Source of the DNA: a virus
Strand: one strand, 5' to 3'
Virus record (IMG/VR): IMGVR_UViG_3300014497_000021
Coordinates: 1 to 31,778 of that record
Length of the DNA: 31,778 nt
This document shows positions 1-31,778 of the stretch, one piece after another. The notes under the pieces were generated by a model that saw only the letters and a program-made list of their open reading frames with translations, did no database searches and was not told the DNA's origin. Position 1 is the first letter of the stretch. The number at the start of each line of letters is the position of its first letter. The translations under genes were made by a program, and so were the position numbers.

Positions 1-1
1 C

Positions 2-85
2 CGCTGGCACAAGAACAGTCAGGGCGACTGGTGCCGTACCGAGGTCGAGGACGGGTGGCGCCGCACTCGCGAACCGCAGCCCTGA
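2..85 (+). CDS. C-terminal end of an unidentified protein (partial)
   Basis: Frame 2 is open from the first bases of the window to a TGA at 83-85 and encodes 27 residues beginning RWHKNSQGDW and ending RTREPQP. It lies just upstream of a small DNA-binding protein in the same direction, so it is probably the last codons of an early or middle phage gene. Too little is present to assign a family. The reading could also be chance, since no start is visible. Confidence 0.35.
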   Translation, partial: RWHKNSQGDWCRTEVEDGWRRTREPQP

Positions 86-121
86 CTCGCGCTGACGCAT
101 CATGGGGCCATGGAGTCGCAG

Positions 122-310
122 ATGATCCGGCCCGGCCACCTCACCGCCCACCAGACCGCGCAGCAGCTCGGCATCACCCTCGACGGCGTCCGCCAACTCG
201 TCCGCCGCGGCCGCCTGAAGCGCTCCGGCGGCACACCCCGCCAACCCTGGTACGCCGTCCCGGACGTCGCCGCCCTCGTCGCAGAACGGCACACACGCAG
301 CACCGCTTGA
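122..310 (+). CDS. Small helix-turn-helix DNA-binding protein (excisionase/MerR-like fold)
   Basis: A 62-residue protein whose central part reads as a winged helix-turn-helix of the excisionase/MerR type: the segment HQTAQQLGITLDGVRQLVRR is the two-helix DNA-reading unit, followed by a basic wing (GRLKRSGG) and a PWYAVPDVAALVAER tail that resembles the 'structure the wing then DVxAL' ending of many phage HTH_17-type proteins. The ATG at 122 is chosen because GGAG at 112-115 lies six bases upstream; an in-frame ATG at 110 has no well-spaced ribosome site. It precedes a hairpin and the HNH gene. It could act as a recombination directionality factor or a small regulator. The fold is fairly clear, the role is not. 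Confidence 0.6.
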   Translation: MIRPGHLTAHQTAQQLGITLDGVRQLVRRGRLKRSGGTPRQPWYAVPDVAALVAERHTRSTA

Positions 311-380
311 CCCGCAGGTCAGACGGGTGTCACGATCTCGGTGAACAACTGTGCCCTCACACGGCACCCACACACGCACG

Positions 381-417
381 CGAAGCCCCAGCCGACTGCT
401 CACCGGCCGGGGCTTCG
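381..417 (+). terminator. Hairpin, probable transcription terminator after the HTH gene
   Basis: The arms 381-389 and 409-417 (CGAAGCCCC / GGGGCTTCG) pair perfectly over 9 bp. After a single A-C mismatch, an inner 4-bp helix (391-394 with 404-407) closes a 9-base loop. There is no long T tract, which is common for terminators in high-GC actinomycetes. It lies between the HTH gene and the 3' end of a small gene on the opposite strand, so it could stop transcription from both sides. Confidence 0.55.
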
Positions 418-496
418 TCGTGTCCAGCGTCCGCCGCCGGCACCCAGGGGCAGAGGTGACCCCGCGGGATGCGTAACGCCAGGCGGCGGGCCGCCA

Positions 497-664
497 TCAA
501 CTCCGGCGCTGCATCCGCTTCGCCGCCGCTGGCACCAACACGCCAAGCACCAGCGCCGCGCCCACGATGACACCAGGCCACCAGGTGACTATCCGGCAGC
601 CGACCATCAACACCAGGCCAGCCACGACGATCCCGAACCGCACGTCCGGCTTCTCCACGCTCAC
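497..664 (-). CDS. Small two-helix membrane protein on the opposite strand
   Basis: Minus-strand ORF of 55 residues starting at GTG 664 (MSVEKPDVRF). It has two hydrophobic stretches, roughly residues 11-24 (GIVVAGLVLMVGC) and 29-44 (WWPGVIVGAALVLGVL), and ends in a basic tail AAAKRMQRRS, so it looks like a small hairpin-type inner membrane protein. Third positions are G/C-rich, as in real genes here. A GGGGGTG run lies just upstream of the start. It is divergent from the HNH gene (start 702), with only 37 bases between, and is the only minus-strand gene in the late region. Function unknown; an immunity or exclusion role is possible but unsupported. Confidence 0.5.
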   Translation of the reverse strand: MSVEKPDVRFGIVVAGLVLMVGCRIVTWWPGVIVGAALVLGVLVPAAAKRMQRRS

Positions 665-701
665 CACCCCCAAGCGCGACACCGTATCGAGCGGAGAGGC
701 C

Positions 702-1085
702 ATGCCCAAGCCCAAGCGCCTGCGCGTCTGCTCCGTCCCTCGGTGTCCCGAGTACACCCGCGACGGCAAGTGCGAGCAGCACCGGCGCGAGGCAGAGCAG
801 GCCCGAGGCAGCGCACGCGACCGGGGCTACGGCCGCGACCACGAGCGCCTGTTCCGCTGGCCCGTCCTCCAGCGCGACCCGACGTGCGTCTGCACAGACG
901 AGGACCACGGACACGGCAGCCCGTGCGGCCAGCCCTCCCGCCATGCCGACCACCACCCCCACTCCCGGCGTGACCTCCAGACCGCAGGCCTCGACCCCAA
1001 CGACCCGCAGTACGGGCGCGGCCTGTGCGGTCCGTGCCACAGCAGCGAGACAGCGCGACACCAACCAGGAGGCTGGAACCAGTGA
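702..1085 (+). CDS. HNH endonuclease
   Basis: A 127-residue protein with the layout of small phage HNH nucleases. An N-terminal cysteine cluster (C10, C15, C24, H27) could bind zinc. The region around 81-90 (HADHHPHSRR) carries the nuclease His pair. C109 and C112 followed by H113 (LCGPCHSSET) give the second half of the zinc-supported HNH fold, ending with the common GGWNQ tail. The start at 702 has a GGAGAGG-type ribosome site directly upstream. In cos-type siphophages an HNH protein beside the terminase genes is needed for, or stimulates, terminase cleavage of the genome. The position here, upstream of the small terminase, fits that role. Confidence 0.85.
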   Translation: MPKPKRLRVCSVPRCPEYTRDGKCEQHRREAEQARGSARDRGYGRDHERLFRWPVLQRDPTCVCTDEDHGHGSPCGQPSRHADHHPHSRRDLQTAGLDPNDPQYGRGLCGPCHSSETARHQPGGWNQ

Positions 1086-1321
1086 GCACCGACCCCGTGC
1101 GCGTGGTCCTGGTCAAGCCTGGCGACGTCCTGCTCATCGGCAACGTGGGAGAGCTGACGCCCGAGGACGCTGAGGCAGCCGGCCACATCGCCACCCAGCT
1201 CCGCACCACGCTCGGCCTGGCCCACGTCGTGCTGTTCCACGAGGACATAGACCTCGCCGTCACGACACCGAGCAGCACGGAGGCCGAGCATGACCGCAAG
1301 GACCAAGGTCAAGGCAGCTGA
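1082..1321 (+). CDS. Hypothetical phage protein, 79 aa
   Basis: Starts at GTG 1082, overlapping the HNH stop codon (GTGA), with AGGAGG at about 1067-1072. The sequence (MSTDPVRVVLVKPGDVLLIG) begins with two beta-strand-like stretches followed by an acidic helix (TPEDAEAAGHIATQLR) and a further strand LAHVVLFHEDIDLAV. This small alpha/beta protein sits between HNH and terminase genes. No family recognised. The translational coupling with HNH makes it likely to be expressed. Confidence 0.65.
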   Translation: MSTDPVRVVLVKPGDVLLIGNVGELTPEDAEAAGHIATQLRTTLGLAHVVLFHEDIDLAVTTPSSTEAEHDRKDQGQGS

Positions 1322-1526
1322 GAGCAGCGACAGCAGCACAGAGGACACGGCAGCGCAGGACGAGGTGAAGGAGGAGACGCCGGCCCTGTGCGGTGCCGTC
1401 CACACCCTCCCCCTCCTGGCGCACGTCACCTGCCAGCGCCCCGCCGACCACGGCGACGAGCAGCCGCAAGGCCCTGACCAGGGCAAACACCGCGCCCGGG
1501 TGGTCGGCGCCCTCTACGTCTGGTGA
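1290..1526 (+). CDS. Hypothetical phage protein, 78 aa
   Basis: ATG at 1290 with GGAGG at 1279-1283 and a 32-base overlap with the preceding gene. The N-terminal 30 residues are charged and low-complexity (SSDSSTEDTAAQDEVKEE). The remainder contains two cysteines and several histidines (LCGAVHTLP, HVTCQRPADHGD, GKHRARVV), suggesting a small metal-binding unit. Function unknown. It is the last gene before a 214-base noncoding stretch in front of the terminase genes. Confidence 0.6.
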   Translation: MTARTKVKAAESSDSSTEDTAAQDEVKEETPALCGAVHTLPLLAHVTCQRPADHGDEQPQGPDQGKHRARVVGALYVW

Positions 1527-1681
1527 CCCCCACCCCCGACCCAGGCCTCTGACCTGCGCAAACGCTCGTCACGCTGGGTCACGATCACCCGGGGGGATGC
1601 CCCAACCAAGATCATCTGGAGGACCGCCGGGGAGATGGCTGCCTGGTCTGGAGGGTTCAGACCTCCCGGTGATCATGCTCC

Positions 1682-1702
1682 GCCGTCACGCAAGGTGACG
1701 GC
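1682..1702. other. Inverted repeat upstream of the small terminase; candidate cos-region element
   Basis: GCCGTCAC (1682-1689) and GTGACGGC (1695-1702) are perfect 8-bp arms around a 5-base loop. It lies in the noncoding interval 1527-1740 between the HNH-linked genes and the small terminase gene. In cos phages this is where the cohesive-end site and terminase binding sites usually lie. The cos assignment is an inference from position only. The hairpin could instead be a transcription signal. Confidence 0.3.
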
Positions 1703-1740
1703 ACTGACGCCGTGCAACGCGGCCAACTGGAGTGATCAAC

Positions 1741-2211
1741 ATGCCGAAAGGTGGAGCACGCAGCCGCTCCGGGCCGGCCCCGGACCCGGACGCGCTACGG
1801 CGTGAACGAGACGCCGGCGAGTGGACGATCCTGCCCGCCGAGGGCCGCCATGGCGCAACGCCCGACTGGCCGCTCACCGAGCAGACCGACCGCGAAGCCG
1901 AACTGTGGGAACGCCTCTGGACGTTGCCGCAGGCCTTCATGTGGGAGAGGTGCAGCCAGGACATCGAGGTCGCCCTGTACGTCCGCCGCCTCGTCGAGGC
2001 GGAGAAGCCGGACGCCTTCGTCAACCTGGGAACCCTGGTGCGGCAGATGGCCGACAGTCTCGGGCTGACGATGCCAGGGATGCGGGCCAACCGGTGGCGG
2101 ATCGAGCGTCCCAGCGAGGACGACCAGGCGCCGGCCGGGGCGTCCGGTCCGACGATCGCCCCGGCCTCGGCGCGCGCCCGGCTGAGGGCGGTGTCCGGTG
2201 GTAGCGGCTGA
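1741..2211 (+). CDS. Terminase small subunit
   Basis: A 156-residue protein beginning MPKGGARSRSGPAPDPDALRR, the characteristic opening of actinophage small terminases (basic, Pro/Ser-rich, then PxPDxxALRR), followed by a helical body with tryptophans (EWTILP, ELWERLWTLPQAFMWE) and the region ALYVRRLVEAE. The C-terminus is Ala/Pro-rich and disordered. The ATG at 1741 is preferred to an in-frame GTG at 1732 because GGAG lies about 7 bases upstream of 1741. It recognises the packaging site and hands DNA to the large subunit, whose gene overlaps it by 14 bases. Confidence 0.8.
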   Translation: MPKGGARSRSGPAPDPDALRRERDAGEWTILPAEGRHGATPDWPLTEQTDREAELWERLWTLPQAFMWERCSQDIEVALYVRRLVEAEKPDAFVNLGTLVRQMADSLGLTMPGMRANRWRIERPSEDDQAPAGASGPTIAPASARARLRAVSGGSG

Positions 2212-3829
2212 CGACGGAACCCGGTCGCTCGACTTCCCGACCCTGTATGTCGTGCCGGACTGGATCACCCGGCACTGCAAGCTGCAGTCGGTGGGCGGCC
2301 TCGACCCGACGCCGCAGCCGTTCGAGATGTACGACTGGCAGTTGCGGATCACGGCCAACCTCTACCGGATCAAGCCGACCGCCGAACTCGGCCAGCTGTC
2401 CACCGCATTCGCCTACCGCCGCGTGCAGGCGGTGGCGCCTCAGAAGTCGGGCAAGGGGCCGTGGGCAGCGTCCATCGTGGCGGCCGAGGCGGTCGGCCCG
2501 GTGCTGTTCAACGGCTGGGCGCGCGGCGGCGAACGCTTCCGCTGCACGGACTACCGCTGCGGTTGCGGCTGGGTGTACGAGTACGAGCCAGGCGAGCCGA
2601 TGGGGCGGCCGTGGAACCAGCCGCTCATCCAGATCACGGCGACGTCCGAGGATCAGACGGACAACACCTACCGCCCGCTGCAGGCGATGATCCGCAACGG
2701 GCCGCTCGCCGAGATCATGAAGGTCGGCGAGCAGTTCATCCGGCTGCCGAACGACGGCCGCATCGACGTCGTCACGGCCTCCGCGCAGAGCCGATTGGGC
2801 AATCCGATCACGTTCGCCGCGCAGGACGAGACGGGTATCTGGACCGACGGCAACGGCATGACCAAGGTGGCCACGACGCAACGCCGTGGCCTGGCGGGCA
2901 TGTCGGGGCGGAGCCTTGAGCAGTCGAACGCCTGGGATCCGACCGAGAACTCCGTGGCACAGAAGACCGCGGAGACCAAGGTCAAGGACGTCTACCGGTA
3001 CCACCGGCTGCCGCCCAAAGACCTGGACTACGCCAAGAAGACCGAGCGCCGGAAGATCCACGCCTCGGTGTACCAGGGCAGCCATCACATCGACCTCGAC
3101 TCCATCGAGGGCGAGGCCGCCGAGCTGCTGGAGAAGGAGCCGGCGGAGGCGGAGCGCTTCTACGGCAACCGCATCACGGCCGGCATGGGCACCTGGATGG
3201 TCCAAGACCGCTGGGACGCGCGGATGGCGCTGGAGGATGTCCCGGACGGGACCCGCCTGGTGTTGGGATTCGACGGCTCCGAGGTCGACGACTGGACCGG
3301 CTTCCGCGCGGAGACGCTGGACGGCTACCAGTTCACCCCGACCTACGGGCCCGACAACCGGCCGTGCATCTGGGATCCGGAGGACTGGGACGGCCAGGTG
3401 CCGCGCCTCGAGGTCGACGCCGCGCTGGACGAACTGATGGAGCGGTTCGACGTGGTCCGCATGTACGGGGACCCGCCGTACTGGACCAGCGAGCTGGCCG
3501 CGTGGCAGGCCCGCTACGGCGAGAAGCGCGTGACCGAGTGGCAGACCTACCGGGTGGTGCAGATGCACGCCGCGTGCGAGCAGCTGCTGACTGACGTCAC
3601 CAAGAAGGACACCCGCTTCCGGCACGACGGCTGTGAGTCCACGTCGATCCACGTCCGCAACGCCCGCAAGGCCGCGCGGCCGATGCGCCGTTACGTCCTC
3701 CGCAAGGCGTCGGCCAGTTTGAAGATCGACCTTGCCGTGATCTCCACCATCGCCCATGAGGCGGCCTGCGATGCCATCGCCGCGGGCCTGAACAAGCCCA
3801 AGAAGAAGAACACCGTCATCGTCATGTGA
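2198..3829 (+). CDS. Terminase large subunit (packaging ATPase and nuclease)
   Basis: 543 residues, full length for the family. The N-terminal ATPase has a Walker A-like loop at about 79-88 (VAPQKSGKGP, the divergent form usual in terminases) and a Walker B plus catalytic Glu near 205-211 (TFAAQDE). The C-terminal RNase H-like nuclease carries the first acidic motif at 358-365 (GFDGSEVD) and a second near 422-428 (MYGDPPY). The final stretch (DLAVISTIAHEAACDAIAAG, 511-530) carries a further aspartate, as expected. A cysteine group at C116, C121 and C123 inside the ATPase domain could bind metal. GTG 2198 overlaps the small subunit by 14 bases, so translation is coupled. It pumps DNA into the prohead and cuts it at the end of packaging. 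Confidence 0.93.
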   Translation: MVAADDGTRSLDFPTLYVVPDWITRHCKLQSVGGLDPTPQPFEMYDWQLRITANLYRIKPTAELGQLSTAFAYRRVQAVAPQKSGKGPWAASIVAAEAVGPVLFNGWARGGERFRCTDYRCGCGWVYEYEPGEPMGRPWNQPLIQITATSEDQTDNTYRPLQAMIRNGPLAEIMKVGEQFIRLPNDGRIDVVTASAQSRLGNPITFAAQDETGIWTDGNGMTKVATTQRRGLAGMSGRSLEQSNAWDPTENSVAQKTAETKVKDVYRYHRLPPKDLDYAKKTERRKIHASVYQGSHHIDLDSIEGEAAELLEKEPAEAERFYGNRITAGMGTWMVQDRWDARMALEDVPDGTRLVLGFDGSEVDDWTGFRAETLDGYQFTPTYGPDNRPCIWDPEDWDGQVPRLEVDAALDELMERFDVVRMYGDPPYWTSELAAWQARYGEKRVTEWQTYRVVQMHAACEQLLTDVTKKDTRFRHDGCESTSIHVRNARKAARPMRRYVLRKASASLKIDLAVISTIAHEAACDAIAAGLNKPKKKNTVIVM

Positions 3830-3841
3830 AGGGGGTGCAGC

Positions 3842-5254
3842 GTGGAGGCCAAGGACCGCACCCCCGCCGACTGGGTGGCTTACCTCGCCCGTGTCCACGA
3901 AGGGCTCCAGTCGGGCCTGGAGGACCTGAACCGGTACTACGAGGGCAAACAGGACCTGTCCTACCTGAACCCGGAGCTGCTGGAGGAGCTCGGCGACCAG
4001 ATCCGCCAGGTGGTCATCAACTGGCCGTCCCTGGTCGTCGACTCCCTCGAGGAGCGCCTGGACGTCGAGGGCTTCCGGTACGCCGACGACGAGGCCGCCG
4101 CCGAGGACCTGTGGGCTATCTGGCAGGCCAACGGCATGGACGAGAAGTCGCAGCAGGCACACGTGGATGCGCTGGTGATGCGGCGCTCGTTCCTGGTGGT
4201 CGGCACCAACGAGAAGAACCCGGACGTCCCGCTGATCACGACGGAATCCCCGCTGCAGATGCAGGTGGACCGCGACCCCCGCACCCGGCAGGTGCGGGCC
4301 GCGCTGAAGCGCTGGCACGAGCAGGACCCGATCACCGACGCGGTCACGGACCGGTACGCGGCCCTGTACCTGCCGAACGAGACGGTCTACTACAGGCAGA
4401 CCTCGGTGACGACGTGGGCAGAGACCGACCGCGACGGGCACAAACTGGGCGAAGTCCCGGTCGTACCGCTCGTCAACCGTGGCCGCATCATGAAGCCCAA
4501 CGGCGTCTCCGAGATCGCCAACGTCCTGCCGCTCAGCGACGCGGCCTGCAAGGCCGCCACGGACATGATGGTCAGCGAGGAGTTCCACGCCGTGCCCCGC
4601 CGGGTGGCGTTCGGCATCGACGAGGAGGACTTCGTCGACCAGAACGGCAACCAGGTCTCCAAGTGGTCGCGGATCGCCGGCCGCATCTGGGCCATGACGA
4701 AGAAGCGGGGCGGCGAGGACGGCGCGGACGTCGTCCAGTTCCCCGAGGCGCAGCTGTCCAACTTCCACTCCACCATCGAGCTGCTGGCCCGCCTGGTGGG
4801 CGGCCTGTCGGGTCTGCCGCCGAACTTCCTGGGCCTCGACACGAACAACCCGCCGTCGGCGGACGCCATCCGGTCCGCCGAGACCCGCCTGGTGAAGCGC
4901 GCCGAGCGGCGGCAGCGTTCGTTCGGCGGCTCCTACGAGTGCATGAACCGGCTGATCCTGCGCTTCCGTGACGGTGACTGGGACCCGCGGGCGCTGAACC
5001 TGGAGACGCTGTGGCGAGATGCGTCGACGCCGACGTTCGCGCAGAAGGCGGACGCCGTCGTGAAGCTGGTGCAGGCGAACATCCTGCCCGTCGAGCAGGC
5101 CCGCGAGGACCTCGGCTACACGGCCGTGCAGCGGGAGCGGATGCGGCAGATGGACCAGGACGCCGTAAGCCGGGTCCTGGGCGAGGACATCGCCGCCGTG
5201 TACGGGCCGAAGCCGGGGACGGACACCCCGGCCGGCGCGCCCTCGGAGGCGTAG
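3842..5254 (+). CDS. Portal protein (SPP1 gp6-like)
   Basis: 470 residues with the features of gp6-type portals. The N-terminal part has LEDLNRYYEGKQDLSYL near 22-40 and VVINWPSLVVDSLEERLDVEGF near 58-79. The middle has a strand-rich wing (LPNETVYYRQT, VPVVPLVNRGRI). The C-terminal stem region has LSGLPPNFLGLDTNNPPSADAIRSAE, the recognisable part of this family. GTG 3842 follows AAGGGG with good spacing, 12 bases after the terminase stop. Twelve copies would form the ring through which DNA enters the capsid. Strongly supported by its place between terminase and MuF genes. Confidence 0.92.
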   Translation: MEAKDRTPADWVAYLARVHEGLQSGLEDLNRYYEGKQDLSYLNPELLEELGDQIRQVVINWPSLVVDSLEERLDVEGFRYADDEAAAEDLWAIWQANGMDEKSQQAHVDALVMRRSFLVVGTNEKNPDVPLITTESPLQMQVDRDPRTRQVRAALKRWHEQDPITDAVTDRYAALYLPNETVYYRQTSVTTWAETDRDGHKLGEVPVVPLVNRGRIMKPNGVSEIANVLPLSDAACKAATDMMVSEEFHAVPRRVAFGIDEEDFVDQNGNQVSKWSRIAGRIWAMTKKRGGEDGADVVQFPEAQLSNFHSTIELLARLVGGLSGLPPNFLGLDTNNPPSADAIRSAETRLVKRAERRQRSFGGSYECMNRLILRFRDGDWDPRALNLETLWRDASTPTFAQKADAVVKLVQANILPVEQAREDLGYTAVQRERMRQMDQDAVSRVLGEDIAAVYGPKPGTDTPAGAPSEA

Positions 5255-5257
5255 GCC

Positions 5258-6319
5258 GTGGCGGTCGACGCCGAGCTGCGCGAGATCGCCCTCGGGCAGT
5301 ACCGGCGCCAGCAGGTCATCGCCCGTCGGGCCGCGAACAAGGTGCAGACGGTGTGGCGGCAGATCAACCGGGCCGACATCAGCGGGTCTTGGCAGCAACT
5401 GTCCCCCCTGCTCGTCGCCGCGGTGGTTGAAGCCCAGACGGAAGCCGCGCGCCTGGCGGATCCGTACTTGGACGACGTCCTGGCCGCCGAAGACGCCGAT
5501 CCGGTATCGGCCGGCCGCGTCAATCCGGGCGCCCTGTCCGGCGTGGCCTCCGACGGGCGGCCGCTGGTGTCGCTGCTCTACCAGCCGATCATCGACTGGA
5601 AGGTGCGGATGCTGCAGGGGCAGTCCATGCAGGACGCGTTCCGCAGCTCCCTGGCGTCCGCCCTGCGCATCACGACCACCCAGGTCGCCGATGCGGGCCG
5701 CGGGGCGACGGGTGTAGCCATGGCCTCCCGGCGCACCATCCAGGGCTATGTGCGGGTGGTGAACCCGCCCGCGTGCTCGCGCTGCATCATCTTGGCTGGC
5801 AAGGAGTACGGCTGGAACAAGGGCTTCCAGCGCCATCCGAGGTGTGACTGCATCCACCTGCCGACCACGCTGATCGCCCGCAACCAGCGGCGCGGCCGCG
5901 GAAGCGACGACCTCGGCGGAGCCGGGTTCATCAACCCCCGCTCGTACTTCAACGGCCTGTCCAGGGCGGAGCAGGACCGGGTGTTCGGCGAGGCCGGCGC
6001 CCGCGCGATCCGTGAGGGCGCGGATATGGCGCAGGTCGTCAACGCCCGCCGCGGCATGCAGACGATGACCGCCTACGGCCGCCATGTCCTGGCGACGACG
6101 GAGGGGGCAACGCGGCGAGGCGCCTTCTACCGACTGGAACGGGCGCGCACCGAGGCCCGCACCGGCACCCGGTTTGCCCGCGACCGCATCGACGTGCGGC
6201 GGGGCTTGCCCCTCTTCGAGCTCAGGACTCCCCGCCTGATGCCCGAGGAGATCTTCCGGCTGGCTGAGAGCCGGGATGAGGCGCTGGCCATGTTGCGGCG
6301 CTTCGGCTATCTGACCTGA
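5258..6319 (+). CDS. MuF-like minor head protein / capsid maturation protein
   Basis: 353 residues, starting at GTG 5258 three bases after the portal stop, with GGAGG at 5245-5249. Residues about 125-200 form the MuF-like region with four conserved cysteines, C173 and C176 (ACSRCIILAGKEYG) and C196 and C198 (HPRCDCIH), typical of the VG15 and head-morphogenesis families in actinophages. The rest is helical. These proteins sit with the portal, and some carry a protease or toxin domain. Here the C-terminal 150 residues (GRHVLATTEGATRRGAFYRL and after) show no protease motif that I recognise. In this phage class it is often annotated as capsid maturation protease; the structural role is safer. 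Confidence 0.8.
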   Translation: MAVDAELREIALGQYRRQQVIARRAANKVQTVWRQINRADISGSWQQLSPLLVAAVVEAQTEAARLADPYLDDVLAAEDADPVSAGRVNPGALSGVASDGRPLVSLLYQPIIDWKVRMLQGQSMQDAFRSSLASALRITTTQVADAGRGATGVAMASRRTIQGYVRVVNPPACSRCIILAGKEYGWNKGFQRHPRCDCIHLPTTLIARNQRRGRGSDDLGGAGFINPRSYFNGLSRAEQDRVFGEAGARAIREGADMAQVVNARRGMQTMTAYGRHVLATTEGATRRGAFYRLERARTEARTGTRFARDRIDVRRGLPLFELRTPRLMPEEIFRLAESRDEALAMLRRFGYLT

Positions 6320-6365
6320 CCCCGGTGCAACGCCGGCGGTCCCAACTCCTGCAACGGGAGCAGAG

Positions 6366-7040
6366 ATGAGCACACCCACACCCACCGAGCCGATCGACCC
6401 GGGCGCGGGCAACCCGCCGCCTGCAGCCGACCCGGCCACGCCCCCGGAGCCTCCGGCGCCCGGCACCGACCCGGCAACGCCCCCAGCTGGCAGCGGCGGA
6501 GACGATCCGCCCCTGGGCGCCGAGGGCGAGAAGGCCCTGGTCATCTGGAAGCAGCGGGCCAAGGACGCAGAGGCCCTCAGCAAGGACCAGGCGGCCAAGC
6601 TCAAGGCCTACGAGGACGCCGAGAAGACCGAGGCGGAACGGCAGGCGGACGCCCTCAAGGCAGCCCAGGAGCGGGCGGAGGCGGCCACCAGGCTCGCCGT
6701 CAGCTCCCAGGTGGAGGCCCTGGCCGCCGGGCGCTTCCAGGACCCTCAAGACGCCGTCGACGCGCTCCAGGGCGGCACTTTCGTCACCGACGAGGGAGCC
6801 GTCGACCGCGAGGCCATCAAGGCGGCACTGGACGGCCTGCTCGAACGGAAGCCCCACTGGGCGGCCGCCGAGCCCGGACCGCGCACTCCGCGGCCCGACC
6901 CTGCGCAGGGTGCCCGGCCGGGCATCCCGCCCAACCTCGCCCAGCAGATCGCAGAAGCGGAGCAGGCCGGCGACACCAAGCGGGCCATGGCGCTGAAGAC
7001 GCAACAGCTGCGCGAGATCAAGCAACCAGCAAGCAAGTAA
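6366..7040 (+). CDS. Capsid scaffolding protein
   Basis: 224 residues, acidic and highly helical. Residues 1-50 are Pro/Ala/Gly-rich and disordered. Residues about 55-118 form a long charged coiled coil (KQRAKDAEALSKDQAAKLKA, EKTEAERQADALKAAQERAE). The C-terminal end is basic (KRAMALKTQQLREIKQ), as expected for the coat-binding tail of a scaffold. It lies directly upstream of the major capsid gene, the usual place. The ribosome site is CGGGAG at 6355-6360. It would direct prohead assembly and then be removed. Family identity rests on composition and position rather than a motif. Confidence 0.8.
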   Translation: MSTPTPTEPIDPGAGNPPPAADPATPPEPPAPGTDPATPPAGSGGDDPPLGAEGEKALVIWKQRAKDAEALSKDQAAKLKAYEDAEKTEAERQADALKAAQERAEAATRLAVSSQVEALAAGRFQDPQDAVDALQGGTFVTDEGAVDREAIKAALDGLLERKPHWAAAEPGPRTPRPDPAQGARPGIPPNLAQQIAEAEQAGDTKRAMALKTQQLREIKQPASK

Positions 7041-7085
7041 GGGCAGGCCCAAGGCCAAGCCCTCACCCCCAGAAGGGAGCCCGTC

Positions 7086-8042
7086 ATGGGCGCAGTCAGC
7101 GGGCAGGGCACGACCTACAACCTGCCGAACTACCACGGTCTGCTCTACTCGGTCACGCCGACCGAGACGCCTTTCCTGGCGTCCATCGGCGGCCTGTCCG
7201 GCGGCAAGCGGACCAAGTCCGTCGAGTTCGAGTGGCAGACCGTCGACCGTCGCACGTCGACCGCGAACAACAGCGTCGTCGAGGGTGCCGCGGCTCCGAC
7301 CGGTGTGGCCCGGTCCCGCAGCAACGTCTCCAACGTCGTCGAGATCCACCAGTCCGCGGTCGAGGTGTCCTACACCCGGCAGGCCGCGACCGGCATGTAC
7401 TCCGGCATCAACATCGGCATGGACGACAACCCGGTGGACGACGAGCTCACGGCGCAGATCACCGCCGAGCTCGAGTCGATGGCGGTCGACGTCGAGATGT
7501 CGTTCCTGACCGGCACCTACCAGAAGCCGGCCAACAACAGCACCGCCCGCAAGACCCGCGGCCTGCTCACGGCGATCACCACCAACGTGAACGCCAACGG
7601 CGGCACCGGCCGCGCCCTGTCCAAGGCGATCGTGGACGCCACTCTGTCGACGATGTACGGCAACGGCGCGAAGCTGCCGCAGGACAGCACGGTCATCATG
7701 ACCGGCCCGGGCCAGAAGGTGAACCTCACCAACCTCTACACCACGGCCACGCTCAACCAGCCGACCATGACCCGCAACATCGGCGGCGTCGCCGTCGACA
7801 CGCTGGTCACCGACTTCGGCACCTTCGGCGTCATGCTCAACCGCTGGATGCCGACCGGCCAGGTCGCCATCGTCGACCTCTCGGTCTGCGCCCCGGTGTG
7901 GCTGGAGATCCCCGGCAAGGGCCTGCTGTTCGCCGAGCCGCTCGCCAAGTCGGGCGCTTCGGAGAAGTGGCAGCTGTACGGCGAGGTCGGCCTGGAGTAC
8001 GGCCCGGAGACCTACCACGGCCTCATCAAGGACCTCACGTAA
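7086..8042 (+). CDS. Major capsid protein (SU10/HK97-fold type)
   Basis: 318 residues. The N-terminal segment (NYHGLLYSVTPTETPFLASI, about 17-36) and the following GGKRTKSVEFEWQTV stretch match the SU10-like major capsid family (formerly DUF5309), a branch of the HK97 fold. The central part contains a helix with EMSFLTGTYQ and the C-terminal half reads as alternating beta-strands ending in EVGLEYGPETYHGLIK. Strong Shine-Dalgarno AAGGGAG upstream. No cleavable N-terminal delta domain is obvious, which fits a separate scaffold gene. It forms the icosahedral shell. Confidence 0.9.
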   Translation: MGAVSGQGTTYNLPNYHGLLYSVTPTETPFLASIGGLSGGKRTKSVEFEWQTVDRRTSTANNSVVEGAAAPTGVARSRSNVSNVVEIHQSAVEVSYTRQAATGMYSGINIGMDDNPVDDELTAQITAELESMAVDVEMSFLTGTYQKPANNSTARKTRGLLTAITTNVNANGGTGRALSKAIVDATLSTMYGNGAKLPQDSTVIMTGPGQKVNLTNLYTTATLNQPTMTRNIGGVAVDTLVTDFGTFGVMLNRWMPTGQVAIVDLSVCAPVWLEIPGKGLLFAEPLAKSGASEKWQLYGEVGLEYGPETYHGLIKDLT

Positions 8043-8055
8043 GGAGACCGCCGCC

Positions 8056-8265
8056 ATGGCGAACTTCCAGACCAGCAAGTACCCCGGCCTGATCCTCCAG
8101 GACGACAAGGGCATCTGGGCCCAGTTCAAGGACGGCCAGTTCGAGACGTCCGACGCCGGCGTCATCAAGCGGCTGCGCGCCCTGCCCGAGGACTACGAGG
8201 TCAGCGAGGTCAAGGCCTCCGCCAAGTCCGACGACAAGGGCGACGGCGGCGACGGCGCCAAGTAG
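8056..8265 (+). CDS. Small capsid-linked protein, 69 aa
   Basis: Begins MANFQTSKYPGLILQDDKGI with AAGGAG 9 bases upstream of the ATG, 13 bases after the capsid stop. Residues 1-50 look like a compact beta/helix unit (WAQFKDGQFETSDAGVIKRL), with the pattern of a short HeH/LEM-like or decoration protein. The last 17 residues are Lys/Asp/Gly-rich (SDDKGDGGDGAK) and disordered. Position directly after the major capsid gene suggests a capsid accessory protein. No firm family assignment. Confidence 0.65.
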   Translation: MANFQTSKYPGLILQDDKGIWAQFKDGQFETSDAGVIKRLRALPEDYEVSEVKASAKSDDKGDGGDGAK

Positions 8266-8274
8266 GAGGCACCG

Positions 8275-8619
8275 GTGGCACTGGCAACCCTCACCGACCT
8301 CGCGGACCGCATGGGCCGCGATCTGACGTCGTCCGAGGCACGCCAGGCCACCGCCTGGCTCGACGACGCCACCGCCCTGATCCTGAAGCGGTTTCCGCAG
8401 TACTCCACGCCAACGGACGTCTCGAAGAAGGTCTGTTGCTCCATGGTGCTGCGGGTCCTGAAGAACCCGGACGGGCGCCGGCAGGAGTCCATCGACGACT
8501 TCTCCTACACGATCGACTCTTCCCGCTCGCGGGGCGAGATCTATCTGTCGGACGAGGAAGCCGAGGAGCTGCGACCAGCGCAGGGCGGCGCGTTCAGCAT
8601 CGTGCCGGGGGCGACATGA
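8275..8619 (+). CDS. Head-tail connector (Gp15/Gp19-like adaptor)
   Basis: 114 residues from GTG 8275 with a perfect AGGAGG site. The sequence LTDLADRMGRDLTSSEARQA followed by TAWLDDATALILKRF is typical of the helical bundle of phage gp15/gp19-type connector proteins, and the end (YTIDSSRSRGEIYLSDEEAEEL) matches the strand and helix that closes this family. It would bind below the portal ring. The ATGA overlap at 8616-8619 couples it to the next gene. Confidence 0.75.
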   Translation: MALATLTDLADRMGRDLTSSEARQATAWLDDATALILKRFPQYSTPTDVSKKVCCSMVLRVLKNPDGRRQESIDDFSYTIDSSRSRGEIYLSDEEAEELRPAQGGAFSIVPGAT

Positions 8620-9026
8620 GCGTCGACAACGTCCTCGCCGCGGGGCGCGCGGCGGCCGAGGCGCGGATGCGGGACACCGTGCGCCTGTACTCGCAGGCTG
8701 ACGGCATCTTCGACCGGACCACCGGCACCACAACGCCCGGGGCGAAGACGACGCTGTACGAGGGCATCGCCCGCGTGAAGCCGATCGCCCAGGCGGCCGG
8801 CGAGGACGTCCAGGCGGGCAGCCGTGAGGTGCGGCTGCTGGAGTACCAGGTGGCTCTGCCCGCAGGCACCCAGCTGGCTTCCGGTACCCGCGTTCTGCCC
8901 GGCATGCAGGTGGAGGTCCTCGCCTCCCCTGACGCCCGCATGATCGGGCTCGTCCTCTGGGTGACCGGGGCCAACTTCGGCGACCAGGCCACCGCCTGGC
9001 GCCTGATCACGGAGGACCGGTCGTAA
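8616..9026 (+). CDS. Head closure / stopper-like protein (DUF6093-type)
   Basis: 136 residues from ATG 8616, overlapping the previous stop by 4 bases. After an N-terminal helix the protein is beta-rich (YEGIARVKPIAQAAG, REVRLLEYQVALPAG, RVLPGMQVEVLASPD, MIGLVLWVTG), the small barrel expected of a head-closure (stopper) protein and close to an actinophage family of unknown function that I recall as DUF6093. Place in the operon, second after the capsid accessory gene, supports a head-tail joining role. The family name is from memory and should be tested by profile search. Confidence 0.65.
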   Translation: MSVDNVLAAGRAAAEARMRDTVRLYSQADGIFDRTTGTTTPGAKTTLYEGIARVKPIAQAAGEDVQAGSREVRLLEYQVALPAGTQLASGTRVLPGMQVEVLASPDARMIGLVLWVTGANFGDQATAWRLITEDRS

Positions 9027-9424
9027 TGGACAACCGCTTCGACATGAGCGACGTGCGGCGCCTCGAGCGGCACCTGGCGCGGGCCATTCCCCGCATACGC
9101 AGGGATGCCCGCTCGGTCACGATGCGCGGCGCCGTGAACATCAAGCGGGACTGGCGAAAGAACGCCCGGCAGTCTTCCGGCCGGCACGCGCCCGCCTACC
9201 CGGCGGCCGTGGGCTTCGACATCGCCAACTACGGGCGCGACATCGTCATGGCCATCATCGGCCCGGACAAGGAGGCCCCCCAGGGTGCGCTGGGCAACCT
9301 CCTCGAGTACGGGTCGGCGAAGAACCCACCGCACCGCGACGGGGGCCGGGCCCTGGACGTCGAAGAGCCCCGCTTCGAGGCTCAGATGGCGCTCATCGCC
9401 GAACGCGGCCTCGCCTGGTGGTGA
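9026..9424 (+). CDS. HK97 gp10-like tail/neck completion protein
   Basis: 132 residues from ATG 9026 (TAATG overlap with the preceding stop). The pattern of an N-terminal helix (VRRLERHLARAIPRIRRDA), then GAVNIKRDWRKNARQ, a strand pair and the signature LGNLLEYGSAKNPPH near 90-105 is characteristic of the HK97 gp10 neck family (the 'EYGT/S...PPxP' segment). The C-terminal helix ends at W131-W132. It probably caps or joins the tail to the head. Confidence 0.8.
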   Translation: MDNRFDMSDVRRLERHLARAIPRIRRDARSVTMRGAVNIKRDWRKNARQSSGRHAPAYPAAVGFDIANYGRDIVMAIIGPDKEAPQGALGNLLEYGSAKNPPHRDGGRALDVEEPRFEAQMALIAERGLAWW

Positions 9425-9428
9425 GCAG

Positions 9429-9842
9429 ATGACCACTGTTCCCGAGGTGCTGCCCCACCAGGACGCCGTCAAGGGCGCCCTGGAGACGGCCGGCCTGACG
9501 GTATACGTGGGCGGCGAGCCCACAACCGGCGGTTGGACGCGGCCGGACCTGTACGCGGTCCTCTACCCCGATCCCGGCATGTCCGTGTGCGAGTCCCTCG
9601 CCGACGAGCGCACCGACTTCGACTCCACCATGCAGATCACCTGCGTGGGCAGCGACGTCGAGCGCGTGCTGTGGGTCGCCGACAAGGTCCGCAAGGCTCT
9701 GGCCGCCCCTCCGATCGTCGAGGGCCGCTCCTGCTGGCCCCCAGAGGACCTGGGCGGGCCACCCGTAGGGCGGGATGACGACGTCACCCCACCCGTCTAC
9801 TTCCTCCCGGTCCAGTACCGGATCCGCTCAACTCCCGCCTGA
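9429..9842 (+). CDS. Tail terminator-like protein
   Basis: 137 residues from ATG 9429, four bases after the previous stop. The alpha/beta pattern (HQDAVKGALETAGLTVYVG, TRPDLYAVLYPDPG, TMQITCVGSDVERVLWVADK, VRKALAAPPI, then PPVYFLPVQYRI) is the strand-helix order of siphophage tail terminators of the gpU/gp17 fold: subunit count helix, central TxQITCVG strand, long helix, C-terminal strand. Its position between the gp10-like gene and the tail tube gene is the standard one. Family assignment is by fold pattern and synteny. Confidence 0.7.
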   Translation: MTTVPEVLPHQDAVKGALETAGLTVYVGGEPTTGGWTRPDLYAVLYPDPGMSVCESLADERTDFDSTMQITCVGSDVERVLWVADKVRKALAAPPIVEGRSCWPPEDLGGPPVGRDDDVTPPVYFLPVQYRIRSTPA

Positions 9843-9855
9843 TGGAGGGCACCCC

Positions 9856-10185
9856 ATGGCAACTCTCACCACCCAGGCCATCTCCCTGGCCGGACTTGCG
9901 CCGAACTACAGCAACGCTGCTGGCGGCGGTGACAAGTGCGCGCCGGGAGATCGCAACTTCGTGCACGTCAAGAACGGCTCGGGGGCCAGCATCACCGTCA
10001 CGCTCACGGCTGCGGCCGTTGTGCGCGGACAGGCCGTCTCCAACGTCACCGTCACCATCGCCGCCGGAGCCGACAAGATGATCGGCCCGCTCAACGAAGA
10101 CCTTCTCAAGAACGCCTCCGACGGCCTGTGCGCCATCGGCTATAGCTCCGCGACGACCGTGACCGTCGCCGCCCTGCGGATCTGA
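9856..10185 (+). CDS. Small beta-rich structural protein, 109 aa
   Basis: ATG 9856 follows GGAGGG with good spacing. The protein is almost wholly Ala/Thr/Val-rich beta-strand: NFVHVKNGSGASITVTLTAA, VVRGQAVSNVTVTIAAGADK, then IGPLNEDLLKNASDGLCAIG and TTVTVAALRI. This reads as a single immunoglobulin-like or jelly-roll sandwich. Such short sandwich proteins often decorate heads or tails and occur between tail terminator and tube genes in actinophages. No catalytic features. The exact virion position cannot be told from sequence. Confidence 0.65.
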   Translation: MATLTTQAISLAGLAPNYSNAAGGGDKCAPGDRNFVHVKNGSGASITVTLTAAAVVRGQAVSNVTVTIAAGADKMIGPLNEDLLKNASDGLCAIGYSSATTVTVAALRI

Positions 10186-10206
10186 TCCGCCCCCAACCAT
10201 CGCCCG

Positions 10207-10231
10207 CCCCGTGCCGTCTGGCCGGGGTTTT
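10207..10231 (+). terminator. Hairpin with T tract before the tail tube gene
   Basis: Arms CCCCG (10207-10211) and CGGGG (10223-10227) enclose an inner GCC/GGC helix (10213-10215 with 10220-10222) and a GTCT loop, followed directly by TTTTC. This has the shape of an intrinsic terminator, but it is inside the late operon and 20 bases upstream of the tube gene's start, so partial attenuation or mRNA stabilisation is more likely than full termination. A very similar element precedes the gene at 19634. Confidence 0.55.
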
Positions 10232-10251
10232 CTCATGCCCTGGAGGACCTC

Positions 10252-10731
10252 ATGGGTGACCTGATCAGCGACGGCAAGACCCGCGTGGCGTGGGCGTCGT
10301 CCATTGCGAACATCAACGCGCCGACCACGACCGAGCTGAACGCGGCGCTCGATCTCACCAAGCGGATCACGCCGGACGGCCTGAAGACCGACCCGACGAC
10401 CGCCGACGTCGACACAAGCTCACTGGCGTCCACTTTCGACACGAAGACCGTGGGCCGGATCGGCTTCGACAACGAGCTCACATTCAAGCGGGGCGACAAC
10501 CCCAGCGACGACGCCCCCTACACGACGTTGATGTACGGCGTCAGCGGCTACCTCGTGGTCCGCCGAGGCATCGCCTACACCACGGCGTGGACCGTCGGGC
10601 AGCAGGTGGAGGTGTACCCGATCACCTGCGGGGAGCGGGCGAACGTGGCGCCGGCCGCGAACGAAGTCACGAAGTTCACGTCGCCGATGAAGGTCACGGA
10701 CCAGCCCGCGACCAACGCGCTGGTCGCCTGA
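10252..10731 (+). CDS. Major tail tube protein
   Basis: 159 residues with an ideal TGGAGGACCTC site before ATG 10252. The sequence is strand-rich with the typical tube-protein layout: TRVAWASSIANINAPTTTEL at the start (variant of the 'V.w..siaNi.aPT..El' opening of actinophage tail tubes), a segment around 60-90 (FDTKTVGRIGFDNELTFKRG) and YGVSGYLVVRRGIAY in the middle, ending in a short disordered stretch. It is followed immediately by the two tail assembly chaperone ORFs, which is diagnostic synteny. Polymerised, it forms the tail tube. Confidence 0.85.
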   Translation: MGDLISDGKTRVAWASSIANINAPTTTELNAALDLTKRITPDGLKTDPTTADVDTSSLASTFDTKTVGRIGFDNELTFKRGDNPSDDAPYTTLMYGVSGYLVVRRGIAYTTAWTVGQQVEVYPITCGERANVAPAANEVTKFTSPMKVTDQPATNALVA

Positions 10732-11246
10732 TGGCGAGCATCGACGACATCCTCGCCGAGGCGACGCCCCGGGAGCGCACCGTCAGCGTGTGCATCCGGG
10801 GCGACCTGGCGGGCGAGGCGGAGCGCCTCGCGGACGAGCTGGCCAGGGTCTCCGAGGACTGGCAGCCGTCCGACCTCACCGAAGAGCACCCGGGCCGCGC
10901 CCTGGCCGCCCAGCTCAAGGAGGTCCGGGACAAGGCCCGCAAGGCTGAAGTCCCGTTCTCTCTGCGGTACATCGGCGACAAGGCGTACTCGGATCTGCTC
11001 GCCGCCCACCCGCCGACCAGCGACAACGAGGCATTCGGCGAGAGCTTCATCAAGGCGCTGATCGCCGCGTCCTGCGTCGACCCGGTCATGACCGAGGACC
11101 AGGCCGCCGAGCTGTTCGAGAAGCTCAACCAGGGCGAGATCAAGAAGCTGTTCGACGCCGCGTGGGACGTCCACAACAGCAGCGAACTCATCCCTTTCTC
11201 GTTGGCCGCCTCCGCGCTCCTGGCGGCCCTTGGCGGCGAGAAGTAG
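10731..11246 (+). CDS. Tail assembly chaperone, short (0-frame) product
   Basis: 171 residues from ATG 10731 (TGATG overlap with the tail tube stop). Mostly helical and acidic (IDDILAEATPRERTVSVCIR, AERLADELARVSEDW, AEVPFSLRYIGDKAYSDLLA, MTEDQAAELFEKLNQGEIKK, SALLAALGGEK). It fits the G-type chaperone that coats the tape measure protein during tail assembly. The next ORF overlaps its 3' end in the -1 frame, and a slippery CCCTTTC at 11192-11198 would make a minority fusion of 277 residues, as in lambda G/GT. The place just before the tape measure gene is diagnostic. Confidence 0.85.
   Translation: MASIDDILAEATPRERTVSVCIRGDLAGEAERLADELARVSEDWQPSDLTEEHPGRALAAQLKEVRDKARKAEVPFSLRYIGDKAYSDLLAAHPPTSDNEAFGESFIKALIAASCVDPVMTEDQAAELFEKLNQGEIKKLFDAAWDVHNSSELIPFSLAASALLAALGGEK
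11192..11198 (+). promoter_or_regulatory. Programmed -1 ribosomal frameshift site (slippery heptamer)
   Basis: The bases C CCT TTC are in the 0 frame of the first chaperone (codons at 11193 and 11196) and satisfy X XXY YYZ, so both tRNAs can re-pair on CCC and TTT after a -1 slip. Reading then continues at 11198 in the frame of the second chaperone ORF. It is the only heptamer of this form in the overlap of the two frames. Frameshifted tail chaperones are a conserved feature of long-tailed phages. Confidence 0.8.
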
Positions 11247-11563
11247 AAGCCGCACGGGCATGGGGAGTTCCCCGGTCCGTGCTGATGGGCCGCGTCGTGC
11301 AGGACGGCGAGCCGCTGTGGCTGCGGGAGGACCGGGCCTGGGCTTTCGCCCTCCTGCACGTCGAGGCCGACGCGTGCCCGGAGTGCAGGCAGCCCTGGAG
11401 CGAGGCCACGGACAGGGCCAACGAGTTCTCCTACAGCGCCGAGCTGATCCGGTGCCACGCGTGCGCCACTTCGGCCCGGGCCGTGCGCGCCCACCAGGCC
11501 AAGAACAAGAGCGGCTCCGACGGGCTGCACGTCCAGATCGAGCGCATGCCCAGCACTGACTGA
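11198..11563 (+). CDS. Tail assembly chaperone, frameshift extension (T domain)
   Basis: This frame is open across the 3' end of the first chaperone and onward to 11563, and has no convincing start of its own. Entered by the -1 slip at 11192-11198 it adds 121 residues, giving a 277-residue fusion. The start of the extension (PWRREVEAARAWGVPRSVLM then GRVVQDGEPLWLREDRAWA) is the hallmark of actinophage GT-type chaperones. It then holds two CxxC pairs (CPECRQPW and RCHACATS), likely a zinc ribbon. The extension is expected to bind tail tube subunits while the G part holds the tape measure. Internal starts at ATG 11162 or 11284 are possible but lack good ribosome sites. Confidence 0.82.
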   Translation, partial: LVGRLRAPGGPWRREVEAARAWGVPRSVLMGRVVQDGEPLWLREDRAWAFALLHVEADACPECRQPWSEATDRANEFSYSAELIRCHACATSARAVRAHQAKNKSGSDGLHVQIERMPSTD

Positions 11564-11577
11564 CGAGGGGGTGACCC

Positions 11578-14500
11578 GTGGCCACCCGTACCGTCACCGT
11601 CCGGCTGCGCGCGGACATCAGCCAGTACACGCGCGGCATGCGGCAGGCCGCCGACAACACCTCCCGTCTCGCTGGCGCCGGGGCTGCGGTCGGCACGGCG
11701 ATGGTCACCGGCTTCGCCATCGCTGCCGCGTCGGCCGCGAAGTTCGACAAGGCTCTGAGCAACGTCCGCGCCGTGACCGGGGCTTCGTCGACGCAGATGA
11801 AGCAGCTGCGCGCGGCGGCCCTGGAAGCGGGGAAGACCACCTCGTTCACCGCCACCCAGGCCGCTGACGCCGAAGCGGAGCTGGCGCGCGCCGGCGTCTC
11901 GGTCGCGAACATCACCGGGGGCGCCCTCAAGGGGTCCCTGGCGCTGGCCGCGTCCGGGCAGATGGACCTCGCCGACTCGGCGACCATCGCCGCCCAGACG
12001 ATGAACACCTTCGGCCTACAGGGCAAGGACGTCAGCCACATTGCCGACGTCCTGTCCGCCGCGGCCAACAAGAGCGCGGCCGACATGAACGGCCTGGGCA
12101 TGTCCCTGCGCCAGGGCGGCCTGCTCGCCAACCAGACCGGGCTGTCCCTCGAGGACACCGTGGGAACGCTCGCCGCGTTCGCCGACCACGCCCTCATCGG
12201 CTCCGACGCCGGTACGTCCCTGAAGGTGATGCTGCAGCGACTCACGCCGCAGTCGGACGAAGCCCGCAAGATGATGGACCGGCTCGGCTTCACCGCCTAC
12301 GACAGCCAGGGCAAGTTCGTCGGCCTCACCAAGCTTGCCGGGAACCTCCAGTCGTCCTTCAAGAACCTCACCCCCGAGGCCCGCAACGCCGCGTTCGCCA
12401 CGATCTTCGGATCGGACGCGGTCCGCTCCGCGACGATCCTCTACGAGCTCGGCGCGCAGGGCATCCAGAAGTACGTCAAGGCCGTCGACGACCAGGGCGC
12501 GGCCGGCCGCATGGCGTCCATCCAGACCGACAACCTCGTCGGCGACCTGCAGCGCCTGCGCGGCGCCATCGAGGTCGCCCTCATCGAGGGCGGTACTTCC
12601 GCCAACAGCGCGTTGCGCGGCATGGTCCAGTGGGTGACCCGGCTGGTCAACGCCTACAACCAGCTGCCCGCCGGAGCCCAGCACGCCATCACCATGCTGA
12701 CCGGCATCGGCGGCGCTGCCACCCTCGCCGTCACCGGGTTCGTTCTGCTGCTCCCGAGGATCGCCGCCACCCGCACCGCGCTGACCCAGCTCGGCATCAC
12801 GGCCGCGCGGACGCGGGTCCTCCTCAATGGCCTGGGACGCGCGGGTGTGGTCGTCGCGACCCTGGAGGCCATGTCCTTCGGCGCAGACAAGCTGAAGCAG
12901 GCGTTCGAGGACGCCCCGCCGAACGTGTCGAAGCTGGGCAACGCCCTCTACACCTTCGGCAAGACCGGCAAGGCGACGGGCGAGCTCACCAAGAAGTTCG
13001 GCGCTGACCTCAACGACTTCGGGGACGCTGCGGCCCGTATCGCCCACCCGGGCGTCCTGGACCGCATCGGTGACTCGCTCTACACCATCACCCATCTCGG
13101 CTCCGACTCCCAGCCTCTGGACGAAGCACGCGACAAGCTCAAGGCTGTCGACGAAGCCCTCAAGAACCTGGTCCAGGGCGGCGCCCCGGACGTCGCAGCG
13201 CAGGCGTTCAGCCGACTGGCCAAGGAGGCCGAGGCGCAGGGCACGTCGACGGAGAAGCTGCGCACGCTCCTGCCGGGGTACTCCAACGCGCTGACGGACA
13301 CCGACACCCAGTCGAAGATGTCCGCGGACTCCCAAGCCCAGCTGGCGAAGGAGATGGGCCTCACCGCCGACGAAATCCAGGACCAGCGGTCCGAGGCGGA
13401 GAAGCTGGCCGACGCACTGAAGGGCCTCAACGGCACTGCGATCTCGACGGCCCAGCAGGAGATCCAGTTCCGCCAGTCCCTGGCCGACCTCAATGACGCG
13501 GTGAAGGAGAACGGCCACTCGCTGGACGTCACCACGGAGAAGGGCCGCAAGGTCAAGTCAGCGTTCCTGGATGCGGCCAACGCGGCGATGGAGCACGCCC
13601 AGGCGGTCGCCGAGGAGAAGAACAGCCAGCAGGCCGGGCAGAAAGTTCTTGAGCGTGACATCGGCCTCCTCAAGGAGGACCTCAAGGCCAGGGGATTCTC
13701 CAAGGACGCCGTCGACGCGCTCGCCGCCGCCTACCTGAGGCTGCCGGCAGGCGTGGCCACGACGGTCACGACACCGGGCGCGGAGAAGGCCGCGGACGAG
13801 CTGACGACGCTGGGGCAGAAGCTGTCCTCCGTCCCGGCAGGAAAGTCGATCACGGTGCGGGCGCCCAGCGGTCCCGCCATCAAGGCGCTTGAGGACGTCG
13901 GCTTCACGGTGAAGAGGCTGCCCAACAGGCAGATCTCCATCACGGTGCCCACCGGAGGGGTGAAGACGGCGCTGGCCGCCCTGCAAGCGCGTATCGACGC
14001 CCTGCACGGCAAGACCATCACCCTGATCACCGAGAACCGGACGATCAATACCGGGAAGGGCGGCCGGGGCGTCAATGCGCAGGCCGACGGCGGCATTCTG
14101 ACGTTCTACGCCGACGGCGGCATGCACGAAAACCACGTCGCGCAGATCGCCCGGAAGGGCACGTGGCGGGTATGGGCGGAGGACGAGGCCGGAGACGAGG
14201 CGTACATCCCGCTCGCCCCGTCGAAGCGTTCGCGGTCCCGTCAGATCGCCGCCGAGACGGTGAAGCGTCTCGGCGGTTCGGTGCAGTGGTTCGCCTCCGG
14301 CGGTCTGCTCGGCGGGTTCCAGTACTCGCCGACTGGGCAGCCGGTGCTCGGTGGCCCCTCGGACGCGATGGAGCGCTACGACAAGGAAGTCGAGGCACTC
14401 AAGAAGGCGTGGGACGACCTCAACAAGGCGCTCGCCGCGCAGAAGAAGGCCGCCGACAACCTGAGGGAAGCGGAGAAGAACCTCTCCAGGGTCCGCAAGG

Positions 14501-15615
14501 GCCACCACACCGCCGCCCAGCTGCGGTCCGCCGAGGAGCGGGTCGACAAGGCCACGTCGGCGAAGAAGTCCGCGGACAAGAAGGTCGCGCAGGAGCGGCA
14601 GGACGTCTACGCCGCGGACAAGGCCCTCGGGGTGAAGAAGGGCGCCAAGGCGCCCGCCGGCTTCAACCTGAACGCCTACGAGGCGCAGCTCAACAAGTCC
14701 GTCGCGGCGACCGACAAGTGGAGGAAGAACCTCGCCAAGGTCGGCGCCCGGGGCGGCAAGGAGTTGCAGGCCCTGCTGGAGGGCATGGGCGAGGACGGAT
14801 ACGCCCTCGTCAACGCGCTCGCCAAGGCCAGCGACAAGCAATTCAAGTCGATCACCGACAAGCTGCAGAAGACCGGCGAGTACGCCAAGGCCACCCTCGC
14901 CGACTTCACGAAGCAGCTGAACGGCTCGACGAAGGAGTCCCAGCAGTTCGCCGCGGACCTGCAGAAGCTCGCGAGTGAGGGCTTCGGGGACCTGGCGCAG
15001 GCCCTGGCCGCCCAGGGCGACGCCTCGGCGATGACGCTCGCCCACGAGGCAGCGGGCAACACCGCCGCGGCATCGAAGGCGAATGCGCAGGTGAAGACCG
15101 CCCAGGGGACGCTGACCGGCGAGGACCTGGCCAACAGCCTGACCCTGCTGACGACGCTACGCGGCGCCCCGAACCGGGGGTTCGCCGACCTGATCGCGGC
15201 AGGTCTGGACGTGGCCACCATCAAGGCGTTGGTGCCGAAGATGACCGGGCAGATCAAGGCGCTGCCCGCGGCCTACAAGGACACCTTCGTGCGGCAGTGG
15301 AACCAGCAGGGCGGTGTCGCGATGGCGGCCGGCGGCATCCTCTCCCGGCCCACCATGGTGCTCGGCGGCGAGGCAGGCGTGCGTGAGTCGTGGATCCCCT
15401 GGAACAGCTCGTCGCGATCGAGGGCACTGCTGTCCAAGACCGCGGCCGCCATGGGCTACCAGCTGGTGCCAGCCGGACGGTACGGGTCGGCGCCCTCCAC
15501 GGCCGCGGTGGCGCGCGAGGTGTCCAAGCACATCGAGGTGCACCTGCACGGCGCCAAGCAGTCGGCCGCCGAGCAGGCACACGACATCGCCCGCGTCATC
15601 AACTTCACCGGCTGA
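11578..15615 (+). CDS. Tail tape measure protein
   Basis: 1345 residues, the longest gene of the window. It starts at GTG 11578 after GAGGGGG. Residues about 60-300 form the conserved tape measure core (AKFDKALSNVRAVTGASSTQ, TTSFTATQAADAEAELARAG, then AFADHALIGSDAGTSLKVML). A hydrophobic segment lies at about 370-392 (AITMLTGIGGAATLAVTGFV), suitable for membrane passage during DNA ejection. Long charged coiled coils lie at about 935-1040. Two similar C-terminal blocks with GGEA/EDEA...WIPW/YIPL followed by Ser/Arg runs occur near 861-890 and 1260-1290. The coding length would set tail length. Confidence 0.93.
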   Translation: MATRTVTVRLRADISQYTRGMRQAADNTSRLAGAGAAVGTAMVTGFAIAAASAAKFDKALSNVRAVTGASSTQMKQLRAAALEAGKTTSFTATQAADAEAELARAGVSVANITGGALKGSLALAASGQMDLADSATIAAQTMNTFGLQGKDVSHIADVLSAAANKSAADMNGLGMSLRQGGLLANQTGLSLEDTVGTLAAFADHALIGSDAGTSLKVMLQRLTPQSDEARKMMDRLGFTAYDSQGKFVGLTKLAGNLQSSFKNLTPEARNAAFATIFGSDAVRSATILYELGAQGIQKYVKAVDDQGAAGRMASIQTDNLVGDLQRLRGAIEVALIEGGTSANSALRGMVQWVTRLVNAYNQLPAGAQHAITMLTGIGGAATLAVTGFVLLLPRIAATRTALTQLGITAARTRVLLNGLGRAGVVVATLEAMSFGADKLKQAFEDAPPNVSKLGNALYTFGKTGKATGELTKKFGADLNDFGDAAARIAHPGVLDRIGDSLYTITHLGSDSQPLDEARDKLKAVDEALKNLVQGGAPDVAAQAFSRLAKEAEAQGTSTEKLRTLLPGYSNALTDTDTQSKMSADSQAQLAKEMGLTADEIQDQRSEAEKLADALKGLNGTAISTAQQEIQFRQSLADLNDAVKENGHSLDVTTEKGRKVKSAFLDAANAAMEHAQAVAEEKNSQQAGQKVLERDIGLLKEDLKARGFSKDAVDALAAAYLRLPAGVATTVTTPGAEKAADELTTLGQKLSSVPAGKSITVRAPSGPAIKALEDVGFTVKRLPNRQISITVPTGGVKTALAALQARIDALHGKTITLITENRTINTGKGGRGVNAQADGGILTFYADGGMHENHVAQIARKGTWRVWAEDEAGDEAYIPLAPSKRSRSRQIAAETVKRLGGSVQWFASGGLLGGFQYSPTGQPVLGGPSDAMERYDKEVEALKKAWDDLNKALAAQKKAADNLREAEKNLSRVRKGHHTAAQLRSAEERVDKATSAKKSADKKVAQERQDVYAADKALGVKKGAKAPAGFNLNAYEAQLNKSVAATDKWRKNLAKVGARGGKELQALLEGMGEDGYALVNALAKASDKQFKSITDKLQKTGEYAKATLADFTKQLNGSTKESQQFAADLQKLASEGFGDLAQALAAQGDASAMTLAHEAAGNTAAASKANAQVKTAQGTLTGEDLANSLTLLTTLRGAPNRGFADLIAAGLDVATIKALVPKMTGQIKALPAAYKDTFVRQWNQQGGVAMAAGGILSRPTMVLGGEAGVRESWIPWNSSSRSRALLSKTAAAMGYQLVPAGRYGSAPSTAAVAREVSKHIEVHLHGAKQSAAEQAHDIARVINFTG

Positions 15616-15627
15616 AGGGGGTAGGGC

Positions 15628-16500
15628 ATGCCGTATACGCCAGGTGCCGCCCTGGGGGGCGGGGTCAGGGCGAGCCTGGGCGCCGTGGACCTGGGTGAGG
15701 TCGACGCCGATGGCACCGCCTGGTACCTCCAGACCATCAGGGGCTGGGACTCGCCGGGCGTCCGAGGCGAGTACACCGACCGGGAGGGCGACCACGGGAC
15801 GTGGGCCTCCCCGGTCTACCTCGGCTCGCGCCCCGTCACTCTGGGCGGAACGGTCGTCGCCGCGTCGCAGGCCCTGCTGGAGTCTGCGATGGAGCAGCTG
15901 CGGGCAGCGGCCGGCCTGACGGACACCGTGCTGACGGTGTGGGAGACCACGCCGAAGCAGGCGACCGTGCGACGCTCCGGCGATCTGCTCCTGGAGTACG
16001 TGACCGACACCAAGGCGACCTTTTCGGTGATGGTGACGGCTGCCGACCCGCGCCGGTACGACGTCACCCAGCAGCAGGGATCGACCGCTCTCCCTTCGAC
16101 CAGCGGCGGCCTCACCCTGCCGGCCACGATGCCGTGGACGCTGAGCGCCACCGCGGTGGCCGGGCAGATCATCGCGCTGAACGCGGGCACGTTCGAGACG
16201 AGGCCGGTCCTCGTCATCGACGGCCCTGTGTCCGCCCCGCAGATCCTTGCGCAGATGCCCGATGGATCGGCCCGGTTCCTCAACTACAGCCAGGACCTCG
16301 CGAGCGGCGACGAGCTCGTCATCGACACGGACGCCCACACGGTGACCCTCAACGGAGTGGTGTCGCGGCGCAGGTTCCTGACGATTCCGAGCGACTGGCC
16401 GGTGATCCCCGCGAAGAGCATGGTCACCTTCCAGTTCCGCGCCGCCGCCTACAACTCCTCTGCTCTGCTGACCGCCCGCTGGCGCTCGGCCTGGATCTGA
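15628..16500 (+). CDS. Distal tail protein (Dit-like)
   Basis: 290 residues directly after the tape measure gene, with GAAGGGGGTAGGGC before ATG 15628. The N-terminal half has the distal tail pattern: WYLQTIRGWDSPGVRGEYTD then REGDHGTWASPVYLGSRPVT, followed by an alpha/beta barrel edge (ALLESAMEQLRAAAGLTDTV) and the strand TFSVMVTAADPRRYD. The C-terminal half is a beta-sandwich (NAGTFETRPVLVIDGPVSAP, LVIDTDAHTVTLNGVVSRRR) with the 'N.GdaetrPvi.i.G' galectin-like signature. It forms the ring between tube and tip. Confidence 0.88.
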   Translation: MPYTPGAALGGGVRASLGAVDLGEVDADGTAWYLQTIRGWDSPGVRGEYTDREGDHGTWASPVYLGSRPVTLGGTVVAASQALLESAMEQLRAAAGLTDTVLTVWETTPKQATVRRSGDLLLEYVTDTKATFSVMVTAADPRRYDVTQQQGSTALPSTSGGLTLPATMPWTLSATAVAGQIIALNAGTFETRPVLVIDGPVSAPQILAQMPDGSARFLNYSQDLASGDELVIDTDAHTVTLNGVVSRRRFLTIPSDWPVIPAKSMVTFQFRAAAYNSSALLTARWRSAWI

Positions 16501-16513
16501 AAGCAGCCCGCTG

Positions 16514-17530
16514 ATGCCAGACACCCCGATGTTCCAGAACACCATCAGCTACAACGGGCAGAACCTCAGGGACGCCCTGAGGGCATTCGTGATGTCCAGC
16601 GGGACGACGTTCGGGACACGGGCGGGGGTACGGCCCGGCGACCCGGGACTGACGGTCACGCTGGCCGGGTCCACGATCAACGTGTCACCCGGCACGGCCA
16701 TGCTCACCGATCACGGCGTCTACGTCGGTGTGCTCACCTCCACCTGGTCGGGCACGCTCACCGCCGCACACGCCACCCTCGACCGCATCGACCTGGTGTA
16801 TCTGCGGATCTGGGACACCGACTTCGACGCCAGCGGCCTGCGGCAGACCGACGTCGTCTACCTCGCCGGTACCGCCTCGTCCACGCCAGTGGCCCCCACT
16901 CCGGCGGGCACACAGATCTACCTGCCCCTCGCCACGATCACCGTGCCCCACTCGGGCGCCGGCTCGCCGTCGGTATCCACCGCGGTACGGCCCAACACGG
17001 TGGCGCCGGGCGGCATCCTGCCGGCGTCGACCGCCCCGTCCAACCCGTATGTCGGCCAGTTCTACGACGACGGCTCGGGTCTGCTGCGCTGGAACGGCTC
17101 GGCCTGGCGCAGGATCAACCCCTACACGCCGCTCACCTCGGCTCAGGTCAGCCAGCCGTCCAGCTTCACCGCCGGAACCTTCCAGGACTTCCCAGGGGGC
17201 AACTGGGCGGCGCTGACGTTCACAGTGCCGCCGAGCGGGCTCGTGTGGATCAGCGTGGGAGGTGCCCTCATGAACACGAATACGGGCACCTCGTCCGGGT
17301 GGATGGCGTGGCGGGCCTCCGGCGGCGTGACCGAGGCGGCCTCGGAGGCGAACGGCCTGTCCACCGTCGGCTCCCGCAACTACGGCACACGCCGCGTCCT
17401 GCGCTCCTGGACGCCCGGCGCCAGCGTCACCCTTACCCCGCAGTACCTGTTCAGCAGCGTGGGCACCCTGACCACCGTCACCCGGGCCACTGACGGACTC
17501 CTGGCCGTCGAGCCCGTCGCGGCCCCATGA
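16514..17530 (+). CDS. Minor tail / tip protein with upper-fibre-like features
   Basis: 338 residues. The region MPDTPMFQNTISYNGQNLRD then GVRPGDPGLTVTLAGSTINV resembles the N-terminus of phage tip and receptor proteins. A proline-rich hinge APGGILPASTAPSNPYVGQ precedes a small fold with YDDGSGLLRWNGSAWRRI, a common 'window' motif of tail fibres. The C-terminal 130 residues are beta-rich (FPGGNWAALTFTVPPSGLVW, VWISVGGALMNTNTGTSSGW), consistent with a head domain that may bind host glycans. Ends in an ATGA overlap with the next gene. The baseplate-side N-terminal part and a variable C-terminal part are inferred. Confidence 0.7.
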   Translation: MPDTPMFQNTISYNGQNLRDALRAFVMSSGTTFGTRAGVRPGDPGLTVTLAGSTINVSPGTAMLTDHGVYVGVLTSTWSGTLTAAHATLDRIDLVYLRIWDTDFDASGLRQTDVVYLAGTASSTPVAPTPAGTQIYLPLATITVPHSGAGSPSVSTAVRPNTVAPGGILPASTAPSNPYVGQFYDDGSGLLRWNGSAWRRINPYTPLTSAQVSQPSSFTAGTFQDFPGGNWAALTFTVPPSGLVWISVGGALMNTNTGTSSGWMAWRASGGVTEAASEANGLSTVGSRNYGTRRVLRSWTPGASVTLTPQYLFSSVGTLTTVTRATDGLLAVEPVAAP

Positions 17531-18603
17531 CCGCGGTCACCCTCGCCTGGTTCGGATGCGACCTGCGCACCGGCAACATCATCGAGGACCTGTCCGCCCT
17601 CACCCCGTCAGGGGCCCTGTCCCGCAAGCTCGGCGAGGCCACAACGCTTCAGGCCAGCCTCTACCTGCCCGGCGCCCCGGACGACTGGGAGGCGGCCACC
17701 AACCCGGGCACCACCGTCCTCGTCGCCGTCGACAAGGCCACCGACATCCCCGTCTGGTCCGGTGTCACCCTCCCGCAAACGGGTGGCAGCGCCCAGACCG
17801 TGGACCTCGGCCTGTCCACCATGGAGCGCTACCTGGACAGCCGCTTCCCCGGCACCCAGACGTTCGTGGGCGCCGACCAGGCCGACATCATCACGGGCCT
17901 GGTCACCCCAGCCCTCACCTATGGGCCGCCGATCGTCATCGACGCCCCGTCCACCGGCACCACGCTGGACTACGCATCGGACGACGGCGACGACAAGAGC
18001 ATCCTGTCCTGCCTTCAGGAACTGATGGGCCTCGAGGGCGGCCCCGAGTGGACGATCGACACCGTCTGGAACGCCAGCCACAACGGCTTCCAGTGGCCGC
18101 TCCGGGTGCGCCCGGCCATCGGCGTCCAGGGCGCAACCGCCGTCACCTTCGACTTCCCCGGCTGCGTCGACTCCTACAGCCTCGCCAAGTCCTACGAGGC
18201 CGGGAAAGGCGCCACCACCGTCCTGGCCCGCGGGGAGGGGGAGGGCAGCTCCCGCCTGACCTCCGCGGTGTACGAGGCCACTGCGCTGCTGGCAGCCGGG
18301 TGGCCGCGCTGGGAGTACCGGTTCACGCCCGCCACCGGCGTAACCGACCCTGACCAGCTCAACTCCCATGCCTCGCAGGCTGTGACGCTGATGTCGCAGG
18401 GTGCCCAGGTGTGGACCGTCGAAGCGGTCGCCTCCCAGGCCCCGCGGCTCGGCCAGGACTGGGCGCTGGGGGACACCCTCTGCCTGGCTGTCGAGCAGTC
18501 GCCGCGCCACCCGCAGGGCACCAGCGTGACCGCCCGCTGCTGGGCGTGGGAGCTGGAACCGGGATCCGACCGCGTCCGCCCGATCCTCGTGGAGGAGAGC
18601 TGA
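17527..18603 (+). CDS. Baseplate hub / tail-associated protein (gp37-like minor tail protein)
   Basis: 358 residues from ATG 17527. Opens MTAVTLAWFGCDLRTGNIIE then EDLSALTPSGALSRKLGEAT, the signature opening of an actinophage minor tail family often named for ReqiPepy6 gp37. It contains LGLSTMERYLDSRFPGTQTF and ADIITGLVTPALTYG near 95-140, matching the OB/hub ring of gp27-like tail hubs, and a C-terminal barrel ending in ARCWAWELEPGSDRVRPILV. It would form the tip ring that binds the distal tail protein and hold the fibre gene product that follows with no gap. Confidence 0.8.
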   Translation: MTAVTLAWFGCDLRTGNIIEDLSALTPSGALSRKLGEATTLQASLYLPGAPDDWEAATNPGTTVLVAVDKATDIPVWSGVTLPQTGGSAQTVDLGLSTMERYLDSRFPGTQTFVGADQADIITGLVTPALTYGPPIVIDAPSTGTTLDYASDDGDDKSILSCLQELMGLEGGPEWTIDTVWNASHNGFQWPLRVRPAIGVQGATAVTFDFPGCVDSYSLAKSYEAGKGATTVLARGEGEGSSRLTSAVYEATALLAAGWPRWEYRFTPATGVTDPDQLNSHASQAVTLMSQGAQVWTVEAVASQAPRLGQDWALGDTLCLAVEQSPRHPQGTSVTARCWAWELEPGSDRVRPILVEES

Positions 18604-19371
18604 ATGCCCAAACAGCTCGACCAGCTGCCCGGCGACCCGACCAGCCTGGCCCGGAAGGTGGCCGCTCTGGAACGGCAGATGCGGGAGCTGCGAGCCGCAC
18701 GCCGCATGGGGGAAGCCACCGTCGGCAGGCTGCGGATCTACAGCGCCGACGGACTGACCCTCCTCGCCGAACTCGGGCCGACCGACGATGGGGGCGCCGG
18801 CCTTTGGACCCGCGGCCTCCAGGACCCGGACGAGATCCCCATCAGCGCCCGTCTCATCTCCGGCGGCCTGAGCTTCCAGCCGGTCGACGACCGGATCAGC
18901 GAGGTGCCGGCGAGCGTCGAGTACAGCGTTTTCCCGGACGTGGGAAACAACCTGGTGTTGGTGTCCGGATCGATCCGGGCATCGGACTGGCTGTCCATGG
19001 TGGACCTCGGCTCGGTAGCAGGCGGCGGCGTCCCCACCGTGGTCGTCAGCGCCTTCCGCGAGGTCGCCGGGGTAGGCGAAAGCGGCAACGCCAATCTGGA
19101 CGTGCAGGGCGTCCTGACGGCCAGCAACTTCGCGTGGGGCACCACGAACATCACGCCCAGCGCCGCGAACACTCCCACCTCGGCGACCGTGTCGGGGCTC
19201 AGCGTCGCCGGCAGCACCTTCATCGCTCTCGTCACCGCGAACACCAGTCTGCCGGGCACGCAGGTCACCGGCGTCTCCTTCAACAACCTCACCTCAAGCG
19301 GCCTGACGCTGTGGCTGACCCGCACCAACACCACGACAACAACCCTGAATTGGATGGTGATCGGGCTGTGA
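18604..19371 (+). CDS. Tail fibre-like protein with lectin-like C-terminus
   Basis: 255 residues, starting directly after the hub stop with GGAGGAG upstream. Residues 1-50 are helical (QLPGDPTSLARKVAALERQM, RELRAARRM), a short trimerising coiled coil. The remainder is beta-rich and Thr/Ser/Gly-rich. The final part (SSGLTLWLTRTNTTTTTLNW then MVIGL) has the 'GL.lwl.RtNtt.t.inW..iG' ending seen in small phage fibre head domains of H-type lectin style. It probably trimerises and takes part in host recognition. GTGA overlap with the next gene. Confidence 0.75.
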   Translation: MPKQLDQLPGDPTSLARKVAALERQMRELRAARRMGEATVGRLRIYSADGLTLLAELGPTDDGGAGLWTRGLQDPDEIPISARLISGGLSFQPVDDRISEVPASVEYSVFPDVGNNLVLVSGSIRASDWLSMVDLGSVAGGGVPTVVVSAFREVAGVGESGNANLDVQGVLTASNFAWGTTNITPSAANTPTSATVSGLSVAGSTFIALVTANTSLPGTQVTGVSFNNLTSSGLTLWLTRTNTTTTTLNWMVIGL

Positions 19372-19574
19372 GCGTGACGTTCGACCCCGCGCTGTACTAC
19401 GAGGTCACAGCGCGCGACGACAACCCCGAGTGCGTGAACTTCGAGCAGGTCTTCACCGTGCCCGAGTTCTACAGCAACAACGGCGTCGACTGCTTCGTGC
19501 AGTGCGGGAAGTGCGGCCAGCACATGGAGATCCTCACCGCGACCCTCCTGGACCCGCAGCCCGAGGTCTCCTGA
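19368..19574 (+). CDS. Small cysteine-containing phage protein, 68 aa
   Basis: GTG 19368 overlaps the fibre stop by 4 bases. The protein contains C22 in NPECVNFEQV and the group CFVQCGKCGQHM (C42, C46, C49), which looks like a small zinc-binding knuckle, followed by EILTATLLDPQPEVS. A conserved-looking small gene placed between fibre and endolysin genes in this phage. Its function is unknown; a tip or fibre accessory role is a positional guess. Confidence 0.65.
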   Translation: MSVTFDPALYYEVTARDDNPECVNFEQVFTVPEFYSNNGVDCFVQCGKCGQHMEILTATLLDPQPEVS

Positions 19575-19586
19575 CCCTCCCCTCTC

Positions 19587-19612
19587 AGCCCCGCGCCGCC
19601 CGGCTCGGGGCT
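19587..19612 (+). terminator. Hairpin in front of the lysis region
   Basis: AGCCCCG (19587-19593) pairs with CGGGGCT (19606-19612), and inside them GCC (19595-19597) pairs with GGC (19602-19604) around a GCCC loop. It is followed by a pyrimidine-rich stretch and then CTCATGCCTGGAG, nearly the same leader as after the hairpin at 10207. It separates tail from lysis genes and could attenuate transcription or stabilise an mRNA end. Confidence 0.5.
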
Positions 19613-19633
19613 CTACTCATGCCTGGAGCGACC

Positions 19634-19747
19634 ATGCCCGACATCGCCCGACACCCGAGCACGACCCACCTGCTCCGCTACTTCGACTACAGCCACCTGC
19701 CGGAGCGACTGCACGACGAGGCCGACACGGACGAGGCGAACGCCTGA
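19634..19747 (+). CDS. Short ORF, 37 aa, possible truncated Acb2-type protein
   Basis: ATG 19634 with TGGAG at 19624-19628; an in-frame ATG at 19619 has no site. The protein is MPDIARHPSTTHLLRYFDYS followed by HLPERLHDEADTDEANA. The part HLLRYFDYSHLPERL resembles the start of short Streptomyces phage proteins with an F/Y-x-Y-x-HLPxHLQ pattern, which I associate from memory with the Acb2/Tad1 hairpin family of cyclic-nucleotide sponges. If so, the second half of the family is missing here. TGATG overlap with the endolysin gene suggests it is translated. The family link is tentative. Confidence 0.5.
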   Translation: MPDIARHPSTTHLLRYFDYSHLPERLHDEADTDEANA

Positions 19748-20607
19748 TGCCCGAACTGTGGATGCCGGGCGCGACCCGGCTCGACATAGGCGACCACCAG
19801 CCCACCGACGGCGGCCCCGCCAAGGCCATCGCCCACATCACCTGGGACAAGAACGCCAGCGCGGCCAAGCCGGTGGACCTGGTCCCGTACACGGCCCTCC
19901 GCAGCTACTTCGCGCGCGGCGGCGCGCCGGTCGCCCCTCACATCCTGTGGGATCCGTTCGAGGGGCACTTCACCCAGTTCGTGCCCGCCAACTCCCGCAG
20001 CAAGTCGCTCGTCGACCAGGCGGGCGGCACCCGCACCAACCGCGCCGGCTCGGTCGTCCTCCAGATCGAAGCCGTCTTCTTCCCTTACTGCCGGGTTGGC
20101 ACGAAGGTGTACCCGCGGCTCGTCGACACCCCGTGCAAGGGGTGGGCAGACCTTCAGGCCTGGGTGCACTCGTGGGGTGTCCCGAACTCGTGGCCCATGG
20201 GCCGCCCGGCCGACTTCACCCCGCACCGCAGCGAGTCCGTGTGGGAGAAGCAGGGCGGCTGGTACGGGCACAGCCAGGTCCCGGAGAACGACCATCAGGA
20301 TCCTGGCTCCTGGCCAGAGTTCGTCAGCGTCACCTCGGCTCCGGCGACCAAGCCGGTCTACGAGCCGTTCCCCGGCGCCTCGTTCTTCGAGACGGGCCGC
20401 CGCAGCCCGGTCATCGCAGCCATGCACAAGCGGCTCGTCGCCGAGGGCTGCGGCCGCTACCAGTCCGACGCCAACGCCGACGTGTGGGGCCCCGGAGACG
20501 AGCGCTCCTACGCGGCCTGGCAACGCAAGCTCGGCTACACCGGCCCCGCGGCCGACGGCAGACCGGGCCCGACCTCGTGGGCGAAGCTCCACGTCCCCAA
20601 CGTCTGA
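19747..20607 (+). CDS. Endolysin: N-acetylmuramoyl-L-alanine amidase with peptidoglycan-binding domain
   Basis: 286 residues. The N-terminal 195 residues form an Amidase_2-type domain: H30 in KAIAHITWDK, H65 in VAPHILWDPF, Q106-E108 in VVLQIEAVFF, and the metal and catalytic end with H175, H183 and D185 in GHSQVPENDHQDPGSW, the typical final Zn-binding stretch of this fold. Residues about 205-286 form a peptidoglycan-binding domain (RRSPVIAAMHKRLVAEGCGR, DVWGPGDERSYAAWQRKLGY, DGRPGPTSWAKLH). It cuts the amide bond between muramic acid and the stem peptide. No signal peptide, so it needs the holin that follows. Confidence 0.9.
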   Translation: MPELWMPGATRLDIGDHQPTDGGPAKAIAHITWDKNASAAKPVDLVPYTALRSYFARGGAPVAPHILWDPFEGHFTQFVPANSRSKSLVDQAGGTRTNRAGSVVLQIEAVFFPYCRVGTKVYPRLVDTPCKGWADLQAWVHSWGVPNSWPMGRPADFTPHRSESVWEKQGGWYGHSQVPENDHQDPGSWPEFVSVTSAPATKPVYEPFPGASFFETGRRSPVIAAMHKRLVAEGCGRYQSDANADVWGPGDERSYAAWQRKLGYTGPAADGRPGPTSWAKLHVPNV

Positions 20608-20622
20608 GAGGAACGCTCCGCC

Positions 20623-20823
20623 ATGAAGATCTCGAAGATGTGGAAGGCCGTCGTCTCCGGTGCGGCGGCCGGCGCCGCCGCCGCGGCGACCGCCGTGCAG
20701 GACGGCACGGTCACGACCGCCGAGACCGTCACCATCGTGCTCGCCGTCCTCGGCGCGCTCGGCGTCACCTGGGCCGTCCCCAACCGGCCCTCCGCCCCGC
20801 CGAGCACCCCGGCGGGGTCCTGA
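20623..20823 (+). CDS. Holin, 66 aa
   Basis: Two hydrophobic stretches: about 8-25 (AVVSGAAAGAAAAATAVQ, small and Ala-rich) and about 35-52 (TIVLAVLGALGVTWAVPN), a short turn DGTVTTAE between them, a basic N-terminus MKISKMWK and a hydrophilic, proline-rich end. This is the pattern of small actinophage holins. It lies 15 bases after the endolysin gene with a GAGAGGAA site. It would form lesions that release the endolysin. An 8-bp GC hairpin (20795-20817) lies in its last codons. Confidence 0.85.
   Translation: MKISKMWKAVVSGAAAGAAAAATAVQDGTVTTAETVTIVLAVLGALGVTWAVPNRPSAPPSTPAGS
20795..20817 (+). other. Hairpin in the 3' coding end of the holin gene
   Basis: CCCCGCCG (20795-20802) and CGGCGGGG (20810-20817) pair perfectly over 8 bp around AGCACCC. 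It encodes the proline/serine-rich tail of the holin and sits 38 bases before the next gene, so it may modulate expression of the downstream lysis genes. It could also be incidental in such GC-rich DNA. Confidence 0.35.
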
Positions 20824-20854
20824 CCCTGCCCCATGAGCGCGACCTGGAGGCAGC

Positions 20855-21121
20855 ATGGACGCCGCCCTGACCACAGCTATCGGCGTGATCGGCAGCGCCA
20901 TCGTGGCCGGGGCGGCAGCCATGTACGGCTCCAAGGTCGCGGGGCGAGCCCAGCAGGAGGGCACCGCATTGACCGGCTACGACAACCTCACGCAACGCCT
21001 CGTCGCCGAGCGGGACAAAGCCGAGGCGGACCAGGCGAAGGCCGAGCAGCGCGTCGAAGTCCTCGAACTCGAGGTGGCGCGCTTGCGGCTGCTCGTCACC
21101 CAGCTGGGAGGCACCCCATGA
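20855..21121 (+). CDS. Membrane-anchored coiled-coil protein of the lysis cassette, 88 aa
   Basis: ATG 20855 with a TGGAGG site. Residues 4-25 (ALTTAIGVIGSAIVAGAAAM) form one transmembrane helix. Residues 45-85 (DNLTQRLVAERDKAEADQAK, AEQRVEVLELEVARLRLLVT) form a heptad-rich coiled coil, ending QLGGTP. This one-TM plus coiled-coil plan occurs in auxiliary holin-like or spanin-like lysis proteins of phages infecting actinomycetes. It overlaps the next gene by ATGA. A lysis role is inferred from place and topology. Confidence 0.7.
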   Translation: MDAALTTAIGVIGSAIVAGAAAMYGSKVAGRAQQEGTALTGYDNLTQRLVAERDKAEADQAKAEQRVEVLELEVARLRLLVTQLGGTP

Positions 21122-21777
21122 CGCGCACCGAACGGGTGCTCGCCCGCCGGTGGAAGCCGTTGGCTCTCCTCGCGTTCCTGCTCGCCCTCACCGGCGCCGT
21201 CCTGCTCGTCTACGTGCGCGTGCAGACCGAGGCATCGCGCGCCGACCAGCTCGCCGCCGAGGCCGACCTACGCGGCAGCGCGGTGTCCACGCTCGCGACC
21301 GACGTGCGGGTGCTGCGCGCCCAGATCAAGGCCAGGGGCGGCACGCCGGCCGCACCGGATCCGACCAAGGCCGTCAAGGATCTGCCCGACCGGGCGGCCG
21401 TGCCCGTCCCGATCCCCGGCCCGCAGGGACCCAAGGGCGACAAGGGCGACCCGGGCAAGGCCGCCCCCACGATCACGCCCGTACCCGGCCCCTCGGGGGC
21501 GGTCGGCGCCACCGGGCCCCAAGGACCGCAAGGCGAACCGGGGGCCGACTCCACCGTCCCCGGACCCCAGGGCCCGCAGGGCGAGAAAGGCGACCGAGGC
21601 GATCCCGGCCCAGCCTGCCCCGACGGCTACCGCCTCCAGGCGCCGTCCTGGGACCCGGACGCCCTCGTCTGCAGACGCGACGGAGCAGCCGACCCGAGCC
21701 CCACCCAGGAGCCGCAGAGCAAGGGCCTGCTCGGCCTGGCCGCGCTCACCATGACCGCCCGATACCGACGCCTGTAG
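21118..21777 (+). CDS. Membrane-anchored collagen-like protein, 219 aa
   Basis: ATG 21118 overlaps the previous stop. Residues 14-33 form one transmembrane helix (PLALLAFLLALTGAVLLVYV) after a basic N-terminus, followed by a helical stalk about 38-72. Then come Gly-X-Y triplets: residues about 101-113 (GPQGPKGDKGDPG) and 124-165 (GPSGAVGATGPQGPQGEPGA, then GPQGPQGEKGDRGDPGP), collagen-like in composition and able to trimerise. It ends with a two-cysteine unit (C167, C185) and a short hydrophobic stretch. Collagen-like repeats are common in phage tail fibres, but here the membrane anchor and lysis context argue for a cell-surface protein of the lysogen or lysing cell. Confidence 0.75.
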   Translation: MTRTERVLARRWKPLALLAFLLALTGAVLLVYVRVQTEASRADQLAAEADLRGSAVSTLATDVRVLRAQIKARGGTPAAPDPTKAVKDLPDRAAVPVPIPGPQGPKGDKGDPGKAAPTITPVPGPSGAVGATGPQGPQGEPGADSTVPGPQGPQGEKGDRGDPGPACPDGYRLQAPSWDPDALVCRRDGAADPSPTQEPQSKGLLGLAALTMTARYRRL

Positions 21778-21788
21778 CCACACGACGA

Positions 21789-21825
21789 CGCCCCCTGCAC
21801 GGTCACCATGGCCGTGCAGGGGGCG
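21789..21825 (+). terminator. Strong hairpin terminator at the end of the lysis operon
   Basis: CGCCCCCTGCACGG (21789-21802) and CCGTGCAGGGGGCG (21812-21825) pair perfectly over 14 bp around a 9-base loop, followed by TTTCGTC. It lies 12 bases after the last lysis gene stop and ends the long + strand late operon. Confidence 0.88.
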
Positions 21826-21839
21826 TTTCGTCATGTCTG

Positions 21840-21857
21840 CTTACGGGATCCCGTAAG
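21840..21857. promoter_or_regulatory. Perfect 18-bp palindrome between late operon and GntR gene
   Basis: CTTACGGGATCCCGTAAG reads the same on both strands with no loop. It lies 15 bases after the lysis terminator and 18 bases beyond the stop of the minus-strand GntR gene. It has no T tract, so it is not a convincing terminator. It could be a dimeric protein-binding site. Confidence 0.45.
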
Positions 21858-21874
21858 TCCAACGACCAGCGCCT

Positions 21875-22630
21875 TTAGTCGTCGAGCTCGATGCGGAAGT
21901 CGACGATGGTGGTGTCGCCGCGGCGCACGATCGGGTGGGCGACCTCGACGATCCGGCCGGTGTCCGCGATGTGCTTGCGCGTGTACCGCAGGACCGGGAC
22001 GCCGGCGCCGATGCGGAGCGTCGCCGCCTCCAGTTCGGTGGGCATGGCTGCGGTGAACGACTCAGTGACCGCCGTGATGCGGATGCCCAGGGATCCCAGC
22101 TGCGCCCGGGTACCGCCTGGCCACGGCTCGTTGATGGGGTCGGCGACCGGGGTGTCCACCACGTCCGCCCACCGCACATAGCTGGTCGACATCTGAGTGG
22201 GCTGGTCGTTGTCGTAGAAGACGAAGTGGCGGGCGAGGAGGCGTTCACCGATCTCGCACTCGAAGAGGGCCGCGAGTTCGGCATCGGCCTGGACGCGCTC
22301 GAACCGCTTATCGAGCCGGTACTCCGACCAGCCGATGCCCTGATCCCTGGTGTACGGCGTCGACTTGGCGCCGGGCGTCTGCCGGTACCGGTCGGCCGGC
22401 ATGCGGTGGATGGCCGGGCGCTTGCGCACGACGGTGCCTGCGCGGGCCCGTGACTCGACGAGTCCCTCGTTTCGGAGGAGGGCGAGCGCGTTCCGCACAG
22501 TGATCTCTGAGACGTCGTACCGGGCGCAGAGTTCGGGAAGCGTGGGGATGCGGTCGCCGGGTTCGTACTCGCCGGACGTGATGCGATGCCGCAGGTCAGC
22601 GGCGATCCGCATGTACTCGGGCTGTGCCAC
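21875..22630 (-). CDS. GntR-family transcriptional regulator (HutC/UTRA type)
   Basis: 251 residues from GTG 22630. Residues about 1-72 form the GntR winged helix-turn-helix (MAQPEYMRIAADLRHRITSG, then YEPGDRIPTLPELCARYDVS and EITVRNALALLRNEGLVESR, the family hallmark). The rest is a UTRA ligand domain (ERLLARHFVFYDNDQPTQMS, TSYVRW, ITAVTESFTAAMPTELEAAT, LRIGAGVPVLRYTRKHIADT). The open frame continues to ATG 22675 and ATG 22726, but those extra residues would lie over operator-like repeats and start the protein before the normal beginning of the fold, so 22630 is preferred; GGGGG sits nine bases upstream. It is divergent from the operon at 22773 and probably represses both directions, like KorSA-type regulators of Streptomyces elements. 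Confidence 0.88.
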   Translation of the reverse strand: MAQPEYMRIAADLRHRITSGEYEPGDRIPTLPELCARYDVSEITVRNALALLRNEGLVESRARAGTVVRKRPAIHRMPADRYRQTPGAKSTPYTRDQGIGWSEYRLDKRFERVQADAELAALFECEIGERLLARHFVFYDNDQPTQMSTSYVRWADVVDTPVADPINEPWPGGTRAQLGSLGIRITAVTESFTAAMPTELEAATLRIGAGVPVLRYTRKHIADTGRIVEVAHPIVRRGDTTIVDFRIELDD

Positions 22631-22659
22631 GGCGATGCCCCCGCTTCCACTGATCGCGT

Positions 22660-22679
22660 CAATCTGTATACGCATACTC
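22660..22679 (-). promoter_or_regulatory. Operator-like site 1 for the GntR regulator
   Basis: Read on the minus strand this is GAGTATGCGTATACAGATTG. It matches site 3 (22730-22749) at 15 of 20 positions in inverted orientation, and its core GTATAC is the type of short palindrome bound by HutC-class GntR proteins. It lies 30 bases upstream of the chosen regulator start. Confidence 0.6.
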
Positions 22680-22710
22680 TCCCGTCCCACTTGACCAGCG
22701 CCAATCCCGG

Positions 22711-22749
22711 CAATCTGAATACACAAAGCAAGTATCCGTATTCAGATAA
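22711..22749. promoter_or_regulatory. Operator-like sites 2 and 3 (inverted repeat) in the divergent promoter region
   Basis: ATCTGAATAC (22713-22722) and GTATTCAGAT (22738-22747) are perfect 10-bp arms separated by 15 bases. Site 3 extends to AAGTATCCGTATTCAGATAA (22730-22749), which matches site 1. They lie 24 to 62 bases upstream of the + strand operon start. I see no confident -35/-10 pair, but the AT-rich arms are likely to overlap promoter elements. Confidence 0.65.
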
Positions 22750-22772
22750 CGTCTGTCTCCGGGGGAACAGTC

Positions 22773-23111
22773 ATGCCCGAGTCGGGTCATACGTGGCGCA
22801 AAGCCTTCAAGGGCGAGCCCATCGAAGCAGCCCATGTCCGCCTGTGGACACGCGGCCGGGTGAAGCACCCCGACGCCCCGCCCATCGCGAACGAGCTGTA
22901 CGTCGCTGTCCTCAAAGCCGGTGCCGACGTCATCACGATGACCCTCTCCACCGCGGGCAGCCGCATCCGCATCACCGCCGAAGGCGCCGAGCCGCTCCCC
23001 GTGACCTTCAGCCACGGTCCCGGCTGGATCCTCGTCAACGGCCTCGCCCACCTGTCCGGGATCACCACCGACGAGTGCGGCATCTGGGCCCAGTTAGGGA
23101 TCGAGCGGTGA
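22773..23111 (+). CDS. Small degenerate GHKL/HATPase-like protein, 112 aa
   Basis: ATG 22773 with CGGGGGAA seven bases upstream. The order of elements resembles the short ATP-binding (RsbW-like) proteins common in Streptomyces: ANELYVAVLKAGADVITMTL at the N-box position, STAGSRIRITAEGAEPLPV for the strand and D-box region, and GPGWILVNGLAHLSG for the G-box, ending DECGIWAQLGIER like the 'vWA.L' end of that family. But the N-box asparagine and the D-box aspartate are absent, so ATP binding is doubtful. It heads a three-gene operon divergent from the GntR gene and is probably under its control. The family link is my pattern reading and needs a profile or structure search. Confidence 0.55.
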   Translation: MPESGHTWRKAFKGEPIEAAHVRLWTRGRVKHPDAPPIANELYVAVLKAGADVITMTLSTAGSRIRITAEGAEPLPVTFSHGPGWILVNGLAHLSGITTDECGIWAQLGIER

Positions 23112-23317
23112 GGCGCGAGCCCCCGCCCGCCACCGAGCTGGGCTACGAGGCCTACTCGGGCCGCGCCTGCTGCTGGTGCGGCAAGAAGCTATGGAGCGGC
23201 GCCGTCAGCGCCGGCATCTCGCGCGGCCAGCAGGGCGCCGTCGTCCTCGACATCGAGGTGTACGCCTGCCCGTGCTGCGCCGTCCCGGAGACCAGCAACT
23301 CCGAGGAGGAGCACTGA
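23108..23317 (+). CDS. Cysteine-rich zinc-ribbon-like small protein, 69 aa
   Basis: GTG 23108 overlaps the preceding stop (GTGA). Sequence features: an acidic N-terminus, then RACCWCGKKLW (C21, C22, C24) and, after a strand-turn-strand (AGISRGQQGAVVLDIEVYAC), CPCCAVPETS (C54, C56, C57). The two cysteine clusters about 30 residues apart give a zinc ribbon. It is a member of the operon under the GntR-associated promoter. Function not recognised; such proteins are frequent in Streptomyces mobile elements. Confidence 0.65.
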   Translation: MRREPPPATELGYEAYSGRACCWCGKKLWSGAVSAGISRGQQGAVVLDIEVYACPCCAVPETSNSEEEH

Positions 23318-23496
23318 TGTACGAAGGCGTCCGCATCTGCTGCCGCTGCCAGCAAGGCATCCTGCCCGGCGAACCCTGGGAGGAGAACACCCACGACCGG
23401 CCGACCAGCGCGCCGCTCATCCTGTTCAGCCATAAGGGCGGCGTCTGCAAACAGCAGCCCCGCCAGGAGACCCCCGTCCGTTCCTGCACCCCGTGA
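23317..23496 (+). CDS. Cysteine-containing small protein, 59 aa
   Basis: ATG 23317 overlaps the previous stop (TGATG). MYEGVRICCRCQQGILPGEP gives C8, C9 and C11. Further cysteines appear at C44 in KGGVCKQQ and near the end (SCTP). The spacing resembles a small zinc-binding unit like that of the preceding gene, and the two may be related or work together. Last gene of the three-gene operon, followed by two hairpins. Confidence 0.6.
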   Translation: MYEGVRICCRCQQGILPGEPWEENTHDRPTSAPLILFSHKGGVCKQQPRQETPVRSCTP

Positions 23497-23521
23497 GCAC
23501 GTAGGGGCGGGCGGGCTGCGC

Positions 23522-23555
23522 GGCCCCGGCCGGTGGGTGCATCCCGGCCGGGGCC
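23522..23555. terminator. Hairpin between convergent operons
   Basis: GGCCCCGGCCGG (23522-23533) and CCGGCCGGGGCC (23544-23555) pair perfectly over 12 bp around a 10-base loop. It follows the + strand operon by 25 bases. No T tract. Probable terminator of the kind common in high-GC actinomycetes. Confidence 0.6.
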
Positions 23556-23573
23556 GGCCCATGTCCGGGGAAC

Positions 23574-23596
23574 TGGACCAGTGTCTTACTGGTCCA
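23574..23596. terminator. Second hairpin between convergent operons
   Basis: TGGACCAGT (23574-23582) and ACTGGTCCA (23588-23596) are perfect 9-bp arms around GTCTT. It lies 24 bases beyond the stop of the minus-strand gene ending at 23621, so it probably terminates that operon while the hairpin at 23522 serves the + strand operon. Confidence 0.55.
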
Positions 23597-23620
23597 TCCC
23601 TGCGACCAGCGCTCCCACGT

Positions 23621-23863
23621 CTACTCGCCGCCGAACTCCTCACGGCTACCGAGGTGTGGATCGTCGAACACCCGGACCTCCCACCACTCTTGGAAGACGT
23701 TCGGCTCGTCCTTCTTCGGGAGCGCGATGCGCCGCACCTGGAAGCCGGTGCCGAGCATCTCGGCACCTTCCATGAACTGGGTGACGATGCTGATGTCCTG
23801 GGTCAGGATGAGCTTCGTCTGTCGCGGATTGGCGCTGTAGCCACCGGTGCGGTCGTCAGGCAT
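23621..23863 (-). CDS. Hypothetical protein, 80 aa, second gene of a minus-strand operon
   Basis: Start ATG 23863 with GGGGGAGAAAG directly upstream; it overlaps the end of the upstream gene by 8 bases. The sequence has a beta-alpha-beta feel (NPRQTKLILTQDISIVTQFM, EGAEMLGTGFQVRRIALPKK, VFQEWWEVRVFDDPH) with an acidic tail. No family recognised. It belongs with the next gene and lies in the prophage-boundary segment. Confidence 0.6.
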   Translation of the reverse strand: MPDDRTGGYSANPRQTKLILTQDISIVTQFMEGAEMLGTGFQVRRIALPKKDEPNVFQEWWEVRVFDDPHLGSREEFGGE

Positions 23864-24113
23864 CTTTCTCCCCCTCGTCCTCATCCTCCTCGTCGACGGC
23901 CAGGAGCATGTCCTCGTAGAGGATGACCTCGAAGCCTTCGACGAAGGAGTCAACGCCGTCGGTGTCTCGTTCCCAGCGGTTCTTGAACTGCACGCCAAGC
24001 CCCAGGGTTCTGGCTGCCTTGACGGCCTCCATCGCTTCCTCGAAGGTGCTGGGGTAGATCTCCTTCAACACCGCCGGATTGACCTCGTAGCCCGACTCCT
24101 CGACCCAGCTCAT
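23856..24113 (-). CDS. Hypothetical acidic protein, 85 aa, first gene of a minus-strand operon
   Basis: Start ATG 24113 with GAGGGAAG upstream. The protein MSWVEESGYEVNPAVLKEIY is helical and strongly acidic, with STFEEAMEAVKAARTLGLGV and a final run LAVDEEDEDEGEKDA. The net negative charge could suit a DNA-mimic or a partner of a basic protein, but this is only composition. Divergent from nothing nearby; its promoter must lie in 24114-24326. No family recognised. Confidence 0.65.
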   Translation of the reverse strand: MSWVEESGYEVNPAVLKEIYPSTFEEAMEAVKAARTLGLGVQFKNRWERDTDGVDSFVEGFEVILYEDMLLAVDEEDEDEGEKDA

Positions 24114-24326
24114 CGCTTCCCCTCTGCCGCTTTTCCTGCCGGAGCCAGCATGGGCGCGAGCGTCAGTTGGAGGCAGCGGTTCCGCGAGTCGGGCAGCCTT
24201 GATCGCCAGGCTTTCGGGCCAGCGGCGGGCCAGCTAATGATCTTCAGAGGCGGGTAAGCCCCGGCCCATCGCGAGGATTCGAGGCTGCGCAGCAGGTGAA
24301 AACGTTCCTGCACCAGTAAGCGAGAG
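24114..24326. other. Noncoding interval between accessory operon and tRNA (likely att-side DNA)
   Basis: No convincing gene. A 67-aa minus-strand frame (24110-24313) is open, but its composition (Arg/Pro/Ser/Trp-rich) is not protein-like. The interval must carry the promoter for the minus-strand operon. If the prophage uses the tRNA 3' end as its attachment site, the phage half of attR lies here, next to 24327. Confidence 0.4.
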
Positions 24327-24400
24327 TGGGGCGGGTGGGACTCGAACCCACGGCCGACGGATTATGAGTCCGCTGCTCTAACCGGCTGAGCTACCGCCCC
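24327..24400 (-). tRNA. tRNA with CAU anticodon (elongator Met or Ile2)
   Basis: A 74-base cloverleaf: acceptor stem GGGGCGG (24400-24394) with CCGCCCC, discriminator A at 24327, D arm TAGCTCAGCCGGTTAGAGCA, anticodon arm with loop CTCATAA (anticodon CAU), and T arm with GGTTCGAGTCC. No encoded CCA. The CAU anticodon fits elongator methionine tRNA or the lysidine-modified isoleucine tRNA; the sequence alone does not settle this. Its 3' end faces the prophage, which fits integration at a tRNA 3' end. Confidence 0.92.
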
Positions 24401-24453
24401 ATAGCGGCGTGTCGCGTACATGTGTGCGCGCCGTCTGCCGCAGCATAGCCGCT

Positions 24454-24476
24454 CATACGATCTCCTGCTTCGTATG
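24454..24476. repeat. Short inverted repeat upstream of the CAU tRNA
   Basis: CATACGA (24454-24460) and TCGTATG (24470-24476) are perfect 7-bp arms around TCTCCTGCT. It lies 54 to 76 bases upstream of the tRNA 5' end and downstream of the tRNA-Asn terminator. It may be a protein-binding site or hairpin in the tRNA promoter region. Confidence 0.3.
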
Positions 24477-24543
24477 GTCGACTTCGCATGCCCTTCAAGA
24501 CTCCGCTCTGACCTGCACGGTTCCCAGGACCGGGGCGGACATG

Positions 24544-24565
24544 AAAAAGGACCCCGTCGGGGTCC
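24544..24565 (-). terminator. Intrinsic terminator of the tRNA-Asn operon
   Basis: On the minus strand: GGACCCC, loop GAC, GGGGTCC, then TTTTT (plus-strand 24565 down to 24544). A short perfect stem with a run of five T is the classic intrinsic terminator. It lies 12 bases beyond the 3' end of the distal tRNA-Asn gene. Confidence 0.9.
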
Positions 24566-24577
24566 TCGTTCAGCATG

Positions 24578-24650
24578 CTCCCCCGACTGGACTCGAACCA
24601 GTAACCTGCCGGTTAACAGCCGGCTGCTCTGCCAATTGAGCTACGGAGGA
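24578..24650 (-). tRNA. tRNA-Asn (GUU), distal copy
   Basis: 73 bases with acceptor TCCTCCG paired to CGGGGGA (one T-G pair), discriminator G at 24578, D arm TAGCTCAATTGGCAGAGCA, anticodon loop CTGTTAA giving GTT, and T arm GGTTCGAGTCC. No encoded CCA. Identical in sequence to the upstream copy at 24656-24728 and separated from it by 5 bases (CCGAG). Confidence 0.96.
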
Positions 24651-24655
24651 CCGAG

Positions 24656-24728
24656 CTCCCCCGACTGGACTCGAACCAGTAACCTGCCGGTTAACAGCCG
24701 GCTGCTCTGCCAATTGAGCTACGGAGGA
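24656..24728 (-). tRNA. tRNA-Asn (GUU), proximal copy
   Basis: Base-for-base the same 73-base tRNA as 24578-24650, placed upstream in the same transcript. The two genes are tandem with a 5-base spacer and share the terminator at 24544-24565. Confidence 0.96.
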
Positions 24729-24871
24729 ATGCCTCGTTGCATCGAACGTACCTACCTGGGTATTCGCCAGGGGGCGGGCGCTCGCTGCGACACATACATT
24801 AGCGCAAGCAGGGGGGTGCTCCGCCAATCGGTTCCCCCGGCACCGGCCTACACGAGGGAAGGGTGGCCTCC

Positions 24872-25177
24872 ATGCGCTACAAGCTCACGTTCGTCGTCGG
24901 TCTGGCACTGGGTTACGTGCTGGGCACGCGTGCCGGACGCGAACGCTACGAGCAGCTGAAGAAGTCCGCACGCCAGGTCGCCGAGAACCCCGCGGTCCGC
25001 AACACCGCGGAGTCGGCCGCCCAGCAGGGCCGTCAGTTCGCGGGCAAGGCGTACCACGCGGTGAGCGACAAGGTCGGCGACCGGGTCCCGGACTCGGTGG
25101 CCCAGCGGGTGCGCTCGCTGCGGGACCGCAACAGCGACGGGACCGGCGCCGACGACTGGGGCACCAGCAACACCTAG
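24872..25177 (+). CDS. YtxH-like small membrane protein, 101 aa
   Basis: Begins MRYKLTFVVGLALGYVLGTR, one N-terminal transmembrane helix (residues 4-18) followed by AGRERYEQLKKSARQVAENP and an amphipathic helical region (AVRNTAESAAQQGRQFAGKA), the pattern of YtxH-domain proteins of actinobacteria. ATG 24872 is preferred to GTG 24863 because homologues start MRYK/RLTFVVG and GAAGGG is well placed. Ubiquitous in Streptomyces chromosomes; role unknown, perhaps envelope stress. Its last two codons and stop lie in a short tandem repeat. Confidence 0.85.
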   Translation: MRYKLTFVVGLALGYVLGTRAGRERYEQLKKSARQVAENPAVRNTAESAAQQGRQFAGKAYHAVSDKVGDRVPDSVAQRVRSLRDRNSDGTGADDWGTSNT

Positions 25178-25222
25178 GACCGGGCAAACACCTAGGACCG
25201 GGCAAACACCTAGGCCCGATCA
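25169..25222 (+). repeat. Three tandem 18-bp repeats at the YtxH gene end
   Basis: AACACCTAGGACCGGGCA occurs at 25169-25186 and again exactly at 25187-25204, then with three changes at 25205-25222 (AACACCTAGGCCCGATCA). The first copy carries the last two codons (Asn, Thr) and TAG stop of the YtxH-like gene, so the later copies repeat the stop region. Confidence 0.95.
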
Positions 25223-25354
25223 CCACCTGGGCCCAGCAGTCCGCCCAGGCTCGCCCAGGGTTCGTCCACGTTCGGGGCGGCCGCGCGGCGAGGTGTCGTG
25301 TGGTCGGCTCGTGGTCGGCTATTGACGCCACGCGCTCCCGGGCCGCCCGACCCA

Positions 25355-25360
25355 TAGAAT
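25355..25360 (+). promoter_or_regulatory. Possible -10 element for a leaderless kinase mRNA
   Basis: TAGAAT ends seven bases before ATG 25368, and no Shine-Dalgarno sequence precedes this ATG. A -10 at this distance would start transcription at or next to the ATG, giving a leaderless mRNA, which is frequent in Streptomyces. No good -35 is seen at the usual spacing. Confidence 0.35.
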
Positions 25361-25367
25361 TTCGGTC

Positions 25368-26810
25368 ATGGGGATAGTCGCCGGGCTGGACAGTTCGCCC
25401 GATTTCACTCGCATCGTCGTCTGCGACGCGGACACAGGTGCCGTGCTCAGGCAGGGGTACGCCCCCCACCCGCTGGACGGCGACCGACCCTCCGACGTGG
25501 ATCCGCAGGCCTGGCTGCTCTCCCTCGGTGAGGCGGCCGGCGGCGGACTTCTCGAAGGTGTGCAGGCCATCGGCGTGTCGGCCCAGCAGAACGCCGTGAT
25601 CCCGCTGGACTCGCAGGGGAACACCGTCCGCCCCGCGATGGTCGGCGGTGACCGGCGCACCCAGATCGCGGCGGCGGATCTGCTCGACGCCCTGGGCGGG
25701 CGGGAGGCGTGGGCGCAGGCCGTGGGGTGTGTGCCGCAGGCCGCCCAGCCCGTCACCAAGCTGCGCTGGCTCGCCAAGAACGAGCCCGACGCGGCCCTGC
25801 GCGCCGCGATCCTGATGCAGGCCCACGACTGGCTGGTCTGGCAGCTGCTGGGCCGGCCCATGCGAAGGACCACCGACCGGGGCGGGGCCTCGGGGACCGG
25901 CTACTGGTCGGCGGCCACCGGAGGCTACCGCCCCGACCTCGTCGAGCTGGCGCTCGGTCACCAGGCCATCCTGCCCGAGGTGATCGGTCCGGCGGAGGCG
26001 GCCGGTACGACCCCGGAGGGGCTGCTGATCTCCGCCGGGACCGGCGAGACCATGGCCGCCGCATTCGGGCTCGGGATCGGGCTGGGTGACGCGGTCGTGT
26101 CGCTCGGGGCCTCCGGTTCCGTGATGGCCGTACACCCCGAGGCGCTCGTCGACAGCTCCGGGATGATCACCTCCCTGGCCGACGCGACCGGTATGCATCT
26201 GCCGGTCGTCACCACGCTGAACGCCGTACGGACCCTGCGCGGGACCGCCGAGTTGCTCGGGCTGGCGGATCTGGAGGCCCTGTCCGATCTGGCGATGAAG
26301 TCGACGCCGGGGTCGCACGGGCTGGTGCTGCTGCCCTATCTGGAGGGTGAGCGCACGCCGAGTCTGCCGCACACGGCGGGGACGCTGGCCGGGCTGCGGC
26401 GGGAGTCGATGAAGCCGGAGCATCTGGCGCGGGCCGCGTTCGAGGGGATGCTGTGCGGGCTGGCCGACGCGCTCGACGTGCTGCGCGGCCGGGGCGTCGA
26501 CGTACGGCGGATCTTCCTGTTGGGGGCGGCCGCCGAGCTGCCCGCCGTGCAGGCCGCGGCGCCGGCGCTGTTCGGCGCGCAGGTCGTCGTACCACAGCCC
26601 GCCGACTACGCGGCGATCGGCGCCGCCCGGCAGGCGGCCTGGGCGCTCGGGGCCTCGCAGGGGACCCTCGACCCGCGCACTCCGCCGGCCTGGCAGGGCG
26701 CGGCGGCGCAGGTGCTGGAGCCGGGTGAGGAGCTGGCGGTGGGACAGGCCGTGCGGCAGCAGTACGTGTCGGTGCGGGAGCAGACGCATCCCGGGGCGTT
26801 TCGGGCGTGA
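25368..26810 (+). CDS. FGGY-family carbohydrate kinase (xylulokinase-like), divergent active site
   Basis: 480 residues, normal for FGGY kinases. Family features: GVSAQQNAVIPLDSQGN at 69-85 (variant of SGQMHG..llD), GGDRR with D95, the region LISAGTGETMAAAFGLGIGL at 220-239, LGASGSVMAV at 247-256 (normally LGTSG), LLPYLEGERTPSLP in the C-terminal domain, and DVRRIFLLGAAAELPAVQAA near the end. But the phosphate loop near residues 7-14 reads LDSSPDFT instead of DxGTT, and the position of the general-base Asp (GGGDN) holds E227. Likely phosphorylates a sugar or polyol; the substrate is unknown and activity may be altered. Host gene. Confidence 0.8.
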   Translation: MGIVAGLDSSPDFTRIVVCDADTGAVLRQGYAPHPLDGDRPSDVDPQAWLLSLGEAAGGGLLEGVQAIGVSAQQNAVIPLDSQGNTVRPAMVGGDRRTQIAAADLLDALGGREAWAQAVGCVPQAAQPVTKLRWLAKNEPDAALRAAILMQAHDWLVWQLLGRPMRRTTDRGGASGTGYWSAATGGYRPDLVELALGHQAILPEVIGPAEAAGTTPEGLLISAGTGETMAAAFGLGIGLGDAVVSLGASGSVMAVHPEALVDSSGMITSLADATGMHLPVVTTLNAVRTLRGTAELLGLADLEALSDLAMKSTPGSHGLVLLPYLEGERTPSLPHTAGTLAGLRRESMKPEHLARAAFEGMLCGLADALDVLRGRGVDVRRIFLLGAAAELPAVQAAAPALFGAQVVVPQPADYAAIGAARQAAWALGASQGTLDPRTPPAWQGAAAQVLEPGEELAVGQAVRQQYVSVREQTHPGAFRA

Positions 26811-26982
26811 GCGGATAAATGGACCGGTCGGCGGAAGGTAAGGGTCCGGTATGGGTGGCACCCGGAAGGCTGGACCGGGCACTGCTCTCGGCTTAATCGG
26901 TTGAGGTAACGCGGGGGGAATGTTCGACGATGGGTGCCACGGGCAACATACCCGCCCCACCGCCGACTCCGAGAGACGTAGC

Positions 26983-28716
26983 GTGCTCATACGACTTCTG
27001 CGGACCTACCTCAGGCCCTACAAGAAACCCATCGCCGTGCTGGTGCTGCTGCAGTTCCTGCAGACCTGCGCCACTCTCTATCTGCCCACGCTGAACGCGC
27101 ACATCATCGACAACGGTGTCGTCAAGGGCGACACCGGCTACATCCTCTCCTTCGGCGCCCTGATGATCGGCATCTCGCTGGCGCAGGTCGTCTGCAACAT
27201 CGGTGCCGTGTACTACGGCGCCAAGACCGCGTCGGCGCTCGGCCGGGACCTCCGGGCCGCCGTGTTCGACCGGGTGCAGTCCTTCTCGTCGCGCGAGGTC
27301 GGGCACTTCGGGGCGCCCTCGCTGATCACCCGTACGACGAACGACGTGCAGCAGGTCCAGATGCTGGCCCTGATGACGTTCACCCTGATGGTGTCGGCGC
27401 CGATCATGTGCGTCGGCGGCATCGTGCTCGCCCTCGGCCTCGATGTGCCGCTGTCCGCGGTGCTGGTGGCCGTGGTGCCCACGCTGGGCATCTGTGTGAC
27501 GTTGATCGTACGGCGGCTGCGGCCGCTGTTCCGGAAGATGCAGGTCCGCCTCGACACCCTGAACCGGGTGCTGCGCGAGCAGATCACCGGCAACCGCGTG
27601 ATCAGGGCCTTCGTACGGGACGAGTACGAGAATGACCGGTTCCGGAAGGCCAACACCGACCTCACCGAGATGCAGCTGGCCACCGGCAACATGCTCGCGC
27701 TGATGTTCCCGATCGTCATGACGGTGGTGAACCTGTCGTCGATCGCGGTGGTGTGGTTCGGCGCGCACCGCATCGACAGCGGCGGGATGCAGATCGGCGA
27801 TCTGACCGCGTTCCTCGCCTACCTCATGCAGATCGTGATGTCCGTGATGATGGCCACCTTCATGTTCATGATGGTGCCGCGCGCCGAGGTGTGCGCCGAG
27901 CGGATCGAGGAGGTCCTGGAGACCTCGTCGAGCGTGGTGCCGCCGATCGCGCCGGTCACGGAGCTGCGCCGGCACGGACATCTGGAGATCCGCAACGCCG
28001 GATTCCGCTATCCCGGTGCCGAGGAGCCCGTCCTCAAGGGCATCGACCTGGTGGCTCGGCCGGGTGAGGTGACCGCCGTGATCGGCTCCACCGGCAGCGG
28101 CAAGTCCACGCTGCTCGGACTGGTCCCACGGCTGTTCGACGCGACCGACGGCGAGGTGCTGGTCGACGGCACGGACGTGTCGAGCCTCGACCCGAAGCTG
28201 CTCGCGAAGACGGTCGGCATGGTCCCGCAGAAGCCGTACCTGTTCGCCGGGACGGTGGCGACCAACCTCCGCTACGGCAACCCGGACGCGACGGACGAGG
28301 AGCTGTGGCACGCGCTGGAGGTGGCGCAGGCCAAGGACTTCGTCAGCCGGCTGGAAGGCGGGCTGAACGCGCCGATCGCCCAGGGCGGTACGAACGTCTC
28401 CGGTGGTCAGCGGCAGCGGCTGGCGATCGCCCGTACCCTCGTCCAGCGCCCCGAGATCTATCTCTTCGACGACTCCTTCTCCGCCCTCGACTACGCGACG
28501 GACGCGGCGCTGCGGGCCGCGCTCGCCGAGGAGACCGCCGAGGCGACCGTGGTGATCGTCGCCCAGCGGGTGGCGACCATCCGGGACGCCGACCGGATCG
28601 TCGTCCTCGACGAGGGACGGGTCGTCGGCAGCGGCAGGCACCACGAACTGATGGCCGACAACGAGACATACCGGGAGATCGTGCTCTCCCAGTTGACGGA
28701 AGCGGAGGCTGCCTGA
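26983..28716 (+). CDS. ABC exporter half-transporter 1 (degenerate catalytic site)
   Basis: 577 residues from GTG 26983; the usual opening MLIRLLRTYLRPYKKPIAVL supports it over the ATG at 26920. Residues about 15-310 form the six-helix ABC transporter membrane domain. The ATPase has Walker A at 368-376 (GSTGSGKST), signature VSGGQ at 472-476 and Walker B LFDD at 494-497. The residue after the Walker B aspartate is D497 rather than the catalytic glutamate, the known mark of the non-hydrolysing site in heterodimeric exporters. It overlaps the next gene (TGATG). Together they should form one asymmetric exporter, perhaps for lipids, peptides or drugs. Host gene. Confidence 0.9.
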   Translation: MLIRLLRTYLRPYKKPIAVLVLLQFLQTCATLYLPTLNAHIIDNGVVKGDTGYILSFGALMIGISLAQVVCNIGAVYYGAKTASALGRDLRAAVFDRVQSFSSREVGHFGAPSLITRTTNDVQQVQMLALMTFTLMVSAPIMCVGGIVLALGLDVPLSAVLVAVVPTLGICVTLIVRRLRPLFRKMQVRLDTLNRVLREQITGNRVIRAFVRDEYENDRFRKANTDLTEMQLATGNMLALMFPIVMTVVNLSSIAVVWFGAHRIDSGGMQIGDLTAFLAYLMQIVMSVMMATFMFMMVPRAEVCAERIEEVLETSSSVVPPIAPVTELRRHGHLEIRNAGFRYPGAEEPVLKGIDLVARPGEVTAVIGSTGSGKSTLLGLVPRLFDATDGEVLVDGTDVSSLDPKLLAKTVGMVPQKPYLFAGTVATNLRYGNPDATDEELWHALEVAQAKDFVSRLEGGLNAPIAQGGTNVSGGQRQRLAIARTLVQRPEIYLFDDSFSALDYATDAALRAALAEETAEATVVIVAQRVATIRDADRIVVLDEGRVVGSGRHHELMADNETYREIVLSQLTEAEAA

Positions 28717-30647
28717 TGGCCGGGCCTATGGCGCGGATGATGGGTCAGGGCGGTGGTCCCGAGAGCCGTTCGATGGATTTCAAGGTGTCGGGCAAGCGCC
28801 TGATCTCCCAGTTCAGGCCGGAGCGGCTCACGATCTGTGTGCTGCTGCTCTGCGTGGTGGTGAGCGTCGGCCTGAACGTGGTGGGGCCGAAGATCCTCGG
28901 TCACGCCACCGACCTGGTCTTCTCCGGGATCGTCGGGCGGCAGATGCCGGCGGGGGCCACCAAGGAGCAGGTCCTGCAGTCCATGCGGGACCGCGGCCAG
29001 GGGCAGGTCGCCGACATGCTCCGCTCCACCGACTTCACCCCGGGCAAGGGCATCGACTTCGCGGCGGTGGGCGACGTACTGCTCCTCGCGCTCGGTACGT
29101 TCGTGGTCGCCGGGCTGCTGATGGCGGTGGCGACCCGGATGGTCAACCGGGCCGTCAACCGCACGATGTTCCGGCTGCGTGAGGACGTCCAGACGAAGCT
29201 GTCGCGCCTGCCCCTGTCCTACTTCGACAAGCGCCAGCGCGGCGAGGTGCTCTCCCGCGCGACCAACGACATCGACAACATCGGCCAGACGCTCCAGCAG
29301 TCGATGGGGCAGCTCATCAACTCGCTGCTGACCATCATCGGCGTACTCGCGATGATGTTCTGGGTGTCCTGGCTGCTGGCGCTCGTCGCGCTGGTCACCG
29401 TGCCGCTGTCGTTCGTCGTCGCCACGCGCGTCGGCAAGCGCTCGCAGCCGCACTTCGTGCAGCAGTGGCGCTCGACGGGCAAGCTCAACGCCCATATCGA
29501 GGAGATGTACACCGGGCACACCCTGGTGAAGGTGTTCGGGCGGCAGGACGAGTCGGCGCAGCAGTTCGCCGAGCAGAACGACGCGCTGTACGAGGCCGGG
29601 TTCAAGGCGCAGTTCAACAGCGGGATCATGCAGCCGCTGATGATGTTCGTCTCGAACCTCAACTACGTGCTGGTGGCGGTCGTCGGCGGTCTGCGGGTCG
29701 CGTCGGGCGCGCTCTCCATCGGTGACGTCCAGGCCTTCATCCAGTACTCGCGCCAGTTCTCGATGCCGCTGACCCAGGTCGCCTCGATGGCGAACCTGGT
29801 GCAGTCGGGCGTCGCCTCGTCCGAGCGGATCTTCGAACTCCTGGACGCGGAGGAGCAGGAGGCGGACCCGAAGCAGGGCGCGAAGCCGGAGGAGCTGCGC
29901 GGTCTGGTGGAGCTGGAGAACATCTCCTTCCGCTACGACCCCGAGAAGCCGCTCATCGAGAACCTCTCCCTGAAGGCCGAACCGGGCCACACGGTCGCGA
30001 TCGTCGGCCCGACGGGCGCGGGAAAGACCACACTGGTCAACCTCCTCATGCGGTTCTACGACGTCTCCGGCGGCCGTATCACCCTCGACGGCGTCGACAT
30101 CGCCACGATGTCCCGGGACGAACTGCGCGCCGGGATCGGCATGGTGCTGCAGGACACCTGGCTGTTCGGCGGCACCATCGCGGAGAACATCGCGTACGGC
30201 GCCGCACGCGACGTCACGCGCGGCGAGATCGAGGAGGCGGCGCGGGCCGCGCACGCCGACCGGTTCATCCGTACGCTGCCCGACGGGTACGACACCGCCA
30301 TCGACGAAGAGGGCGCGGGGGTCAGCGCCGGTGAGAAGCAGCTGATCACCATCGCCCGGGCGTTCCTGTCCGACCCGGTGATCCTGGTGCTCGACGAGGC
30401 GACGTCCTCCGTCGACACCCGTACCGAGGTGCTGATCCAGAAGGCGATGGCCAAACTCGCCCACGGGCGGACCTCGTTCGTGATCGCGCACCGGCTCTCC
30501 ACCATCCGGGACGCGGACACGATCCTCGTCATGGAGAACGGCTCGATCGTCGAACAGGGCGCGCACGCCGATCTGTTGGCGGCGGACGGGGCGTACGCGC
30601 GGCTGTACCAGGCGCAGTTCGCGCAGGCGGTGGCGGAAGTGGACTAG
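28716..30647 (+). CDS. ABC exporter half-transporter 2 (catalytic partner)
   Basis: 643 residues from ATG 28716. The N-terminus is long and Met/Gly-rich (MAGPMARMMGQGGGPESRSM), then a six-helix membrane domain with an extra loop at about 70-115. The ATPase has Walker A at 431-439 (GPTGAGKTT), Walker B VLDE with catalytic E561, and an atypical signature VSAGE at 536-540 in place of LSGGQ. This pairs with the degenerate Walker B of the first protein: the site made of the first protein's A/B motifs and this altered signature is weak, the other is full. Ends close to a convergent sigma factor gene. Substrate unknown. Confidence 0.92.
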   Translation: MAGPMARMMGQGGGPESRSMDFKVSGKRLISQFRPERLTICVLLLCVVVSVGLNVVGPKILGHATDLVFSGIVGRQMPAGATKEQVLQSMRDRGQGQVADMLRSTDFTPGKGIDFAAVGDVLLLALGTFVVAGLLMAVATRMVNRAVNRTMFRLREDVQTKLSRLPLSYFDKRQRGEVLSRATNDIDNIGQTLQQSMGQLINSLLTIIGVLAMMFWVSWLLALVALVTVPLSFVVATRVGKRSQPHFVQQWRSTGKLNAHIEEMYTGHTLVKVFGRQDESAQQFAEQNDALYEAGFKAQFNSGIMQPLMMFVSNLNYVLVAVVGGLRVASGALSIGDVQAFIQYSRQFSMPLTQVASMANLVQSGVASSERIFELLDAEEQEADPKQGAKPEELRGLVELENISFRYDPEKPLIENLSLKAEPGHTVAIVGPTGAGKTTLVNLLMRFYDVSGGRITLDGVDIATMSRDELRAGIGMVLQDTWLFGGTIAENIAYGAARDVTRGEIEEAARAAHADRFIRTLPDGYDTAIDEEGAGVSAGEKQLITIARAFLSDPVILVLDEATSSVDTRTEVLIQKAMAKLAHGRTSFVIAHRLSTIRDADTILVMENGSIVEQGAHADLLAADGAYARLYQAQFAQAVAEVD

Positions 30648-30660
30648 CCACGGGGCGGAG

Positions 30661-30684
30661 GGAGCCGCCGGGAGGCGGCCCCTC
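30661..30684. terminator. Hairpin between the ABC and sigma factor genes
   Basis: GCCGCC (30664-30669) and GGCGGC (30674-30679) form a 6-bp stem with a GGGA loop, and flanking GGA/CC-TCC bases may extend it. It lies 14 bases after the ABC gene stop and 35 bases beyond the stop of the convergent sigma gene, so it could terminate both. No T tract. Confidence 0.45.
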
Positions 30685-30718
30685 CGGTCAGGCGACCGTT
30701 CCAGTCCGGGTGACCGCT

Positions 30719-31778
30719 CTAGTCCAGGTAACCCCTCAGCTGGTCCGCGAACGCGTGGTCCCTCAGCTTGTTCAGGGTCTTGGACTCGATCTGCCTGATC
30801 CGTTCGCGGGTGACGCCGAAGATGCGGCCTATCTCCTCCAGCGTCCGCGGACGCCCGTCGGCCAGGCCGTACCGGAGTTGGACGACCTTGCGCTCCCGCT
30901 CCCCCAGGGTGGAGAGCACGGCCTCCAGGTGCTCGCGCAGCAGCAGGAACGCCGCCGACTCCACCGGACTGGCCGCGTCGCCGTCCTCGATGAGGTCGCC
31001 CAGCGCCACGTCGTCCTCCTCGCCCACCGGGGCGTGCAGGGAGACCGGCTCCTGGGCGAGCCGCAGGACCTCGCTGACCCGCTCGGGCGGGAGGTCGAGG
31101 TGGGCGGCCACCTCCTCCGGTGTCGGCTCGTAGCCGCGCTCCTGCAGCATGCGGCGCTGGACCCGGACGACCCGGTTGATCAGCTCGACGACGTGGACCG
31201 GGACCCGGATGGTGCGGGCCTGGTCGGCGAGGGCCCGCGACATGGCCTGGCGGATCCACCAGGTGGCGTACGTGGAGAACTTGTAGCCGCGGGCGTAGTC
31301 GAACTTCTCGACCGCCCTGATCAGTCCGAGGTTCCCCTCCTGGACGAGGTCGAGCATGGTCAGCCCGCGCCCGACGTACCGCTTCGCGACGGACACCACC
31401 AGCCGCAGATTCGCCTCGATGAGGCGGCGCTTGGCCATCCGGCCCATGACGACCAGCCGGTCGAGGTCGAGGGCGAGCCGGCTGTCCAGGTCGGCCGCGG
31501 TGCTGAGCCGCTCCTCCGCGAACAGACCGGCCTCGACGCGGCGCGCGAGTTCGACCTCCTCGGCGGCGGTGAGCAGGGGGATACGGCCGATCTCGCGGAG
31601 GTACTGGCGGAACAGGTCCGAGGAGGGGCCGCCGGTGTCGGCGCGGGCGCGGGCCGCGGCGGCCGTCTCCACCGGCTCGGCGGGCTCGGTCTCCACTGCC
31701 TCGGCGGGTGGTTCGGCGGGCGGTTCGGCGGGCTCGGGCGGGGCCTCGGCCTCCGCCGGGTCGGCCTCGGGGTGGTGC
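30719..31778 (-). CDS. Hrd-type (group 1/2) RNA polymerase sigma factor, N-terminus outside window
   Basis: The frame runs open to the right edge. Region 1.2 is [20 protein letters not shown]. Regions 2.1-2.4 are complete ([69 protein letters not shown]). Region 3 starts at [20 protein letters not shown]. Region 4 ends [20 protein letters not shown] and [11 protein letters not shown]. Residues before region 1.2 are a Pro/Glu/Ala-rich tail with repeated EPAEPP-like units, longer than in HrdD and closer to what I recall for HrdA, so a non-essential Hrd paralogue is likely; the exact paralogue is not settled. It recognises -10/-35 promoters like the principal sigma HrdB. Confidence 0.95.

Follow-up and report, generated by a model that had tools for sequence, protein, structure and literature searches.

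Among the described systems closest to the locus analyzed here are the single-domain anti-sigma factors RsbW, SpoIIAB and UsfX (GHKL type; Pfam family HATPase_c_2), and AbaA (OrfA), the product of a small HATPase-fold gene that lies divergent from a DNA-binding regulator in the WhiJ-BldB-AbaA loci of Streptomyces. Over-expression of abaA6 alone stops the sporulation of Streptomyces venezuelae and, in combination with iosA, mimics the loss of bldB (PMC10294661). In SspH (SCO1241), a HATPase-only pleiotropic regulator of Streptomyces, each of the single substitutions N54A and D84A abolishes function (PMC9137472). RsbW1 of Mycobacterium smegmatis lacks kinase activity yet binds SigF, and the kinase-negative RsbW3 is an anti-SigF antagonist that acts by binding RsbW1 (PMC7693655). 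Here we describe a prophage-borne relative of these proteins, denoted P1, that has lost the ATP site and is paired with a GntR regulator; as far as the literature searched shows, the GntR-P1 cassette is undescribed.

The window analyzed, the entire stretch of 31,778 nucleotides from the IMG/VR virus record IMGVR_UViG_3300014497_000021, spans late genes of a siphovirus-type Streptomyces prophage, with the terminase being nearest to those of phages Kromp, Dubu and phiSASD1 (57–58%), along with flanking host DNA. The host DNA beyond the prophage contains genes for tRNA-Met and two tRNA-Asn (a scan for non-coding RNAs against Rfam yielded tRNAs only) and encodes proteins matching those of S. viridochromogenes and Streptomyces sp. 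TRM68367 (76–90% protein identity). The cassette sits past the endolysin, holin-like and collagen-like genes and ahead of tRNA-Met, that is, at the end of the prophage, where the sequence-only reading had placed it. It consists of three intact, overlapping open reading frames on the plus strand (22,773–23,496): P1 (22,773–23,111), a 112-aa degenerate GHKL protein of the RsbW/SpoIIAB type; P2 (23,108–23,317), a 69-aa microprotein with a GTG start and the pattern CxxC...C(PxC); and P3 (23,317–23,496), a 59-aa microprotein with the pattern CxxC...H...C. These genes diverge from a minus-strand gene for a GntR/UTRA regulator (21,875–22,675; 266 aa from the ATG at 22,675). The P1 stop and the P2 start overlap by 4 nt (GTGA), and P2 and P3 overlap by 1 nt (TGATG); the coordinates, the overlaps and the Cys clusters of the two small proteins had all been read correctly from the sequence. 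In the vicinity of the cassette, the collagen-like gene (21,178–21,777), which encodes a Gly-X-Y repeat protein and adjoins the holin-like genes, is kept beside the cassette in several relatives. On the other side, two small overlapping minus-strand genes (23,621–23,863 and 23,856–24,113) converge on the trio; they have no family match and no relative among the loci compared, and are possibly additional accessory genes of the prophage.

None of the three proteins matched a family in Pfam, PHROGs or NCBIfam, and P1 was not found in annotated phage records. Relatives of P1 were identified in viral contigs (13 with a single-sequence query and 26 with a profile), in 17 Streptomyces genomes of the GTDB set and on two Streptomycetaceae plasmids, with 43–88% identity and nearly always over the full length; given this conservation, the P1 open reading frame is not a chance one. 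Strong scores were obtained in at least 14 of the 393 sampled Streptomyces genomes, a count that is a lower bound because few candidates were scored per genome. The AlphaFold2 model of P1 (pLDDT 89.7, pTM 0.85), built from an alignment of 28 sequences that left out plasmid-derived rows, yielded 18 Foldseek matches in the PDB at E ≤ 0.001, among which 16 were RsbW, SpoIIAB or UsfX (TMq 0.63–0.78), with complexes of UsfX, RsbW and SpoIIAB ranking highest, and the other two were the Leptospira response regulator LvrC. Sequence searches of the PDB returned Reelin and ankyrin, chance matches from which nothing usable could be drawn. No HATPase domain was detected at the Pfam gathering score in P1 or in the 30 relatives scanned. 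When Streptomyces genomes were searched with the P1 profile, the weak matches (E from 1e-6 to 1e-3) were HATPase_c_2 proteins in all 16 cases examined, and direct comparison of the P1 profile with HATPase_c_2 proteins using hhalign gave a probability of 98.35% and an E-value of 1.1e-14. The relation of P1 to RsbW comes from profile and fold comparison, not from strong pairwise similarity; the predicted fold is GHKL, specifically RsbW/SpoIIAB-like, and the structure prediction and fold comparison bear out the small RsbW-type outline discerned in the initial reading.

P1 shares with RsbW, SpoIIAB and UsfX the single-domain fold, the order of the elements, the N-box Glu (Glu41) and the GxG signature of the G2 box (Gly82-x-Gly84) but differs from these proteins in the nucleotide-binding site. 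In an alignment with 16 intact HATPase_c_2 proteins, Ala45 stands at the position of the N-box Asn, the Mg2+-binding residue (Ala in at least 90% of the relatives and Ser in the others), and the position of the D-box (G1) Asp, which contacts adenine, is occupied by Gly71 according to both mafft and hhalign, with no conserved Asp nearby; the lid is about nine residues shorter than in the intact proteins. Both catalytic-site losses noticed at the outset are therefore confirmed by the alignments. Ala69, picked by eye as the D-box equivalent, was dropped because all alignments give Gly71. P1 further differs from the RsbW-type proteins in the lack of a Pfam match and of an adjoining sigma factor or STAS gene. 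As judged from the alignments, the residues that hold Mg-ATP have been lost family-wide. SspH and P1 are both single HATPase-fold proteins of Streptomyces, but SspH needs Asn54 and Asp84, whereas P1 naturally lacks both equivalents; because either single substitution inactivates SspH, an ATP-dependent role of P1 is unlikely and, by this analogy, P1 most likely works without ATP. Non-canonical binding of a nucleotide by P1 could occur.

An orthologous, divergent GntR gene is located 83–158 nt from P1 in 41 of the 41 P1 loci. In the window, the regulator contains a GntR domain (Pfam E = 3.8e-19, 68.5 bits against a cut-off of 27) and a UTRA domain (E = 3.6e-14, 53.2 bits against a cut-off of 23.8), the combination found in GntR/UTRA (HutC-type) regulators. 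The link to a GntR regulator suggested by the sequence-only reading is thereby strengthened, whereas its notion of a fixed three-gene module fails: P2 directly follows P1 in 21 of the 41 loci and a P3-like gene in 12, and both recur behind other regulators. Regulators of the WhiJ-like, XRE and short GntR types precede P2 elsewhere, so that GntR-P1, and not the trio P1–P3, constitutes the fixed unit. Alternative downstream genes include DUF6415, or an unannotated gene for a protein of about 157 aa together with a methyltransferase. The inseparability of GntR and P1, while the downstream gene changes (P2, P3, DUF6415, the ~157-aa gene with the methyltransferase, or TfuA/YcaO), would be expected if P1 were a co-regulator that binds GntR, as an anti-repressor or a co-repressor, within a self-contained switch for which the downstream gene is the output; a small protein linked one-to-one with a regulator, we infer, often interacts with it physically. 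We consider this possibility rather doubtful, given that P2-type genes are driven by WhiJ-like, XRE and short GntR regulators without any P1 and that sigma factors or STAS proteins, not GntR, are the targets of the known P1 relatives.

The intergenic region contains a perfect inverted repeat, ATCTGAATAC-15-GTATTCAGAT (22,713–22,747), a putative GntR operator the left arm of which overlaps the −10-like hexamer of a promoter-like pair, TTGACC-14-CAATCT (22,691–22,716, plus strand), that would drive P1; this pair is not picked up by an Escherichia coli consensus scan and is read as a promoter from its conservation. Across 26 distinct sequences, the two arms covary and form 260 of 312 possible Watson–Crick pairs compared to 239 ± 4.5 in shuffled sets, with none of the 5000 shuffles being as good, although relatedness inflates such tests; one pair is G-C in 17 sequences and A-T in nine, with no mismatch. 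It is difficult to account in another way for changes that occur in pairs at the same columns. An additional operator-like half-site, CTGTATACGCAT (22,664–22,675), overlaps the GntR start codon, forms a direct repeat with the operator and, by inspection of the relatives viewed, varies in step with it (ATAC or GTAC type). From the palindrome and the half-site, we infer that GntR represses P1 and regulates its own expression. The spacing between the promoter-like hexamers is 17 or 18 in 37 of the 41 loci but 14 in the window copy, 3 nt fewer than 17, so that the operon in the window may be weakly expressed; the only other relative with a clearly short spacing (15), locus L032, has a frameshifted P1.

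The abnormal spacing in the window, the frameshift in L032 and the loss of the ATP residues could all be taken as signs that P1 is a decaying, functionless remnant of an RsbW gene. We give next to no credence to this explanation, which is already refuted at the level of the family. Over 300 pairs, dN/dS has a median of 0.287, a value indicative of purifying selection and, therefore, of maintenance rather than decay; 16–23 residues are invariant among 28–30 relatives, and the perfect GntR linkage, the covarying operator and the confidently predicted compact fold likewise speak against decay.

P2 contains six Cys residues (CCWC...CPCC), among which C21, C24 and C54 are invariant in an alignment with 20 relatives, usually accompanied by a fourth Cys; in P3 (CCRC...H...C), C8 and C11 are invariant and are mostly joined by the His and another Cys. 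Both proteins thus contain the two Cys/His pairs by which zinc ribbons are recognized, and the Cys patterns make the proposal that P2 and P3 are zinc proteins plausible, but family and fold searches did not add to it: the match of P3 to the Pfam family Zn_ribbon_11 (E = 0.0083, 16.2 bits) falls under the cut-off of 24, P2 matched no zinc family, and the P2 model showed no significant match to solved folds (best E = 1.7). In S. fildesensis (L031), a single open reading frame combines P2-like (profile-confirmed) and P3-like (recognized by eye) Cys clusters. In the set of 393 Streptomyces genomes, P2 was detected with strong scores in 44, compared to 14 for P1, and both were present in six; this co-occurrence (Fisher P = 0.002) is only indicative because the genomes are related. 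The idea that P2 and P3 are partners of P1 alone was rejected, P2 being common without P1. Where P2-type genes occur without P1, downstream of regulators of the WhiJ-like, XRE or short GntR type, they often follow a different CxxH/CxxC small protein. At eight such loci (L123, L126, L128, L130, L132–L134 and L136), P1 is replaced upstream of P2 by another conserved small protein (CxWH...ARxI...GSGPGG...FACxPCRE...LVPxADxP), the gene for which often overlaps the P2 start. After P2, a conserved, family-less protein of about 157 aa (LVDxGWHAFILHT) is encoded in L020, L024, L027, L028, L123, L138 and L139, in several cases with a SAM methyltransferase as well, and under three different types of regulators.

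A P2 homolog, gp27, is encoded also by the temperate Streptomyces phage Eastland, where the gp24–gp28 genes (an HTH protein and small proteins) occupy the same slot between the endolysin and the serine integrase; unlike the window cassette, the Eastland genes lie behind an XRE-type regulator and include no P1. In 24 of the 26 viral contigs, the cassette is preceded by a lysis gene at a distance of no more than 6 kb, and in the remaining two the upstream sequence runs out within 1.5 kb; in the prophage records that derive from genome projects, the contig ranges place P1 no farther than about 2 kb from one end. The attachment end of Streptomyces phages is the site of a regulatory slot with exchangeable contents, and the cassette has the attributes of a moron, namely, its own promoter-like element and regulator and a location outside the structural operon, at the lysis/attachment end. 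The position at the prophage end, the separate promoter and the exchange of small accessory genes among regulators would also suit a prophage module for anti-phage defense or superinfection exclusion in which the Cys-rich microproteins are the effectors. This role appears improbable: P1, P2 and P3 produced no PADLOC match, no defense genes were seen beside the relatives, and the cassette adjoins peptide biosynthesis clusters as well. The original suggestion of an undescribed regulatory or defense module accordingly holds inasmuch as no described family covers P1–P3, but its defense part is unsupported.

At nine of the 17 genome loci, no phage lysis gene was detected nearby, which indicates that the cassette occurs also outside recognizable prophages. 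Two P1 loci, on a plasmid of Streptomyces sp. NBC_00212 and in S. violascens, head TfuA/YcaO peptide clusters. Given these two loci together with the nine that lack a lysis gene, the role of P1 is not exclusively a matter of phage biology. In L015 (5,095–10,359) and L029 (4,107–8,490), GntR-P1(-DUF6415) precedes TfuA/YcaO genes accompanied by a possible precursor open reading frame of 45–63 aa, which suggests that the GntR-P1 pair controls a thioamide-type peptide pathway at these loci. In L023 (3,718–8,436), which shares the tRNA-Met site, the cassette is preceded by just a holin-like fragment and has apparently chromosomal neighbors, as if the rest of a prophage was lost and the cassette was kept. 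The persistence of the cassette where no lysis gene is detected could be accounted for by a selfish, addiction-like pair, in which P1 or P2 would be harmful if over-expressed, GntR would silence it, and the pair would be kept for stability; XRE-DUF397 pairs have been proposed as toxin-antitoxin systems (PMC6262351, PMC10364602). However, the known XRE-DUF397 and BldB data favor regulation over addiction, and no toxin family was matched in Pfam, PHROGs or NCBIfam; we deem addiction very improbable.

With the intact relatives of P1, the comparison leads back to AbaA. The intact HATPases retrieved with the P1 profile are divergent from WhiJ-like regulators with DUF397, or from XRE or GntR regulators, which is the AbaA arrangement, and one of the matches (L059) lies in an AbaA-type locus, with a WhiJ-like regulator containing DUF5753, a DUF397 neighbor and the HATPase. 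P1 differs from AbaA in having a GntR/UTRA regulator, in the loss of the ATP site, in being prophage-borne and in being followed by Cys-rich microproteins; the genes near P1 that were scanned with Pfam in the window include neither WhiJ (XRE-DUF5753) nor BldB (DUF397). We class P1 as a protein that works like AbaA but not as a member of the AbaA family because of the different regulator, the absence of DUF397 and the lost ATP site.

The explanation we favor, which we give an even chance of being correct, is that of a lysogenic-conversion (moron) cassette in which GntR represses a catalytically dead AbaA/RsbW relative that exerts its effect through binding to a partner in the host. The loss of the ATP-binding residues means that P1 probably acts through partner binding rather than catalysis, and "partner-binding switch", the function initially proposed, fits. 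Under the lysogenic-conversion scenario, GntR would bind the palindrome over the −10 region and repress the P1 operon until an effector of its UTRA domain relieves the repression and P1 is made. P1, needing neither ATP nor kinase activity, would then bind a component of the partner-switching or AbaA network of the host. The target would be a sigma factor, contacted directly, or else an RsbW/AbaA-type HATPase or a STAS protein of the host, for which P1 would serve as a decoy or a heterodimer partner; no sigma factor, STAS or HATPase partner is identifiable within the window. The binding would shift host development or secondary metabolism, with P2 and P3 as optional metal-binding adaptors or effectors produced from the same operon. 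The proposed P1 would resemble RsbW1 and RsbW3 of M. smegmatis in being an RsbW homolog that acts through protein binding without kinase activity; unlike P1, these are chromosomal sigma-factor regulators with no GntR, and RsbW3 itself belongs to the SigF regulon. A more specific version, which we offer tentatively, as something possible rather than likely, is that Streptomyces phages domesticated a host RsbW/AbaA-type regulator, now kinase-dead and switched by GntR, such that lysogens override the sigma-factor partner switching that governs sporulation or antibiotics by decoy or heterodimer formation, with the exchangeable metal-binding microproteins serving as adaptors.

P1 is a natural HATPase-only protein from which the ATP site has been removed and which is kept by selection, and thus separates binding from catalysis. 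It provides a direct bait for the partners of small HATPase-only proteins, such as AbaA and SspH, that are numerous in Streptomyces genomes. P1 and P2 serve as markers of a regulatory slot with exchangeable contents in Streptomyces temperate phages, a slot the genes of which are now annotated as hypothetical. If the proposed mechanism is true, it would connect prophages with the way in which antibiotic producers control their development and their natural-product genes.
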